A stretch of DNA of 64,000 nt from Bacillota bacterium (GTDB lineage Bacteria > Bacillota > SHA-98 > Ch115 > JABLXJ01): NCBI GenBank assembly GCA_013178125.1, contig JABLXJ010000008.1, forward strand, positions 1 through 64,000, written 5' to 3'. The translations under genes were made by a program, and so were the position numbers. Shown in pieces: positions 1 through 64,000 of the stretch (position 1 is the first letter of the stretch; every line of letters begins with the position of its first letter). The notes under the pieces were generated by a model. That model did not search any database. It was not told where the DNA came from and saw only the letters and a program-made list of their open reading frames with translations.

Positions 1-340
1 CGCCTTGTCCTTTTGGAAAGCCTCAGTCTCATTGTAGGCAGCCGTTTGAAACCAGGATACAGTATGGGTACTTGACCTCGAGGTCTACCCTGATCGCGCG
101 GGCCATCTCCCGGTCAGAATAGCCCAGGATCCTTTGCAGGATCAGAGCGAGGCTGAGAAGCGCCGGAGATACGCTGTCACGGCCCTTATCCAAGTCGTAA
201 AGCGACCTAAAATCCCCATCCTTTACGAGAGGGAGGATGAGCTCCCTGAAGGCGTAGAACAAGCTATCCTTCTTGACTATACCGAAGGTAGTAAGCAGTT
301 TCTCATATGCTGACATTGTGATGCTACGCAGCCCGATCAC
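1..340 (-). pseudogene. IS5/IS1182-like transposase, internally deleted and frameshifted
   Basis: The reading frame from position 340 encodes a typical transposase N-terminal domain: a phase with SVSPALLSLALILQRILGYSDREMARAIRVDLEVKY, given here only as landmarks SPALLSLALILQ and GYSDREMARAI. After DLEVKY the frame runs into a stop at about 29. In another frame the same stretch reads SWFQTAAYNETEAFQKDKA, which resembles the later YNE(T/S)E segment of this transposase family. The first and middle domains therefore appear fused by a deletion with a frameshift. The remainder lies beyond the window edge. The family is recognised from memory of conserved motifs; the deletion is inferred from the two frames. 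Confidence 0.65.
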
Positions 341-642
341 CAGATATCCACTCCTAGAATAGAGGTTTTATGGAGACATGGCTTATCTTGTCTTATGATT
401 AGGTACAGTTTATAGGCGCAGTCTACATGTAAATAGTTCCGTCATAACCACCGCCAGCCAGAATATCTGGTAGCTAGTGGGAAAAGTCAACGGCCTCTGT
501 CACAGATCCCTGTCATTCTGCCCGGCGCGCTTGCAATAATACTTCAGTAATACTTTTGGAGTATATTGTCAAGAGAAAATTACTACTTTTAGGTTGTATC
601 CATATCTCGACCACCATTGTAAGATTAAACAGGGGTGGTCGA
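341..642. other. Intergenic gap, no gene seen
   Basis: This AT-richer stretch separates the transposase remnant from the XRE gene. No convincing gene or repeat is visible. A GGGGTGG ribosome site at about 632-638 serves the next gene. Confidence 0.5.
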
Positions 643-1170
643 ATGCCCGAAATCAAGCCATCAATCAAGCCATCGGACCTGGATAACCACAACCAGTCTG
701 AGTTAAACATCTTCCAGTCTGAGTTAAGCGTTTTAGGGCAGAGGATACGTCAACTGCGCAAGCCAAGAAACTGGTCGCAGGCTACTCTCGCAGAGCTGTG
801 CGATGTCAGCCCCTCATATATTGGATCAGTCGAGCGGGGAGAGAAGCTCCCCTCCCTCCAGGTGCTGAGCAAGATTGCAAAGACATTCTCAGTTAGAATA
901 GGGGTCCTGTTTGAGGTGCCAGCAACCCCCGAGGAGAAGGAGATTGATAAGATATCCATAATGCTGCGGGGTAAACCCATTGAGGATATCCATTACGTAG
1001 CGGAGGTTACGGAGCTCTACTTGAGGCGTCTAGCGCAAATCCGCGGTTATGATAACGGCCTGGATCACGGCAACGAAACCGGGGCGCACGCCGGCGGCGC
1101 AGAGAGGGATTCCGGACCAGCTACAACCAGCCCAAGCCCGGGGAATGGGGAACAAAATGGGGAATCTTGA
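643..1170 (+). CDS. XRE-family helix-turn-helix regulator
   Basis: A DNA-binding protein of about 175 residues. The HTH lies roughly at residues 30-85: LGQRIRQLRKPRNWSQATLA, then DVSPSYIGSVERGEKLPSLQ, the standard XRE pattern with a recognition helix and the ERGxxxPS turn. The ATG at 643 is preferred over the longer frame from 556 because GGGGTGG sits just upstream. The C-terminal 45 residues are Gly/Asn/Pro-rich and probably disordered. A palindrome array begins only 33 bases after the stop, so the protein could in principle bind it, but nothing in the sequence proves this. Target and signal are unknown. Confidence 0.8.
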   Translation: MPEIKPSIKPSDLDNHNQSELNIFQSELSVLGQRIRQLRKPRNWSQATLAELCDVSPSYIGSVERGEKLPSLQVLSKIAKTFSVRIGVLFEVPATPEEKEIDKISIMLRGKPIEDIHYVAEVTELYLRRLAQIRGYDNGLDHGNETGAHAGGAERDSGPATTSPSPGNGEQNGES

Positions 1171-1202
1171 CATAGACTTCCATATTGTTACAAGAGGTTG
1201 GA

Positions 1203-1350
1203 CGTGCTGCACCTTGCAGCATATCTTTGAAAAACATGCTGCAATCAGTAGCATGGAGGGGTCTGATGCTACTGATTACAGCACGTTTTTAAAAAATGTG
1301 CTACTCTTTGCAGCATGTTTTCAGAAAATATGCTGCAAGCTACAGCATGA
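1203..1350. repeat. Array of five 17-bp TGCTGC palindromes on a 30-32 bp pitch
   Basis: Units of exactly 17 bases begin at 1205, 1237, 1267, 1299 and 1331, for example TGCTGCACCTTGCAGCA and TGCTGCAAGCTACAGCA. Start-to-start spacing is 32, 30, 32 and 32. Units two and three are also reverse complements of each other, giving a hairpin with a 17-bp stem and one mismatch (1238-1254 with 1266-1282). Linkers such as TATCTTTGAAAAACA are themselves roughly dyad-symmetric. It matches the array at 11338-11418. Confidence 0.85.
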
Positions 1351-1387
1351 TAGGGGATAAGAGATAGGGGATAGGGGATAGGGGATG
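1350..1387 (+). repeat. Short tandem repeat (ATAGGGG units)
   Basis: Four to five copies of an ATAGGGG-type unit, about 10 bases with one variant, follow the palindrome array directly. It appears to be simple tandem repetition. Confidence 0.7.
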
Positions 1388-1437
1388 GAGTGTACTCAAA
1401 TCCTGGCAATAATATGGGAATTTATATCACGAGTTGA

Positions 1438-1566
1438 ATGTATGTTAAGATGGAGCGACTGGCATCACCTTTTGAGGCCGATCTGCTGATCCTAGCTGAG
1501 GATGCAAGCCAGCCGCTCCGAGAGATAGTGCTAAAAAACGGGGTGGCATGGTATACGAAGAAGATC
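1438..1566 (+). pseudogene. Possible nucleotidyltransferase C-terminal remnant
   Basis: The translation includes EADLLILAEDASQPLREIVL and KNGVAWYTKK. This recalls the end of minimal (MNT-type) nucleotidyltransferases, where a DLv.L segment is followed by Lr.ei...G..ly. No catalytic GSxxxG...D.D core is present upstream, so this can only be a fragment. The frame continues out of homology into the antisense of the next gene. The assignment is weak and rests on the C-terminal pattern alone. Confidence 0.3.
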
Positions 1567-1597
1567 TGTCTTTCTCTACCTTTCGCGATTATCACAT

Positions 1598-2593
1598 CTA
1601 GCGTAGCCGCGCATACCCGAGAATCTCGAGGATATCCTCCATTATCCGGGCGGCCTGTTCGATAGAATCATACAGGTACTGTCTCGATTCAGCAGCTTCA
1701 AACTCACCCGCATCGATTAAGCTCTTCCTGGCGACGAGCTGCCCGGCGGCATACTGGCCAGCCTCCCTTGCTATTCTAGTCCACATATTGACCCGCACGA
1801 CCCCATCAGCGCCCAGGTCTTGCATTTGATCGTTCGATAGGGACGAGGTTCCATGGAGCACCAACATCGCGGCGCCCAGTCTCTCCGTAAGCAATCTTGC
1901 GCGGTCTTTGAGATATTTTACCCCGCCCGGTGCCCGCGTCTGCTGCTCGGTGCCCAGGTCCGCGACAAGGAAATCGACCTTTGTGCGCTTCATATATTCA
2001 ACGGCATCGCTCACATAGGAATCGGCCTTTCCGGCCCCGGCCGCTTTTTCTGCCGTCTCTGCCGACCCCTTCGCGCGCCCCTCCACGCTAAGCCTTTCAA
2101 AGATCCCTTCAACAAGAACCCGGTCCCCATAAGCTTTAACGTAATCCGCGGTCAATGCGACATTCTCGTCCCAGGGGTATTTCTGGGCATCAAACATCAC
2201 ACTGGCAAGGTAGTCAGCCCCTTCTGTCAGGGCCCACCTATCCTTCTGCGGGTCAGCATGATCCAAATGTGGCAGGACCGTGACATCATAGTAGGGTGAT
2301 GTGGGACGCCCGCAAAGAGCCTTTAAATGCTCCATGATGGAAATGAATCCGGCCTGTGGATCCTGGCTGTATGTAATACGGCAGGCCTGGGGCATGTTCT
2401 CGTAGGTGAAGGTCATAGCAACCGCTACGGGGATGTCTTTTATACTGTACCGCTCGGCCATGTGCCTGGCTGCGAGGAGAATAGCCTCTGTATTCCAGTG
2501 GCTCGCCGTGCAAAAGACCGCCATCGGCACCCCGCTCCTGCGCAGCCGCTCTGTAATCTCCATTGCCCTCCTTCTATCTGTTGCTATTGCCAT
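1598..2593 (-). CDS. Class II (ketose-bisphosphate) aldolase-like protein
   Basis: 331 residues with a TIM-barrel class II aldolase look. TVLPHLDHADP at about residues 105-115 matches the strand carrying the metal/proton-transfer LDH motif, and LVLHGTSSLSNDQMQDLGADG at about 245-265 matches the second metal-histidine and phosphate-binding loop (usually HGGSG). Ribosome site AGGAGGT lies 11 bases before the ATG. It is the last gene of the LacI-controlled operon, 180 bases after the isomerase-like gene. It would cleave a ketose or ketose phosphate made by that enzyme. The HGTS loop instead of HGGSG suggests a substrate other than fructose bisphosphate. Family assignment is good; the substrate is inferred. 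Confidence 0.72.
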   Translation of the reverse strand: MAIATDRRRAMEITERLRRSGVPMAVFCTASHWNTEAILLAARHMAERYSIKDIPVAVAMTFTYENMPQACRITYSQDPQAGFISIMEHLKALCGRPTSPYYDVTVLPHLDHADPQKDRWALTEGADYLASVMFDAQKYPWDENVALTADYVKAYGDRVLVEGIFERLSVEGRAKGSAETAEKAAGAGKADSYVSDAVEYMKRTKVDFLVADLGTEQQTRAPGGVKYLKDRARLLTERLGAAMLVLHGTSSLSNDQMQDLGADGVVRVNMWTRIAREAGQYAAGQLVARKSLIDAGEFEAAESRQYLYDSIEQAARIMEDILEILGYARLR

Positions 2594-2772
2594 GCCTCGG
2601 TGCTACCTCCTCTCCCGTGTCACTTTCTCTTGTTCGTCGCCTTTATCCACCTATCTTTTATACTACCAGTTATAGGTTCTGACCGCAAGATATGGATTTT
2701 AGAGAAATGGGGGAACCCCGTAAGGAGGATATTACATACTCAATTATTCAATTATTTCAATACCTATATCAT

Positions 2773-4176
2773 CTAGATATCCGCCTTAACACCCAGGATA
2801 TCGCAGAGCGCAGCCAATTCAGGCTTCCAGTCGCCATAAACGAGGAGATAATGTTGACCTATTGCCTTCTCGAGGAATGAATCAATATCGCCATCAAGCC
2901 TGATCACCGCCTGCGGCCACCTCTCAGGGAAAAGCCCACGGGGTTCGAGCGGCATGTCGAGAACCGTGCCGGTAGCCATGTGTATTCGTGCTGTCCCTTT
3001 GCCGCCGCCTAGCTTCGCGATAGTGACCAGCCCGGGCCTCAATGGGAAGGAGGTGGTTGCGCCTCTGGATGTCCCCGGGTACCCCATCATGACAGGGACC
3101 GGCCACAGGGCGATTGAATCCCTATCTCTTGCCATAGAAAGCGGCCCCGATCCGCAATTTATGAGCCTGATTGCGCCCTTTTCTCGCACCACAGAATTCA
3201 GATCTCCAAAGAAAACGGTTTGGCCCGTTAACCTGTTGAGGATGAACATCGTGACACACGATGGCATATCGGCCTCGCACGCGCACATTATACCGTCATC
3301 ATTGAGGAGCGAGTGAGAAAGGCAAGCGGCCCACCCGAGCCCGCATGCGCTCGAAGAGAGCTCCGGTTGGCACTTGTTCCCTATTGCATCCAGACCCTCA
3401 TCCTCGACGATTTTCTTGAGCGCAAGGTATATCTTGCATTGAACCAGCAAATCCTCATCATTCAAGGTCTCCCCTGTCTCAGAGACCTCGCTCACGATAT
3501 GCCCCACAGTCTCCTTCACCCTGGCCAGAACCTCCCTGGCCTCCTCGTCAGGGACCCTTTCCATGTTTTTGATTACCCAGTAAGTATCATAATGCGGGAG
3601 ATCAAATCCAGCCACCTGTTTCCAGTAGAACTCATCAATCGTCGCGTTGTACATACCCATGGATTTCCCGCCGATTTCGCCGAATTTCGCACCTGCCAGC
3701 CTGGCGGCAACGGCCGCTGCGCGGGCCCGTTTGGCGATCGCCTCGATCACGCAGTCTTCCTCCGGGAGTCCCGCGATAAATTTAAATCTCGCCCCCATCT
3801 CTTGGAGGGTGTATTTTGCAACCGTCGCGCCGCCGAGCGCAAAATTTGCTATTGTGGTCAGCGACCATAGACAGAACGGAACCTTCAAGGCCCGCACTGA
3901 GCTCACAACCTGGGGCGCCAGTATCCATGTCCCTATTAAATAAACTATGAGATCCGCTTTCTCTGCGACAGCCCTTGAGGTCTCGGCGATAACGCCAGCT
4001 TCATCACTGACGATGTCCCCCCCTGTAACCTCACACCCTGCAGCTCCAAGCCGCTGGACGGCCTCCTTGACCAGCTCCGGGATGTTCTCCGCATACTCCC
4101 GGGGTTTAGTCACCGCGATCAGCCGGACCTTTGGTATCGCCGGCATCGCCTTGTTCGAACCTATATCAGAATTCAT
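2773..4176 (-). CDS. L-fucose/L-arabinose isomerase family protein
   Basis: 467 residues, the usual length of this metal-dependent ketol-isomerase family. The N-terminal half is Rossmann-like and includes a GTW loop (VYLIGTWILAP) and GGKSMGMY. The C-terminal half has NKCQPELSSSACGLGWAAC, then ACEADMPSCVTMFILNRLTG with the Glu-Ala-Asp metal-site motif, and ARIHMATGTV. It should interconvert an aldose and a ketose in the cytoplasm. It is followed by the aldolase-like gene and preceded by a sugar ABC transporter, so it acts on the imported sugar or its derivative. Family members of this branch are often only called fucose isomerase-like, and the exact sugar cannot be read from sequence. Confidence 0.75.
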   Translation of the reverse strand: MNSDIGSNKAMPAIPKVRLIAVTKPREYAENIPELVKEAVQRLGAAGCEVTGGDIVSDEAGVIAETSRAVAEKADLIVYLIGTWILAPQVVSSVRALKVPFCLWSLTTIANFALGGATVAKYTLQEMGARFKFIAGLPEEDCVIEAIAKRARAAAVAARLAGAKFGEIGGKSMGMYNATIDEFYWKQVAGFDLPHYDTYWVIKNMERVPDEEAREVLARVKETVGHIVSEVSETGETLNDEDLLVQCKIYLALKKIVEDEGLDAIGNKCQPELSSSACGLGWAACLSHSLLNDDGIMCACEADMPSCVTMFILNRLTGQTVFFGDLNSVVREKGAIRLINCGSGPLSMARDRDSIALWPVPVMMGYPGTSRGATTSFPLRPGLVTIAKLGGGKGTARIHMATGTVLDMPLEPRGLFPERWPQAVIRLDGDIDSFLEKAIGQHYLLVYGDWKPELAALCDILGVKADI

Positions 4177-4223
4177 TCAACATACCCCCAAGTCAGCAGC
4201 CATGTTAGCAGCTACGCTTAATC

Positions 4224-4254
4224 AAAAAACCGGAGAGGGGTTGGGCCCCTCTCC
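4224..4254 (-). terminator. Rho-independent terminator or attenuator inside the sugar operon
   Basis: On the minus strand GGAGAGGGG, a five-base loop and CCCCTCTCC form a perfect 9-bp stem, followed by GG and a run of six T. It lies between the binding-protein gene and the isomerase gene. It would reduce transcription into the enzyme genes relative to the transporter. Confidence 0.8.
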
Positions 4255-4394
4255 AAACGTACCCTATATTTTCCCGCCAGGCTTCTATCGCCTTATCAAG
4301 GTCTCGAGGTCTCGAGCTGCCTTACCTCTTGACCTGGATAACATAGCACCTTCATCGCTCCGTCCTTTAGCCTCGGTGATAAGGCCAGTCAACC

Positions 4395-4413
4395 GGGAGG
4401 CATCATGCCTCCC
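4395..4413. repeat. Perfect 9-bp-arm palindrome
   Basis: GGGAGGCAT, one base, ATGCCTCCC. It sits upstream of the terminator on the minus strand. There is no T-run, so it may be an RNA-stabilising hairpin at the 3' end of the binding-protein mRNA. Confidence 0.6.
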
Positions 4414-4484
4414 GCCTCCCTCTTTAGTTGGAGATGGTTGGCTGTTGATTCATGAAGCCTAATCTAATTCTTAGAATGCGTCTC

Positions 4485-5417
4485 CTATTTTAGGAACTGG
4501 TCGACATTCTCGGGCGTCACGAGCTTGACCGGTGCGTAGATGACCTCGGGAAGCTTCTCGCCCTTGAGGACCTTCATAGCAGCGTCAACGCCCATGCGGC
4601 CCATTTCATACGGCTGCTGCGCGACCGTGCCGGCAAGGCCGCCATCCTTAATGGATTTCAGAGCGTCAGGGATGGCGTCAAACCCAACCACCTTAACCTG
4701 GCCCTGCTTCCTGGCGGCCTTTATAGCCTCGAGGGCGCCGAGTGCCATCTCGTCATTCTCGGCGAATACTGCGTCGATATCGGGGTGGGCCTGGAGCATG
4801 TTTTGCATCACGGTCATTCCAAGGCTCCTCTGAGAATCGGCAGGCTGCCGCCCCACTATCTTTATGCCGTACTTCTTCATCACTTCAGTGAACCCATCGC
4901 CCCGGAGCTTTGGAATCTTGTATCCGAGCTGGCACTGGATGTGAACGGCCTTCCCCTTTCCTCCTAGCAGCTTGGCAACGTATTCACCAGCCATCTCTCC
5001 GCCCTTGAAGTTATCCGAGACTATGAGCGTCTCTATCTTCCCGGTGTTTACGCCGACGTCAACAACCACGACAGGCACGTTTTTACGATTCGCCGCCTGG
5101 ACGCAGGTCCCACCTGAATCCGAATCCCACGGCGACAAGAGTAGGACATCGATCTTTCGCTGGAGCAAATCCTCAACCTGCGCAAGCTGCTTCGCAGGGT
5201 CGGTACGAGCATCAAGGACGATCACATCGGCGCCGAGTTCCTTTGCACGAGACTTAATACCTTCAGCCACCGTAACCCAGAACTGGTTCCCAAGGTCCTG
5301 CACGGAATAGCCCAGGAGAATTTTCTTGGATGCAGCGATACCAGTTCCGCTTACCATCAACGACCCCAAAACGACAATGGCCAGAGAGATGACAACCAAC
5401 ATTCTTAAACTCTTCAT
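4485..5417 (-). CDS. Ribose-type sugar ABC transporter substrate-binding protein
   Basis: 310 residues exported by a Sec signal peptide (basic start MKSLR, hydrophobic core to about residue 25, AAS cleavage region). The mature part has the type I periplasmic-binding fold: KILLGYSVQDLGNQFWVTVA at the first strand, then DVIVLDARTDPAKQLAQVED, LLLSPWDSDSG, VVVVDVGVNTG, and VDAVFAENDEMALGALEAIK. These match the RbsB/xylose/galactose class. It captures a sugar outside the membrane and delivers it to the permease encoded upstream. The 430-base gap between permease and this gene may hold its own promoter. Confidence 0.88.
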   Translation of the reverse strand: MKSLRMLVVISLAIVVLGSLMVSGTGIAASKKILLGYSVQDLGNQFWVTVAEGIKSRAKELGADVIVLDARTDPAKQLAQVEDLLQRKIDVLLLSPWDSDSGGTCVQAANRKNVPVVVVDVGVNTGKIETLIVSDNFKGGEMAGEYVAKLLGGKGKAVHIQCQLGYKIPKLRGDGFTEVMKKYGIKIVGRQPADSQRSLGMTVMQNMLQAHPDIDAVFAENDEMALGALEAIKAARKQGQVKVVGFDAIPDALKSIKDGGLAGTVAQQPYEMGRMGVDAAMKVLKGEKLPEVIYAPVKLVTPENVDQFLK

Positions 5418-5848
5418 TTATTCCACCCCCCAATTGTATTTAACCAACTATTATATTTTTGATAGCACCTCTAATCGAACCTTTCAGATCTCCTCTCCCT
5501 TAGCACGCACACGATAATCCAACCAGGCGATACGCATACACTATACTACATTACACTACACACTACGCCCATTGAGAGTTCAAGGAAAGCTGATACCCTG
5601 CGGCATCACACCGCAATGCTAACCATAATGTTACAAGACGACGCTATCGCCGTAATCCATGTCTACCCTGTCCTCGCAAACACCCCCTCCCCCCAGCCTG
5701 ATCCCCACCAGGGCGGGGCTACAACTACGATGGGATCATGGCCATGGTTTATATTTATAACCGCCCCGCGCCGGGGCCAACCCGCGCCAACTCGCAGTAG
5801 CCAGGGCCGATTCATGGGCCAACGCGTGGCCCCAGCTCTCCCGCCCCA
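5418..5848. other. Intergenic gap between permease and binding protein
   Basis: The gap is 431 bases. The first half contains short imperfect repeats of the type ACACTA/CTACAT near 5535-5570; the second half is GC-rich with short GGCC/CCGG words. No gene and no clear terminator is seen. A secondary promoter for the binding-protein gene is possible but not demonstrable. Confidence 0.4.
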
Positions 5849-6919
5849 TCAGGAGTATTTCTGCCTCTTTGCGCGACGGTCCATCAAGACTGCCGCGATG
5901 ATGACCGCGCCAAGCACGACCCCCTGCCAGAACGGGTCCACATTGACCAGGTTGAGCGCATTCCTGATCACCCCTATGATCAACGCCCCGACGAATGTCC
6001 CGCTTATGCGCCCCGAACCCCCGGAGAGGCTCGTCCCCCCTATGACAACTGCAGCGATAGCATCGAGCTCATACCCCTGGCCCGCGAGCGGGTGAGCAGA
6101 ATTGATCCTCCCTACGAACATGATGCCTGCCAGCCCGGAGAGCAGCCCGCTTATTACATAAACAAGGGTCTTATAATAATCGGTCTTTATCCCCGAGAGG
6201 CGGGCGGCCTTCTCATTGCTGCCGAGCGCGTAAATGTATCTCCCGGTGGCCGTCTGGGATAGGACAAACCAGCAAATCACGAAGAGCACCACTGCTTCGA
6301 TTACAGGCACCGGGATTGCACCCAAATAGCCCGCCCCGAAGAAACGGAAGGCATCTGAGAAGTTGCTGATGGGCATGCCCCTCGTATAAACGAAGGCAAG
6401 GCCGCGCGCTATGGCCATGGTGCCAAGGGTCGCGCAAAATGGTGGGACATCTCCGTAACTGATCAACAAGCCGTTAACGAGCCCGAGGAATGCCCCAACC
6501 CCCAGGCCGGTGATTATCCCGGCGAAGGTCGAGCCTGTAGCCCTTAATACCCCTGCAAGCAGCACCGCTGATAATCCAAGAACAGAGCCAACGGATAGAT
6601 CAATGCCGCCCGTAAGTATGACGAAGGTTGAGCCCGCCGCTATGACGGCTATGATAGCAACCTGCAAGACGACGTTCATGAGATTCCCGACGGTGAAGAA
6701 AACGGGCGACAATATCCCGGCAATGATGCACAGTGCTATCAACCCTAAAATGGGCCCCGACTGTTTTGCAATGCCAGCTAAGCCGGCTACACCAGCTGGA
6801 CTGGGGATCCTCCCTGCCTTCTCTTCTGAATTGATTCTCACCTCATTGACTCTCGCCTCCGCATCCACACTTGCCCTCGGGGATCCTGTCTCTCGTGAAA
6901 CCTGCCCGGCCGAATCCAT
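5849..6919 (-). CDS. Ribose-type sugar ABC transporter permease
   Basis: 356 residues: a hydrophilic N-terminal tail of about 45 residues, then eight to ten hydrophobic segments of the RbsC type. The family signature GGIDLSVGSVLGLSAVLLAG lies near residue 105, followed by a DVPPFCATLGTMAIARGLA segment and AVVIGGTSLSGGSGRISGTF, the cytoplasmic loop contacting the ATPase. The start overlaps the ATPase stop by one base (TAATG), so translation is coupled. The polar N-terminal tail is longer than usual for the family. It forms the membrane channel for the sugar caught by the downstream-encoded binding protein. Confidence 0.88.
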   Translation of the reverse strand: MDSAGQVSRETGSPRASVDAEARVNEVRINSEEKAGRIPSPAGVAGLAGIAKQSGPILGLIALCIIAGILSPVFFTVGNLMNVVLQVAIIAVIAAGSTFVILTGGIDLSVGSVLGLSAVLLAGVLRATGSTFAGIITGLGVGAFLGLVNGLLISYGDVPPFCATLGTMAIARGLAFVYTRGMPISNFSDAFRFFGAGYLGAIPVPVIEAVVLFVICWFVLSQTATGRYIYALGSNEKAARLSGIKTDYYKTLVYVISGLLSGLAGIMFVGRINSAHPLAGQGYELDAIAAVVIGGTSLSGGSGRISGTFVGALIIGVIRNALNLVNVDPFWQGVVLGAVIIAAVLMDRRAKRQKYS

Positions 6920-8421
6920 TACACCGCACCTCCCGCAGCTGCAGCCATCATTACCTTCTCCGGGGTCGCCTCGCCTCTTGGGAATTCTGCAGCTACCCTC
7001 CCATTAGACATGACCAGTATACGGTCTGCAACACCTAGGACCTCGGGTAGCTCTGAGGAGATCATTATTATCCCCACCCCGCTGGCCGCAAGCTGGCCCA
7101 TGATTCTATGAATCTCAGACTTCGCTCCCACATCGATGCCCCTTGTGGGTTCATCGAGAATCAACACCTTCGGGCGACTACCAAGCCACTTGGCGATGGC
7201 TACCTTCTGCTGGTTGCCCCCGCTCAGAAAGCCGACCACCTGCTCGATTCCTGGCGTCTTTATATCCAACTGTTGCTTGAGGGCCTCTGTTGCCTGTCGC
7301 TCCGCGTTCCCGTCAACCCTTACGCCCTTCAAAAACCGGCCGAGGCTTGCGAGCGTTACATTCTCCCTGATGGTCATATTTAGATGCAGCCCCTGGTCGC
7401 CTCGATCCTCCGGTATGAAGGCCATCCCGCGGGCTATTGCATCATGAGGGCTGCGGAGATGGACTGGCCTCCCCTCAATGAGGATCTCGCCCTTATCCAC
7501 TGGGGTAGAGCCGAAGATTGCCTGCGCCAATTCCGAGCGCCCTGCGCCGACGAGGCCCGCGATGCCGAGAATCTCCCCGCGCCGCAGTGAGAAACTGATA
7601 TTCTTCAATCTCTTCCCCTGGGAGAGCCCCCTCACCTCGAACACGACCTCGCCGATAGGGACATCCTCCTTTGGGAAAAGGGTATCAACCTTGCGCCCGA
7701 CCATCATCTTTACGAGCGCCTCTTTATCCACCGCCGCTATCGGCAGGGAGTCCACGAACCTGCCATCACGTAAAACAGTCACATGGTCAGCGATTTCGAA
7801 TATCTCGTCGAGATGGTGGCTGATGAAGATTATGGCTACGCCCTGCGCCTTAAGCTTCCTCATTATTTCAAAGAGCGTCTCCACCTCATGTTTGCTGAGA
7901 GAGGATGTCGGCTCGTCCATGACGAGCACCTTCGATCTCAGGCTGAGAGCCTTACAGATTGCGACGAGCTGGCGGTCGGCAATCGAAAGGTCCTTCAAGA
8001 TTGACGACGGGTTTATACCGGCATTGATCTCCTCGAGAGCCTCAGCCGCGGCATCTCTCAACCGGCCATAATCGATCCTCCCGAGCGAGCCCCGGCGCGG
8101 GAAACGCCCGAAGAAAATGTTCTCGGCAACGCTCAGGTCAGGGATGAGATTGAGGTCCTGATATATTATGGCAATCCCAAGAGCCTGAGCATCAGCAGGT
8201 GTATTGATCTCCACGGGCTTCCCATTGAGCAATATCTCGCCGCTGTCCTTCTGGTAAGCCCCGGCTATGATCTTCATCAACGTGCTCTTGCCCGCGCCGT
8301 TCTCCCCGACCAGGGCATGGATCTCCCCGCTGTAAACCGCGAGATTAACCCCATCGAGGGCAAGAACGCCGGGGAATCGCTTTTTAATGTTGCGCATTTC
8401 GAGAATCGGGGCTTCTTTCAT
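6919..8421 (-). CDS. Ribose-type sugar ABC transporter ATPase (two ABC domains)
   Basis: About 500 residues with two fused ABC cassettes, as in RbsA/MglA. The first has Walker A GENGAGKSTLMKI and Walker B VLVMDEPTSSLS; the second has the degenerate P-loop GLVGAGRSELAQ, signature FLSGGNQQKVAIAKWL and Walker B VLILDEPTRGID. The degenerate second Walker A is normal for this family. The ATG at 8421 is chosen over 8472 because GGGAGGC precedes it and it yields MKEAPILEMRNIKK. It powers import through the permease whose gene overlaps its stop codon. Confidence 0.9.
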   Translation of the reverse strand: MKEAPILEMRNIKKRFPGVLALDGVNLAVYSGEIHALVGENGAGKSTLMKIIAGAYQKDSGEILLNGKPVEINTPADAQALGIAIIYQDLNLIPDLSVAENIFFGRFPRRGSLGRIDYGRLRDAAAEALEEINAGINPSSILKDLSIADRQLVAICKALSLRSKVLVMDEPTSSLSKHEVETLFEIMRKLKAQGVAIIFISHHLDEIFEIADHVTVLRDGRFVDSLPIAAVDKEALVKMMVGRKVDTLFPKEDVPIGEVVFEVRGLSQGKRLKNISFSLRRGEILGIAGLVGAGRSELAQAIFGSTPVDKGEILIEGRPVHLRSPHDAIARGMAFIPEDRGDQGLHLNMTIRENVTLASLGRFLKGVRVDGNAERQATEALKQQLDIKTPGIEQVVGFLSGGNQQKVAIAKWLGSRPKVLILDEPTRGIDVGAKSEIHRIMGQLAASGVGIIMISSELPEVLGVADRILVMSNGRVAAEFPRGEATPEKVMMAAAAGGAV

Positions 8422-8439
8422 CAGGCATCGCCTCCCACC

Positions 8440-8545
8440 CCATCCATTCAATACCACCCGATCCCATCCCATTTTATCCTATCCATCCGGTCCCATCTTA
8501 GTCTATCCGACACCATCCGACACTATCCGATCCCATATCATCTGC
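8440..8545. repeat. Imperfect tandem (C)ATCC-type repeats upstream of the ATPase gene
   Basis: The leader between the LacI gene and the ATPase gene is filled with imperfect copies of a 10-12 base unit such as CATCCGACAC, CTATCCGATC and CATCCATT. It is non-coding and looks like slippage-driven repetition. No terminator is visible, so read-through from the regulator gene is possible. Confidence 0.6.
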
Positions 8546-8666
8546 CGCATACTATACCACTGCCTTATCCTGGCTACCCCGGCCCCGTATCACCTCGGGT
8601 CCGCGTCACCTCATTTAAGGCCCAGGCCTCCCGCGGCCCCAATCCCAGCCTCCTACATCCATCATC

Positions 8667-9731
8667 TCAGCCACCTGCAGTAGCAGCAAACGAGACTGAG
8701 CCCGCGATCCCGGTCTGCACTGTTGCAGGTGGCGCACAGGATTGCCTTATAACCAGCTTCGGTTTCAGCTCCTTATGGCGTTCCTGGATCGCCTCGCCCT
8801 TGAGTTCTGAGATGAGCATGGAGGTCCCCACCACCACCATTTCATCTATCGGCTGGGCCATCGTGGTCAGGGGCGGCGATATCACGCGCGCCAGGTCGAT
8901 ATCGTCATAACCCGTAACGGAGATGTCCTCCGGCACTCGCAGCCCGCTTTCCCGCAGAATCTCATATGTTCTTACAGCCTTTATATCGTTTGAACAGAAT
9001 ATGGCCGTCGGTCGCCCCCTGGAGTTTAGCAGCTCGACCAGCTCGGGACACTCCGCTGCGCGCCACCTAGATTCATCATTGACAATGATGAGCGACTCGT
9101 CAAAAGGTATGCCATTCTCGCGTAATGCGATCTTGTAGCCCTCGAGCCTCTGCCTCTCCGCATAGGTCACATCGGAGGTTGCGAACGCAATCTTCCTGTG
9201 GCCGAGGGAGATCAGGTATTGGGTGATCTCATACCCCCCATAGATGTCGTCAAGGGTCACGGTCGGAATGTCATACCCTGTCACCGAGACATCGAAAAGG
9301 ACTACAGGTATGCCCTCCCTGGCCTTGAAGTTTATGATATTGGTTGCATCACCAACCACCCCGGCCAGGAGAATGCCGTCAACGCTTCGATCCTTCATCA
9401 ATTTCAAGTAGGTCAATTCCTCGCTGGTCTGGTTATCTGTATTGCAGATTATGGCCGAGTAGCCGTTCTCCTTCATTATACGCTCAGCCTTCCAGCAGAC
9501 ATGCGCAAAGAACGGGTTTCTTATGTCAGGCACGATAACGGCGATCGAATAGCTCTTCTTTGTCGCGAGGCTCCTGCCCAGAAGGCTGGGACTGTAATTA
9601 AGGAGGGATACGGCCTGCTTAACCAGGCGTTCGGTGTCGGGCGATACAGGCCCGCTCTTGTTGAGAACGCGCGATACTGTGCTCTTCGATACTCGCGCAA
9701 GCCTTGCCACATCATTGATCGTTACCTTCAT
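8667..9731 (-). CDS. LacI-family transcriptional regulator of the sugar operon
   Basis: 354 residues. The N-terminal HTH is textbook: MKVTINDVARLARVSKSTVS followed by RVLNKSGPVSPDT, including the hinge helix region up to residue 60. The rest is a type I binding-protein-like ligand domain (IAVIVPDIRNPFFAHVCWKA; ICNTDNQTSEELTYLKLM; DGILLAG; VTGYDDIDLARVISPPLTTM). It probably represses the operon and is released by the transported sugar or its metabolite. Its own upstream region carries three AACCGGTT or ACCGGTT sites with the central CG step typical of LacI operators. Confidence 0.9.
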   Translation of the reverse strand: MKVTINDVARLARVSKSTVSRVLNKSGPVSPDTERLVKQAVSLLNYSPSLLGRSLATKKSYSIAVIVPDIRNPFFAHVCWKAERIMKENGYSAIICNTDNQTSEELTYLKLMKDRSVDGILLAGVVGDATNIINFKAREGIPVVLFDVSVTGYDIPTVTLDDIYGGYEITQYLISLGHRKIAFATSDVTYAERQRLEGYKIALRENGIPFDESLIIVNDESRWRAAECPELVELLNSRGRPTAIFCSNDIKAVRTYEILRESGLRVPEDISVTGYDDIDLARVISPPLTTMAQPIDEMVVVGTSMLISELKGEAIQERHKELKPKLVIRQSCAPPATVQTGIAGSVSFAATAGG

Positions 9732-9757
9732 AGCTTCTTAAAACCTCGACTCCTCCG

Positions 9758-9771
9758 GGAACCGGTTTTAC
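9758..9771. promoter_or_regulatory. LacI-type operator 1
   Basis: GGAACCGGTTTTAC contains the symmetric AACCGGTT core with the central CpG seen in LacI-family operators. It lies 27 bases upstream of the regulator's start codon. A related half-conserved site GCACCGGTTC is at 9801-9810. Confidence 0.7.
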
Positions 9772-9891
9772 TGGCATAACAGCTCTGCCTACCACCTGTC
9801 GCACCGGTTCATTTCATCCAGCGATTTCGGTAAAAACAGATAACATATGACATCTCATCGCCTGGTGGATCAAAAACGTGATCGTGGCTAC

Positions 9892-9905
9892 TAGAACCGG
9901 TTCCA
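9892..9905. promoter_or_regulatory. LacI-type operator 2 near the promoter
   Basis: TAGAACCGGTTCCA is an almost perfect palindrome around AACCGGTT. On the minus strand a TATATA-rich segment (about 9912-9922) lies just upstream, so the operator probably overlaps the transcription start of the regulator/transporter operon. Confidence 0.7.
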
Positions 9906-10319
9906 TCTGTCGATATATATACGACAAACATGCCCTAATTCCTTCTCAAAATTCCTTCCCAACCGAGAATAAATTTTGTCGTAATTCCGGCGGCACCGCA
10001 ATCAATCCAGCAGTTCCCGGGGATATCATCGCGGATATCGTCATGGTGGCTTCCAGGGGAGATCAGGAATAGAATATCATATAATCATCATAGTGCATTG
10101 TAGCGTGTTGAATAGTATGCTGGGTGGAGTTCGAATCAGGAGTTAGAATCGAGTTTCGAGTTCTAGAGTTTCGAGTTCTACTAAACATGCGCCACAAACC
10201 GCCATGGATAGCCACGAAGCTAAGCTAAGCTGGCTACGAGGCTACGAAACGCGCGCCCCAGGTTGTGGCATAGCCGCAGATTGTGTGGTAATTATGCGGC
10301 AGAGGAGGGATGAATTCCC

Positions 10320-11213
10320 ATGATCACCTATGTGGTTCAACCAGGCGATACCGTCTGGAAGATCGCCCAGCAGTTCGGCGTAACTGTTGAAGTCATCGTT
10401 AGCGCAAACAACCTGGCAACCCCCGATCAAATCTTTGCGGGTCAGATTCTTTTGATCCCGACAGTTGCGGTGCCGCCCGCCCCGCGCCCGGTGCCACCCC
10501 CGCCGCCTCCGCCACCCCCGATTCCCTTGCCGCCCGGCTTCAGGGTTTACGTGGTCCAGCCCGGCGATACCCTCGCTGCCATCGCTGCCCGCTTCGGCAC
10601 CACCGTGGAGGCAATAGCCAGGGCAAACAACATCGCCAACCCGGACCTCATTTATGTAGGACAGGTCCTCAGGATTCCTGTAGGCGTCGCGCCGCCGGTG
10701 CCTCCAGGACCACCTGCGCCGCCGGGCCCGCCCGTGCCGCCAGGCCCTCCAGGGCCGCAACCTGTGCCCCCTGGGCCTCCGACGCCTCCGGCGCCTCCGG
10801 CGCCTCTACCGGTCCCGGCACGCAACTACGTGACGCGGCTGGAAGGCGGGATTCTATACATTTTGTATACGAACAAGGCGCTCTACGAGCTCGGGGAGCC
10901 TGTGAGAATCGTGCTCGCAAAGACGAATGTCACGAACCAGCCCATTACCCTCGAATACCGGTCGGGCCAGCGGTATGATTTTCTCATCACCAGAAATGAC
11001 CAGGAGATATGGCGCTGGTCCCGGGGCAAGGCATTCGTCATGGTGATACAGACGGTCACCCTCAACCCCGGCGAGAACCAGGTTTTTCGCGAAGTCTGGA
11101 CCCAGGTCGACAATGAAGGCCGCCCCGTGAGGCCCGGCACATACCGCCTCACCGGCTGGAACACGGCAACAAATGTCCAGCTTACGCTGGAGATCGAGAT
11201 CAGGGCCAGCTGA
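10320..11213 (+). CDS. Two LysM domains plus BsuPI-like domain protein
   Basis: 297 residues. LysM 1 (about 1-46: ITYVVQPGDTVWKIAQQFGV) and LysM 2 (about 76-121: FRVYVVQPGDTLAAIAARFG) bind peptidoglycan or spore wall glycans. They are joined by proline-rich linkers (PPPPPPPPIPLPP; repeated PPGPP units). The C-terminal 120 residues (ILYTNKALYELGEPVRIVLA ... NPGENQVFREVWTQVDNEGR ... PGTYRLTG) match the BsuPI (intracellular proteinase inhibitor) beta-sandwich. No signal peptide is visible, as in many spore-coat LysM proteins. AGGAGGG lies 11 bases before the ATG. A spore or cell-envelope role is inferred. Confidence 0.85.
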   Translation: MITYVVQPGDTVWKIAQQFGVTVEVIVSANNLATPDQIFAGQILLIPTVAVPPAPRPVPPPPPPPPPIPLPPGFRVYVVQPGDTLAAIAARFGTTVEAIARANNIANPDLIYVGQVLRIPVGVAPPVPPGPPAPPGPPVPPGPPGPQPVPPGPPTPPAPPAPLPVPARNYVTRLEGGILYILYTNKALYELGEPVRIVLAKTNVTNQPITLEYRSGQRYDFLITRNDQEIWRWSRGKAFVMVIQTVTLNPGENQVFREVWTQVDNEGRPVRPGTYRLTGWNTATNVQLTLEIEIRAS

Positions 11214-11333
11214 GCTGCTCCATATCCTATATTGCATATCGCATGCTGTACGTCCCGTATACCATACCCCATATCACGTGGCGCGCAGCGTGGTGCAGCG
11301 ACCTGTGGAGGTTATCCACACACCCAGGGGTTA

Positions 11334-11418
11334 GATATGCTGCACCACGCAGCATATCGGGGCGGAATGTGCTGCTCATTGCCGCATATCTTTAGAAAGT
11401 ATGCTGCAATGAGCAGCA
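11334..11418. repeat. Array of three 17-bp TGCTGC palindromes on an exact 32-bp pitch
   Basis: Units start at 11338, 11370 and 11402: TGCTGCACCACGCAGCA, TGCTGCTCATTGCCGCA, TGCTGCAATGAGCAGCA. The first is embedded in a perfect 10-bp-arm palindrome (GATATGCTGC, ACCAC, GCAGCATATC, 11334-11358). The second and third are reverse complements of each other and form a long hairpin. The linker TATCTTTAGAAAGTA resembles a linker of the array at 1203-1350. The TIR-bounded element begins 62 bases later. Confidence 0.88.
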
Positions 11419-11470
11419 TCATGTTTTGGAGAATTCTGGCGGCGATATTGAAATCCATATCATAGACCTG

Positions 11471-11957
11471 GACATAAAATCCTAAGGTTTTGACGTAAGA
11501 TGCCAAAGAATTCCAATTACCTAATAGCTGGTGGCTTGTTGCGGCCATCCTGCCAACATTCTTGGCAGGATGGCCCCGGTCACGGGTGAGCCTGCCTACT
11601 TTCTTGGCGGGTTGCGCGCGAAGATGCCAAGATCCTTGGCAGTTTACCTTGCTCAGGGTATTAGGGTGATCACTTTTTTGGCAGGTCACGTATAGAGGTG
11701 CCAAGTTTATGGGCAGGCACGCATACATCCTGCCAATATTCTTGGCAGTCTGCCCTAGTCAAGGGTCGAAGATGTCTATTCTCTTGGCAGGCCGCGCGTG
11801 ATGATGCCAAAATTCTTGGCAGCTGCGCACCCAGCCTGCCAATATTCTTGGCGATTTACCCCGGTCAGGGGTGAACTTGCCTACTTTTTTGGCAGGGAGG
11901 TGGGGTAGCATGGCAAGTTTCTTGGCACCTTATGTCAAAACCTCAGGGACATAAAAT
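11471..11957. mobile_element. 467-bp TIR-bounded element with 10-bp target duplication and TGCCAA palindrome array
   Basis: The left terminus 11481-11506 begins CCTAAGGTTTTGAC; the right terminus 11922-11947, read in reverse complement, begins CCTGAGGTTTTGAC. The 26-base ends match at 23 positions. GACATAAAAT directly abuts both ends (11471-11480 and 11948-11957), a perfect 10-bp duplication. Inside, 17-bp palindromes related to TGCCAATATTCTTGGCA start at 11551, 11593, 11625, 11667, 11699, 11731, 11773, 11805, 11837, 11878 and 11911. Spacings are 42, 32, 42, 32, 32, 42, 32, 32, 41 and 33. There is no transposase gene, so it would be a non-autonomous element. Confidence 0.8.
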
Positions 11958-12007
11958 CTCCGGGCCTTGAAAGGATAAGGACAGAAGATATATAATGTCA
12001 CTTGGAA

Positions 12008-12034
12008 GGATTTCGAGCGAAATCCTCTAGGAAT
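12008..12034. repeat. Dispersed repeat copy 1 with GGATTTCG hairpin
   Basis: GGATTTCG-AG-CGAAATCC is a perfect hairpin followed by TCTAGGAAT. A diverged copy (GGATTTTCGAGCAATC, then TCCTAGGAAT) lies at 12175-12200, just before the NifU-domain gene. The two flank the 18-bp tandem repeat. Confidence 0.6.
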
Positions 12035-12094
12035 ATGCTCGGAAACCCTGTCGAAGGGGCTGTATCCCACGATATATCGGCATAGTTCCTAAGA

Positions 12095-12168
12095 GCGGCC
12101 ACAATATATAGAGTGGCTACAGCATATGGGGTGGCTGCAACATATAGGGTGGCCAAAACATATATGGA
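12095..12168. repeat. Four tandem copies of an 18-bp unit
   Basis: GCGGCCACAATATATAGA, GTGGCTACAGCATATGGG, GTGGCTGCAACATATAGG and a 20-base variant beginning GTGGCCAAAACATATATG follow each other without gaps. They are non-coding. Confidence 0.8.
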
Positions 12169-12242
12169 TGGCGGGGATTTTCGAGCAATCTCCTAGGAAT
12201 CGGAAGAGAAGGTATGCTGGAAAGCATGCGGGAAGAGAAAAT

Positions 12243-12482
12243 ATGCGGGAGGTGCAGCAGTTGTTGCGCGAGAAGGTTGAGAAGGCCCTCGAGAGTATAA
12301 GGTCTGCGCTGCGAGCCCACGGCGGCGACGTTGAACTCGTAGATGTGACCGGCGACATCGTTAAGGTGAGATTGACCGGCGCCTGCGTCGGGTGCCCGAT
12401 GTCGATGATGACCCTCAAGAACGGGGTGGAGCGTGCCATAAAGGCCGAGGTGCCCGAGGTGAAGAGCGTCGAGGCCGTTTGA
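12243..12482 (+). CDS. NifU C-terminal-domain (Nfu-type) iron-sulfur scaffold protein
   Basis: 79 residues from the ATG at 12243. The whole protein is one NifU C-terminal domain: VEKALESIRSALRAHGGDVE, VDVTGDIVKVRLTGACVGCP with the cluster-binding CxxC (CVGC), then MSMMTLKNGVERAIKAEVPE. Such small Nfu proteins hold and transfer an Fe-S cluster in the cytosol. The longer frame from 12126 reads through tandem repeats and is rejected. The ribosome site is weak (GGGAAGAG). It stands alone, preceded by 1 kb of repeats. Confidence 0.88.
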   Translation: MREVQQLLREKVEKALESIRSALRAHGGDVELVDVTGDIVKVRLTGACVGCPMSMMTLKNGVERAIKAEVPEVKSVEAV

Positions 12483-12667
12483 GGCCACTTGAGGCCGTCT
12501 GAGGCTGTTTAAGGCTGTTTGAGGAATGATTCAGCAACGTCGCCGAAAAGTGGGCTTTGACCCATAAATTACTTGAAAGATTTTCAATCTAAACGTCGAA
12601 TTCTCTCTCCCGAGAGGGCAGCGCCCTACCAGGAGACACGCACTAATCGCGCTACTATTCGCAGCAC

Positions 12668-12822
12668 AGCTGGCGCCCGGTATCTCTAGATGGGAATGGG
12701 AAGGAACTGCCCGGGACCGGTCACCTCAGGCTCTAAAGAGGCCTGCGGAGGGACAGGCCCGGACGGACTGACCTCGGTGGAACCCCGGCCCAATATCCCT
12801 CTACCGGCTCTGGTTGCCAGCT
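12668..12822 (+). ncRNA. Probable c-di-AMP (ydaO/yuaA-type) riboswitch
   Basis: The leader of the SleB-type gene folds with a closing stem (AGCTGGC 12668-12674 with GCCAGCT 12816-12822; CCCGGTA with TACCGG inside). It shows GGGAAGGAACTGCCCGGGAC, a small hairpin CAGGCTC/GAGGCCTG, then GGAGGGACAGG and CCGGACGGACTGACCTCGG. The order resembles the ydaO class as remembered from Thermoanaerobacter (GGAGGAACC, hairpin, AGGGAUACC, CCGACAGCUAACUC). This class commonly controls cell-wall hydrolases, which fits the next gene. The assignment is from memory of consensus elements, not a covariance search. Confidence 0.55.
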
Positions 12823-12840
12823 ATTTAAAAGGAGCAGGAT

Positions 12841-13383
12841 ATGGAGAATCACACCCTAACTATCGCAGCAGTCATTGCCCTACTCATACTGGCCGTAGCA
12901 GGGACAGGAGGACAACCCGGGGTGTTGACCCCATCTGAGCCCGTTCTGGGCGAAGACCCAAGCCAGAGCGCCCCACCTCCTACCCTCCCTGCTCCGGCCC
13001 CTGATACTTTGCAGGTTTCACCGGAGGACAGGCTCCTCCTTGCAAGCCTCATACGCGCTGAGGCTGAGGGGGAGCCCTTCGAAGGACAGGTCGCCGTTGG
13101 GGCCTCGGTCCTGAACAGGGTTAAAAACCCGCGCTATCCTGATAGCATCCCTGGCGTGATCTACCAGATCGATAGCGGCTACTGGCAGTACCAGGTTGTC
13201 CAGGACGGGAGCATCAACCTCCCGCCAACGCCAACCTCCCTGGCGGCCGCTGACCGGGCGCTCGAGGGGGAAGATCCATCGTGGGGCGCGACCGGCTTCT
13301 ATAACCCCGCCAAGACAAGCAATCCGTGGGTCCGGTCAAGGCCTGTTACAAGGGTTATAGGGAATCACGTCTTCTTCCGTTGA
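12841..13383 (+). CDS. SleB-type cell-wall/spore-cortex hydrolase
   Basis: 180 residues. An N-terminal hydrophobic segment (about residues 5-22) acts as signal or membrane anchor, followed by a Pro/Ser-rich linker to about residue 58. The Hydrolase_2 domain starts at EDRLLLASLIRAEAEGEPFE, whose Glu is the catalytic-type residue, and continues with GQVAVGASVLNRVKNPRYPD, IYQIDSGYWQYQV and GATGFYNPAKTSNPWV. It probably cleaves peptidoglycan or spore cortex. AAAGGAGCAGGAT precedes the ATG. The structured leader just upstream suggests control by c-di-AMP. Confidence 0.88.
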   Translation: MENHTLTIAAVIALLILAVAGTGGQPGVLTPSEPVLGEDPSQSAPPPTLPAPAPDTLQVSPEDRLLLASLIRAEAEGEPFEGQVAVGASVLNRVKNPRYPDSIPGVIYQIDSGYWQYQVVQDGSINLPPTPTSLAAADRALEGEDPSWGATGFYNPAKTSNPWVRSRPVTRVIGNHVFFR

Positions 13384-13511
13384 CATCCGCTATAGCCAGT
13401 TAACATCCGCTATAATTATTCGTTTAATATCTGCCATGTCTGCCCGTCTGGTTCGTTGTTCGTTAGCTCGTTAATCTCTATCATAGCCATTGCAGCGTGC
13501 TTTATAATGCC

Positions 13512-13539
13512 TGCGCAGGTGCCGCCCGGCACCTGCGCA
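13512..13539. terminator. 13-bp perfect hairpin between convergent genes
   Basis: TGCGCAGGTGCCG, CC, CGGCACCTGCGCA. It lies between the convergent hydrolase and transketolase-like genes. No T-run follows on either strand, so it may act as a barrier or RNA end-stabiliser rather than a classic terminator. A direct repeat of TAACATCCGCTATA type lies just upstream (13380-13425). Confidence 0.5.
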
Positions 13540-13576
13540 ATCATCAGCGGAGCATGAAAACATGGTAGCTGCCCTT

Positions 13577-15973
13577 TCAGCGCTCCCTTCTCGCAAAGCG
13601 CTCTATGCCCTCCAGGAGCCACTTCTCGGTAAGATGGGCCTCATCCAACACCTCCTCGACCGTTCCACCGGTCCGCCACCTGTTGTCCCAGTCTGAAGAC
13701 ATGCTGTAGCTCGCCGATTCCTTGCTATAAATCCAATCATACATCAGCCGCCGGGCCATATTCGTTATGCACATCGAATCGCGCCAGTCCTCTTCCGGCA
13801 GGACCGTATTCCGGTATGCCTCGGGCTGCTTCATAAATAGCTCGTAGCTTATCCCCGCCACAACCTTCACATTGAGGCCCAGCTCATCGAGTTTAGGGAG
13901 GATCCGGCAGACCCCATCGGTGGTGCTCGTCCCCTGGACGATCAACGTTCCCATTTTGGGCTGGCCAGGCTTGAAATCCCTCATGGTATAAGCGCCCTTG
14001 GCGGCCTCCAGGTGCGACGGGATCCCAAGCGCAGCGCGGTCGGGAATCTGAATCGGCGGCCTGGTAAGGTGTATAGCCACGATTGGCACATCATACTCAA
14101 TGGCACACTTGAGGGCCGCCCCGAGCACAACCGGCACCTCGTTATACTCCCACGGGTGGATGTTTATAATCCTCCCCTCCGGAAATAGCTGGGTGACGCC
14201 TGGCGCGAAGATGCCGAAATGGGTTCGCGAATCGTCGGCGGTCTCGGGGCCCGAGTGCCCAACAACCCAGATGACCTTGCCTACTTTGAGGGGCGAGTCC
14301 TGAGCCACCTGGCTCAAAAGCCTCATCATGCCATACTTGAGATATGAAAAGGAGCCGTATGTCGAGCAGGCGCCGAGGAAACCGTTGAATTCCCTGCGCG
14401 GGTCCGCAGCAAAGTTGGTTGTAGCAAGCCCGGCCATTATACCCGAGTTCACGAACTCGGTGATCTCCTGGGGCAGGACGACCCCGTCCAGGTTCTTTTC
14501 CCTGTCATACCAGCCGTAGCCCTCAAACCCGCCTCCAGACCCGCTCCCGCCCCACGCCTCGCCAAACCCTGCTATCTGCGTGGAATCTGCCAGGTCCGCC
14601 GACGCAACGAGAAAGAGCGGCCTGCCGTACTTTCCCCGGCACCATGCGTTAACCCAGGCGCCCCACCTGGCGAGCCCGGAGCGATTTGCCGCCTTCGTCC
14701 CTGCAGGAAGAAACATCTCGCCCGGGTAGTGTTTAAAATCGTAGAGCTCCGGGTCTGCCAGCGGGTTCTTATCGAACACTACCGTGCATGTGGAAAGCTC
14801 CTCGGACACGCTTTCGCCCAGCTCCACCAGGGTATCGGCTATGTAGTCGACGAGCTCGTCATCCTCGCGAATGACACTCGCCACGACGCCGAGATTAGCC
14901 TCAAACTGGCGGGCAAGCTCCTCGGGGTCGGACGGCGCTGGCTCACCATAGCCCTCAAAGGAAACCCTGTACTTCTCCATGAAGGGCTTCTTGGTCTCCC
15001 AGAAGGTTGGACTATTCAACTTGTGCGGGGCCCCGTGCGACTTGTTATCATACACCAGGTACCCCCGCCCCTTCCTGGTCTTGAGCCACGCCATGCTGGG
15101 CACTCCACCGGGATTCGAGCCAAACCTCATCTCCACAAGCGCCCGCGTCACGCTCCTCCAATCGCTGCCATCCTCTGCGCCGACCGTGCGCCACCCATAG
15201 GACCCGAACCATTCCTCAGGCGTTCCGTAGACCACACTGCTGACCGGGTGGTTATCGATGCCGAAGTTATTCCAATCCAGAATGAGATAAAGGTTTTCAA
15301 GCCCCAGTCCCCACGCGGAATTCTTCGCCTCATGATATACGCCGGCGGTATGTCCGCCCTCCCCCTCGATGGCGAAGACCTTGACCTCACCGGCGCCCGC
15401 CCGCTTCAGGGCCAGCGCCTGGCCAACAGCGGCCGATATTCCGTGGCCCGAGGGGCCCGTGTTGAACTTAAGGATGAGGGTTCTGTTATGCACCTCGGCA
15501 TGCCCGGGCAGCCCGCCCCTGCGCCTGAATCCGACTAGGTCCGCGGCATAAAGCGCCTTCTCCTCTGGGATGAGATACCTTGAGTCGCCGGTCCTTTGAT
15601 ACTTCGCCCGCATCGCCTCGCATAGTACCGCCAGCGTGGCGTAAACCAGGGGAATGGTGTGGCCGCCGACGAGTATCAGGCGATCCCCGAACCGCTTCTC
15701 CGGCTCCCGGATATCCCACCGCATGATGCCGGAGAGAAGCGTCGCGACCATCGCGTGAACCTTCGAACGCGATCCCCCGGGGTGGCCGCTTTGCCTGTAG
15801 TTGAGCATGATGTCGATGAGCTGGTCAACGGAATCCCCTATCTTGTCCCAGTAGCCAAACCTGGGCTCCAGCTGCCTGAGCAGCTCCGCAGGGTCTTTAG
15901 ATTTAGACTTAGATTTAGACATAGATACAGCATCTCCAGATCCATTAGGCTTTAACCCCAGACCCCCAGTCAC
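13577..15973 (-). CDS. Transketolase-like thiamine-diphosphate enzyme
   Basis: About 798 residues, longer than ordinary transketolase (about 660). The N-terminal TPP domain has GHPGGSRSKVHAMVATLL, GPSGHGISAAVGQALALKRA and the TPP/Mg motif GEGG...ILDWNN (about 25 residues apart). The pyrimidine domain includes GIMAGLATTNFAADPRREFN. The C-terminal domain has LIVQGTSTTDGV. GTG at 15973 is chosen because AGGAGGGA precedes it; ATG at 15994 has no site. It would move two-carbon ketol units between sugars. As the last gene of the glycyl-radical-enzyme operon it probably feeds the pathway product into central metabolism. The donor and acceptor are unknown. Confidence 0.82.
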   Translation of the reverse strand: MTGGLGLKPNGSGDAVSMSKSKSKSKDPAELLRQLEPRFGYWDKIGDSVDQLIDIMLNYRQSGHPGGSRSKVHAMVATLLSGIMRWDIREPEKRFGDRLILVGGHTIPLVYATLAVLCEAMRAKYQRTGDSRYLIPEEKALYAADLVGFRRRGGLPGHAEVHNRTLILKFNTGPSGHGISAAVGQALALKRAGAGEVKVFAIEGEGGHTAGVYHEAKNSAWGLGLENLYLILDWNNFGIDNHPVSSVVYGTPEEWFGSYGWRTVGAEDGSDWRSVTRALVEMRFGSNPGGVPSMAWLKTRKGRGYLVYDNKSHGAPHKLNSPTFWETKKPFMEKYRVSFEGYGEPAPSDPEELARQFEANLGVVASVIREDDELVDYIADTLVELGESVSEELSTCTVVFDKNPLADPELYDFKHYPGEMFLPAGTKAANRSGLARWGAWVNAWCRGKYGRPLFLVASADLADSTQIAGFGEAWGGSGSGGGFEGYGWYDREKNLDGVVLPQEITEFVNSGIMAGLATTNFAADPRREFNGFLGACSTYGSFSYLKYGMMRLLSQVAQDSPLKVGKVIWVVGHSGPETADDSRTHFGIFAPGVTQLFPEGRIINIHPWEYNEVPVVLGAALKCAIEYDVPIVAIHLTRPPIQIPDRAALGIPSHLEAAKGAYTMRDFKPGQPKMGTLIVQGTSTTDGVCRILPKLDELGLNVKVVAGISYELFMKQPEAYRNTVLPEEDWRDSMCITNMARRLMYDWIYSKESASYSMSSDWDNRWRTGGTVEEVLDEAHLTEKWLLEGIERFARRER

Positions 15974-16497
15974 TCGAGTTCCCTCCTGTCTCATTTTTTA
16001 AGTTTTAAGTCTCCTTCTTTAAGTTCCAAGTCTCCCCGCCTCTGACTCGCCCCTAACTCACCGCCGGCCGACCCGCTGATCCGCCAACCCGCCCCAACCC
16101 GCGACTCATCTACCCGCCGCGGCACCCTCGACTGCATGGCGTCCTCGATAGCGACCTACAACGGGATATAGCGGGCCGCAGTAAGCCGCAGCGAGCCGCA
16201 ACGGGCTATGGCGGGCTACATGTATAGCCGGTCTTGTGGTCTGACCGCTAGCGGTTATAGATAACTATTCCACATTACCCTCCAAACTCCTTCCTGCCGG
16301 AAGAGATCAAAATCACCCCTATTTATAAGTCCCCATTAGTTCTCTACCCGTCCATAAGCGGAAGTACTGCAGGGGAATAAGAGCACCCCACCTGTAACCC
16401 TGTCTAATATACCGAGGTTATTATACTCATAAGGTATAATTGATTAAGCCCTAACTTGATGCGGCCCGTGCTTGGCGTGCTTGGTGCCAACCCCACC
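15974..16497. other. Intergenic region before the transketolase-like gene
   Basis: About 520 bases with no gene. Around 16160-16230 there are imperfect repeats of AGCCGCA/CGGGCTA words, which could fold. Near 16400-16450 it is AT-rich (TATACCGAGGTTATTATACTC), the best place for a separate promoter on either strand. No T-tailed terminator was found after the SorC gene. Confidence 0.4.
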
Positions 16498-17487
16498 CTA
16501 CGAATCGAGAAGCCCCCTCGCCGCGGTCTCATCGGTTATGAGAACATTGATATAACCGCCCTTCAGGGCGCTCCGTATGGCCTTTACCTTGCGCTCCCCG
16601 CCGGCGGCCCCAACCCGTAGCGGTATATTCCTCAGCTCATGGATGGTTATGGCAATAACCCTATCATCCCATTCAGAGCGGCACGGGTTCCCATCCCCAT
16701 CATAATACCTGTAGCACACATCGCCGACCGCACCCATCGCCTTCAAGACCTCGAGATCCTCCTCTTTGAGGTACCCCGCCCTGACCATTAAGGAGGAGGC
16801 ATCGCACGCGCCGATCCCGACTAGGGCTATGCTGGCCTGTCTGGCCATGCCCAACACCCTCCCAATTGCCGGCTCCTGGAGGATTGCATCGCGCGTAGTC
16901 TTGCTTTCAACGACAAGCGGCGCCGGCAGCAGGTACCACTCGCCCCCGAACGCGCTCGCTATCCTGCGCGTCAGGTCGCCGGCCTGCTCGTGGGCTGCAA
17001 CGTTCCCTACAAAGCCCGCAAGCTGCACAATCCTGGCCTTAACAGGCTTTGTGGGGGTAAGAGCCTTCGCGACCTCATACAACGTGCTGCCCCAGGCGGT
17101 GCTAAGAATATCGCCATCCCGCACGACGCGGCTTAAGTATTCGGCCGTAGCCCGGCCTATATCACGCCTTATGAGCCCCTCGGCCTCCCCCGCGCTCGAG
17201 ACCCCGCTAACAACGTCAGCTGCAGGCACCACGATAGCCCGCCGCAGGCCATAACGCGCCTCGAGCTCCCTTGCCACGCTCGTGCATTCAAAACACGGGT
17301 CGACGACCCTGATCTGGACAGCCCCTATCTCGCGGGCCTTTTTCAGGCTTCGGGATACTGTCGACCGGGAAACGCCCATTTCCCTCGCTATGTCCTCTTG
17401 AGTCTTCCCTTCCTCATAATATAACCGAGCGATCTCCACTATCGTAAGCCGGGCACCGGCATCGAGCCCGTCCTGCAGCCCGCTCAT
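16498..17487 (-). CDS. SorC-family sugar-responsive regulator
   Basis: 329 residues. The N-terminal HTH reads IARLYYEEGKTQEDIAREMG then VSRSTVSRSLKKAREIGAVQ, the standard SorC start. The rest is the SorC effector domain: a phosphosugar-type pocket with DGDILSTAWGSTLYEVAKAL, a GFVGN segment, IALVGIGACDASSLM and AGGERKVKAIRSALKGGYIN near the C-terminus. It very probably senses a sugar phosphate produced by this operon and controls it. AGAGGGGATACC lies before the ATG. It sits between the binding-protein gene and the transketolase-like gene, all in one direction. Confidence 0.88.
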   Translation of the reverse strand: MSGLQDGLDAGARLTIVEIARLYYEEGKTQEDIAREMGVSRSTVSRSLKKAREIGAVQIRVVDPCFECTSVARELEARYGLRRAIVVPAADVVSGVSSAGEAEGLIRRDIGRATAEYLSRVVRDGDILSTAWGSTLYEVAKALTPTKPVKARIVQLAGFVGNVAAHEQAGDLTRRIASAFGGEWYLLPAPLVVESKTTRDAILQEPAIGRVLGMARQASIALVGIGACDASSLMVRAGYLKEEDLEVLKAMGAVGDVCYRYYDGDGNPCRSEWDDRVIAITIHELRNIPLRVGAAGGERKVKAIRSALKGGYINVLITDETAARGLLDS

Positions 17488-17559
17488 AAAAGGTATCCCC
17501 TCTCAAATCTGTTAGCTCAACATACAAAAATATTGGCTCAACATACAAAATAAATGAAT

Positions 17560-17792
17560 GGCAGACCCCCACGCCGCAATGCAACGCCACAGAGAATGGA
17601 AATGGCTTTAGCTGTGGTAATGTCTATTTTTTTAGGTAGTTTTCGGGGTAGACCCCCCATGCCGCGCTGCGGCGCCACAGAGAATGAAAATGCCTCTGGA
17701 AGTAATTGGGTCATTTTCGGGGTAGACGCCCATGCCGCCTTCAGCGGCACCAGCAGGGAATGAAAATGGCCTCTGTAAGATTATTTTCAGGG
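17560..17792. repeat. Three tandem copies of a 72-86 bp hairpin-rich unit
   Basis: Copies span about 17560-17645, 17647-17720 and 17721-17792. Each has GTAGAC(C)CCCATGCCGC, a short loop, GCGGC, CCAC, then AGAGAATGAAAATG and ATTTTCGGG. Two stems recur: GCCGC/GCGGC, and a CAGAG...CTCTG stem around the AATGAAAATG loop; in copy one the second stem is CCACAG...CTGTGG instead. Preservation of pairing with changed bases suggests an RNA or cruciform role. Confidence 0.75.
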
Positions 17793-17818
17793 TAGGGTAG
17801 CAGCAGATGCTGCGGGTA

Positions 17819-17884
17819 GGTGAGTAAATAGTCTACTAGCGAATTGACGAATCAACTCCTGAGCGAGCAGACTACTCACTCACC
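17819..17884. repeat. 19-bp imperfect inverted repeat
   Basis: GGTGAGTAAATAGTCTACT (17819-17837) pairs with AGCAGACTACTCACTCACC (17866-17884) at 16 of 19 positions across a 28-base loop. It follows directly after the tandem hairpin repeat. Confidence 0.75.
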
Positions 17885-18046
17885 TCCCACCGTGCCATTC
17901 AGGATAGCCCGATAGCCCGGCCGGCATGAGCTTCAAAAGCACAAGACCCTACGACACTAGGACAAGACTACAAGACTACGACAAGAACCTACGCGCTAAC
18001 CAGTAAGCACCCTGACCACGCCATGTAACTATCAACTATTCTACCT

Positions 18047-19327
18047 TCACTTGCCGGATTTCTTCAAGAGCTCTCGAATCTTCGTTGCTGCCTCGCGCAG
18101 GGCGTCCTTCGGCGCAGCTTTGCCAGTCAGCATCTGGCTGATGGCGACGTTCATGGCATCGCTGTAGCTCGAATAGAACGGCATCACAGGCTCGCACCTG
18201 GCGATGTCCAGAGTCTTGAGGACGAGCGCAAACTCCGGCCTGACCTTTTGCAAGTCCGGATTCCCGAGGACAGATCGCCGCGCCGGCGTGCCGCCGCCCG
18301 ACCTGGCGTAGATAGCACCGCCATGTTTACCCGTGGCGTAACTTAGAAACTCCCAGGCCAGCTGCTTCCTGCGGCTCTGAGCGTTCATAACGAGCGTCCA
18401 GCCGTGCCAGAATGGGGTCCGCAGGATGCTGCCGTCCTTCTGCTTCACCCCCGGGACAAGGGTGACCGCAAACGAATTCCGGTAGGGGCTATCGCTGTTT
18501 AGAATCTCGGCGTAGGCGGCATTCCAGAAGGGACCAGCCATGGCTATGATGCCTGCCCTCATGGCGTCCAACACATTTGGATAGCTCCATGACAGTATAT
18601 CCGGGCTTATAACCCCGGCCTTCGCAAGCTTCACGTAATACTCCCCGGCGGCAATGGCTCCCGGGCTGTCGATGCCCACATTGCCCTTTTCATCGAAAAT
18701 CCAGCCGCCCATACTCCACATTACGCTCGAAAAGATCTTAGGGCCCTCCTCACCCGCATGGGCTGAGAAGCCGGCACCAAATGCCGTAGGCGATTTAGGA
18801 TTCAGGCTTCGAGTGAACTTCTTGGCAACCTCGAAGTATTCATCCCAGGTATCGGGTGGATCGGGTATAAGATCCTTGCGATAGTAAAGGAAATGGACGC
18901 TCACGTCGGTTGGAAGCGCGTAAATTTTGCTTCCCAGGCCATATACTACAAGCAAGTCATCCTTATCAAACTTCTTGGGATCCGATTTTGCGATGAAGTT
19001 ATTCAGCGGTTCGAGCGCTCCAGCCTGAACGACCTCACCAATCAACCATCCGGGATAAAAAGCTACGTCAAAAGCATCCGTCCCAGTGACGAGTTGCGTT
19101 GTGATCGTGTACTCATATCCCTGACGCCCCAACTCGTTAATCTGGACCGGTATCCCCGTCTCCTCTGTAAACTGCTTAGCTACCACCCTAAGGCCGTCCG
19201 CCTCGGGGCCGGTGCGGATCGCAAGCACGACGGGCTGAGTAGCAGCTAACCCTGACGCGGTAAATGCCATGCAGAGGCTCGAAATCACGCTCACAACAAG
19301 AAACAACCAAAATAGCCGCTTAAACAT
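18047..19327 (-). CDS. CUT1-type sugar ABC transporter substrate-binding protein
   Basis: About 426 residues from the ATG at 19327, chosen because GGAGGT precedes it and it starts a clean signal peptide (MFKRLFWLFLVVSVISSLCM, cleavage near GLAATQ). The mature protein is a family 1 solute-binding protein: VVLAIRTGPEADGLRVVAKQ, the aromatic-rich WMW-like regions SSVMWSMGGWIFDEKGNVGI, and AQSRRKQLAWEFLSYATGKH. It delivers a sugar or polyol to the two permeases encoded upstream. No ATPase is encoded in the cluster, so a shared MsmX-type ATPase elsewhere is expected. Confidence 0.88.
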   Translation of the reverse strand: MFKRLFWLFLVVSVISSLCMAFTASGLAATQPVVLAIRTGPEADGLRVVAKQFTEETGIPVQINELGRQGYEYTITTQLVTGTDAFDVAFYPGWLIGEVVQAGALEPLNNFIAKSDPKKFDKDDLLVVYGLGSKIYALPTDVSVHFLYYRKDLIPDPPDTWDEYFEVAKKFTRSLNPKSPTAFGAGFSAHAGEEGPKIFSSVMWSMGGWIFDEKGNVGIDSPGAIAAGEYYVKLAKAGVISPDILSWSYPNVLDAMRAGIIAMAGPFWNAAYAEILNSDSPYRNSFAVTLVPGVKQKDGSILRTPFWHGWTLVMNAQSRRKQLAWEFLSYATGKHGGAIYARSGGGTPARRSVLGNPDLQKVRPEFALVLKTLDIARCEPVMPFYSSYSDAMNVAISQMLTGKAAPKDALREAATKIRELLKKSGK

Positions 19328-19560
19328 TCTTTGCCTACCTCCATTGATAAAAATTTGCGGAATGTCAACCTTGCTGACCCATGTTACCAAAGCCACCTCA
19401 GACCAATCTCAGATCCGTCTCCTGAACCCCCTCCTCAACTTTGTCTAACGTCTACGTGGATCTGACAACTCGAGTACGTCGATCCGACAACTCGAGCCGC
19501 CCCTATTTATCACCCCCCCGTTTCAACATGTTGGGCTGTCTCGGGCGGCAGTCCCTCTTC

Positions 19561-20385
19561 CTAAACCACTGCGCCGAGTGTCAGGCCGCGAATTAGCCTG
19601 CGCTGCATGATGAGAGTAAAAATTATAGCGGGGACCATCACGAAAGTGCCAGCGGCAAAAAGCGGCCCCCAGTTGATTGCATACCCCGTGACAAAATCAC
19701 CAAGGGCGAGAGGAAGCGTCTTGCGAAATGCCGATAAGACCAAGGCGAATATGAATTCATTCCAGGAGAAGATCAGCGTGAACATCATGGTGGCAGCAAG
19801 CCCTGGCGAGACCAGCGGCAAAACCACGTGGCGAAACGCCAGAAGCCGAGTGCACCCATCTATCATCGCCGCCTCCTCTATAGCTTCGGGGATTTCCTCA
19901 AAGAAGCTCCGCATTGTCCAGATAACAAACGAAAGGTTAAAGGTAAGATAAACAAATATCAGGACCCACCATGTGTTTACGAGCCGAAGCCTCGAGAACA
20001 TCATAAAGAAGGGAATTACAAGCACGGCTGGCGGGGCCATTCGCGTTGATAGGATCCAGAAAGAATATCTCGGGCCGCCCGTATTGAACCTGGCCATGCT
20101 GTACGCTGCGAGAGATCCCACCGTCACAGCAATAGCTGTGGATACGCACGAAACAATAACGCTATTTATCAGGAACTGCCAGAACGGCCAATTAGTAAAA
20201 ATGAAGCGATAATGCTCCACGGAGGGCCTGAAGATAAGAACGAGGCTTTCCTGGCGTATAATGCCCGCCGGCTTAAACGATGAGATCATAACTACCAAAA
20301 TCGGTCCCGCCCAGATGACTACCATTAAAATGATCGCCAAACCAAGAAGGATACGCTTTATTCGGCCGTGTTTTGTCATACCCAT
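19561..20385 (-). CDS. CUT1 sugar ABC transporter permease, MalG type
   Basis: 274 residues with six hydrophobic segments. The EAA-loop is EAIEEAAMIDGCTRLLAFRH VVLP, read here as EEAAMIDGCT followed by FRHVVLPLVSPG. The N-terminal periplasmic segment PSVEHYRFIFTNWPFWQFLI NS is typical of the MalG side. It pairs with the MalF-type gene 22 bases upstream. AGAGGTGGGATTC precedes the ATG. Confidence 0.9.
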   Translation of the reverse strand: MGMTKHGRIKRILLGLAIILMVVIWAGPILVVMISSFKPAGIIRQESLVLIFRPSVEHYRFIFTNWPFWQFLINSVIVSCVSTAIAVTVGSLAAYSMARFNTGGPRYSFWILSTRMAPPAVLVIPFFMMFSRLRLVNTWWVLIFVYLTFNLSFVIWTMRSFFEEIPEAIEEAAMIDGCTRLLAFRHVVLPLVSPGLAATMMFTLIFSWNEFIFALVLSAFRKTLPLALGDFVTGYAINWGPLFAAGTFVMVPAIIFTLIMQRRLIRGLTLGAVV

Positions 20386-20407
20386 GTGAATCCCACCTCT
20401 GAGTCGT

Positions 20408-21403
20408 CTAAGCTTTCTCCAGGCGCTCTACAACGCCAATGACCAACTGGGTCATGAGGGTCACAAGGATTATGATGAGAATCGACAAGGCAGCACCCTG
20501 TCCGTAAAGTTTGCGGGTTATGCCCACATTATAGAGGGATATATTCAGAACCCTCGTAAACGGCGCCCCTTCGAATAACGCCCATATAGTATCAAATACC
20601 TTCATTGCGTCCATCAACCGGATCAGCATGGCCACCATGATAACTGGCCTGAGCAGAGGAAGCGTTAAATGCCGGAAGATGGCCCAACTCGACGCACCAT
20701 CAACCACCGCAGCCTCGTAAGGTTCGATAGGTAAGGCGTTTAAGCCCGCAAGCACCAAAAGGGCGACAAACGGGGTCCATTGCCATACGTCTGTTATCAC
20801 GATCGAAACCAACCCGTAATTTACGTTTAGGGTGTTGGCGGCCCACTTCGGATCGCCAAACAGGGCGCTGACGACGGGCAAAGGCTCATTAGTGAGCCAG
20901 GGCAGCTTATTAGCGCCCAACGCAGAGAGTATCTGATTTACGAAGCCGTCGTTAAAGCTGAACATATAGCGCCACATCATGCCCACGAGGATTGGGGAAA
21001 CCATGATCGGCAGCATGAGAAGAGTCGTCACTACTCCGCGTCCCTTAAATTCCTGGTAAAGTATGAGAGCCATACATATTCCAAATACCAGTTCGAGCCC
21101 AATAGAAGCCACCAGGAATTGTAAGGTCCTGAAAAACGAGGCCATGATCTCAGGGTCCTTTACAGCGGCCATATAGTTTCCCAAGCCGACAAACGGCCAG
21201 TTCGAGCGAAAGTTGTATATACCCACGTCTCGAACGCTGAGGTTCACAAGGTAGATAATGGGAAAAATCGTGAGAGAAGCAAGGATTACCGTGGCTGGCA
21301 ATACCAAATATACCGGCAAGGCCCGCTCACTCAACCGCATCAGAAACAAGCAATAAATCAATACGGCACATGCTATAACCAAAAGCACGGCATATAATGT
21401 CAC
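20408..21403 (-). CDS. CUT1 sugar ABC transporter permease, MalF type
   Basis: 331 residues, starting at GTG with AGGAGGC eight bases upstream. An extra N-terminal hydrophobic helix (residues 1-20) precedes the usual six; this adds about 30 residues relative to typical family members. The coupling loop is PYEAAVVDGASSWAIFRHLT LP (EAAVVDGASS core). Other landmarks are GICMALILYQEFKGRG and PIMVSPILVGMMWRYMFSFN DG. It forms a heterodimeric channel with the MalG-type protein. Confidence 0.9.
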   Translation of the reverse strand: MTLYAVLLVIACAVLIYCLFLMRLSERALPVYLVLPATVILASLTIFPIIYLVNLSVRDVGIYNFRSNWPFVGLGNYMAAVKDPEIMASFFRTLQFLVASIGLELVFGICMALILYQEFKGRGVVTTLLMLPIMVSPILVGMMWRYMFSFNDGFVNQILSALGANKLPWLTNEPLPVVSALFGDPKWAANTLNVNYGLVSIVITDVWQWTPFVALLVLAGLNALPIEPYEAAVVDGASSWAIFRHLTLPLLRPVIMVAMLIRLMDAMKVFDTIWALFEGAPFTRVLNISLYNVGITRKLYGQGAALSILIIILVTLMTQLVIGVVERLEKA

Positions 21404-21502
21404 ATCCGAACGCCTCCTGCCCCCTATCGATTATCCGCGTTGTCGAATTATCGATCATGATTGCCAATCGCCCAGGCGCGTGACCGCCTAGTTATACCCC
21501 GA

Positions 21503-22528
21503 TCATGTCTCGACAACCACTTTCAGACACTTCCCGCCTTTCATGAGCTCTATCCCATCCCGAATCGACGCCAAAGGGATCCTGTGAGTGATTAGTTTAT
21601 CGAGATCAAAGAGTGATGCCTCAAGAATTCGTATGGCAGGAAGAAACGTCAGATTAGCGATAAACGTGCCGATTATGGTCTTTTCGCTGAGGGTAAGCGC
21701 AAATTGCGGGATGCTGGCTACAGCTGTCTCGTCAAGCCCAATGGCCAAAATCTTGCCACCCTTCCTCGCACATTCGATCGCTTTCCCCAGAAGCCTACCG
21801 ACAGCATCTACAACGATATCCGCGCCAATCCCAATATGCCGCCTTACCTCCACTACCGGATCCACCAGGTTCGGATTAATAACCTCATCGGCCCCGCCTG
21901 CAAGCGCCGCCCCGGCCCTATATTCCGAAGGCTCAAAAACCAAAATAAAGCCTGCCCCTGCAGCTTTATAATATTGAATAAAAAGCTGACCGATCGGTCC
22001 CGCCCCAAAGATGACGACCCGCATCCCCGGGACGGTCGGCACCCTCGATGTGGCATTGAGGATACAGGATATGGGTTCAGCGAAGATGCCTTTTTCAGGC
22101 GGCACATTCTTGTCGATCTTGTGGACCGCACGCGCAGGAGCGACATTGTATTCTGCGAATCCGCCGTTCAGCTGGACCCCGAGCGCAACTATACGCTCGC
22201 ACATGTTGGGCAGACCCTGTCGGCAGTAGACGCATACCCCGCATGTTATGTTTGGGTCCACCACAACTCTATCGCCTGGCTCCACATGCACGACCTCGGG
22301 CCCGACCTCAACGACCTCCCCGCAGTATTCATGACCGAGGATGGTATTAGGCCGCCCGGGGTATCTCTGGGGAACAGCCAAGATTTGCAGGTCCGTCCCG
22401 CAAATTCCCGCAGCCTCGACGCGTAAAACTACATCATCCGGTCTCCGAATCCTCGGGCGATCCACGGACTTGACGACGAGCCTTCCGTCGCCTTCGAAGA
22501 CCGGAGCCGTCATCTTCTCATCTGTCAT
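21503..22528 (-). CDS. Zinc-dependent medium-chain alcohol/polyol dehydrogenase
   Basis: 341 residues. The catalytic zinc ligands are in AAGICGTDLQ and GHEYCGEVVEVG; the structural zinc cysteines are in CGVCVYCRQGLPNMC. The Rossmann motif is GAGPIGQLFIQYYKAAG (GxGxxG), followed by FEPSEYR. This is the sorbitol/threonine-dehydrogenase-like branch. It would oxidise a polyol or sugar using NAD(P). Its start overlaps the stop of the ROK kinase gene by four bases (ATGA), so the two are co-translated and probably act on the same pathway. Confidence 0.88.
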   Translation of the reverse strand: MTDEKMTAPVFEGDGRLVVKSVDRPRIRRPDDVVLRVEAAGICGTDLQILAVPQRYPGRPNTILGHEYCGEVVEVGPEVVHVEPGDRVVVDPNITCGVCVYCRQGLPNMCERIVALGVQLNGGFAEYNVAPARAVHKIDKNVPPEKGIFAEPISCILNATSRVPTVPGMRVVIFGAGPIGQLFIQYYKAAGAGFILVFEPSEYRAGAALAGGADEVINPNLVDPVVEVRRHIGIGADIVVDAVGRLLGKAIECARKGGKILAIGLDETAVASIPQFALTLSEKTIIGTFIANLTFLPAIRILEASLFDLDKLITHRIPLASIRDGIELMKGGKCLKVVVET

Positions 22529-23661
22529 TTGACACCACCCACCCCATATTCACTAATTATATCCACAGGCCTGGCTACATCCACTTTTATGGCAGGGCCC
22601 ATTATGATTGCGAGCGCGCCGATCCCGCCGATCAAATCGCCCAGCTCGGCAAGAACCACGCGCGGAACGCTCACCATGCGAATCGAGGTATTGAGGTAGT
22701 CCCGCGCCGGCCCCAGCAACCGTTCTCCAGCCTTGGCAACCCCTCCCCCGATCACGATCACCTCCGGGACTATAGCGGCTGCCACGTTTCCAAGGCCGAC
22801 ACCGAGCCAGCGCCCCACCTCGCCCCAGATCGCGGGATCGTCAGCCTCCTCGGGCGAGACCCCATAATTTCGCCTGATAGAGTTTCCCGATATAAGGGCT
22901 TCAAGGCAACCCCGGCAACCGCAGGAACACATGGGGCCGGAGGGATCGACAACATGGTGCCCGAGCTCAGGGTGTGCCCCGTTTGCCCCGCGCACAACCT
23001 CTCCATCCCGTATGATCCCGCTCCCGACGCCGGTGCTCACTGTCATATAAACCATCAGCCTGCTTCCCCGCCCCGCCCCGTAATGGTATTCAGCGAGGCC
23101 TGCAGCGTCGGCATCATTCTCCATTTTTACGGGACACCCGTATCTATCTTTCAATATCTTGACTAACGGGAAATCCCGCCAATGGGGCAAATTAGGAGGC
23201 GACACCACGACGCCCCGGACCGGGTCCACAGGGCCTGGACAGCATATGCCGATGCCCCTTATGCACCGCAAATCTGCGCACCGTAAATCCTCCGTGTATC
23301 GCAAATCTCCCGTATACCGTAAATTTCCCGTACATCGTAAATCTACGCCGTTGGCACCGGCTCTAGTGACGGCCTTGGCCTTGAGGGCCCCGCCCTCCAC
23401 TTCAATGTCTTTCCGGCCAGCGGCTACCAACAGCCGTTCCACCGCTGCAGTCAAGGCCTTCACGTGCTCCCCTGGCTCTTCCCGCGTCAATATCTTGATT
23501 CCGCGGAGCATATCCCCCGATTCACTGGCTGCAAGGATGAGGGTCTTCGTTGCCCCAATGTCTATGCCCAGGTAGATACCAACATCGTCCGCCTTTGACA
23601 CGTCCACCTTTGAGCGGCCCCTTTCGTAGTGGTCTCTTTCTATCTTCCCTATCTTTCGCAA
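22525..23661 (-). CDS. ROK-family sugar kinase
   Basis: About 378 residues. ATP phosphate motif IYLGIDIGATKTLILAAS is at about 30-48; MENDADAAGLAEYHYG and YMTVSTGVGSGIIRDG follow. The ROK zinc site is GHHVVDPSGPMCSCGCRGCLEALISG (shown in two parts: GHHVVDPSGP and CSCGCRGCLEALISG). Zinc-binding Cys and the catalytic Asp (END) are intact, so it should be a kinase rather than a repressor. Residues about 104-132 are an inserted repeat, NLRYTGDLRYTEDLRCADLR, from 15-base tandem DNA repeats (23265-23345). The start codon is uncertain: TTG at 23661 or a GTG about 18 codons on. Confidence 0.85.
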   Translation of the reverse strand: MRKIGKIERDHYERGRSKVDVSKADDVGIYLGIDIGATKTLILAASESGDMLRGIKILTREEPGEHVKALTAAVERLLVAAGRKDIEVEGGALKAKAVTRAGANGVDLRCTGNLRYTGDLRYTEDLRCADLRCIRGIGICCPGPVDPVRGVVVSPPNLPHWRDFPLVKILKDRYGCPVKMENDADAAGLAEYHYGAGRGSRLMVYMTVSTGVGSGIIRDGEVVRGANGAHPELGHHVVDPSGPMCSCGCRGCLEALISGNSIRRNYGVSPEEADDPAIWGEVGRWLGVGLGNVAAAIVPEVIVIGGGVAKAGERLLGPARDYLNTSIRMVSVPRVVLAELGDLIGGIGALAIIMGPAIKVDVARPVDIISEYGVGGVK

Positions 23662-23729
23662 TCATTTTTCATAGTCACAAAATCACAATCATAAAGCCTG
23701 CTCGTGTCATGCATAGAGCCTGCTCGGTA

Positions 23730-26276
23730 TTATAGGGTTTGCTCAGTCCGTTTTATGATATCATCCTGCAGGACTTTATTGAGATCTACAAAGAACGCGC
23801 TGTAGCCTGCGACGCGCACCACAAGCCCCCTATATTGGTCGGGATTGCGCTGCGCATCCCGCAGGGTCGCAGCCGAGACCACATTGAATTGTATCTGCAT
23901 AACCTTCAACGCCACAAAGGCGCGGAGGAAAGCAGCAAATTTCGCGAGCCCCTCAGGGCCCTCGAGGACCGAGGGCAAGAACTTCTGATTCAGCAGCGTT
24001 CCATTCGACGCCCTCACCTGGTCGATCTTCCCGAGGGACTTCAGGACGGCTGTCGGGCCCTTCCTATCCCTGCCGCGCACCGGCGAGAGGCCTCCATCCG
24101 CCAGTGGCTCGCGCGCAAGCCTGCCGTCGGGCGTGGCTCCAACCTCTTCGCCAAGAGGGACATGGGCTGAAACTGTGTAAAATCCAGGCTGGAACCTCCC
24201 GCCCCTCGGGTTCCTCCCCCTTTCTATACAGCTCGCAAAGATCGATGCCCACCTGGCGGCGAGCAAGTCTACATTATCATCGTCGTTCCCAAACTTTGGC
24301 GCACAATTCAATAAGGTCTCCCTCAAACCATCATACCCCTCAAAATTCCGGTCCAGGGCGTCCAAGACCTCTCTCAAGCTCACCTTGCCTTCCTCAAAGA
24401 TAAGTTGCTTCACCGCCTGGAGGGAATCCGCTACATTTGCGAGGCCGATCCCCTGAATGCCCGAGAAATTATACCGCGCCCCCCCTGCAGTGACGTCCAT
24501 GCCCCTTTCGAGGCAGCCATCCACGAGGCATGAGAGAAGCGGAGTCGGCGCCAACGCCGCATGAGCTAGATCGACAACGTTGCTTGCCTCAATCGCATGG
24601 GATGCAAAATACTCCACCTGTACCATATAGGCCTTTTCGAGGTCCGCAAAACTCTTAAATTCATATGGATCCCCCGTCTTCATCCCAACCTCCTCGCCAG
24701 TTAGGCGGCACCGCCCTCCGCTCATGGCAAGCTCGAGGGCCTTTACCATGTTGAAGAGGGCGATATCGTGGAGACCGTAAGTCTTGCCGGGGATCGAGAC
24801 CTCAACGCAACCAACTATAGCGTAATCCCTGGCATCCGGCAAAGCCACCCCCCTATTCAGGAGGGCCGGGATAACTACCTCGTCATTGTATGCATGGGGC
24901 AGGCCCATCCCTAGGCGGATGACCTCGCATGCCTTCATGAGAAATAGATCCGGGGTTTTCGTATGAAGGCGCACCGCGATATTGGGCTGGGGAAGCCCAA
25001 CTCCCGCGGTGGCTTCCAGGCAAAGCAGGGACAGGTCATTCGACGCATCCAGGCCGCCGCAGGTTTGCCCGCCTATGGTTACCGTAGGGTTTACAGGGAA
25101 CCCAGCGAAATGCTTGGCGCTCTCCGTGCTCCTTACCATGATTATCTCATTGCATTTAATCCATAGGCAGGAAAGCAATTCGAGGACCTCCATGCGCGTC
25201 AGGGCGCCGGACCTCAGGTCGGAATCATAGTAGGGGTAAAGCCATTGGTCAAGGCGGCCCAGGGAGATCGAGCTGGCATTTGACTCGCACTGGAGGGCGA
25301 CGTGCGCAAGCCACAGGGCCTGGAGCGCCTCCCTGAAGGTCTGCGCAGGCTGGGCGGGGACACGCTCACATATGTCCGCTATCTCCATAAGCTCCAACCT
25401 GCGCCCCCGGTCGCTTTCGTCTTGTGCCATCTTGCGCGCAAGCTCCGCATACCTGGGGCCAAGCTCGATAGCGGCATCGAGGACAATCAAAGCGGCCTCG
25501 TAAAACAACCTGCGGCTATTATAATCATCTAACTCTGGCTCCAGCTGGACATCCTGGTATGAGCCAGTGCCCAGCCTGACGGCTGATGTCGCCACTTCAT
25601 CCTCACGATCATCCTCACAATCATCCTTACGATCATCCTTACGATCGGGACTTCTAGATTCAGGCCACCTGGACCCCAGATTCCCCCTGAGCCGTAGATT
25701 TATGGCCTCGAGCCTCGCCTCGATCTCATCTCGAATGGCCAGGAAGCCCTGCCTGACCACTCGCGAATAATCCGGGAGAATGTGGCCCTGACCCTTATCG
25801 GTCTGGTTAACCTTGAAAACCCTGGCCCGGCTTGCCTGCTGCGTTGCGGGGGGCATATGAGCTTGAATCCAATCGTTGAGGGTCCGCCCGCGCCAGTAGG
25901 GAAAGATTGCCTCCCGGAGCTCACGCTTGTCCCCTTCGCTGACCCAGAACTTATCCTGGGGCCGGGTCGGAAAGATATCGAGCTCTTCATCGATCCACTC
26001 CACGGCCATCTCGGGGGAAAGGACGCCCATGCGGGGCAGGGCGGTCCGGTTGCCGACGATAAGCTCATCCGGCCAGATTCGAATCTCCATCTCGCGTATC
26101 ACCTTTGCGATCGCCTTCGCCCTTCTCAATATCTCGGTCTCCCCCTCGGTCTCCCTGTAAACGTGGGTGAAAAGGCGCGCCCGCTCGATTGATATCTCGA
26201 GCCGCTGGCTCATGAGCCGCTCTTTGAGCCTGACGATCCTGCCCGAATCTGTGCGGCCTCCCTGCATGAGAATCAT
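23730..26276 (-). CDS. Glycyl radical enzyme (dehydratase/lyase family), substrate unknown
   Basis: About 848 residues. The radical-bearing glycine lies in VVRVAGYSAFFVDL near the C-terminus; the thiyl cysteine and adjacent general base are in AIVGCVEVSIPGKTYGLHD (GCVE). This matches glycerol/diol-dehydratase-like members rather than pyruvate formate-lyase (which has two adjacent Cys). HAYNDEVVIPAL is also conserved. The ATG at 26276 is preferred because GGAGGG lies six bases before it. Residues about 200-230 carry an inserted acidic repeat (DRKDDRKDDCEDDRED) from 12-base DNA repeats. No radical-SAM activase is encoded in the window. It heads an operon with a ROK kinase, dehydrogenase and CUT1 transporter. 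Confidence 0.88.
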   Translation of the reverse strand: MILMQGGRTDSGRIVRLKERLMSQRLEISIERARLFTHVYRETEGETEILRRAKAIAKVIREMEIRIWPDELIVGNRTALPRMGVLSPEMAVEWIDEELDIFPTRPQDKFWVSEGDKRELREAIFPYWRGRTLNDWIQAHMPPATQQASRARVFKVNQTDKGQGHILPDYSRVVRQGFLAIRDEIEARLEAINLRLRGNLGSRWPESRSPDRKDDRKDDCEDDREDEVATSAVRLGTGSYQDVQLEPELDDYNSRRLFYEAALIVLDAAIELGPRYAELARKMAQDESDRGRRLELMEIADICERVPAQPAQTFREALQALWLAHVALQCESNASSISLGRLDQWLYPYYDSDLRSGALTRMEVLELLSCLWIKCNEIIMVRSTESAKHFAGFPVNPTVTIGGQTCGGLDASNDLSLLCLEATAGVGLPQPNIAVRLHTKTPDLFLMKACEVIRLGMGLPHAYNDEVVIPALLNRGVALPDARDYAIVGCVEVSIPGKTYGLHDIALFNMVKALELAMSGGRCRLTGEEVGMKTGDPYEFKSFADLEKAYMVQVEYFASHAIEASNVVDLAHAALAPTPLLSCLVDGCLERGMDVTAGGARYNFSGIQGIGLANVADSLQAVKQLIFEEGKVSLREVLDALDRNFEGYDGLRETLLNCAPKFGNDDDNVDLLAARWASIFASCIERGRNPRGGRFQPGFYTVSAHVPLGEEVGATPDGRLAREPLADGGLSPVRGRDRKGPTAVLKSLGKIDQVRASNGTLLNQKFLPSVLEGPEGLAKFAAFLRAFVALKVMQIQFNVVSAATLRDAQRNPDQYRGLVVRVAGYSAFFVDLNKVLQDDIIKRTEQTL

Positions 26277-26418
26277 CGGCATCCCTCCAGATTCCAAAAC
26301 CCTCGGAGCGCTGGGCCAGAGCGCTGAGCTGGACACTCCCCTCCATCGCGTTCAGCCACAACTACCCCTTTCGCCGCAGCTGGCCCCTTACTACGCTGCG
26401 TGGCACTGCTAACCCGGA

Positions 26419-26451
26419 TGCACAAATGTGCATTAATGCAATATCTTGCAT
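26419..26451. promoter_or_regulatory. Two palindromic operator candidates before the glycyl radical enzyme operon
   Basis: TGCACA-AA-TGTGCA (26419-26432) and ATGCAA-TATC-TTGCAT (26436-26451) lie about 150 bases upstream of the first gene of the operon in AT-rich DNA. They are probable regulator sites; the SorC protein of the operon is the natural candidate. Nothing else gene-like is seen from 26452 to 26830. Confidence 0.55.
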
Positions 26452-26839
26452 CAATATATTCTACAATGGTGGCCTCCGTTCCTGCCGGAGAAAAAAAGAA
26501 AATTCGTGCAGCGCATAACCCCAGGGATGAGTCTTGTAATTGCGCCGCTACCTTAGTGCTGGAGCATGTCTACTTCCCTCATCCCGCACCTTATGCGCGC
26601 TACGAAAATTTCTTAGCATGCATAACCCTTAGGAGATTTGACGAAGACGAGTAAAGAGGCTACAATTACCTTAGGAGGAGACTTGAATGAATGAGGGAGG
26701 TGACCTGAATGGATGGGCACCTGCCACTCAAGATGCCACCCAAGAGGGTCGCGCTGTCGACGCACTGCTGTCGTCATACTGAAGATAAAAGTGGTTTGCA
26801 TTGGCCGATGCCCTTACCTGTCGAAAGAGGGTGGTAAGA

Positions 26840-27280
26840 TTGGCGGAGATGGAAATGAAGGTTCTAGGGGTTACCGTGGACCAGAGCGGGGGATTCTCGG
26901 TGCTGCTTTCAGACGCAGAGGAAAAAATGGTCCTGCCGATTGGAATCGGCCCGTTCGAGGCACAGGCTATAGCATTCCCTCTCCATGGTGAAACCCCTCC
27001 CCGTCCTCTGACACACGACTTGATGAAATCTATATTCCAGAGCCTCGATGTCACGCTAACGAAGATCGTGATCACAAATATCAAGGACGGCGTGTTCTAT
27101 GCCGAGGTCTACTTACAGCATAAGGATGACAGGCTCGTAATTGACGCCAGGCCCAGCGATGCAATAGCCCTGGCAGTCAGATATGGAAGCCCGATCTATG
27201 TTGCCCCTAGACTGGTTGAGTTCACCTACAGGTATGAAGATATCATAGCCCCGGGGCAGGGCAGCGGGGATCCAGACTAG
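26840..27280 (+). CDS. Bifunctional nuclease (BFN) domain protein
   Basis: About 146 residues. The BFN (DUF151) domain spans nearly all of it: MKVLGVTVDQSGGFSVLLSD, VLPIGIGPFEAQAIAFPLHG, PRPLTHDLMKSIFQSLDVTL, and DARPSDAIALAVRYGSPIYV. The last motif with DARPSDAIALA is diagnostic of the family. TTG at 26840 is favoured because GAGGGTGG is six bases upstream; the first nearby ATG (26849) has poor spacing. Function in bacteria is not well defined. The ABC exporter genes follow 17 bases later. Confidence 0.85.
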   Translation: MAEMEMKVLGVTVDQSGGFSVLLSDAEEKMVLPIGIGPFEAQAIAFPLHGETPPRPLTHDLMKSIFQSLDVTLTKIVITNIKDGVFYAEVYLQHKDDRLVIDARPSDAIALAVRYGSPIYVAPRLVEFTYRYEDIIAPGQGSGDPD

Positions 27281-27297
27281 TAAAGCTGGACAAGGTC

Positions 27298-28206
27298 ATG
27301 AGCGGAGGCATACAGCCTGTGCAGTCTCTACCTGCAATAGATGTCCTGGACTTGACGAAGAGATTCAATACGGCCTTGGCTGTGGACCGGGTAAGCTTCA
27401 GCTGCCGGCAGGGCGAGATCCTTGGCCTCCTCGGTCCCAATGGCGCCGGCAAGACGACAACACTGAGGATGCTCGCGACAGCCCTGCGGCCGACGAGCGG
27501 CACTGCCAGGATCAACGGATTCGACATCACCACCCGGCCCGAAGAGGTGCGCCGCCGGATCGGTGTCCTTCCTTCAGAGCCGGGTCTTTATGGCCGTCTC
27601 ACGCCACGGGAGATACTACGGTATTTCGGGCAGCTATATGATATGACCCCGGGCGCCATTGAGAGCAGGACCCGCGAACTCCTCTCCATGCTCGGCCTGG
27701 ATGAACATGGAGACCAGCGCACAGAGACCTTCTCCAGGGGCATGCGCCAGAAGGTCTCGATCGCGCGCACGCTTCTCCACGATCCGCCCGTCATATTCCT
27801 TGACGAGCCCACGGCAGGGCTGGATGTGATGTCAGCCCGGGCGATCCATGATTTCATCATACAGTGCAGGGCCGCCGGGAAGAGCATAATTCTATCGACT
27901 CATGTGATGGCCGAGGCTGAGAGGTTATGTGATCGCATTGCTATCATAAACCGTGGGCGCATCATAGCGATCGGGACAATGGAGGAGCTCCGCTCCCTTG
28001 CAGCAAGCCCCTACTCTTACCCTCGCCCTCACCCCCAACCTCACCCGGAAACCCGCCAGGCAGCGGAGCATGGCCATACGCGAGCTGCCGCAGTCAGCCC
28101 CGCCGGCCCCGGTCCGGTCACGCTGGAGGAGATATTCGTCAAGCTGGCCGGGCAGGATCAAGATAAAGGCGAAGATGAAAAGCCAAATAAAAAAGCAAGT
28201 AGGTAA
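27298..28206 (+). CDS. ABC-2 type exporter ATPase (NatA-like)
   Basis: 302 residues. Walker A GPNGAGKTTTLRML (about 50), signature FSRGMRQKVSIARTLLHDPP, Walker B VIFLDEPTAGLD and the switch histidine in ILSTHVMAEAERL. This is the ATP-driven half of a NatAB-like exporter; the permease gene follows 17 bases on. The C-terminal portion from about residue 236 has an inserted low-complexity stretch (PRPHPQPHPET) absent from usual homologues. The exported ion or compound is unknown. Confidence 0.9.
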   Translation: MSGGIQPVQSLPAIDVLDLTKRFNTALAVDRVSFSCRQGEILGLLGPNGAGKTTTLRMLATALRPTSGTARINGFDITTRPEEVRRRIGVLPSEPGLYGRLTPREILRYFGQLYDMTPGAIESRTRELLSMLGLDEHGDQRTETFSRGMRQKVSIARTLLHDPPVIFLDEPTAGLDVMSARAIHDFIIQCRAAGKSIILSTHVMAEAERLCDRIAIINRGRIIAIGTMEELRSLAASPYSYPRPHPQPHPETRQAAEHGHTRAAAVSPAGPGPVTLEEIFVKLAGQDQDKGEDEKPNKKASR

Positions 28207-28223
28207 AGGATGATAGCAGCAAG

Positions 28224-29483
28224 ATGAATTGGAGGCACATACGGAGCGTTTGGTTCAAGGAGATGCTCGACACCATCAGGGACCGGCGCACCCTCCTAGC
28301 GATGGTTGTAATTCCCATGATTCTCATGCCTGCCATGGTAGTGGGCTTTCCAGCGCTTATAGAACGACAGGAGCGGTCTGCGGAGAAAATGGTCTCCCGG
28401 ATCATCATATCCGGCCAGGAAAACGCGCCGGGCCTGGTAGAGGCGGTCAAATCCGCCGGAAACATCGCCGTCGTGATGCCCCCCGGAGATCCCATACAGG
28501 CTTTAAAGTCCGGTAAGGTGCACCTGGTCGTGGAAATCCCGCCTGGCTTCGAGGAACGGGTCGCCCGGGAGGAAACAAAAGATGCAAGCCCGAGCCCAAA
28601 CACGAGCGCGAGCTCGAACCCGAACTCGAACCTGAGCCTGAGGGTCCTCTACGAGGGCACCAGCCGGAACTCTGACCTCGCGAGAACAAGGTTTCTTTCG
28701 GTTTTCAATGCCTATAGCCAGCAGGTCGTTGCGATGAGGCTCGCCCGCCGCAACATCGACCCGGCCATTCTTTCGACCGGCGAGATCGAAACCCAAAACG
28801 TCGCGTCGGAGCAGAAGATGGGCGGCTTCTTCCTGGCGATGATCCTGCCCATGATGATCGGGATATGGGCGGCCGTCGGCGGGATGTATACCGCCATAGA
28901 TGTGGCCGCCGGCGAGAAAGAGCGCGGCACCCTCGAAGCCCTCGTGGTCGCGCCGCCGAGCCGGAGATCGCTGGTATTCGGCAAGTACCTGGCTGTCCTT
29001 ACGGTATCGACGATCACTGTCGTGATAGTAATAGTGAGCATGCTGGCCGCGATCAAGATTGCGGGACCGGCCATGTTTGCCAGGGGCGGGGGGAAAATGG
29101 AGATATCCATCCCACCAGCCTCAGCTGCCCTCATGCTGCTCGGGGCGTTCCTGCTGGCGTCGATCATCAGCGCCCTGGAGATAGCCGTAAGCATCTTCGC
29201 GCGGAGCTTCAAGGAGGCGCAAAACTACATTACGCCCCTCTATATCCTGGTTATGGTGCCGGGCTTCCTCACCCAGTTCACAGTCGGCGGGGGGCAGCAG
29301 CCTGCCCGGTGGACTTTTATTATCCCCGTCCTGAACGCGCTCGAGGTGTTCAAGGAACTCCTCATGGGCACGGTGAACTGGTCGAACATCGGCCTCATGG
29401 CCGCGTCCTCCCTGGCCTACGCGATCATAGCCCTGGAGATCGCAACGCGGGTCTTCAGCCGGGAGGATGTTCTATTCCGGTAA
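28224..29483 (+). CDS. ABC-2 type exporter permease (NatB-like)
   Basis: 419 residues. One N-terminal membrane helix (residues about 20-40) is followed by a large external domain and five to six C-terminal helices. Family landmarks are RRTLLAMVVIPMILMPAMVV near the start, TAIDVAAGEKERGTLEALVV, and PLYILVMVPGFL. The external domain carries a Ser/Asn-rich insert (SPSPNTSASSNPNSNLS, residues about 119-136) encoded by a short repetitive DNA stretch. It partners the NatA-like ATPase encoded upstream. Confidence 0.87.
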   Translation: MNWRHIRSVWFKEMLDTIRDRRTLLAMVVIPMILMPAMVVGFPALIERQERSAEKMVSRIIISGQENAPGLVEAVKSAGNIAVVMPPGDPIQALKSGKVHLVVEIPPGFEERVAREETKDASPSPNTSASSNPNSNLSLRVLYEGTSRNSDLARTRFLSVFNAYSQQVVAMRLARRNIDPAILSTGEIETQNVASEQKMGGFFLAMILPMMIGIWAAVGGMYTAIDVAAGEKERGTLEALVVAPPSRRSLVFGKYLAVLTVSTITVVIVIVSMLAAIKIAGPAMFARGGGKMEISIPPASAALMLLGAFLLASIISALEIAVSIFARSFKEAQNYITPLYILVMVPGFLTQFTVGGGQQPARWTFIIPVLNALEVFKELLMGTVNWSNIGLMAASSLAYAIIALEIATRVFSREDVLFR

Positions 29484-29711
29484 CTCAAAGGTGTTCCGGT
29501 GACCAGTCAGGTGCATTCCGGTGATTCAGGTACATCCCGGTGACTCAGGTGGCTGCCAACCGATCACACCGCCAATCAACCTTCCCATCAACTACCCAGA
29601 GTTACATCCTAATACCCGGGGTTACATCCCAAGATTGCGTCAAAACCATGGATCGAGCAGGCTTAGCCACCGACCAGGAGCCCGACCAGAAGCCCCTCTT
29701 GGGCCAGGCTT

Positions 29712-30875
29712 TTATAAATTCTGCCTCAATATATTTACCAGATCCTCATGCGTCACGTCGCGCGGGTTGGCCTTGGTGGAGCCCGATGGGAGGGCCTCCT
29801 CAGCTATTTTTGCGATATCCTCCTCGACGAGGCCGATCCCGCTCAATTTCCTTGGAATCCCGAGTCTATCCAGGAGGTGCTCTATGAACCGGATCCCGGC
29901 TTCAGCGGGGATACCAGCCGCGCTGGCCGTGCCGGCCTCGCCCGCCCCCAGAGCCGCCGCCACCTCGGCGTATTTACCGGTGACTACCGGGAGGTTGAAC
30001 CTCATGACGCCCGGCAGGAGCACCGCGCAGACAAGGCCATGGGGTTTGTGATACCTGACGCCGATCGGATGGGCAAGGCCGTGGACAGCCCCGAGCCGGG
30101 CGCTGGCGAAGGCCATGCCCGCCATCAGGCTCCCCGTCGCGAGGGCCTCGCGGGCCTCTATGTCACCAGGAACCTCGTAAGCCCTGAGGAGATTCCTGCC
30201 GATGAGCTCGGCCGCCCTGAGCGCGAGCGCGTCCGTTACCGGGCCGGCCCCCTTCGATGTGAAGCCCTCAATGGCCTGGGTCAGGGCGTCCATGCCGCTA
30301 TAAGCTGTGATGTGAGGCGGGAGGGTGAGTGTGAGCTCGGGATCCACCAGCGCCACGTCAGCAAGGAGAAACGGGCTCCTGATGCTCTGTTTCACGAGCT
30401 CTTCAGGGTCGGTCAAAACCGAGTTCATTGTGACCTCAGCGCCGGTCCCGGCCGTCGTAGGGATCGCGATAAATGGGAGACCTTTCTCAACAATCTCCCG
30501 CTCGCCGAGGAAATATTCCTTGACGCTCCCCGGCGCCATGACAAGGCCAGCTACTACCTTCCCTACATCAATGGCGCTGCCGCCGCCGATGCTTATCACA
30601 AGGTCGCAATGGTGTCTCCTGGCCTCCTCGATACCGAGCTCAACTGTCCTGATCGATGGCTCGGCCTCAACCTTATTAAACAGCACAACCTCAACGCCTT
30701 TACATTGCAAGGGGCTTATGACCTTATCGAGGACGCCGAGACGCTTGAGAGACGACATCCCCGTCACGAGCAGCGCCTTGCGGCCAAGCCGGGCGGCCTC
30801 GCCGCTCAATTGAGATATACTCCCTCTTCCATATATGATCCTTCCCGCAGTCTGGAACGTGTGAATGTGTCCCAC
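29712..30875 (-). CDS. Iron-containing alcohol dehydrogenase
   Basis: 387 residues starting at GTG. The NAD(P) phosphate-binding motif GGGSAIDVGKVVAGL is at about 97; the metal ligands are Asp in LLADVALVDPEL and the histidines of the signature GAVHGLAHPIGVRYHKPHGL. A PTTAGTGAEVT motif is also present. It interconverts an alcohol and an aldehyde or ketone. The ribosome site GGAGGAAT is 11 bases upstream. A long antisense frame here is a shadow. It stands alone between the exporter and the second polyol locus, converging with the exporter genes. Confidence 0.9.
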   Translation of the reverse strand: MGHIHTFQTAGRIIYGRGSISQLSGEAARLGRKALLVTGMSSLKRLGVLDKVISPLQCKGVEVVLFNKVEAEPSIRTVELGIEEARRHHCDLVISIGGGSAIDVGKVVAGLVMAPGSVKEYFLGEREIVEKGLPFIAIPTTAGTGAEVTMNSVLTDPEELVKQSIRSPFLLADVALVDPELTLTLPPHITAYSGMDALTQAIEGFTSKGAGPVTDALALRAAELIGRNLLRAYEVPGDIEAREALATGSLMAGMAFASARLGAVHGLAHPIGVRYHKPHGLVCAVLLPGVMRFNLPVVTGKYAEVAAALGAGEAGTASAAGIPAEAGIRFIEHLLDRLGIPRKLSGIGLVEEDIAKIAEEALPSGSTKANPRDVTHEDLVNILRQNL

Positions 30876-31311
30876 TCTTGCTTGATTCCTCCCACCCGGG
30901 GCTCAAATTGCCCAGCTGTTTTATTGGCTAGATATTAGGCAGCTCGCCCTTTCTTAATCTTATTTCTTCTCTTGTCCACTTTATCTTATTTCTTCTTTTG
31001 TCCACTTTCTTCTCTTGTCTACGATCTTACTTCCTCTCTTGTCTACATCTATTACCTGCGTCGCTATGTCAGTGTCAGCACTATACCGACATCTAAGCAT
31101 GAGGGCCCTTAACAAACAATTCCCCATAAAAGAGGGAATTCCTCTATGCAAACCCACTTCTACAAAAAACCATCCCCCAGGCATGAAATATTCCCCTTTT
31201 TCAGGAAGGAATTCAGGAAGAAACATCGAAATGAGCATATGCAAGAGCAATTGTTCAACAGTGGTGCTCATCAATCCTCACAATCAGGATAATCAGGTGG
31301 TTTGTGCATTC
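30876..31311. other. Divergent intergenic region before the second SorC gene
   Basis: 436 bases. 30950-31040 contains imperfect repeats of CTTCTCTTGTC(TA)C. 31110-31220 has repeated GAATTC/AGGAA words (GAGGGAATTCCTCT is close to a palindrome). No gene is supported, though the SorC frame remains open through it. A regulator site is possible at the GGAATTCC element. Confidence 0.4.
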
Positions 31312-32253
31312 ATGGGGTACCTTTGCGAATTGGAGCTAGCCCTCCTGGCCGCGGAGCTCTACTACAGGCAGGGTAAAACACAACAAGAAATCGCCGACCA
31401 GCTCAAACTGAACCGCATCAAGGTCCAGAGGCTGCTCCAGAAGGCCAGGGAGGCCGGCATGGTCAAAATCGAAATCGTATCCCCCTTCCCCGCGTGTGAC
31501 GCCCTTGCGGCAAAGCTCTGCGAGAGGTTTGGCCTCAAGGAGGCGATCATAGTCCCAATCCAATCAGATTCTCAGCCCGTGATCCGCGAGATACTGGGAA
31601 GCGTTGCTGCCGATTACGTTGGGAAGAAAATCACCGACGGCCAGATTATAGGCTTGGGCTGGGGTCGGACGATCTATGAAGTAGTGAGGTTTTGGAACCC
31701 CCAGATAAAGGCCCGGGTGCAGGTAGTGCCGCTTTTTGGAGGCTTCGGCCAAACGGAGCCCTGTTACCAGGCGAATGAAATGGCGCGCAGGGTTGCCGAG
31801 GCCCTCGGCGGGGAATCCCACCCTCTTTACGCGCCTATCATTGTCGATAACGTAAAGATACGGGACGCCCTGCTTAGCGACCGGACGATAGGCCATGTGT
31901 GCAGGTTGTGGGATAAAGTGGATCTTGCGATTGTAGGCATCGGGTCCTCCCTTGATACGGTGACTGGGCAATTAAATGACTATGTTTCGCAAAACGAGCG
32001 CCAGGAAGTAGAGGCAAAAGGCGTCATAGGGGACATAGCGCTATATTTCTTCGATTCCGCCGGGCGAATTGTGAACGTATCCCTGAACGATAGGTTAGTA
32101 GGCATCAGGTTTGATCAACTCAAGCGAATATCGCTTGTGGTTGGCGTAGCAGGCGGAGAGGAGAAGGTCAGAACTATAGCGGGCGCGCTTAAGACGGGTC
32201 TCATAGACGTTATCGTGAGCGATCAGAGAACGCTTGAAGCTGTAATGACTTAA
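31312..32253 (+). CDS. SorC-family sugar-responsive regulator (second copy)
   Basis: About 313 residues. HTH: AAELYYRQGKTQQEIADQLK then LNRIKVQRLLQKAREAGMVK. Effector domain: GQIIGLGWGRTIYEVVRFW, PLFGGFGQTEPCYQANEMAR, VDLAIVGIGSSLDTVTGQLN, and GVAGGEEKVRTIAGALKTGL. The ATG at 31312 gives the standard SorC N-terminus; AGGTGG lies 12 bases upstream. A start at 31231 with AGGAAG cannot be excluded. It is a paralogue of the regulator at 16498-17487 and probably governs the polyol transporter downstream. Confidence 0.85.
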   Translation: MGYLCELELALLAAELYYRQGKTQQEIADQLKLNRIKVQRLLQKAREAGMVKIEIVSPFPACDALAAKLCERFGLKEAIIVPIQSDSQPVIREILGSVAADYVGKKITDGQIIGLGWGRTIYEVVRFWNPQIKARVQVVPLFGGFGQTEPCYQANEMARRVAEALGGESHPLYAPIIVDNVKIRDALLSDRTIGHVCRLWDKVDLAIVGIGSSLDTVTGQLNDYVSQNERQEVEAKGVIGDIALYFFDSAGRIVNVSLNDRLVGIRFDQLKRISLVVGVAGGEEKVRTIAGALKTGLIDVIVSDQRTLEAVMT

Positions 32254-32275
32254 CTATAATTTTATAAAAAGGAGC

Positions 32276-32374
32276 GATCCCCAGGATGTCGCCGTCGTCT
32301 ACCTAGCCTAGGACGCCTCATCCTTTACGACGGGGCACGTTCTGGTGGTCGATGGAGGATATACCGTATGGTAA
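32276..32374 (+). pseudogene. C-terminal remnant of a short-chain dehydrogenase (SDR)
   Basis: In one frame the sequence reads DPQDVAVVYLA, a stop (TAG, 32309-32311), then DASSFTTGHVLVVDGGYTVW and TAA. This is the conserved SDR C-terminus (normally DVA..V.FLASD.AS..TG..l.VDGGy). The TAG replaces the expected Ser codon (TCG to TAG is one change). The catalytic YxxxK and the cofactor region are gone. A dehydrogenase gene once stood between the SorC and DeoR genes, consistent with a polyol oxidation locus. Confidence 0.85.
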
Positions 32375-32557
32375 TTGTTTATAATTTATAATTTATGGTT
32401 AACCTTGATTAATTTTAAAAGGAATTTTCGCAAACATATCGAATATGTACATTATTATAAGGATATGCAGTATTCGATCGTATCGCCCGGATCGAACCGG
32501 TATCCGGCCGTGGACGGGACCGCGGCTAATAACTCGATGAAAGTGGGATAACGTTTT

Positions 32558-33370
32558 GTGCTGCCGTTTGAGAGACAACTGGCTATCTTGGAGGCCCTGA
32601 AAGAAAAGGGAACCGTCGATATTGCTACGCTGGCGGAGAGGCTCGGGGTATCGACAAACACCCTGCGAAGGGATTTAGCCTTTCTCGAGGCCAAGGGCTA
32701 CCTGAGGCGCGTCTATGGTGGTGCCACGATTATGAGCGTGAGCCCGCTCGAGGCCAAATATATAAACTATGATACGCGTACAGGCCTGGCCAACGAGAGA
32801 AAGGATACCATAGGCATGGTGGCCGCGGATATGATCCTCGATGGCGACACCGTCATCCTGGACTCTGGCACGACAACCCTCCAGATTGCGAGGCACCTGG
32901 AGGGTAAGCGTAACGTCACGGTCATCACCAATGATATCAAGGTAGCGGCAGAGCTGTGCGGCAAGCATGGGATCCTGGTGGTTACGACGGGCGGGTTTAC
33001 AGATGAATCATTTTCATCGAGCGGGGTGATAGCGGAGAGGACCATAGCCGAGGTGCGTCCGGACAAGGTTTTCCTCTCGGCGCTGGGGATATCGGTTAAG
33101 GATGGGCTCACGGACGGGAGGATGGAACAGGCCACAATCAAGCGGGTCATGGCCAAAGCAGGCCGGGAGGTCATTCTGGTGGCCGACTCGAGCAAGGTGG
33201 GGAAGGTTTTATCATGTTTTATCTGCCCCGTATCCTCGATTACGAGGTGGGTAACGGATAGTGGGGTGCCGCCAAATATGGTCGCCGACGTGGAGCGGGA
33301 GGGATGCGAGGTTATCATCGCCAGCCGGCAGGGCGGCAGGGTCGAACAGATAGGATACCTGGGGCTTTAG
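32558..33370 (+). CDS. DeoR-family transcriptional regulator
   Basis: 270 residues starting at GTG. HTH: LPFERQLAILEALKEKGTVD, IATLAERLGVSTNTLRRDLA, FLEAKGYLRRVYGGA. The effector domain has the phosphosugar-binding motifs DSGTTTLQIARHLEGKRNVT, VVTTGGFTDESFSSSG and ILVADSSKVGKV. It probably represses the transporter operon that starts 140 bases downstream and responds to a sugar phosphate. Having both SorC and DeoR regulators side by side is unusual for one small locus. Confidence 0.9.
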   Translation: MLPFERQLAILEALKEKGTVDIATLAERLGVSTNTLRRDLAFLEAKGYLRRVYGGATIMSVSPLEAKYINYDTRTGLANERKDTIGMVAADMILDGDTVILDSGTTTLQIARHLEGKRNVTVITNDIKVAAELCGKHGILVVTTGGFTDESFSSSGVIAERTIAEVRPDKVFLSALGISVKDGLTDGRMEQATIKRVMAKAGREVILVADSSKVGKVLSCFICPVSSITRWVTDSGVPPNMVADVEREGCEVIIASRQGGRVEQIGYLGL

Positions 33371-33508
33371 GGGCCCTGAAGGGGGGTGGCCGTAGGACAA
33401 ACATTGTGGCAAAAGGGTTTATTTCTTTAATACATTGTAGGTAATAACTTTATCGACAAGTAGGTGTTTTTAGAGATAAATTAAGTTTTAGGAAAAGGAG
33501 GAGCAAAA

Positions 33509-34990
33509 ATGTACCGTCTCGTCAGCCTAACGACCGCCATCCGCGGCTCTAAAAGGCTAATCCTGTTGGCTGTACTCGTGATGCTGCTAGTGGGCGTCGC
33601 CTCCGTCGCGCCAGTCGGTGCCGCCGAATCCTGGTGGGCCCAGGTTGCAAAACCGTACCGCGGCACGGTTATTACAGGTATTTCTGAAAGCACGCCTCCC
33701 TCGAAATACATGCAGCAAGTGTTAGCGCCCGCTTTTGAGAAGGAGACCGGCATCCGGGTCAAGTTCGAGGTTACCTCGTGGGACCAGATGTACGACAAAG
33801 AAATCAAAGATATGGAAGCGGGCACGGGCGTCTACGATTTTGTTTACATCGAACAGGATATCATATATGCTTATCTCCAGCGTAACTTTCTAGTAGATCT
33901 GACTAAATTTATGGAGGAAAAACCCAACCTGGTCTATCCTGACCTCGACATGGGCGACTTCACCTCCTTTATCAATTATTTTAAAGATGCTGACACCGGT
34001 CACCTCTATGGGTTGCCCTTTGAATCCTTCCTCAAATTCTACCTCTATCGTAAGGATCTATTTGAAGATCCCAAGATCAAGGCTGAGTTCAAGGAAAAGT
34101 ACGGCTGGGATCTGAGGCCGGCGACCACCTTTAAGGAGTACGAACAAATTGCGGAATTTTTCACCGACTACGGCAAGCGGCACAAAATGGATCTATGGGG
34201 CACCACCGTTCAGGCGGGGTCACATCCAGCGGCGTTTTATGAGATGGTGGAGACTATCTGGCCATCCTGGGGTATTTACAACTGGGGCATCAACACGAAG
34301 ACCTGGCGATCCTCAATGGCGCAGGGAGGTATGCTGGATAGCCCGAGGTCCAAGGAGGCTCTCCGCTGGTGGGTCAGCATGTTGAAATATGCCCCGCCTG
34401 AAGCTACAAGCAGCACCTGGGATGAGGTCGCCGCCTCCATGGCAGCAGGTCGAGCCGCTCAGGGCTGGGTATATGGCGAGAATACCGCCTGGATCGCCAC
34501 CGATCCGAAGCGGTCTAAGGTGGTGGGCAAGATCGGCGTCGCCCTGCCGCCTTTGTACCCCGGCGTTCAGGATGATGCGGCCAAGGGTAAGGGATACATC
34601 GGCTATTATGATGGCGGTGCCCTGGGGATTCCGCATTCCTCCCGCAATAAGGAAGCTGCCTTACTCTTCCTGCAGTGGGTGACCCGCAAGGAGTTCCAGG
34701 GAGATTTCGCCGCGGCATCCGCTCGAATAGTGCGCAAGTCCACCTTTGATGATCCTAAGGTGCGGGCCCTCGACCCGAAGGTGGATTCCTACTTCACGAA
34801 GATGAAAAAGTATGGCCCGTTGTTCGCTGGCGCGCCGCCGTTTCCCTTCCACGCTACCATTCGAGAAGTGATCCTGCCCTTCGTGTTGAAGGCAATTTCA
34901 GGAGAGCTGACGCCTGAGGCGGCGCTAGACCAGGCGGCCAAGGCCGTCGATGCCGAGCTTGCACGATTAGGATATGGGAAAGGGAAGTAA
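33509..34990 (+). CDS. CUT1-type ABC transporter substrate-binding protein (polyol/sugar)
   Basis: 493 residues. A long signal sequence ends near VGAAES (residue about 42). The mature protein is a family 1 binding protein: [70 protein letters not shown]-like region [20 protein letters not shown], and [20 protein letters not shown]. The ribosome site AAAGGAGGAGC precedes the ATG. It is longer than most members and resembles binding proteins of polyol/glycerol-type systems. The ligand is inferred from the dehydrogenase gene downstream. Confidence 0.88.
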
Positions 34991-35000
34991 GGTGGCTAAG

Positions 35001-35900
35001 ATGGGTATTGTAGTTTCGCGGGGCTTTCGCCGGGAGCGCACGGCGTGGGGGCTTCTCGCCCCCACGCTAATCGTATTAGGTTTCGCCGGTCTCCTGCCCT
35101 TCTTATATGTGCTTTATGTAGGTTTTTTTGATTGGAACATCTTTTCTCGAACGGTCGGGCTCACCTGGGCCGGAGCGGCCAACTACCGCCGCCTGGTCTT
35201 TGACGCGGATTTTCTGGCGGCATTATGGCGTGGTATAAAATTTACCCTATGGACCGTCTCTATCGAGATGATATTGGGTTTTGCCCTGGCCCTCCTGCTT
35301 ATGAGGCCCCTCCGGGGCCGCAACTTCTTCCGGGCAGCTTACGCCCTTCCTTTGACGCTGGCCCCTATCGCTTTGGGCGCGACGTGGCGGCTGATGACCA
35401 TCCCAGGCTTTGGCCTTATCCCATATTACCTCTCCCGGTTGGGGATCGATTACAACATCGGACGCCACGCCAGCCAGGCCTTTTTCACCACTGTAGCTAT
35501 GGATGTATGGCACTGGACCCCCTTCGTTACTCTAACTCTTTTGGCCGGACTCACCGCACTACCGAGAGAGCCGTTTGAGCAGGCTCAGGTCGATGGAGCC
35601 CACAGCTGGCATATTCTTCGATATCTGACACTTCCCATGCTGCGCCCTGTTATCAGTACAGCTTTATTCCTGCGTATCATGGATGCGCTTCGCATCGTCG
35701 ATGAGGTCTGGATGCTAACAAGCGGCGGCCCCGGAACGGCCACCCGATATGCGGGGATCCACGTGTGGCGGGTAGTGTTTCCTAAAACTGACTACGGATA
35801 TGGCTCGGCCATGTCGGTCCTGCTACTCTATTTCACCATTGTACTGTGCTGGTTGCTACTCACGACGATCATACAAGTGGGAAGGGAGACAAGCGATTGA
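35001..35900 (+). CDS. CUT1 ABC transporter permease, MalF/UgpA type
   Basis: About 299 residues, six hydrophobic segments. Landmarks: [32 protein letters not shown] at the first helix; the coupling loop [20 protein letters not shown]; and [23 protein letters not shown] at 35001 is chosen because AAGGTGG lies eight bases upstream; the frame is open from 34974 and overlaps the previous stop. The gene's stop overlaps the next start (TGATG). It pairs with the following permease. Confidence 0.88.
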
Positions 35901-36751
35901 TGCGAAGAGCGGTATTATGGGTAATCCATACAGGCTGGCTTTATGGGGTATGGATTCTACTGATGCTTATTACCCTTTTCCCCATTTACTGGACGTTTGT
36001 TATCTCAGCACGTACCCGTCTCGAGCTTTTTTCCGGACCTAAATTGTGGCAGACCAGTTTTTACGCAGAAAACTATATACGCCCCCTATTTCGTGATATC
36101 TATGGAGCCTACCTGTTCAACTCGCTCGTAGTTGCAACGGGCAACACCCTCCTGGTAATCATCCTCGCTGTATTGGCTACCTATGCCTTATCACGCTTCC
36201 GCGTGAGCGGGGCCCGGAATATCTTCTTCTGGGCTATTACCAACCGTATGGCGCCCCCGGCTGCCTTTATGCTTCCTTTGTACTTGTTATACAGCCGGGT
36301 AATCAAGGTGGGGGACTGGTCGCTGTTCGATACCCGCATCGGGCTTATCCTGGCGTACTGCGTTTTCAACCTCCCTTTTGCCATCTGGTTGCTGAAGGGC
36401 ATTGTAGATACGATCCCAAAACAGCTGGATGAGGCGGCCATGGTCGATGGAGCAACCATCTTACAGGTGATCCGCATCATCATCGTGCCTCTATCGGCGC
36501 CCGGCATCGCCATTACGGGCCTCTTGAGCTGGATATTCGCATGGAATGAATATCTCTTCGCAGCTACGCTAACCAGCTCCGAGGCGCGTACCATCACGAC
36601 CGGGTTGATGGAGTTCGTTACCGTGGTCGGCACTAATTGGGGCGAGATGGCGGCCATTGCCATGGTATCTGTCCTGCCGGCCATTTTGCTCCTTGCACTG
36701 GTTCAACGTTATATCATCGCCGGATTAACCTTTGGTGCAGTTCGAGAATAG
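35900..36751 (+). CDS. CUT1 ABC transporter permease, MalG/UgpE type
   Basis: 283 residues, six hydrophobic segments. Landmarks: [40 protein letters not shown]; the coupling loop [20 protein letters not shown]; and [20 protein letters not shown]. Start and previous stop share one base (TGATG), and AAGGGAG lies upstream within the preceding gene. No ATPase gene follows, so the transporter must borrow one. Confidence 0.9.
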
Positions 36752-36772
36752 GCTGGGGAGGGAGTAAGGCAA

Positions 36773-36958
36773 ATGTCTAGCCGAAAGCCTGGATTTCTAA
36801 GGATGGAGACCAATCTTTTCGATCGGGTTTTCATCGGGGTGGTGCTGTTTGTGGCAATTCACTTGATTTGGATGCGCTTCATCGAGCTTTACGTGCCGCT
36901 GAGTGTAGCAACAGCTCTCTCCATAGTCGTCATGCTCGCGATCATCAGGTGGGGGTGA
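36773..36958 (+). CDS. Small two-helix membrane protein of the polyol transporter operon
   Basis: 61 residues. After a short basic N-terminus come two hydrophobic segments (FDRVFIGVVLFVAIHLIWMR and PLSVATALSIVVMLAIIRWG). It sits 21 bases after the second permease and 10 bases before the dehydrogenase, in the same direction, so it belongs to the operon. It could be an accessory subunit of the transporter, as small membrane proteins accompany glycerol/polyol systems. No family was recognised with certainty. Confidence 0.7.
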   Translation: MSSRKPGFLRMETNLFDRVFIGVVLFVAIHLIWMRFIELYVPLSVATALSIVVMLAIIRWG

Positions 36959-36968
36959 ACGATTTATC

Positions 36969-38054
36969 ATGACGATATCTAAAACGATGCAGGCTGTGGT
37001 GGTCTACGGGCCCCGTGACTACCGGCTCGAGGAACGACCGATCCCTGAGGTAGGCCAGGGGGAGGTACTGGTGAAGGTTTTGGCCGCTGGCATCTGCGCA
37101 AGCGACGTGAAGACTTTCTATGGCCTGCGCGTATGGGGGTCCGAGGATATCCCTCCCTATATTGAAGCACCGGTTACGGCCGGGCATGAATTCGTAGGAG
37201 AGGTAGTGGCCTTGGGTGAAGGAGCCGCCGAGAAATACGGCCTCGCTATCGGGGATATGGCCGTCTCCGAACAAATCGTTCCGTGCTGGGGGTGCCGGTA
37301 TTGCCGGCGAGGACAGTACTGGATGTGTCAGCGGCATGATATATACGGGTTCAAGCGGGGGCGAGCTGAGGGCGCATGGGCTCAATATATGAAATATCCG
37401 GCCAACGCCCTCAACTATAGGGTACCCAAAGAAATCAGACCAGAGCTGGCAGCCACTATCGAGCCACTGGCGTGTGCTATTCACGCAGTTGAACGCGCCG
37501 ACATTCAGCTGGGTGATGTGGTCGTCATTGGGGGCATGGGTGCTATCGGACTGTTTATGCTGCAGGTTGCCAGGATGAAGGGACCAGGCCTGCTTGTTGC
37601 TACCGACCTGAAACCCCACCGGCTGGAGCTTGCGCAGCGCCTGGGAGCCGATGTGGTCATTAATCCTGCCACAGAGGATCCGGTAGAGAAGGTGCTGGAT
37701 ATGACGGACCAGTACGGATGTGACGTTTACATCGAGGCGAGCGGAGCCGGGGCGGCTGTGCCGCAAGGTTTGAAGATGATACGCAAGCTGGGGACCTTCG
37801 TCGAGTTCAGCGTCCATTCGGGCCCCATCGCGGTAGATTGGTCGATTATCGGCGATGTGAAAGAGCTCAACATTCACGGCGCTCATCTAAGCCCTTACGC
37901 CTACCCCAAGGCCATCAGATACCTTGAAAATGGCAAGGTAAACGCCGATCCCATCGTGACCCACAAACTACCTTTAAAGGATTATCGTAAAGGGATAGAA
38001 CTGGTCCACGAAGGTAATGAATCAGTGAAAGTCGTCTTGATCCCGGGATCATAG
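36969..38054 (+). CDS. Zn-dependent erythritol/L-threitol-type dehydrogenase
   Basis: 361 residues. Catalytic zinc: GICASDVKTFYG and AGHEFVGEVVALG; structural zinc: CWGCRYCRRGQYWMC. Rossmann motif GGMGAIGLFMLQVAR then ATDLKPHRLELAQRLGADVV. The start AVVVYGPRDYRLEERPIPEV, the EQIVPCWGCRYC-RRGQYWMC context and GCDVYIEASGAGAAVPQGLK MIRKLGTFVEFSV closely recall EltD-type erythritol/L-threitol dehydrogenases as remembered. It would oxidise a C4 (or related) polyol to a ketose such as erythrulose. It is the last gene of the transporter operon. The precise substrate is an inference. Confidence 0.82.
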   Translation: MTISKTMQAVVVYGPRDYRLEERPIPEVGQGEVLVKVLAAGICASDVKTFYGLRVWGSEDIPPYIEAPVTAGHEFVGEVVALGEGAAEKYGLAIGDMAVSEQIVPCWGCRYCRRGQYWMCQRHDIYGFKRGRAEGAWAQYMKYPANALNYRVPKEIRPELAATIEPLACAIHAVERADIQLGDVVVIGGMGAIGLFMLQVARMKGPGLLVATDLKPHRLELAQRLGADVVINPATEDPVEKVLDMTDQYGCDVYIEASGAGAAVPQGLKMIRKLGTFVEFSVHSGPIAVDWSIIGDVKELNIHGAHLSPYAYPKAIRYLENGKVNADPIVTHKLPLKDYRKGIELVHEGNESVKVVLIPGS

Positions 38055-38063
38055 ATTCTGTCT

Positions 38064-38084
38064 CACACCCGCACCGGCTCAACC

Positions 38085-38102
<18 letters not shown>
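38064..38102. terminator. 12-bp hairpin between convergent dehydrogenase and carB
   Basis: CACACCCGCACC pairs perfectly with GGTGCGGGTGTG across a 14-base loop. The right arm lies within the last codons of carB. It is probably shared as a transcription barrier by both convergent operons, although there is no T-run. Confidence 0.6.
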
Positions 38103-41374
<3,272 letters not shown>

Positions 41375-41375
<1 letters not shown>

Positions 41376-42733
41376 TAGGCCTCAACCCCCGCTTTAGGAT
41401 TCGCATGCTCGACGACCTCCGCGCCTCGCTCGCGCTTCTCTTCGTGCTTCTCGTGCTTCTCTACTCGGTGCTTCTCTACTCGCTTCTGCTTCTCCATTCG
41501 TCCCTCTACTCGCCCTCGATCCTCTCTTATGAAGTCGTCCATCATCCTTGTGAAGCTTTCGAATAGGTACCATGAGTCATGTGGGCCCGGCGAGGCCTCG
41601 GGGTGATATTGAACGGATAGGAGCCTCAGGCTCGGGACCTCCATGCCCTCGAGGGTATTATCGTTAAGGTTGATATGGGTTACCTTGAGATCGTTAAATG
41701 CAGGCGCAGGCACGCCCCCGGGTGCTCTGAGTGCTCCGGGTGCTCCAGTCATCCTTTCGGAGAGGTCCACGCAGAATCCATGGTTCTGGGCCGTGATCTC
41801 CACCTTTCCGGTCATGAGGTTTTTCACCGGGTGATTGCCGCCGTGATGGCCAAACTTGAGCTTGTAGGTATTGAAACCGAGGGCCAGACCGAGGAGCTGG
41901 TGGCCGAGGCATATCCCGAAGATCGGCCTCCTGCCCAGGAGCTTCCGCACCTCCGCGACGATTGTCGGAAGTCCTGCGGGGTCGCCGGGGCCGTTTGAGA
42001 GGAATATCCCGTCGGGATTCATTGCCAGTATCTCCTCAGCCCGGGTGTAGGCAGGAACCACAGTGATGTAACATCCTGCCCGCTCCAGCATCTTGAGGAT
42101 GTTGCGCTTTATGCCGAAGTCCATCGCCACGACCTTATATTGTCGCTTATGCTGGCGGCGTCCCTCGCCGTAGCCATCGTCATCATGCCCCCCACCACAC
42201 CCTCCGTCTTGCGCCCGCTCGAGCCGCTCGTTCCAGACATAGCTCTCCTTGCAGGTCACATACTGGACCATATCCCTGCCGACCAGGCCCGGGTGCGCCC
42301 TGGCCTTTTGAACGAGGCTCAGTGGGTCGAGATCCTCAGTAGATATGACTCCTTTCATGGCGCCCGCCTCCCGGATGTGCTTGGTAAGGGCGCGGGTGTC
42401 TATCCCCTCGATGCCTATGGTGTTGTGGCCCTCGAGGAATTCCTTGAGGGTCCTGGTCGCCCTCCAGTTATGCGGGAAGGGGCTGTACTCCCTCACTATG
42501 AGGGCCTCGGCCTGGAGCCGCTCGGATTCGCTATCATCGAAGTTTATTCCATAATTGCCGATCAGTGGGTAGGTCAGGGTGACGATCTGCCCCTTGTAGG
42601 ACGGGTCCGTTATTATCTCCTGGTAACCCGTGAGGCTCGTGTTGAACACTACCTCGCCATATACCTCCCCATTCCCAGAAAAAGCTTCACCCTCAAGGGT
42701 GAAGCCATCTTCAAGCACTAATAAAACTTTCAT
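41375..42733 (-). CDS. carA: Carbamoyl-phosphate synthase small (glutaminase) subunit
   Basis: 452 residues, about 75 longer than usual. The N-terminal domain has [20 protein letters not shown] and [12 protein letters not shown]. The class I glutaminase has the nucleophile in [15 protein letters not shown], plus QNHGFCVD and the catalytic His/Glu in [14 protein letters not shown]. It provides ammonia to CarB. Two unusual parts are seen: a Gly/Asp/His-rich insert at about 173-197 ([15 protein letters not shown]) and a highly charged repeat tail from about 411 ([20 protein letters not shown]) encoded by tandem DNA repeats at 41400-41480. GAGGTGAT lies seven bases before the ATG. Confidence 0.96.
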
Positions 42734-43285
42734 TGCCCAATCACCTCAAACCCGCCTGCATCATGCTGCATCATACCATCATGCTCTCTACCATCATACC
42801 CTGCACCATCATACTCTGCACGCCAAGCCAACAAGCGAAGGCTTCCGCGATTCGCAACATCCCGACTCGCGACATTCTGCTAATCCTATATTCGCCGATT
42901 TGCGATACCCCATGTACACAAATCGAAACACCGCTCGAAACACCGTAATGTCTATCGCAATGTCTATCTCTAATAATCTATCTAAGCAATGTTCATCTAA
43001 CAAGGCATTTCTTATAGTCTAGAGCACCTGCGAGAGGATGTCAACCCCTCAAAACGCGCCCCTCAAAACACGCCACGCCAACAAGCCTCAACAAGTCCTT
43101 AAACAACCCCTCAAATAAGTCTACCCGACAAGCTCTATCTTCAATAAGTCCACGAGCATTCTCCCGGCGAGCCTCTGCAAGTCCCTTACTGGCTCTCGTC
43201 ATATCCCTTATCCCCGCATGGACACCCTCGCGCAGGCACCCCAGGCTCAGGCTCTCTCGTCACCGGTCAGCCATCTTAATTCGCT
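42734..43285. other. Intergenic region upstream of carA
   Basis: 552 bases without a gene. 42760-42830 holds imperfect repeats of CCATCATACTCTGCAC; 42925-42970 has CGAAACACCG twice and AATGTCTATC twice; 43050-43080 has CCCTCAAAACRCGCC twice. No clear pyrimidine-type attenuator or T-tailed hairpin was found, so carAB regulation is not visible. Confidence 0.45.
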
Positions 43286-43579
43286 TTAATCTGTAAGGTC
43301 TTCCGCAAACATCTGCTTCGTGACTTTCTGAGCGTATATCTCACATACCGCCTCATCAAAAACGCCTTTAAGCGTATCTGATGGTTGCTCAAAAAATCCT
43401 GCTGCCCTGCGGGTTTGGAGGAGTTGGATGAGCTTGTGCAACTCACTTATATCCAGCCCCTGAAGAATGCTTGCTAGATTAGCTTGATCCAGACCTGCCA
43501 GGACCACCAGCAAGTGTTCTACCTCGCCGGCGCTAAGATATTGACGTATAGCTTCCACTTTCAGTTCACTCATTTTCAT
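43286..43579 (-). CDS. Small protein of unknown function next to the PEPCK-like gene
   Basis: About 97 residues from the ATG at 43579, preceded by AAAGGGGATAGGGG. Predicted all-helical: VEAIRQYLSAGEVEHLLVVL, AGLDQANLASILQGLDISEL, HKLIQLLQTRRAAGFFEQPS. The short leucine-rich helices resemble protein-interaction bundles. No family is recognised. It follows the PEPCK-like gene in the same direction after 140 bases and may be its partner. Confidence 0.6.
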   Translation of the reverse strand: MKMSELKVEAIRQYLSAGEVEHLLVVLAGLDQANLASILQGLDISELHKLIQLLQTRRAAGFFEQPSDTLKGVFDEAVCEIYAQKVTKQMFAEDLTD

Positions 43580-43718
43580 AACCCCTATCCCCTTTCCCAC
43601 GTTCATGATTGTTTTACTTCGGGTGCGAAGCGTTCTATTTCTGATGTGTTCTATTTCTGATTCTGATGTGTTCCATTCCACCCGGTGTGTTCTATCGCTT
43701 TAGCGTTCTCAGGTTAAA

Positions 43719-45569
43719 TCACTTTAGCGTTATCAGGTCAAATAGGGCCCTAGCAGCTAACTCCGGTCCCTTTATCTCATAGCCGGGTATCCCAAGCCTG
43801 GTTCTCACCTGGCCTATGAAAACGCCGGCTTTGAAGGCCGCTTCAAAGGTGCTACGTGCCAATTCCTCATGCAGGTCGCGGTATTGCGGCGGGCCGAAGA
43901 TGTTGGCGAAATAGCTGTGGACGAGGCCGGTAGATGTGGTCGTGCCCTTGGCCATGGCGGCCCCGTCACGAAAGACAGCCAGCGCTTCCTCTACATCGTT
44001 GAATCTCTCGATGATGGGATGCAACTCGTCTACCTCTTCATAGTTATTGGCATAGAGAAGATAATCTACCGGGTGGCCGTGAAGCACTTCTTCCATGGTG
44101 GTCACAGGCATTACAGCGCGGGCATTCGTCTTCTGCGGGCTCATTATGATGGCACGGTCAATCTGGTCAAAGGCATAGCCTGGCTGCAGGTCATCAAGAC
44201 GAACAAAGGCCCCTATTTCCGTGCCATACCCCTTAATGCACCCCTCCGGGCCGATTTCAAGGGAACCCATATCGTCAGCTATCACGTGGAGCTGGCGTAT
44301 ATATTCCTCGCCCAGGACCCTAAAAGCCTCTAGCGATTCGGATTTCCCCGTTGCCGTATCCCCAATAATGAGCACGTTCGCCGTCATCCCGTTTTTCAGC
44401 ACGATCCTGGTCATGGCCCCATGGAAGGGCATGCGGCGGAATTTCTTCATCACAAGAATATTGTGGAGGGTCAATATCATTTTTTTAAGATACCCGAAAT
44501 ACCCGAATTTGTCCTCACAGGGAACAGCCGCGACAAGTATTTGATTGGCCTGGTCCTCATGGAAGACAGTAGGGAGATCCCCAAACCGTTCCATGCTCTC
44601 AGGCGGGGCGCCGAAGGTGTAGATAGCATCCGGTCCCTGCGCGATCTGGTCATCGCTTGCAATCTCAAAGAGATTAGCTAGAGAGCAACCAAGGCCCATG
44701 AATCTCCGGTGGAAGTATATAAACATCACTAGGGGCCCTACCTGCGCGGGGTAACAGAGCCATTCACCACGCTTGAGAACCATTCCATCTAGAGGATTCT
44801 CATCGACCTTCTCAAACTGCCCCGTCCGCTTATTCATCGGAGGATCAATAATGAGGGGTGGATCAATCAAAATCTGCCGTATAAACGGGATATCCTCCAG
44901 GATTGTATAACACCCTCCAGGACACGGCCACGCCTTGGGGACAGCGATCACGCCAACCTGGGCACCTGCAGCAACCTGCCGGTAGACACGCGGGTGATCA
45001 CCTGTAATGTTCTCGCAAATATCCCGGTAGGCTGCCCTGACAAGGTCTGTTAATTGCTCTATGGTGTCATTGAAGGTCCGATAGGGCCTGGCATCGAGCC
45101 CGCCGCCGATGCCGGTCTCCGAATAACAGATAACAAAGCGGTCGAACCTACGCCAGTAGTTGTAAAGTTCCTCCACGAACTCATGTAAGAGTCCTGGATT
45201 CCGGGTGAATTGTGTAGCCCCTGGCACGCTGCGTGCTGCCTGTTCAAGGGGGAATGCGCCAAGGGCCTGTAGAAGAGAAATCAAGATTTCCTCTTTTTCG
45301 GCGAAGCTGGCTTCGGCAAACTCGCCGACCTTAGCCTTATTTGATCTCGCTTCAGTCTTCGCTTCAGTCTTATCTGACCTCGGCTCTGACCCTGGCTCTT
45401 CGAAGATATCGAGAAGGGGAGACTCCTTCCGGCGAAGTCGGCTGATGAAATTATGGACAGTCTCCCGGAATAAGGGGCTCGATAATAACTCCCTCGTAGT
45501 GCTGCAGACTTGATCTCCTGTGTGCATGATAACCTGCCGGGGCAGCCAGGCTATCTCTGTAAGCGACAT
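43719..45569 (-). CDS. PEP-carboxykinase/HPr-kinase-like P-loop protein
   Basis: About 616 residues from the ATG at 45569, preceded by GGGAGGGAGGAAC. The C-terminal half has a kinase-type P-loop VLIIGDTATGKSESLEAFRV, a metal-binding VIADDMGSLEIGPEGCIKGY, and TNARAVMPVTTMEEVLHGHP. This order is like the PEPCK/HPr-kinase fold. The N-terminal half contains a charged insert EPRSDKTEAKTEARSNKAK (about 62-80) of repetitive type. Not a canonical ATP-PEPCK (those have G-SGTGKTTL), so the reaction is uncertain: a nucleotide-dependent kinase or carboxykinase relative. Its mRNA leader contains a strong attenuator. Confidence 0.65.
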   Translation of the reverse strand: MSLTEIAWLPRQVIMHTGDQVCSTTRELLSSPLFRETVHNFISRLRRKESPLLDIFEEPGSEPRSDKTEAKTEARSNKAKVGEFAEASFAEKEEILISLLQALGAFPLEQAARSVPGATQFTRNPGLLHEFVEELYNYWRRFDRFVICYSETGIGGGLDARPYRTFNDTIEQLTDLVRAAYRDICENITGDHPRVYRQVAAGAQVGVIAVPKAWPCPGGCYTILEDIPFIRQILIDPPLIIDPPMNKRTGQFEKVDENPLDGMVLKRGEWLCYPAQVGPLVMFIYFHRRFMGLGCSLANLFEIASDDQIAQGPDAIYTFGAPPESMERFGDLPTVFHEDQANQILVAAVPCEDKFGYFGYLKKMILTLHNILVMKKFRRMPFHGAMTRIVLKNGMTANVLIIGDTATGKSESLEAFRVLGEEYIRQLHVIADDMGSLEIGPEGCIKGYGTEIGAFVRLDDLQPGYAFDQIDRAIIMSPQKTNARAVMPVTTMEEVLHGHPVDYLLYANNYEEVDELHPIIERFNDVEEALAVFRDGAAMAKGTTTSTGLVHSYFANIFGPPQYRDLHEELARSTFEAAFKAGVFIGQVRTRLGIPGYEIKGPELAARALFDLITLK

Positions 45570-45640
45570 AGATGTTCCTCCCTCCCACGATTTGGATCCC
45601 ATGATGTAGATCCCATCTAGACTAATTAATCCATCTCGCC

Positions 45641-45698
45641 TAAATAAAAAGGCTACAGAGAGACGCCTCCAAGCCTGGAGAACGCATCTTCTGTAGCC
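45641..45698 (-). terminator. Attenuator/terminator in the leader of the PEPCK-like gene
   Basis: Read on the minus strand, GGCTACAGA (from 45698) pairs with TCTGTAGCC (ending 45651), a perfect 9-bp stem closing over an inner CTCCAGGCTTGGAG hairpin. TTTTTATTT follows immediately. The structure lies 72 bases before the start codon and 3' of an AT-rich candidate promoter (45740-45770), so it probably controls read-through into the gene. Confidence 0.75.
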
Positions 45699-46082
45699 TA
45701 CTATCCATCGGCTCTTCTTTGCCGCAAAGGACAATCTTTGTTATCCTTTACTTTATATCCTTACATTTATGAAGAACAGCCGCTGGCAAGCGGACCACAT
45801 CTTGGACGTTCATGCCCTTCCCGTTTACGGGATCGGCAATCGCATCCGCTGTCCGGTTTGCTTTAGATTTTGCTGTTTTATTATATCATGCAGCCTACCA
45901 GACCGCAAGCCTGAATTTTTGGGAACCACTATGATATACTGTATTGGATACTGTGTTGAGTTGATAGCTTGCGCTCTTAAGTTCGTCTATCCTATAGTTC
46001 GCCTATCCTAGCTGCGGTGTTTAGGGCTGCTATGTTTAGGGCCACGATGACAATACAATGACAATGCGGAGGGAATGCGACC

Positions 46083-46439
46083 ATGATCTCGAAAGGCCAG
46101 TTGGAAGATAATATCAGCAAGGCGCTCATAAAATTCGAAAAGGAATATCTCGGCCGCGGCCCCCAGGAGGTGAGGACTTTTATCCTCGGAGATATAATCC
46201 TCGTGAGACTTAAGGGCATCCTCACTCCTGCCGAACAGCAGCTAGCCAAGAGCGATGAAGGGAAGATCCTAGTCAAACAGGTCAGAATTCGGTTGATAGA
46301 AAACTCCAGACATTTATTAGAGGAAATCATTCATGAACTGACCGGGCGATCCGTCGTAAGCCTTCACACTGATATAAGCACTGTAACAGGGGAAAGGATT
46401 TTTGTCTTCACCCTGGATAAGGAACTTTTCCCTTCCTGA
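46083..46439 (+). CDS. DUF2294-like conserved protein
   Basis: 118 residues, the usual length of this family. Landmarks: ISKALIKFEKEYLGRGPQEV, RTFILGDIILVRLKGILTPA, EQQLAKSDEGKILVKQVRIR, and LTGRSVVSLHTDISTVTGER with a C-terminal IFVFTLD. Members are small cytosolic proteins of unknown function in Bacillota. GGAGGG lies nine bases before the ATG. It stands alone, divergent from the PEPCK-like gene. Confidence 0.78.
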   Translation: MISKGQLEDNISKALIKFEKEYLGRGPQEVRTFILGDIILVRLKGILTPAEQQLAKSDEGKILVKQVRIRLIENSRHLLEEIIHELTGRSVVSLHTDISTVTGERIFVFTLDKELFPS

Positions 46440-46635
46440 TCAGGCGACCTGCTTAAGATTACAGCCGTCCATGGGCGGCAACCTCCTCCCTTCAGGGCGA
46501 ACCCGGGGCTTAAATCCAAGTTTTATACAGTTCCGGAGAGCAAGTAATCCTGCATAATTATCGCCCCCGATAAGAAACTTAGATTTAGAGAAAAACAAGA
46601 CTTGATGATAAATTTAAAGGGGGGTTTTCACTTTC

Positions 46636-48594
46636 ATGGACCATGTCCAGGCATCACCTCATTTCCCCAAGCTTTTCGAACCGGGCCAGATCGGCTCGAT
46701 GAAGCTGAGAAACCGCATTGTCATGCCGCCCATGGGCACCAACCTCGCCAGCGAAACTGGGGCGGTCACCGACCGGATGATAGCCTACTACAAAGAACGT
46801 GCCAAGGGCGGGGCGGGGCTGATAATAGTCGAGATCGTATGCGTCGACAGCCCTGTGGGGCGGGCGATCCCAAACCAGGTCCGCCTCGACATGAATACCT
46901 ACATCGCAGGCCATAATGAACTCGTGGAGGCCGTCCATTTCTACGGAGTCAAGATCATTCCGCAGCTGCACCACGCCGGGCGCCAGACCACGCCCGACAG
47001 CACGGACGGGATGCAGCCCGTCGCACCTTCGCCCATACCCTGCGAGTTTCTCCAGGTCCAGCCACGGGAGCTCGCGACCTCCGAGGTGGAGGTCCTCGTG
47101 GCGAAGTTTGTCGACGCGGCGGTCAGGGCCAGGAACGCCGGTTACGACGGCGTGGAGATTCACGGGGCCCATGGGTATCTCATCACCCAATTCATGTCGC
47201 CCAGGACAAACAAGCGCCTCGACAAATATGGAGGCGATACGAACGGGCGCATGAGATTTGCCCTCGAGATAATCCAGGGAATCAGGGACAAGCTGGGGCG
47301 CGATTTCCCCATCACCTTCAGAATGAGCGCGGACGAATTCATGGAGGGTGGGCTCACCCTGCAAGAATCTAAGAAGATCGCCCGCATCCTCCAGGACGCG
47401 GGGGTTGATGCGCTCCACGTCTCGGCCGGCGCCTATGGCTCGATGCCAACCATCCTCGAGCCGATGCAGTATAACGAAGGCTGGCGCGTCTACCTTGCCG
47501 AGGAGATCAAGAAGGTTGTAGATATTCCAGTCATAACCGTCGGGGTCATCCGGCACCCGGATTTCGCCGAAAGAGTGCTCGCCGAAGGGCGGGCAGATTT
47601 CGTATCGGTCGGCCGGACCCTGCTCGCGGACCCGGAGTGGCCCGTGAAGGCAATGGAAGGGCGTCAGGAGGATATCCGCCGCTGCATAAGCTGCAACATA
47701 GGGTGCATAGGGAACAGGGTTTTCCAGAGCCTGCACATCAGGTGCACGGTAAACGCACTCACAGGGAGGGAGGTTGAATTTGGCGAGCTGAAACCGGCAA
47801 ACCCTATCAAGCGGATAATGATCGTCGGTGGCGGGCCCGCGGGCATGGAAGCCGCGAGGGTCGCTGCGACCAGGGGCCACAGGGTTGCTCTGTATGAAAA
47901 AGCGGGTGAACTGGGCGGCCAGGTGAGGCTCGCGAGCGTGCCGCCTGGAAAGGATAAGATCGGGTGGACCATAGATTACCTCGATACCCAGATACGAAAG
48001 CTCGGCGTCGACATACGGCTCAACACCGAGGTGACGCCGGAGATCGTTGCCCGGGAGAATCCGGATGTCGTGATAATCGCGACGGGCGCGACCCCCATAA
48101 TCCCCGATGAGGCCGGGTGGCCCCGCGCCAATGTTGCCACAGCATGGGATGTGCTGCGAGGCGTGGTCGAGGTGAACGGGCAGCGCGTAGTCGTCGCCGG
48201 CGGGGGGATGACCGGCTGCGAGACCGCCCTCTTCCTGGTCGAGCGCAATAAACACGTGGTGATAATTGAGATGCTCGACAGGATCGCAAGCGACATGGAG
48301 CCCATCTCGCGCATAAGCCTCTCGAAAGACCTCGAGGAGGCGCGCGTTGAGATTCTGACAGGAGTTCGACTCAGCGAGGTGAAGGATAACGGGGTGGTGG
48401 TGATGGATCATGACTGGCGGACAAGGTTCATTCCCGCTGATAAGGTCGTGCTCGCCCTCGGGTCGCGACCCTTTAACCCGCTCGAGGCCCAGATCAGGGC
48501 CCTTAAAGAACTCTACGTGATAGGTGATGCCCAGCACCCCGGGAAACTCATCGATGCGATCCGCGAGGGATTTGAGATCGGGTGGAGGATCTAG
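46636..48594 (+). CDS. NADH:flavin oxidoreductase of the 2,4-dienoyl-CoA reductase (old yellow enzyme + FAD) family
   Basis: 652 residues. The N-terminal FMN TIM barrel (1-340) has LRNRIVMPPMGTNLASETGA, QLHHAGRQTTPDSTDG, GYDGVEIHGAHGYLITQFMS, SPRTNKRLDKYGGD and SVGRTLLADPEWP. A 4Fe-4S site follows in CISCNIGCIGNRVFQSLHIR C. The C-terminal half is an FAD/NAD reductase with IVGGGPAGMEAARVAATRGH and VVAGGGMTGCETALFLVERN, ending VIGDAQHPGKLIDAIREGFE. It would reduce an activated C=C bond at the expense of NAD(P)H. The substrate is unknown. A long antisense frame is a shadow. Confidence 0.92.
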   Translation: MDHVQASPHFPKLFEPGQIGSMKLRNRIVMPPMGTNLASETGAVTDRMIAYYKERAKGGAGLIIVEIVCVDSPVGRAIPNQVRLDMNTYIAGHNELVEAVHFYGVKIIPQLHHAGRQTTPDSTDGMQPVAPSPIPCEFLQVQPRELATSEVEVLVAKFVDAAVRARNAGYDGVEIHGAHGYLITQFMSPRTNKRLDKYGGDTNGRMRFALEIIQGIRDKLGRDFPITFRMSADEFMEGGLTLQESKKIARILQDAGVDALHVSAGAYGSMPTILEPMQYNEGWRVYLAEEIKKVVDIPVITVGVIRHPDFAERVLAEGRADFVSVGRTLLADPEWPVKAMEGRQEDIRRCISCNIGCIGNRVFQSLHIRCTVNALTGREVEFGELKPANPIKRIMIVGGGPAGMEAARVAATRGHRVALYEKAGELGGQVRLASVPPGKDKIGWTIDYLDTQIRKLGVDIRLNTEVTPEIVARENPDVVIIATGATPIIPDEAGWPRANVATAWDVLRGVVEVNGQRVVVAGGGMTGCETALFLVERNKHVVIIEMLDRIASDMEPISRISLSKDLEEARVEILTGVRLSEVKDNGVVVMDHDWRTRFIPADKVVLALGSRPFNPLEAQIRALKELYVIGDAQHPGKLIDAIREGFEIGWRI

Positions 48595-48735
48595 GAAGCC
48601 GCTAATCCAGATCAAATCCGGATCAAGTAAGTCCCATCCAAAGTGCAATCCAAATAGGCCCGGATTGGATCCAGTAGGCCGAATCTGGAGTCCAGGCCTG
48701 GGCCGGGCTAGATGCGGGCCGGGTTCGGGCTGAGT

Positions 48736-48839
48736 CTGGATTGGGTCTGGGCTTGGTCCGGATTAGATCCGGGCCCAGACCCAATCCAGGGTTCCTGTCT
48801 CGTGTGGGCCGCGCAGACGGCCTTAAATGGGAACCCTGT
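48736..48839. repeat. Long nested hairpin after the flavin oxidoreductase gene
   Basis: CTGGATTGGGTCTGGGC (48736-48752) pairs perfectly with GCCCAGACCCAATCCAG (48773-48789). The loop holds a second perfect stem CCGGAT/ATCCGG. A further AGGGTTCC/GGAACCCT pair (48788-48795 with 48832-48839) encloses the DNA downstream. The region from 48600 on repeats the words GGATTGG, CCGGAT and GGGCC. No T-run is seen. Confidence 0.75.
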
Positions 48840-48861
48840 TCGCTTTTCTGGAGGGGATTTG

Positions 48862-49068
48862 TCAGCGGACCTTATCCTGCATCGACACTTTGATACCTTT
48901 ACTTGTCCCGTGGCGATGCTCGCTCTCGAGCTGAGCCTTCTGGGACCGGGCCTCTCGACCTCGCGGCGTCCCGCGCGGCTTATTCATTTCCTTGGCGATG
49001 GCCTCGCGGGCCTTATCCATATCCCGCGCCGGCCCTAATTCCCGGAGCCTATTCTCATCTGTCGGCAT
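48862..49068 (-). CDS. Small charged hypothetical protein
   Basis: 68 residues, starting MPTDENRLRELGPARDMDKA and rich in Arg, Lys and Glu throughout (REAIAKEMNKPRGTPRGREA). GGGGGT lies about 11 bases before the ATG. It could be a DNA- or RNA-binding small protein, or a chance frame. No family is recognised. Confidence 0.35.
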   Translation of the reverse strand: MPTDENRLRELGPARDMDKAREAIAKEMNKPRGTPRGREARSQKAQLESEHRHGTSKGIKVSMQDKVR

Positions 49069-49095
49069 ATAATAGTTGACCCCCGTTCAGGCCGA

Positions 49096-49239
49096 TTATT
49101 CCCCAAATTCAAAGCACGTGGCCAAGATTTTTGAGTTAAGATCCTCTTTGTCCGGCTTCAATAAGTATCCCCCGATGACAGCTATCCCATCCACATATAG
49201 ATATGCAACCAACATCTTGATTTTAAATCCCGAAATCAT
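49096..49239 (-). CDS. Possible small ORF or gene fragment
   Basis: 47 codons reading MISGFKIKMLVAYLYVDGIA then VIGGYLLKPDKEDLNSKILA. Composition is protein-like, with a preceding open stretch (KSDPDPLW) back to a stop. There is no good ribosome site. It may be the tail of a degraded gene. Unrecognised. Confidence 0.25.
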   Translation of the reverse strand: MISGFKIKMLVAYLYVDGIAVIGGYLLKPDKEDLNSKILATCFEFGE

Positions 49240-49364
49240 CCAAAGAGGGTCTGGATCACTCTTTGCCAAAGCCTAGTTCAAAATCCATTTGGCCTCCTAT
49301 CATGGCGCAGGTAGAGCCGGACGTGCGGCAGCATCCTCTTTGAGCAGAGTTTATCCGCTCCTCA

Positions 49365-49571
49365 TTAGCTTATATGGACCATGACTTCCTCCTTCTCTCG
49401 AATTCTCGCGATGACTTTAACGTAATCTTGTTCATCCATTCTTCTGTAGTTGACACCGGACACCTTTGTAAGTATACTTAATACCGTGGGGGGTATATTA
49501 GAAATAACCCCCGCAATGAATAGAAGCACCCATAGAACCCTTGGAACCTTATGGAAATAGATATTGCCCAA
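49365..49571 (-). CDS. Possible small membrane protein
   Basis: 68 codons with TTG as the only upstream start and no ribosome site. One hydrophobic segment (VLWVLLFIAGVISNIPPTVL) precedes a charged C-terminus (MDEQDYVKVIARIREKEEVM). It could be real or a fragment. Unrecognised. Confidence 0.3.
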   Translation of the reverse strand: MGNIYFHKVPRVLWVLLFIAGVISNIPPTVLSILTKVSGVNYRRMDEQDYVKVIARIREKEEVMVHIS

Positions 49572-49680
49572 ATCTAAGGAATAGAACCAGTCATGGTTCC
49601 ATAGCTGTGTTCACCCTAACTGATAACCCAACCGGGCGGCCGGGTCAACCGGACGCAAGGCATCCGGAGGTAAAGCTTAC

Positions 49681-49887
49681 ATGGCGATGTATGATATGCG
49701 CTGCAAGAAATGCGGGGAGAAGTTCAGCCTTTTCTGCTCATGGGAGGAGATGAAGGGAGCCAGGTGCCCCAAATGCGGGTCGGGCGATGTTGCTCAAATC
49801 TATGGGAGCGTCGCTGTGCTCGGTGGCTCTGGATCAAGCTTTTCCAGGTCGTCGAGTTCCTCATCGCCGTCCCGTAAGTTTGGCTGA
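49681..49887 (+). CDS. FmdB-type zinc ribbon protein
   Basis: 68 residues. The FmdB/CxxC-CxxC zinc ribbon spans MYDMRCKKCGEKFSLFCSW and ARCPKCGSGDVAQIYG. The tail is Ser-rich (SRSSSSSSPS) and disordered. GGAGGT lies ten bases before the ATG. The family is widespread and of undefined function, with proposed regulatory roles. It precedes the selC gene by 120 bases. A hairpin GGGAGAT/ATCTCCC (49902-49920) follows the stop. Confidence 0.88.
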   Translation: MAMYDMRCKKCGEKFSLFCSWEEMKGARCPKCGSGDVAQIYGSVAVLGGSGSSFSRSSSSSSPSRKFG

Positions 49888-50009
49888 GCATCCTGCTGAT
49901 CTGGGAGATTGGATATCTCCCCTCATGATCTTAACCTTTCGGCTGGGGGTCGGCCGGAAGCTTCCCATTCGTAAGGGTGGGGATGAGAAGGGGAAGGGTA
50001 GTTCACAAC

Positions 50010-50106
50010 GGGAGCAGATGGATCCTGGTGGGTCTCCTGGACTTCAAATCCAGTGTCGGGCGGTAAGACCGGCCGGGGTGGGTTCGATTCCCACATGCTC
50101 CCGCCA
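50010..50106 (+). tRNA. selC: Selenocysteine tRNA (UCA anticodon)
   Basis: The 97-base gene has an acceptor GGGAGCA/TGCTCCC, discriminator G and encoded CCA (50104-50106). The anticodon stem-loop is CTGGA-CTTCAAA-TCCAG with anticodon TCA at 50044-50046. A long variable arm (TGTCGGGCGGTAAGACCGGC region) and T-arm GTGGG-TTCGATT-CCCAC complete the tRNA-Sec features. It inserts selenocysteine at UGA with SelB, whose gene lies downstream. Confidence 0.95.
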
Positions 50107-50124
50107 ACCTGGACTTTTTGATGC

Positions 50125-50146
50125 CATCCCGTCCTGTCACGGGATG
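50125..50146. terminator. Hairpin between selC and hicB
   Basis: CATCCCGT, six bases, ACGGGATG. It is followed by an A-rich rather than T-rich run on the plus strand. It separates the convergent selC and hicB transcripts and may end either one. T-run evidence is lacking. Confidence 0.4.
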
Positions 50147-50175
50147 ATAAAAAATAAAAGAGCCGGGTGGTTCTC

Positions 50176-50538
50176 TTAGATTTTGTGCCCTATTCCGCGG
50201 GCCAGCTGATAAACTATGAATTGGTTCAGGCTTATATTCTCCTCCTTGGCCTTCTCCGACAAAGCCCTGTGGAGGGACTTAGGCATGCGGACCCTCAGCT
50301 GGCCGGAAAAGGCATCTACCGTAGGCTCTGGCACCTCACGACCTAGGGTCAGGCATGTTTCGATCCAACTTTTCTTTGCATCGTTGAGGTTCTTAATGGC
50401 CTCCTCGATAGTTTCACCGTCGGACATACAACCAGGGAGAAGAGGAATCTCGGCGAACCAGCCGCCACCTTCCTCTTCCGAAAGTCGCCTAAGCTTGATT
50501 TCATAGCTTAAGCCAAGGTAGTAATCTAAGTCTTTCAT
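50176..50538 (-). CDS. hicB: HicB-type antitoxin with ribbon-helix-helix domain
   Basis: 120 residues. The N-terminal half has the HicB degraded RNase-H-like fold: YEIKLRRLSEEEGGGWFAEI, PLLPGCMSDGETIEEAIKNL. The C-terminal half is a DNA-binding RHH/Arc-type domain: FSGQLRVRMPKSLHRALSEK AKEENISLNQFIVYQLARG. It should neutralise HicA and repress the pair. The gene follows hicA after one base. The pair lies between selC and selD in the opposite direction to the sel genes. Confidence 0.88.
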   Translation of the reverse strand: MKDLDYYLGLSYEIKLRRLSEEEGGGWFAEIPLLPGCMSDGETIEEAIKNLNDAKKSWIETCLTLGREVPEPTVDAFSGQLRVRMPKSLHRALSEKAKEENISLNQFIVYQLARGIGHKI

Positions 50539-50539
50539 G

Positions 50540-50821
50540 CTACTCGCTTCCCTCTCTCAGTTTGCCGATGGCCTCTATGACCTGTTTGACATAGATGGCC
50601 TTAATCGGCCTGGCGTAAGGTATAGTAAGAATATCAGGCAGTCTCGGGTGATAATAGTTGTAGTGGCTGGAACCCTTGCTGGGTTGCCTGCATTCAAAGC
50701 CATATTTCTTGAGTATCTTATCTAGATCTTCGAACCTAACATCCTTGGGGTTATTTACGATTTTGGCGTAAAGCTTTCTATCGCAGCCACTTGTTGTCAC
50801 CGCCTGGCTATATGGTATCAT
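50540..50821 (-). CDS. hicA: HicA-type mRNA interferase toxin
   Basis: 93 residues. The C-terminal part is a small double-stranded RNA-binding-like domain with the conserved motif KGSSHYNYYHP, containing the expected catalytic His, then ILTIPYARPIKAIYVKQVIE. The N-terminal 25-30 residues (MIPYSQAVTTSGCDRKLYAK) are extra compared with typical HicA (about 60 residues); a later start is possible. The partner is hicB directly downstream. It would cut mRNA in stress. Confidence 0.85.
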   Translation of the reverse strand: MIPYSQAVTTSGCDRKLYAKIVNNPKDVRFEDLDKILKKYGFECRQPSKGSSHYNYYHPRLPDILTIPYARPIKAIYVKQVIEAIGKLREGSE

Positions 50822-51085
50822 ATATGGAACCAGCGATCAAGTGTTAATAGTCAAGCGTTAATAACTCGATTGTTAATAACCTAATCGAAGTTCCATAAGG
50901 GCGCATTCAAAGGGCCGGAAAGCCGGTTTTGCCTGAATTCCCTGAGAGTCGAATCCCGTGATGATTGTCATGAAAGGTGCTAAAACTTAGATGATGGAGT
51001 AGGAACTCAGGAGAAGGTGTAGAATAGAATTGCCAGGACGAAAACACCAAAAACACCATCCTAGCCTGGGCGGGAGGTGATGAAG

Positions 51086-52372
51086 ATGGCCGATGTGCGA
51101 AAGCTCCGGCTGACCCACATGTCATCGAAGGCCGGCTGAGCCAGCAAGTTGGGTCCGGCGGACCTGGCACAAGTTTTGTGCCGCATAAAAACAAAAGCTC
51201 AAGACCAGAATCAAAACCGGGGCCAAGATCGAGGTCAAGACCAGGGCCAGACATACCCAGAAGGCCAAGCACACCCGGAGCACGGCGAGCCGGGTGAAAG
51301 TGAGCTGGGCTGGGCGGAAACCCACGGCCGGGCGCGGATCACGGCGAGGAACAATACCGATGGCTGTGGCTATGGCCATGGCCATGGCTATAGCTATGAC
51401 CCGAACGTCCTCGTGGGATTCGAGACATCAGATGATGCGGGGGTATACCGGCTATCCGATGACCTCGCTATCGTCCAGACCGTCGACTTCTTCACACCTA
51501 TCGTCGACGACCCGTATATGTTTGGCCAGATCGCGGCGGCCAACGCCCTAAGCGATGTTTACGCCATGGGCGCGAGGCCGGTCACCGCCATGAATGTCGT
51601 CTGTTTCCCTTGCTCAGCGGGCATGGACGTGCTCGCGGAGATTATAGAGGGCGGGGCCGATAAGGTCAGGGAGGCTGGAGTCTCGCTCATAGGGGGCCAT
51701 ACTGTCACAGATAAGGAGCCAAAATATGGGCTTTCCGTCACAGGCCTCGTGCACCCGGCCAGGATCATTACCAACAGCTCATCCAAGCCTGGCGATGTGC
51801 TGATCCTCACGAAACCCCTGGGCACGGGCATCCTGACGACTGCCTTCAAATTCGACAAGATAAGCGAAGAGGATCTGGCCGAGGCGGTTCACGTTATGAG
51901 CGCCCTCAACAAGGCAGCGTCCGAGGCTATGCAGGCTGTAGGTGTAAGTGCCTGCACAGATATAACGGGGTTCGGGTTGATCGGGCACTCCTGCGAGATG
52001 GCGCAAGCGAGTGGGGTGCAATTCCTCATCGACGCGCGCAAGGTGCCGGTGCTCCCCATGGCGGGCGAGCTTGCCGAGAAGGGCATTCTGCCGGGGGGGG
52101 CTGGCGAGAACATGCTCTATTTCCAGGAGTGGACCGATGTCTCGAGCGGCGTCCCGCAGGCTCTGAAGGCAGTGCTTTTCGATCCCCAGACCTCAGGGGG
52201 GCTCCTGATATCGGTGCCGGCCGCTAAGGCGGAGCTTCTGGTGGATTCCCTGCGCCAGGCCGGCGTGGAGGATCCCAGGATCATTGGTGAAGTCGCTGAG
52301 GTTGAGGGCAGGGTTGAGGGAGCGCCTGCCCCGGGCGCGAGCGATCCGGTTCCGGCGGTCCAGGTATTCTGA
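51086..52372 (+). CDS. selD: Selenide, water dikinase SelD, itself a selenoprotein (in-frame UGA)
   Basis: About 428 residues if the UGA at 51137-51139 is read as Sec (residue 18), in the catalytic position: LTHMSSKAG-U-ASKLGPADL, the usual GCxxK context with U for C. ATG at 51086 is preceded by GGAGGT. Further SelD motifs: VLVGFETSDDAGVYRLSDDL, VDFFTPIVDDPYMFGQIAAA, NALSDVYAMGARP and SLIGGHTVTDKEP. Between the N-terminal domain and DPNVLVG there is an inserted repeat-rich stretch (QNRGQDRGQDQGQ, Gly/His-rich GYGHGHGY) of about 60 residues. It makes selenophosphate for SelA. Confidence 0.92.
51137..51168 (+). promoter_or_regulatory. UGA and candidate bacterial SECIS hairpin in selD
   Basis: Directly after the UGA, GCCAG (51140-51144) pairs with CTGGC (51164-51168), and inside it GGTCC-GGC-GGACC forms an apical stem. 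The position immediately 3' of the UGA is right for SelB recruitment. Confidence 0.7.
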
Positions 52373-52506
52373 TGTCTGATGTCTGGCATCCTGTACGTGT
52401 GGCATCTGTAGGCGTGGCAAACGGAAGGCCACCCGTACTTCTGAACCTATGGGGCTCTATACCGGTCAGCCCCACCGGATACCGGACAACTCTGCGCCGG
52501 GCCTGT

Positions 52507-52686
52507 TACGTCAAACCTGCTACGTCAAACCTGCAAAGAATCTTGGCAGGATACCCACCCTCCTACCCTGAAAATAGCTCCACCCGCATCAGGGGATTTT
52601 CCTCTACCTGATGGTGCTGCGTAGCGGCATGGGCGTCTGCCAAGAATATTGGCATCTTCGCACGGGACCTGCCAAGAAAGTTGTCA
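52507..52686. repeat. Three TGCCAA palindromes on the same lattice, with TIR-like words
   Basis: 17-bp units start at 52532 (TGCAAAGAATCTTGGCA), 52638 (TGCCAAGAATATTGGCA) and 52670 (TGCCAAGAAAGTTGTCA). Spacings are 106 and 32; 106 equals 42+32+32, the super-period of the array at 11551-11927. Two copies of TACGTCAAACCTGC (52507-52520, 52521-52534) resemble the TIR segment TTACGTCAAAACCT of that element. It lies between selD and selA. Confidence 0.75.
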
Positions 52687-52778
52687 TGCGCATGCTTGGT
52701 GAGCAATTAGGGAGCAAATAGAAGCCTATCAGAAGTTATGAAACGAAGTGCTACGAGAAAGCTGAGTAGGTCAGGCAC

Positions 52779-54491
52779 ATGGCTAAGGATCACCATAATC
52801 ATAAATATAGCGGGCCGGAGCCTAGCGATAGCGAACTCCATTCGAACGCGCTCCTCGCGCGTGTGCCTTCGGTGGCCCTGGTGCTCGAACACCCTATATC
52901 CAGGTCTCTTTTGCAGAAGATATCCAGGCGCGATATCGCCGAAACCATACGCGACCTCCTGGATGATTTGCGGGGGGAGATACTTGGCGGCCGGATCGAC
53001 CGCAACACATCACGCGACGAGATGATCGATATGGTCACCTCCGGGCTCGAACGCGCCGCCACCAGGAGGTCGGCGCGCAATCTGAGGCGCCTCATCAATG
53101 CTACGGGCGTAGTGTTGCACACCAACCTCGGCCGGGCGCCGCTCCCCCGGAGGGCCCTGGATGCCGTGGCCGAGGTATGCTCCGGCTATTCAAATCTGGA
53201 ATTCGACCTCGAATCCGGAGAGCGCGGCTCCAGGCAGCAACACCTGCGCTCGCTGCTCTGCGAGCTGACCGGGGCCGAAGCCGCGCTCATCGTCAACAAC
53301 AACGCCGCCGCAGTGTTTTTATGTCTAAACACGCTCGCCTCGGGCAGGGAGGTTGTGGTATCCCGCGGACAGCAGGTCGAGATCGGCGGGAGCTTCCGGA
53401 TTCCTGATGTTATCGCATCGAGCGGCGCGAGGATGGTCGAGGTCGGGACAACCAACAAGACGCACCTCAGGGATTATGAAGCCGCAATCACCGACGCGAC
53501 AGCCATGCTGCTCAAGATACATACGAGCAACTTCAAGATAATTGGTTTCACGGCGGAGGTATCCCTGTCCGAACTGGTCGAACTTGGCAGGCGCCGAGGC
53601 CTCATCATCATGGAGGACCTCGGGAGCGGCAGCATCCTGGATTTATCCCAACTAGGGCAGGGCCTGCCGCACGAACCAACGGTACGCGACAGCATCCAGG
53701 CCGGCGCCGATCTCGTGACATTCAGCGGCGACAAGCTCCTGGGCGGCCCCCAGGCCGGGGTCATCGTGGGCCGGAAGGAGTTGATAGCCAGGATCAGCAG
53801 AAACCCCCTTGCAAGGGCGGTCAGGGTGGATAAGATGACCCTCACGGCCCTGGAGGAGGTTCTGCGCCTCTATCTCGAGCCCGACGTGGCCGCATGTGAG
53901 ATTCCAACCCTCAGACTCCTTACAAGAACCCTACCCGAGCTCGAGGAAATTGCGGAACACCTGGCCGGCCTTATCGCACCCATAGCAGGTGACGGATGGA
54001 GGGTGGAGGTCATTGACGATGCCTCTGAAGCTGGAGGAGGCTCGCTGCCGGGCGTCTTCCTTCCCGGCAAAGCGGTATCCCTGGTACCGGCATCCCTAGC
54101 ACCGGCACCTCCGACACCGGTATCCCCAGCACCGGTATCCCCGGCACCGGTGGTTTCTCCGAACGTTAATGGCCTCCAGTCAGCCCTGAGACGATCGATC
54201 CCGCCCGTCATCGCCCGCGTCCACAAGGGACAGTTGCTCTTTAACGTCAGGACGCTCCTGCCGGGGGACTGCGAGATCATAGCAAGGGCGCTCTCCGAGG
54301 CCCTCGCTGACTTATCGGCATCACAGGCTGAACCAGCTCACCTATATGCACCGGCAGCTGGCCGCTCGGCATCCTCGCCACGTTCACCCCGGAGCCGGGA
54401 GCGGGGCCAGAAGACCCAGGAGGACCACGAGGCCCAGGGGGCCCAGGGGGCCCAGGAGGCTCGGGAGGCTCGGGAGGCACGTCCGTCGTGA
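52779..54491 (+). CDS. selA: L-seryl-tRNA(Sec) selenium transferase
   Basis: About 570 residues. The N-terminal tRNA-binding domain precedes ARNLRRLINATGVVLHTNLG RAPLPRRAL. PLP-domain landmarks: SNLEFDLESGERGSRQQHLR, VNNNAAAVFLCLNTLASGRE, GQQVEIGGSFRIPDVIASSG, EDLGSGSILD and the PLP lysine in LVTFSGDKLLGGPQAGVIVG. It converts Ser-tRNA(Sec) to Sec-tRNA(Sec). Residues about 432-462 are a Pro/Ala/Val repeat (PAPPTPVSPAPVSPAPVVSP) and the C-terminus has EAQGAQGAQEAREAREAR, both low-complexity inserts. Its stop overlaps the selB start (GTGA). Confidence 0.95.
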   Translation: MAKDHHNHKYSGPEPSDSELHSNALLARVPSVALVLEHPISRSLLQKISRRDIAETIRDLLDDLRGEILGGRIDRNTSRDEMIDMVTSGLERAATRRSARNLRRLINATGVVLHTNLGRAPLPRRALDAVAEVCSGYSNLEFDLESGERGSRQQHLRSLLCELTGAEAALIVNNNAAAVFLCLNTLASGREVVVSRGQQVEIGGSFRIPDVIASSGARMVEVGTTNKTHLRDYEAAITDATAMLLKIHTSNFKIIGFTAEVSLSELVELGRRRGLIIMEDLGSGSILDLSQLGQGLPHEPTVRDSIQAGADLVTFSGDKLLGGPQAGVIVGRKELIARISRNPLARAVRVDKMTLTALEEVLRLYLEPDVAACEIPTLRLLTRTLPELEEIAEHLAGLIAPIAGDGWRVEVIDDASEAGGGSLPGVFLPGKAVSLVPASLAPAPPTPVSPAPVSPAPVVSPNVNGLQSALRRSIPPVIARVHKGQLLFNVRTLLPGDCEIIARALSEALADLSASQAEPAHLYAPAAGRSASSPRSPRSRERGQKTQEDHEAQGAQGAQEAREAREARPS

Positions 54492-56656
54492 TTACGAATT
54501 ACAAGTACGACAAGCACATAGTGCTCGGGACGGCGGGGCACGTGGACCATGGCAAAACCACACTGACAAAGGCCCTGACCGGCATAGATACCGACCGGCT
54601 GAAGGAGGAGAAGGCGAGGGGCATGACCATAGACCTTGGCTTCGCGCCCTTCCGCCTGCCCAGCGGCAGGACCGTCTCTATAGTGGACGTCCCCGGGCAT
54701 GAACGTTTCATAAGAAACATGGTGGCCGGCGCCACCGGGATAGATATAGTCATGCTGGTTGTGGCCGCGGATGAGGGGATCATGGAGCAGACCCGCGAAC
54801 ACCTCGACATCCTTTCATTGCTCGGGACCTCGACAGGCGTGGTGGCGCTCACGAAGATAGACCTCGTGGACCAGGAATTCCTCGGCATGGTCATAGCCGA
54901 CATCGAGGACTACCTGAAGGGCACATTCCTCGGGGGCGCCAGGATAATCCCGGTCTCATCCGTAACAGGAGAGGGAATTCCCGAGCTAGTTTCCGAGATA
55001 GACCGGCTCGCCGGGGTTGCTGAATCCACAAGGATACCACCCAGCCTCTTCAGGCTTCCAGTAGACCGGGTATTCACTATCGCGGGTTACGGGACCGTCG
55101 TGACCGGGACCGTGGCCGGCGGAGAAATCGGGATAGGCGAGGAAGTCGAGGTGCTCCCCCCTGGCAGGGCCGCGAGAATACGCGGCATCCAGGTGCATGC
55201 CCGGCGGGCCGAACGCGCGGTCGCCGGGGACCGGGCAGCGCTCAATCTCGCGGGAATCCAGAAGGACGAGATCGAGCGGGGATATGTAGTTGCAAGGCCT
55301 GGCACCCTCGCGGCATCGACGCTTGTGGATGCCACCCTCACGGTGCTTCGAAACACGCCGGGCGTGTCCCATGGCCAGCGGGTCCGCATGCACATCGGGA
55401 CGGCGGAGGTTATGGCGCGCATCCGCGTGATGGGGGCTGATAGCATCGCAGGCGGTGAGGAGGGGTACACCCAGCTCGTCCTCGAGGAACCAACAGTCGC
55501 CGCGCGAGGGGACAGGTTTATTATTAGGTCATACTCGCCCGTGAGGACCATAGGCGGCGGTCGTGTGCTGATGCATAACGCGCCGCGGAGGCGAAGGTTC
55601 TCCCAGCACGATCTTGACGTGCTCGCCATTGAGGAATCCGGTTCCCTTCAGGAGCTGATCGAGCTGGTCTTGAAAGAGCAGGGAAATCTATCAAAGACCC
55701 CGCGCGGCGCCGGCGCCCGGGTCTCCCCGGTCGCCGCTGAGGAGCTGGCTGCGAGGCTCCTGGTGCCCATTGACGATGTCAAGCGCATAGCGAGCGAGAT
55801 GGCGATGGCAGGAGCCGGAACCGCGGAGGCCGAGCTTAAAGCGCCCGCTGGTTCAAATGCTGTCGGCATTGCCGAGAGGCGGGTGGTAATCCTCCCGGGG
55901 ACCGAGAGAATGCTGTCAGGCGGGGGTGCAGCCGCCATCCGCAATGCTCTGCTCTCGACCCTGGATGACTTCTACTGTGAATTCCCAATGCGTCTGGGGA
56001 TGCCCAAGGACGAGCTCCGGATGAAGGTCGCTCCCCACTGGGATGAGGGCGATTTCGATGCATTTCTCCTGCTCCTCCAGGAACCAGCCACGGGCGATGT
56101 ACCTGGTGTGCCCAACGTAGGCGCCCCTACCGTAGGCGATGTGCCTCCTGTGAGCAATGCGTCTGGGGACAATATACCCGGGCGGGCCGGTGGGTGGACC
56201 GGGGGTATAATCCGGAGCGGGAATATGGTCATGCCGCCAGGTGTCGATAGGGAGCGCACGATCGCGGAGCGGCCTGAGGTCCTGGCGGTCGAGACCGCAT
56301 ACAGGGATGATGGCCTCAACCCCAGGAAGCTCCCCGACATTCTCGCATCAAACGGCATATCCCATGAGACCGGTGCCGAAATCATGCGATTCCTACTCGA
56401 GACAGGACGCCTCGTAAGACTAGGTGGAACGGCCGATGGGGTCATCCTGCACGCCGACGCGCTCGAGCGCGCTAGAAGCGAGGTCATCAAAAAGATCAAA
56501 AAAGATGGCTCGATCAGCGCCAGCGAGCTGCGTGATGCCCTGAAATCAAGTCGCAGGCTTGTTATACCCATCCTGGAATACTTCGATCGCATCAAATTAA
56601 CGAGCCGCGTAGGCGATGTGAGAAAGGCGGGGCCGGGGTTCCCGGGGCCGACTTGA
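54488..56656 (+). CDS. selB: Selenocysteine-specific elongation factor
   Basis: 722 residues starting at GTG. G1 [21 protein letters not shown]2/G3 [12 protein letters not shown] and [21 protein letters not shown]4 ALTKIDLVD. Domain [29 protein letters not shown]. The C-terminal winged-helix domains that bind SECIS run from about 480 onward, including [20 protein letters not shown]-like segments. It brings Sec-tRNA to UGA at SECIS hairpins. A Gly/Pro/Val/Asn insert ([19 protein letters not shown], residues about 537-556) separates two winged helices. It belongs with selA in one unit. Confidence 0.96.
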
Positions 56657-56868
56657 AGCCCAGTGGCCCGGCTTGGAGCCCGGCTTTCCCGCTTGATGTG
56701 ACGATGTAAGATGCAACGATGTAACGGTGTGACTTGACACGAACCGTCCGGCGTGCGATAATACCCCTAGGGCTATAGGTATCCCGTTGATGCAAATGTA
56801 AACTAATGCAAACTAATACAAACTAATATAGCAGCAAAAGCAAACTCCAGAGAGGCAGGCGTAAAAAA

Positions 56869-57168
56869 GTGATCAAGGTCACGGAGAAGGCAGCTACTGA
56901 ACTCAAGAAGCTGCTCAGCGAGGAGAGGCATCGAAACTCGATGGTCCGGCTCTATATCGCCGGCATGGGCTGAGGGGGGCCCAAATACGGATTGGCTCTG
57001 GATGAGTCAACGCGACCGAATGATTCAATTCACGAGATAAGCGGGATCAAATTCATCATCATGGACCCGGCGGCCGCGCGCTTCCTTGACGGCGCGACCG
57101 TGGACTACAGGCCCGGCTGGTTTGGACATGGGTTCTCCATATATGGACCGGGAACCTCATCCTGCTAG
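56869..57168 (+). CDS. HesB/IscA-like selenoprotein with in-frame UGA
   Basis: 99 residues if UGA at 56971-56973 is Sec35. The translation starts with GTG: MIKVTEKAATELKKLLSEER, RHRNSMVRLYIAGMG-U-GGPKYGLALDES, SIHEISGIKFIMDPAAARFL, DGATVDYRPGWFGHGFSIYG, ending TSSC. Start, KLL, the glycine-rich MG-U-GG loop and VDY-like strand follow the HesB/IscA fold, with U replacing the first cluster-ligand Cys and a C-terminal Cys. A HesB-like selenoprotein family is known. It lies 210 bases after selB. The usual CxC near the C-terminus is reduced to one Cys. Confidence 0.88.
56971..57001 (+). promoter_or_regulatory. UGA and candidate SECIS in the HesB-like gene
   Basis: After UGA, a G-rich segment GGGGGGCCCAA is followed by ATACGGA and TTGGCTC. 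CCAA/TTGG plus flanking pairs can form a short hairpin with a G-containing loop 10-25 bases past the UGA. The stem has a mismatch, so the structure is less certain than in selD. Confidence 0.5.
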
Positions 57169-57207
57169 CAGTAGTCTCCGTAATTTACCTGGATAGAATA
57201 ATCGGTG

Positions 57208-57319
57208 CCCGGTCAGATTTTGACCGGGTGCCCGGTCAAAATTGAACCCGGGCATTCCCCAAAGCGGGTCAGAATCTGGCCGGTTTCCCCGGCCGACCCG
57301 GTCAAAATCCAGCCGGGTC
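57208..57319. repeat. Four clustered CCGGTCA-type palindromes
   Basis: CCCGGTCA-GATTT-TGACCGGG (57208-57228) is perfect. The others are 57230-57253, 57265-57283 (CGGGTCAGAATCTGGCCGG) and 57295-57319. Centre-to-centre distances are about 23.5, 32.5 and 33. They fill the space between the convergent HesB-like and etfA genes. Confidence 0.8.
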
Positions 57320-57340
57320 CGATGCAAAATCCCATAATCT

Positions 57341-58687
57341 TCACGAATTCTTAACTTCATCGAGCAATGCAGGAATAACCTCCGCCACATCGCCCACGAT
57401 CCCATAGGTCGCGGACCGGAAGATCGGGGCGCCGACATCCTTGTTGATGGCGACGATGACATCCGCCGATATGCCGACCATATGCTGGATAGCCCCGGAT
57501 ATACCGCATGCTATATAGAGTCTTGGCGAGACGATTCGCCCTGTCTGGCCGATCAGGCTCGACTCGGGCGCCCAACCGGCGTCAACCACGGGCCGCGTGG
57601 CGCCTACAGCCCCGCCTAGGGCGCACGCGAGCTCCCTGATGAGAGCGAAATCCTCAGCGCTTCCTACGCCCCTCCCGCCTGCGACGATGATCTCGGCATC
57701 CGCCAGGTTATTCTCACAGGCCTCGCTCACGCGCTCGATGAGGCGGACGCGGGGTTTGCTGATATTCACGTCAACCTTTACAATCCTCCTGCTGCAACTG
57801 GCAAACCCGCTATCTGAGTTATCCAGTCCCCCTGGGCTATCCGGGCCGTCCAGGCACCCATCGCCATCATCACCACTGTGTAGACACCGCCCATCCACTC
57901 CTGACTCCACCCCACCCAATCCGGCCTGCAACTCCACCTGCCCCTTTACCTTCTCCGCGCATCCTCTTACCTTCAGGATGCCAGGCCGCACCGTCGCCAT
58001 CTGAGGCCGCCTCACCGGACACGCTATCGAGGCCATAATATTTGCGCCAAAGGCGGGCCGGGTCTGGATGAGAAGCCCTTCCCCACCAATATCAAGTTCC
58101 ACGCACTCAGCGGTGAGCCCGGTATCCAGGCGCGCCGCAACGCTCGGCGCAACGGACCTACCGAGAGAGGTGGCGCCAATCAGCAGGATCGAGGGGTTGT
58201 ATCTCGAGGCGAGCTCGGCGAGGGCAGTCGCGCACGGCTCATCCTGAAGGCATGCGAATATGCCATTCTCAACTACATATATTCTGTCAACCCCACAGGC
58301 CTCCAACGACCTGATCATATCAGCCTCCGGGCCCGAATCGATATCAACCCCCAGGAATATGCACGCGACCTCGCCGCGCTGCCTGCGCCCCCTATATTCC
58401 CTGCGCTCTCCAGACTCCCCGAGCCCCCCAAGCTCCCCGAGGCCGGCGGCAAGCCTTTTCGCCTCGCCCAGGAGCTCATAGACCACGGGGTGGAGCTTCC
58501 CGTCCTCGTGCTCTGCGAAGACCCAGATGCCTGACGATTCGCTCGAGCCTGAAAATCTACTTGAGCACGGGGAGATGCTTGGGCACGAAGAGATACTTGA
58601 GAGTGGGGAGATACTTGAAAATGGAGAGATATTTGAGCTTGAAGAGATACTTAAGCCTAAAGAGATATTCAACTGGGTCATAACCAT
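57341..58687 (-). CDS. etfA: Electron transfer flavoprotein alpha subunit
   Basis: 448 residues, about 120 longer than usual. The true N-terminal domain begins near GIWVFAEHEDGKLHPVVYEL. The FAD domain has ADAEIIVAGGRGVGSAEDFA, GATRPVVDAGWAPESSLIGQ TGRIVSPRLYIACGISGAIQ HMVGI, and VAINKDVGAPIFRSATYGIV, ending GDVAEVIPALLDEVKNS. The first 50 residues are Ser-rich repeats (ISPFSSISPLSSISSCPSIS) from 15-base DNA repeats; another insert at about 262-299 is Gly/Asp-rich (GDDGDGCLDGPDSPGGLD). With EtfB it carries electrons from the acyl-CoA dehydrogenase. It starts three bases after the etfB stop. Confidence 0.93.
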   Translation of the reverse strand: MVMTQLNISLGLSISSSSNISPFSSISPLSSISSCPSISPCSSRFSGSSESSGIWVFAEHEDGKLHPVVYELLGEAKRLAAGLGELGGLGESGERREYRGRRQRGEVACIFLGVDIDSGPEADMIRSLEACGVDRIYVVENGIFACLQDEPCATALAELASRYNPSILLIGATSLGRSVAPSVAARLDTGLTAECVELDIGGEGLLIQTRPAFGANIMASIACPVRRPQMATVRPGILKVRGCAEKVKGQVELQAGLGGVESGVDGRCLHSGDDGDGCLDGPDSPGGLDNSDSGFASCSRRIVKVDVNISKPRVRLIERVSEACENNLADAEIIVAGGRGVGSAEDFALIRELACALGGAVGATRPVVDAGWAPESSLIGQTGRIVSPRLYIACGISGAIQHMVGISADVIVAINKDVGAPIFRSATYGIVGDVAEVIPALLDEVKNS

Positions 58688-58690
58688 AAC

Positions 58691-59695
58691 CTATAACATC
58701 CTCGCCTCACGTAATCTGCTCAGCAACTTGCGGGCCTGCTCCCCAGGGGCCCCCGTTATGAGCTCCCCCCTGCCCCTTGGCCGTTCGGGCTCGAAAACCC
58801 TTACTACCTGGGTCGCGGACCCTGAAAGGCCAACCCTCCCCGCGTCCACATCGAGGTCGGAAGCCCCCCACACCGTAATAGCGGCCTTCTTTGCGCGCAT
58901 CATGCCCTTCAATGAGGGAAGCCTGGGGGAATTCATCCCCTTCACAACCGTCACGAGCAGGGGCAATGGCGCCTCGACTACCTCGTAGCCATCATCCACC
59001 AGCCTCTCGGCCCGGACCCTGCCGCCCCATCCCTTCGAACCGGCCGAGCCAGCCATATCTGCAGTATCGGCCACGTCCGCAGCCGCAGCCGCAGTCACAG
59101 TCGCAGTCGCAGTCGAATCCACATTTAGCGGCTCCAGCCTGCGCACGGAGGTGATATAGGGAATACCAAGCTTCTCCGCAAGCTGGGGCCCAACGTGACC
59201 CGTATCACCATCAGCTGATCTATTGCCACAGATGATCAGCATGGAGCCCTTATCCCCCGCCTCCCCTCCCCTGATTCCGGCCCCGACCGCGTCCCCGAAC
59301 CCGGACCCGGATCCAACCCCATCCCCGACCCACAGCTTTCGTATGGCCGCCGCAAGCGTATAGGATGTGGCCAGGGTATCAGCTCCGGCGAAGGCCCTGT
59401 CGCAGAGGAGAACGGCCCTGTCAGCGCCGAGCGCGAGGGCATCCCTCAATGCCGCCTCTACCTGCGGAGGGCCCATGCTCACGACATTGACCATGGGCAT
59501 GGACCCCATCGGCCCCATCTCACCGGGCTTGAATCTTTCCCTGATCCTCAACGCCTCCTCCAGGGCGTTTAAATCAGGCGGATTGATCGCGCAAGGAACC
59601 CCCTCGCGAATGAGCGTGCCCGTGGTCCTGTCGATCTTTACCTCATCCGCCTCGGGCACCTGTTTTATGCATACAACTATGTTCAATCCGGCCAA
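58691..59695 (-). CDS. etfB: Electron transfer flavoprotein beta subunit
   Basis: 334 residues, about 70 longer than usual. Start GLNIVVCIKQVPEADEVKID, then INPPDLNALEEALRIRERFK, ALALGADRAVLLCDRAFAGA DTLATSYTLAAAIRK, and LIICGNRSADGDTGHVGPQL AEKLGIPYIT with the GDTGHVGP nucleotide motif. Inserts: a Gly/Ser-rich one at about 122-148 (GVGSGSGFGDAVGAGIRGGE) and an Ala/Thr/Val repeat at about 190-218 (TATATVTAAAAADVADTADM). It is co-transcribed with the acyl-CoA dehydrogenase upstream and etfA downstream. Confidence 0.94.
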   Translation of the reverse strand: MAGLNIVVCIKQVPEADEVKIDRTTGTLIREGVPCAINPPDLNALEEALRIRERFKPGEMGPMGSMPMVNVVSMGPPQVEAALRDALALGADRAVLLCDRAFAGADTLATSYTLAAAIRKLWVGDGVGSGSGFGDAVGAGIRGGEAGDKGSMLIICGNRSADGDTGHVGPQLAEKLGIPYITSVRRLEPLNVDSTATATVTAAAAADVADTADMAGSAGSKGWGGRVRAERLVDDGYEVVEAPLPLLVTVVKGMNSPRLPSLKGMMRAKKAAITVWGASDLDVDAGRVGLSGSATQVVRVFEPERPRGRGELITGAPGEQARKLLSRLREARML

Positions 59696-59743
59696 CCCTT
59701 CTTCAACCCTTCCTCTGCCCTTCTCTTTCAGCCCTTCAATCCT

Positions 59744-60907
59744 TCAACCCTTCTTCCTCCGAACCGCTTCCCTTATCACCGCAGGGCCGATTATGGATCG
59801 CTGGATCTGGTTGGTGCCTTCATATATCTGGGTAACCTTCGCATCCCGCATTCTCTTCTCGACGGGGTAGTCGCGCATATAGCCATAGCCGCCCAGAATC
59901 TGGACTGCGTCGGTCGTAACGCGCATGGCGACGTCAGATGCAAATACCTTGGCCATCGCCGACTCCTTCGAGAACTCCCGCTCGCCGGCGTCGATCATCC
60001 TGGCCGTGGCATATGTGAGGGCTCGAGCCGCCTCGACCAGCGTGGCCATATCCGCCAGCATGTGCTCGATCGCCTGGAACTCACCTATAGGCTTGCCGAA
60101 CTGGACCCGCTCCCTGGCGTAGGCCGCAGCCTCATCGAGCGCCCCCTGGGCGATCCCGACCGCCTGCGCCGCAACGCCCGGCCGCGTCCTGTCGAGCGTC
60201 TTCATGACCACGAGGAAGCCCTTGCCCTCACGGTCAAGGAGGTTCTCCTTCGGAATCCGGCAATCCCTGAAGATGAGCTCGCGCGTAGAGGAACACCGGA
60301 TCCCCATCTTCTTCTCTTTCCTTCCGAATTCGAACCCGGGCGTGCCCTTTTCCACAATGAAGGCGGTGATCCCCCTGACGCCCTTCGACCGATCCACAGT
60401 CGCCAGCACGGTGTAAATCTCGGCCTCGCCGCCGCTGGTTATCCACTGTTTCATGCCATTCAGCACATAATAGTCCCCATCGCGCACCGCAGTGGTTTGA
60501 ATATTCCCGGCGTCGCTCCCGGCCTCGGCCTCGGACTGCGCAAAGGCCGCGAGCTTCCTGCCCGAGGCGATGTCCGGCAGGTACTTTCGCTTCTGCTCCT
60601 CGGTGCCAAAAAGCAGGATCGGATAGGCGCCAAGGGCGCTCGACGCGTATGTAGTCGCAACGCCGGCGCAAGCCCTGCTCAGCTCCTCCACGACCAGGCA
60701 CTGCTCAAACACGCCCCCGCCGAACCCGCCGTATTCCTCCGGCACCCAGACGCCGAAAAGGTCCGATTCGGCGAGAGTCTTCATGATATCCCACGGGAAT
60801 TCCTCTTTCTCATCAAGTTCGTGCGCCACAGGGGCTATCTTCTCTCTTGCTATCCTCGCAGCGAGATCTTTGATCATCTGCTGCTCTTCGGTAAGGAAAT
60901 AATTCAA
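59744..60907 (-). CDS. Acyl-CoA dehydrogenase
   Basis: About 387 residues from TTG at 60907, favoured by GAGGAGTGG just upstream and by giving the standard NYFLTEEQQMIKDLAARIA start. Motifs: FAQSEAEAGSDAGNIQTTAV (FAD/substrate loop), GMKQWITSGGEAEIY, MGIRCSSTRELIFRDCRIPK, VQILGGYGYMRDYPVEKRMR DAKVTQIYEGTNQIQRSIIG. The catalytic Glu is in IYEGTNQIQR, the position used by short/medium-chain enzymes. It oxidises an acyl-CoA and passes electrons to EtfAB encoded next. Which acyl-CoA is unknown. Confidence 0.94.
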   Translation of the reverse strand: MNYFLTEEQQMIKDLAARIAREKIAPVAHELDEKEEFPWDIMKTLAESDLFGVWVPEEYGGFGGGVFEQCLVVEELSRACAGVATTYASSALGAYPILLFGTEEQKRKYLPDIASGRKLAAFAQSEAEAGSDAGNIQTTAVRDGDYYVLNGMKQWITSGGEAEIYTVLATVDRSKGVRGITAFIVEKGTPGFEFGRKEKKMGIRCSSTRELIFRDCRIPKENLLDREGKGFLVVMKTLDRTRPGVAAQAVGIAQGALDEAAAYARERVQFGKPIGEFQAIEHMLADMATLVEAARALTYATARMIDAGEREFSKESAMAKVFASDVAMRVTTDAVQILGGYGYMRDYPVEKRMRDAKVTQIYEGTNQIQRSIIGPAVIREAVRRKKG

Positions 60908-61015
60908 GCCAGCCACTCCTCTACGAAGGGTTTGCATCTAGCTCGCTATCACTGATTTATTACCTGCTCCTAATATGAGCTACTAATGGCAGTCTACCAT
61001 ACCGCCATTCCCCTG

Positions 61016-63910
61016 TCAATCTCGAGAGCCGCCCCGCCGCCCCGGCTGGCGCGCCCGCCCCCTGATCTGCAGCGCCTTGAGCAGCTCCGCCCCGGCAAGC
61101 GGTATCATGGTGGCCCCGAGGACGACCTCCCATTCGCGGCTGGTCAGCGTTACCATGCGGAAGAGCCGGGCGAGCCACGGCACGGTCATCGAAAGCATGA
61201 TCAGGAGCGCCGACGCCGCAATCGCGCTTATCAAGGGTGGGTTCGTGAATAAAGGCATGTTCCACACGAACCTGCGCTCCGACCGGGCGCCGAGCGCCCT
61301 CCAGAGCTCCCCAAAGCCAAGGGTGATAAAGGCCATCGTCCGCGCCGTCTCTACAGGGATGCCGCGCCTGAGCGCCACGGCGAAAGGAACCAGCACCGCG
61401 CCGGCGATGAATAGCCCCACGAGCACGAGGCGCGCAGTTATCCGCGGCGTCAGTATCCCCTCCCTCGGGTTTCGCGGAGGCAGCCTCATGATTCCAGGCT
61501 CGACCGGCTCCATGCCGAGCGCCAGAGCAGGCAGTCCGTCGGTGACCAGATTCACAAGCAATATCTGCACGGGGGTAAGCGGGCGCGGGAGCCCGCTGAT
61601 GATGGCTATCAGGAAGAGCAGGAGTTCCCCGATATTGCATGAGAGCAGGTAAATCACGAACTTCCTTATATTCTCGAATATAGTCCTCCCCTGTTCTATG
61701 GCCGCCACTATACTGGCAAAATTATCGTCCGTCAGGACCATATCCGAGGCGCCCTTCGCCACATCAGTCCCGGTTATCCCCATGGCGATCCCGATGTCGG
61801 CCCTGTGCAATGCGGGGGCATCGTTCACCCCATCACCTGTCATGGCCACCACCTCGCCCCGGGCCTTGAGAGCCTCCACAATGCGGAGCTTATACTCGGG
61901 CGATACCCTCGCATAGACGGACACGTCTCCGGCGACCTCCCTGAGCTCATCATCGGACATCCTCTCGAGTTCCGCGCCAGTCAGGATCCTGGCTGACCCG
62001 TCCAAAATTCCGAGATCCTCCCCTATAACCTTCGCCGTCAGGGCGTAATCGCCCGTCACTATAACCGGCCTGATCCCGGCCTCCCTGCACTTCCTGACCG
62101 CGTCCCTAGCCTCATCCCTCACGGGGTCGATCATCCCTACCATGCCGGCGAAAATGAGCTCCCTTTCAATGGCGTCCGGTTCGAGCCTCTCAGGCAGCTT
62201 GCCGCCCGGGAGCTGGAGCTTGTCCAGCGTGCGGTAAGCCATCCCTAATACGCGGAGCCCGGCGCCGGCCATCCTCCTGACGACCTCCAGTATCACAGCC
62301 CGCTTCGCCTCGGTGAGCTGCGCCACAGCCTTACCATCCACATATCGGTCACACAGCGAGAGCAGCACATCAGGGGCCCCTTTGGAGAAAACCTGGTATT
62401 GCCCATCCACCACGTTGATGGTGGTCATGCGCTTCCGCTGTGAATCGAAGGGTATCTCATGGACGCGCGGCGCCATCCTATCGATCTTATCCCTGGTCAT
62501 ACCCGCCTTGGCCGCCAGGACCACCAGGGCGCCCTCGGTAGGATCGCCCGCGATCTTATAGCGCCAGCCTACGCTACCGCGATCCTTGCCGCAGTCCCTG
62601 CTTCCATCCTTACTTCCATCCCTGCTCCCATCCTTGTTCCCATCCCTGCTGCCATCTCCGCCCCCATCCCTTCCCCCTATGTCTCTGTCCTCTACGTCCC
62701 TATCCTCTATAAGCGAGGCATCGTTGCACGCGCACCCTATCATCAGCAGAAGCCGCAGGTCGTCCCTGGCGGCGGGGTCAATCCTCCGGCCGTTCTCCAG
62801 GAATTCACCGGCGGGCTGGTAGCCCGTCCCGGTAACGTTCACCACAACCCCGCCTGGAAGGTAGATTTCTTTGACCGTCATTTTATTCTCGGTCAGGGTC
62901 CCGGTCTTATCCGTACATACAAATGTGGCGCTCCCGAGGGTCTCGACCGCCGGCAACCTCCGTATTATAGCGTTCCTGGCTATCATCCTCTGGACACCGA
63001 TGGCGAGGACGACGGTTACTATGGCTGGCAACCCCTCGGGGATGGCCGCCACGGCAAGGCTCACGGCGGTCATAAACATCTCAAACGGCCGCTCGCCCCT
63101 CAGGAGGCCGAGGATAAAGACAATGGCGCATATCCCCAACGAGGCGCCACCGAGCCACTTGCCAAACCTGCCGAGCTTTCGCTGGAGGGGGGTCTGCTCA
63201 TCCTCCTCGGTCTCGATCAACCCGGCGATCTTTCCTATCTCGGTCTCCATGCCTGTAGCCGTTACGATGCCCCTGCCACGCCCATACGTCACCGTGGTAG
63301 CCAGGTACGTCATATTCACCCTGTCGCCCAGCGTGCTCCCGGCATCCACAACGATCCCGGCGTTCTTCTCCACCGGCATTGACTCGCCGGTGAGGACAGC
63401 CTCATCCACGCTCATATTCACGGCCTCGAGCAGCCGCATGTCCGCAGGCACCAGGTCCCCCGCCTGCAATACAACGATATCCCCGGGGACAATGGATGCG
63501 GCCGACACCTTCAAGGGCTCGCCGTCCCTGATGACAGTCGCTGTCGGGGCAGCCATCTTCTTGAGGGCTGAGAGAGCCCTCTCAGCCCTTCGCTCTTGTA
63601 ATAAACCGATTATGGCATTGAGGATGACTATGGCGATGATAACCAGGGCATCCAGCGTCTCCCCCAGTGACACGGAGATCGCAGCGGAGACGATAAGTAT
63701 GATCACCAGGAAGTCCTTCAGCTGCCCGAGGAGCATGGTAAGCAGCGACCTCGCACGAGCCTCACGGATTTCGTTGGGACCAAACCGCTCCAGCCTGGCC
63801 CGGGCCTCTTCGTTCGAAATCCCCCTGGCCGGGTCGGTCCCATAAACACTCAAGACCTCAGAGACTGGTGTGGCGTGTGGAGCTGACCTCAATTGGGAAT
63901 CCTCTTGCAC
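61016..63910 (-). CDS. Calcium-transporting-type P-type ATPase
   Basis: 964 residues. Motifs in order: TGES in DEAVLTGESMPVEKNAG, M4 AVAAIPEGLPAIVTVVLAIG (PEGL, typical of Ca2+ pumps), phosphorylation CTDKTGTLTENKMTVKEIYL, KGAPDVLLSLCDRY, MTGDGVNDAPALHRADIGIA MG, and M5/M6 NIGELLLFLIA and NLVTDGLPALALGMEP. It pumps a divalent cation, most likely Ca2+, out of the cell. In the nucleotide-binding domain (about 400-446) there is an Asp/Gly/Arg repeat (GGRDGGGDGSRDGNKDGSRD) from tandem DNA repeats at 62570-62700. It is transcribed alone. Confidence 0.93.
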   Translation of the reverse strand: MQEDSQLRSAPHATPVSEVLSVYGTDPARGISNEEARARLERFGPNEIREARARSLLTMLLGQLKDFLVIILIVSAAISVSLGETLDALVIIAIVILNAIIGLLQERRAERALSALKKMAAPTATVIRDGEPLKVSAASIVPGDIVVLQAGDLVPADMRLLEAVNMSVDEAVLTGESMPVEKNAGIVVDAGSTLGDRVNMTYLATTVTYGRGRGIVTATGMETEIGKIAGLIETEEDEQTPLQRKLGRFGKWLGGASLGICAIVFILGLLRGERPFEMFMTAVSLAVAAIPEGLPAIVTVVLAIGVQRMIARNAIIRRLPAVETLGSATFVCTDKTGTLTENKMTVKEIYLPGGVVVNVTGTGYQPAGEFLENGRRIDPAARDDLRLLLMIGCACNDASLIEDRDVEDRDIGGRDGGGDGSRDGNKDGSRDGSKDGSRDCGKDRGSVGWRYKIAGDPTEGALVVLAAKAGMTRDKIDRMAPRVHEIPFDSQRKRMTTINVVDGQYQVFSKGAPDVLLSLCDRYVDGKAVAQLTEAKRAVILEVVRRMAGAGLRVLGMAYRTLDKLQLPGGKLPERLEPDAIERELIFAGMVGMIDPVRDEARDAVRKCREAGIRPVIVTGDYALTAKVIGEDLGILDGSARILTGAELERMSDDELREVAGDVSVYARVSPEYKLRIVEALKARGEVVAMTGDGVNDAPALHRADIGIAMGITGTDVAKGASDMVLTDDNFASIVAAIEQGRTIFENIRKFVIYLLSCNIGELLLFLIAIISGLPRPLTPVQILLVNLVTDGLPALALGMEPVEPGIMRLPPRNPREGILTPRITARLVLVGLFIAGAVLVPFAVALRRGIPVETARTMAFITLGFGELWRALGARSERRFVWNMPLFTNPPLISAIAASALLIMLSMTVPWLARLFRMVTLTSREWEVVLGATMIPLAGAELLKALQIRGRARQPGRRGGSRD

Positions 63911-64000
63911 CGAGACTTCATCCTTCCTTCTTCCTTAAATCATCATTTCTTCCTTAGATCATCATTAGATCGTCATTAGTGGATCATCGTTGGTCTTACT

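Follow-up and report, generated by a model that had tools for sequence, protein, structure and literature searches.

A probable mosaic repeat of palindromic units and a folded module between selD and selA

Palindromic units and the interval between them

The intergenic region between selD (51086–52372, + strand) and selA (52779–54491, + strand) carries three 17-bp palindromes, and the question raised by this locus is why the first two lie exactly as far apart as the repeat period of a regular array. In the window, that is, the whole 64-kb stretch of DNA analyzed, the units (pattern TGCCAAn5TTGGCA) were located at 52532, 52638, and 52670, and the spacings of 106 and 32 bp were in agreement with an earlier sequence-only reading. 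The pattern was far above chance. Shuffled sequence would be expected to hold 1.4 matches with up to three mismatches, and no shuffle had more than 6; the window had 29, nearly all of them within two loci carrying lattices of such units. The earlier reading took the feature, placed at 52507–52686, for an old copy of the element at 11481–11947, in which two middle units had mutated beyond recognition while the distance was kept without insertions or deletions.

The content of the interval did not bear out such decay. The 89-nt inter-unit stretch scored 22 against lattice arrays free of module M, a 74–75-nt structured repeat, and 43 of 300 shuffles scored 22 or more, reaching 28. Against copies of M, the same stretch scored 140 (shuffle maximum 28), and an intact 89-nt stretch from another array, used as the control, scored 178 in the same test. 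Furthermore, no 17-mer close to a place where a unit was expected had fewer than 7 mismatches out of 12. The loss of two units by decay was rejected, for the gap was no closer to lattice arrays than shuffles were, yet near-identical to M. This M copy is not itself decayed, because it was 96% identical to the copies in L052 and L054, 97% to that in L132, and 100% over the partial copy in L133, all elsewhere in the genome. The exact distance of 106 bp had been regarded as a preserved lattice spacing. However, the distance between units was 109 instead of 106 in L043 and L056, which possess a 77-bp M, and the figure is therefore not a relic of a decayed lattice. It is the sum of 32 and 74, and its match to the lattice period is coincidental. 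A preserved spacing can mislead: another module, almost equal in length, produced the exact 106 bp.

The full feature spanned about 52484–52753 on the + strand, longer than first described. The left end of the family (CTCTGCGCCGGRCCTGTTACGTC..ACC, 52484–52531, outer limit uncertain by about 10 bp) contained a 14-bp tandem duplication of TACGTCAAACCTGC, whose two copies at about 52506–52533 had been correctly noticed before. The start unit TGCAAAGAATCTTGGCA (52532–52548) followed; other copies usually start with TGCAAAGAAACTTGGCA. Module M (52563–52637) started exactly at the next lattice position (+32), ended directly before the next unit, and matched the covariance model R1 with 79 bits (E 2e-18), the window copy being among the sequences used to build that model. 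Then came the unit TGCCAAGAATATTGGCA with perfect half-sites (52638–52654), a 15-nt spacer of type Y (TCTTCgCRYRCRACC, 52655–52669) collinear with other arrays, and the last unit TGCCAAGAAAGTTGTCA (52670–52686), of type c, the usual unit preceding the right end. The right end (TGCGCATG..GGGAGCAAA..CTATCAGAAGTTATGAAACGAAGTGCTA, also TGCGCATG..CTATCAGRACTTATGAAACGAAGT; 52687–52753) stopped some 25 bp short of the start codon of selA. In the window, L043, L054, and L056, M began exactly 32 after the preceding unit and led directly into a unit or a second M, and the offset in L052 was 36 by reading. Both M and the lattice unit begin with CTRCC.

The lattice family and the terminal-repeat element

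The genome that holds the window (G000, 3.48 Mb) contained about 16 intergenic elements carrying unit arrays. The usual array was a triplet with a period of 105–106 bp (unit a, 15 nt, unit b, 15 nt, unit c, 24–25 nt, repeated), and the copies were collinear. Unit a was often TGCCAAGAATATTGGCA, unit b TGCCCAGAATCTTGGCA, and unit c TGCCAAGAAAGTTGGCA. The copies shared common left and right ends, those of the selD–selA copy recurring in about ten others, and possessed 2 to 11 units, several being truncated at one end. The left end of the window copy aligned with those of L044, L053, L049, and L217 (score 25–42, 0 of 1000 shuffles) and more weakly with L050 and L054, and it did not align with L076 of the same-genus genome G001. 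Its right end matched those of L044, L047, L043, L051, L052, and L133, plus L074 and L075 of G001 (score 29–45, at most 1 of 1000 shuffles). In L217, at about 1980–2020 (G000:C14:29478), a family left end stands alone, with no lattice units. According to crude gene calls, the units sat between long reading frames at nearly all loci. All but one (C34) of the 48 perfect units in the genome lay inside arrays, so that a scattered single-site host regulon of the palindrome was rejected.

The element at 11481–11947 (+ strand) is related but different: terminal inverted repeats of 26 bp, with the 12-bp direct repeat GGACATAAAATC, enclose its lattice of 11 units. Alignment of the two, as had been proposed, gave a homologous block, 52637–52692 against 11587–11642 (82% over 56 bp, E about 1e-8), with homology extending past the palindromes. 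Kinship as lattice-bearing repeats was thereby upheld, but not identity as one element, for the family right end matched eight copies and had no similarity to the 11481 terminal repeats (0.94–0.95 of shuffles were as good). The selD–selA copy had neither terminal inverted repeats nor a 12-bp direct repeat of the 11481–11947 type. The TACGTCAAACCTGC copies had been thought to recall the terminal repeat. The TACGTCAAACC motif did share about 10 nt with it (score 23, 0 of 1000 shuffles), but in inverted polarity, and it had no partner at the other end of the copy. In other family copies its place reads TTACGTCGCACC or is more diverged, and the better interpretation of the motif is a family left end in which 14 bp have been duplicated in tandem. 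A terminal-repeat remnant at 52506–52533 was not supported, though the 10-nt similarity stays.

For the proposal of an old 11481 copy with two middle units mutated away, the triplet period of 106, the 82% block, and the 10-nt resemblance at the left speak in favor. The proposal is nonetheless very improbable, given that the supposedly decayed stretch is near-identical M with lattice similarity at shuffle level, that little has changed in the units and ends flanking it, that copies with the longer M read 109, and that terminal repeats are absent.

The two kinds of element were also found mixed. L074 of G001 combined the family right end with a terminal repeat at its opposite end, and the limits of an element are a matter of definition because lattice and terminal-repeat elements are mixed in that genome. 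Elements with the CTRAGGTTTTGACRTAAG terminal repeat were seen at 11481–11947, L048, L062, and L067, with about ten copies in G001. The direct repeats at some of them measured 12 bp at 11481, 10 in L067, and 9 in L048 (by reading), a length that suggests a candidate IS4-type mover. No transposase was seen beside lone CTRAGGTTTTGACRTAAG ends, and no autonomous partner was seen in the reading frames and sequence read between neighboring M copies or at lone G001 terminal repeats.

Probable insertion at selD–selA and the likely nature of the element

The locus lies in a selenocysteine cluster, with tRNA-Sec at 50010–50102 (+ strand, Rfam RF01852) and selD, selA, and a selB-like gene within 51086–56656. 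The in-frame TGA of selD at 51137 is read as selenocysteine (KAGUASK), and its context was the same in L084 and L085. The selA protein shared 81% identity with that of G001. It had been proposed to look for relatives without the insert, and such relatives were found: selD–selA of G001 and of two genomes of the same order had neither units nor M. The gap between the genes in G001 was about 125 bp (by reading), and at the site of a second lattice copy, L044, the syntenic G001 contig was about 200 bp shorter. Insertion in the present genome is simpler than loss in the relatives. No target-site duplication was seen for lattice copies that lack terminal repeats; at selD–selA the junctions are blurred, the intergenic flanks aligning too poorly with G001 to fix them. 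Between selD and selA, G001 carries a perfect inverted repeat of its own, 14 bp long (CTAGACCAAGGCCT, L083 about 3050–3243).

The variation of the units was examined half by half. There were 129 one-sided changes that break pairs and 10 two-sided changes that keep them, compared with 7.9 expected if the halves were independent. The two halves of a unit act as independent sites, and the unit does not behave like a hairpin maintained by selection. Of 149 adjacent spacings, 142 were 32–33 or 41–43, close to 3 and 4 helical turns, although the copies share ancestry and these near-whole-turn values rest on few independent ones. The unit cores were A/T-rich (38% G+C). Such spacings suggest, at the level of sequence, that protein dimers may line up along the same helical face.

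These features would also be expected if the arrays were sites serving the host, bound by a chromosome-organizing or regulatory protein and kept by selection, as BIME-2 is for gyrase. Spacings of 32, 41–42, and 106 near whole turns, A/T-rich cores, half-site-like variation, and the occurrence of arrays in G009, from a different family of the class, would fit. We consider this unlikely, in view of the patchy distribution. Arrays were found in three genomes (G000, G001, and G009) among 41 relatives, and the exact-pattern scan of the genome collection gave 30 stretches, with G001 and G009 among them and 1–2 matches in each of the others. Moreover, both loci compared with G001 (selD–selA and the L044 site) were empty there, and copy length varied from 2 to 11 units. 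A phage or plasmid origin gained no support: an exact-pattern search of viral contigs and a distant BLAST against phages and plasmids both gave no match.

The stretch 52484–52753 is probably a non-coding, non-autonomous mosaic repeat of BOX/BIME-like type, inserted between selD and selA and holding M in register. The anatomy of the element, the identity of its module, and the absence from the same place in relatives were observed directly. A left and a right end flank its array of 17-bp palindromes, a plan shared by about 16 intergenic elements of the genome, and M occupies the grid after the first unit, begins where the next unit should, and passes directly into a unit. The element may be moved in trans by an enzyme; the loci that were read showed no transposase or other mobilizing gene linked to the family. 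Each unit would offer its two half-sites to a dimeric DNA-binding protein bound on one helix face, because the half-sites vary independently and the spacings are near whole helical turns. Arrays might change length, and take up M, by recombination between shared unit boundaries. At selD–selA, the element is probably near-neutral.

Mosaic elements of REP/BIME type are mobilized with RAYT transposases (PMC2817692), and the present arrays resemble them in their regularly spaced extragenic palindromes, recurrent inter-unit motifs, and mosaic composition with inserts. The units here, however, are 6-bp half-sites around 5 nt, all on one grid, and their palindromes are not kept by compensatory change. 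In addition, the Y1 transposase domain PF01797 had 0 matches in G000, which is 98% complete, while control genomes were positive. A RAYT-driven REP/BIME can accordingly be given hardly any weight. The non-autonomous mosaic repeat is favored because the Y1 transposase is absent, the units are not hairpin-like, and the perfect units are bound to arrays.

The BOX element of Streptococcus has the structure boxA–boxB(n)–boxC, with terminal inverted repeats, target duplications, and similarity to ISSpn2 (PMC3049150). Like BOX, the present family is a modular, probably non-autonomous intergenic repeat with fixed left and right ends and variable internal modules, into which other small repeats are inserted. 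It is different in that neither terminal inverted repeats (absent also from the selD–selA copy) nor target duplications were found in lattice copies, and in that the internal modules are 105–106-bp palindrome triplets with helical-turn-like spacing, and M. Compared with MITEs such as RUP, the sister element at 11481–11947 is alike in its terminal inverted repeats and 12-bp direct repeat, of which terminal repeats G001 has about ten copies, while terminal inverted repeats were absent from the selD–selA copy and a target duplication was not seen there. Nothing relevant on such repeats in this bacterial group was found in the open-access literature searched. Modular intergenic repeats (BOX, BIME) are already known; the apparently new parts are module M, the lattice of 106-bp triplets, and the exact fit of M onto the lattice grid.

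Module M as a structured repeat

The covariance model R1 of M was built from 40 copies, and matches were accepted at E ≤ 0.001. Of the 299 genomes sampled from the phylum, 66 gave a match, in 49 of 214 genera, and G000, G001, and other sources of the model were among them. When the window copy was aligned with copies from 15 further genomes, 18 two-sided changes fell in three helices of M, where shuffles gave 4.2 and slid controls no more than 6; the alignment had been fitted to the model, which favors structure. A pseudoknot was tried as well. Only the three helices, in the wider set, are claimed, because the four-helix model barely exceeded shuffles in the first alignment. No Rfam match to M was found at E up to 5 for the window stretch and up to 1 for 12 loci bearing M or lattice units.

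The covarying helices, together with the end of the element about 25 bp before selA, would suit a cis-acting RNA, an attenuator or leader between selD and selA with M as its structured core. This is improbable, more so than a host-serving array. M occurred at many unrelated loci in both orientations, the gene upstream being antisense in 36 cases and sense in 17 by crude gene calls, and this mixture speaks against a leader RNA and for a repeat that has dispersed. Furthermore, selD–selA of the relatives had no M or units, and no forward terminator or promoter-like site was found inside the element (52484–52753).

On present sequence evidence, M is a repeat independent of the lattice and scattered through the phylum. 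Three tandem copies without lattice units lay at 17565–17795 (− strand), and further copies were seen at many places in G000, G001, and G003. A wider reading, beyond the mosaic repeat at selD–selA, is that the same recognition boundary serves two repeat systems. One would be a helically phased lattice to which a lineage-specific dimeric protein binds; the other would be a phylum-wide, mobile, folded M that enters on the grid and represents a new class of structured mobile repeat whose mover is not a Y1 transposase. We regard this as possible but doubtful. M is a folded repeat in about a fifth of the sampled genomes with no counterpart matched in Rfam, and both M and the palindrome lattice can now be searched for and tested. 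In L183, L184, and L190, from distant genomes, the loop of the first M helix holds about 40–50 nt extra, apparently self-complementary.
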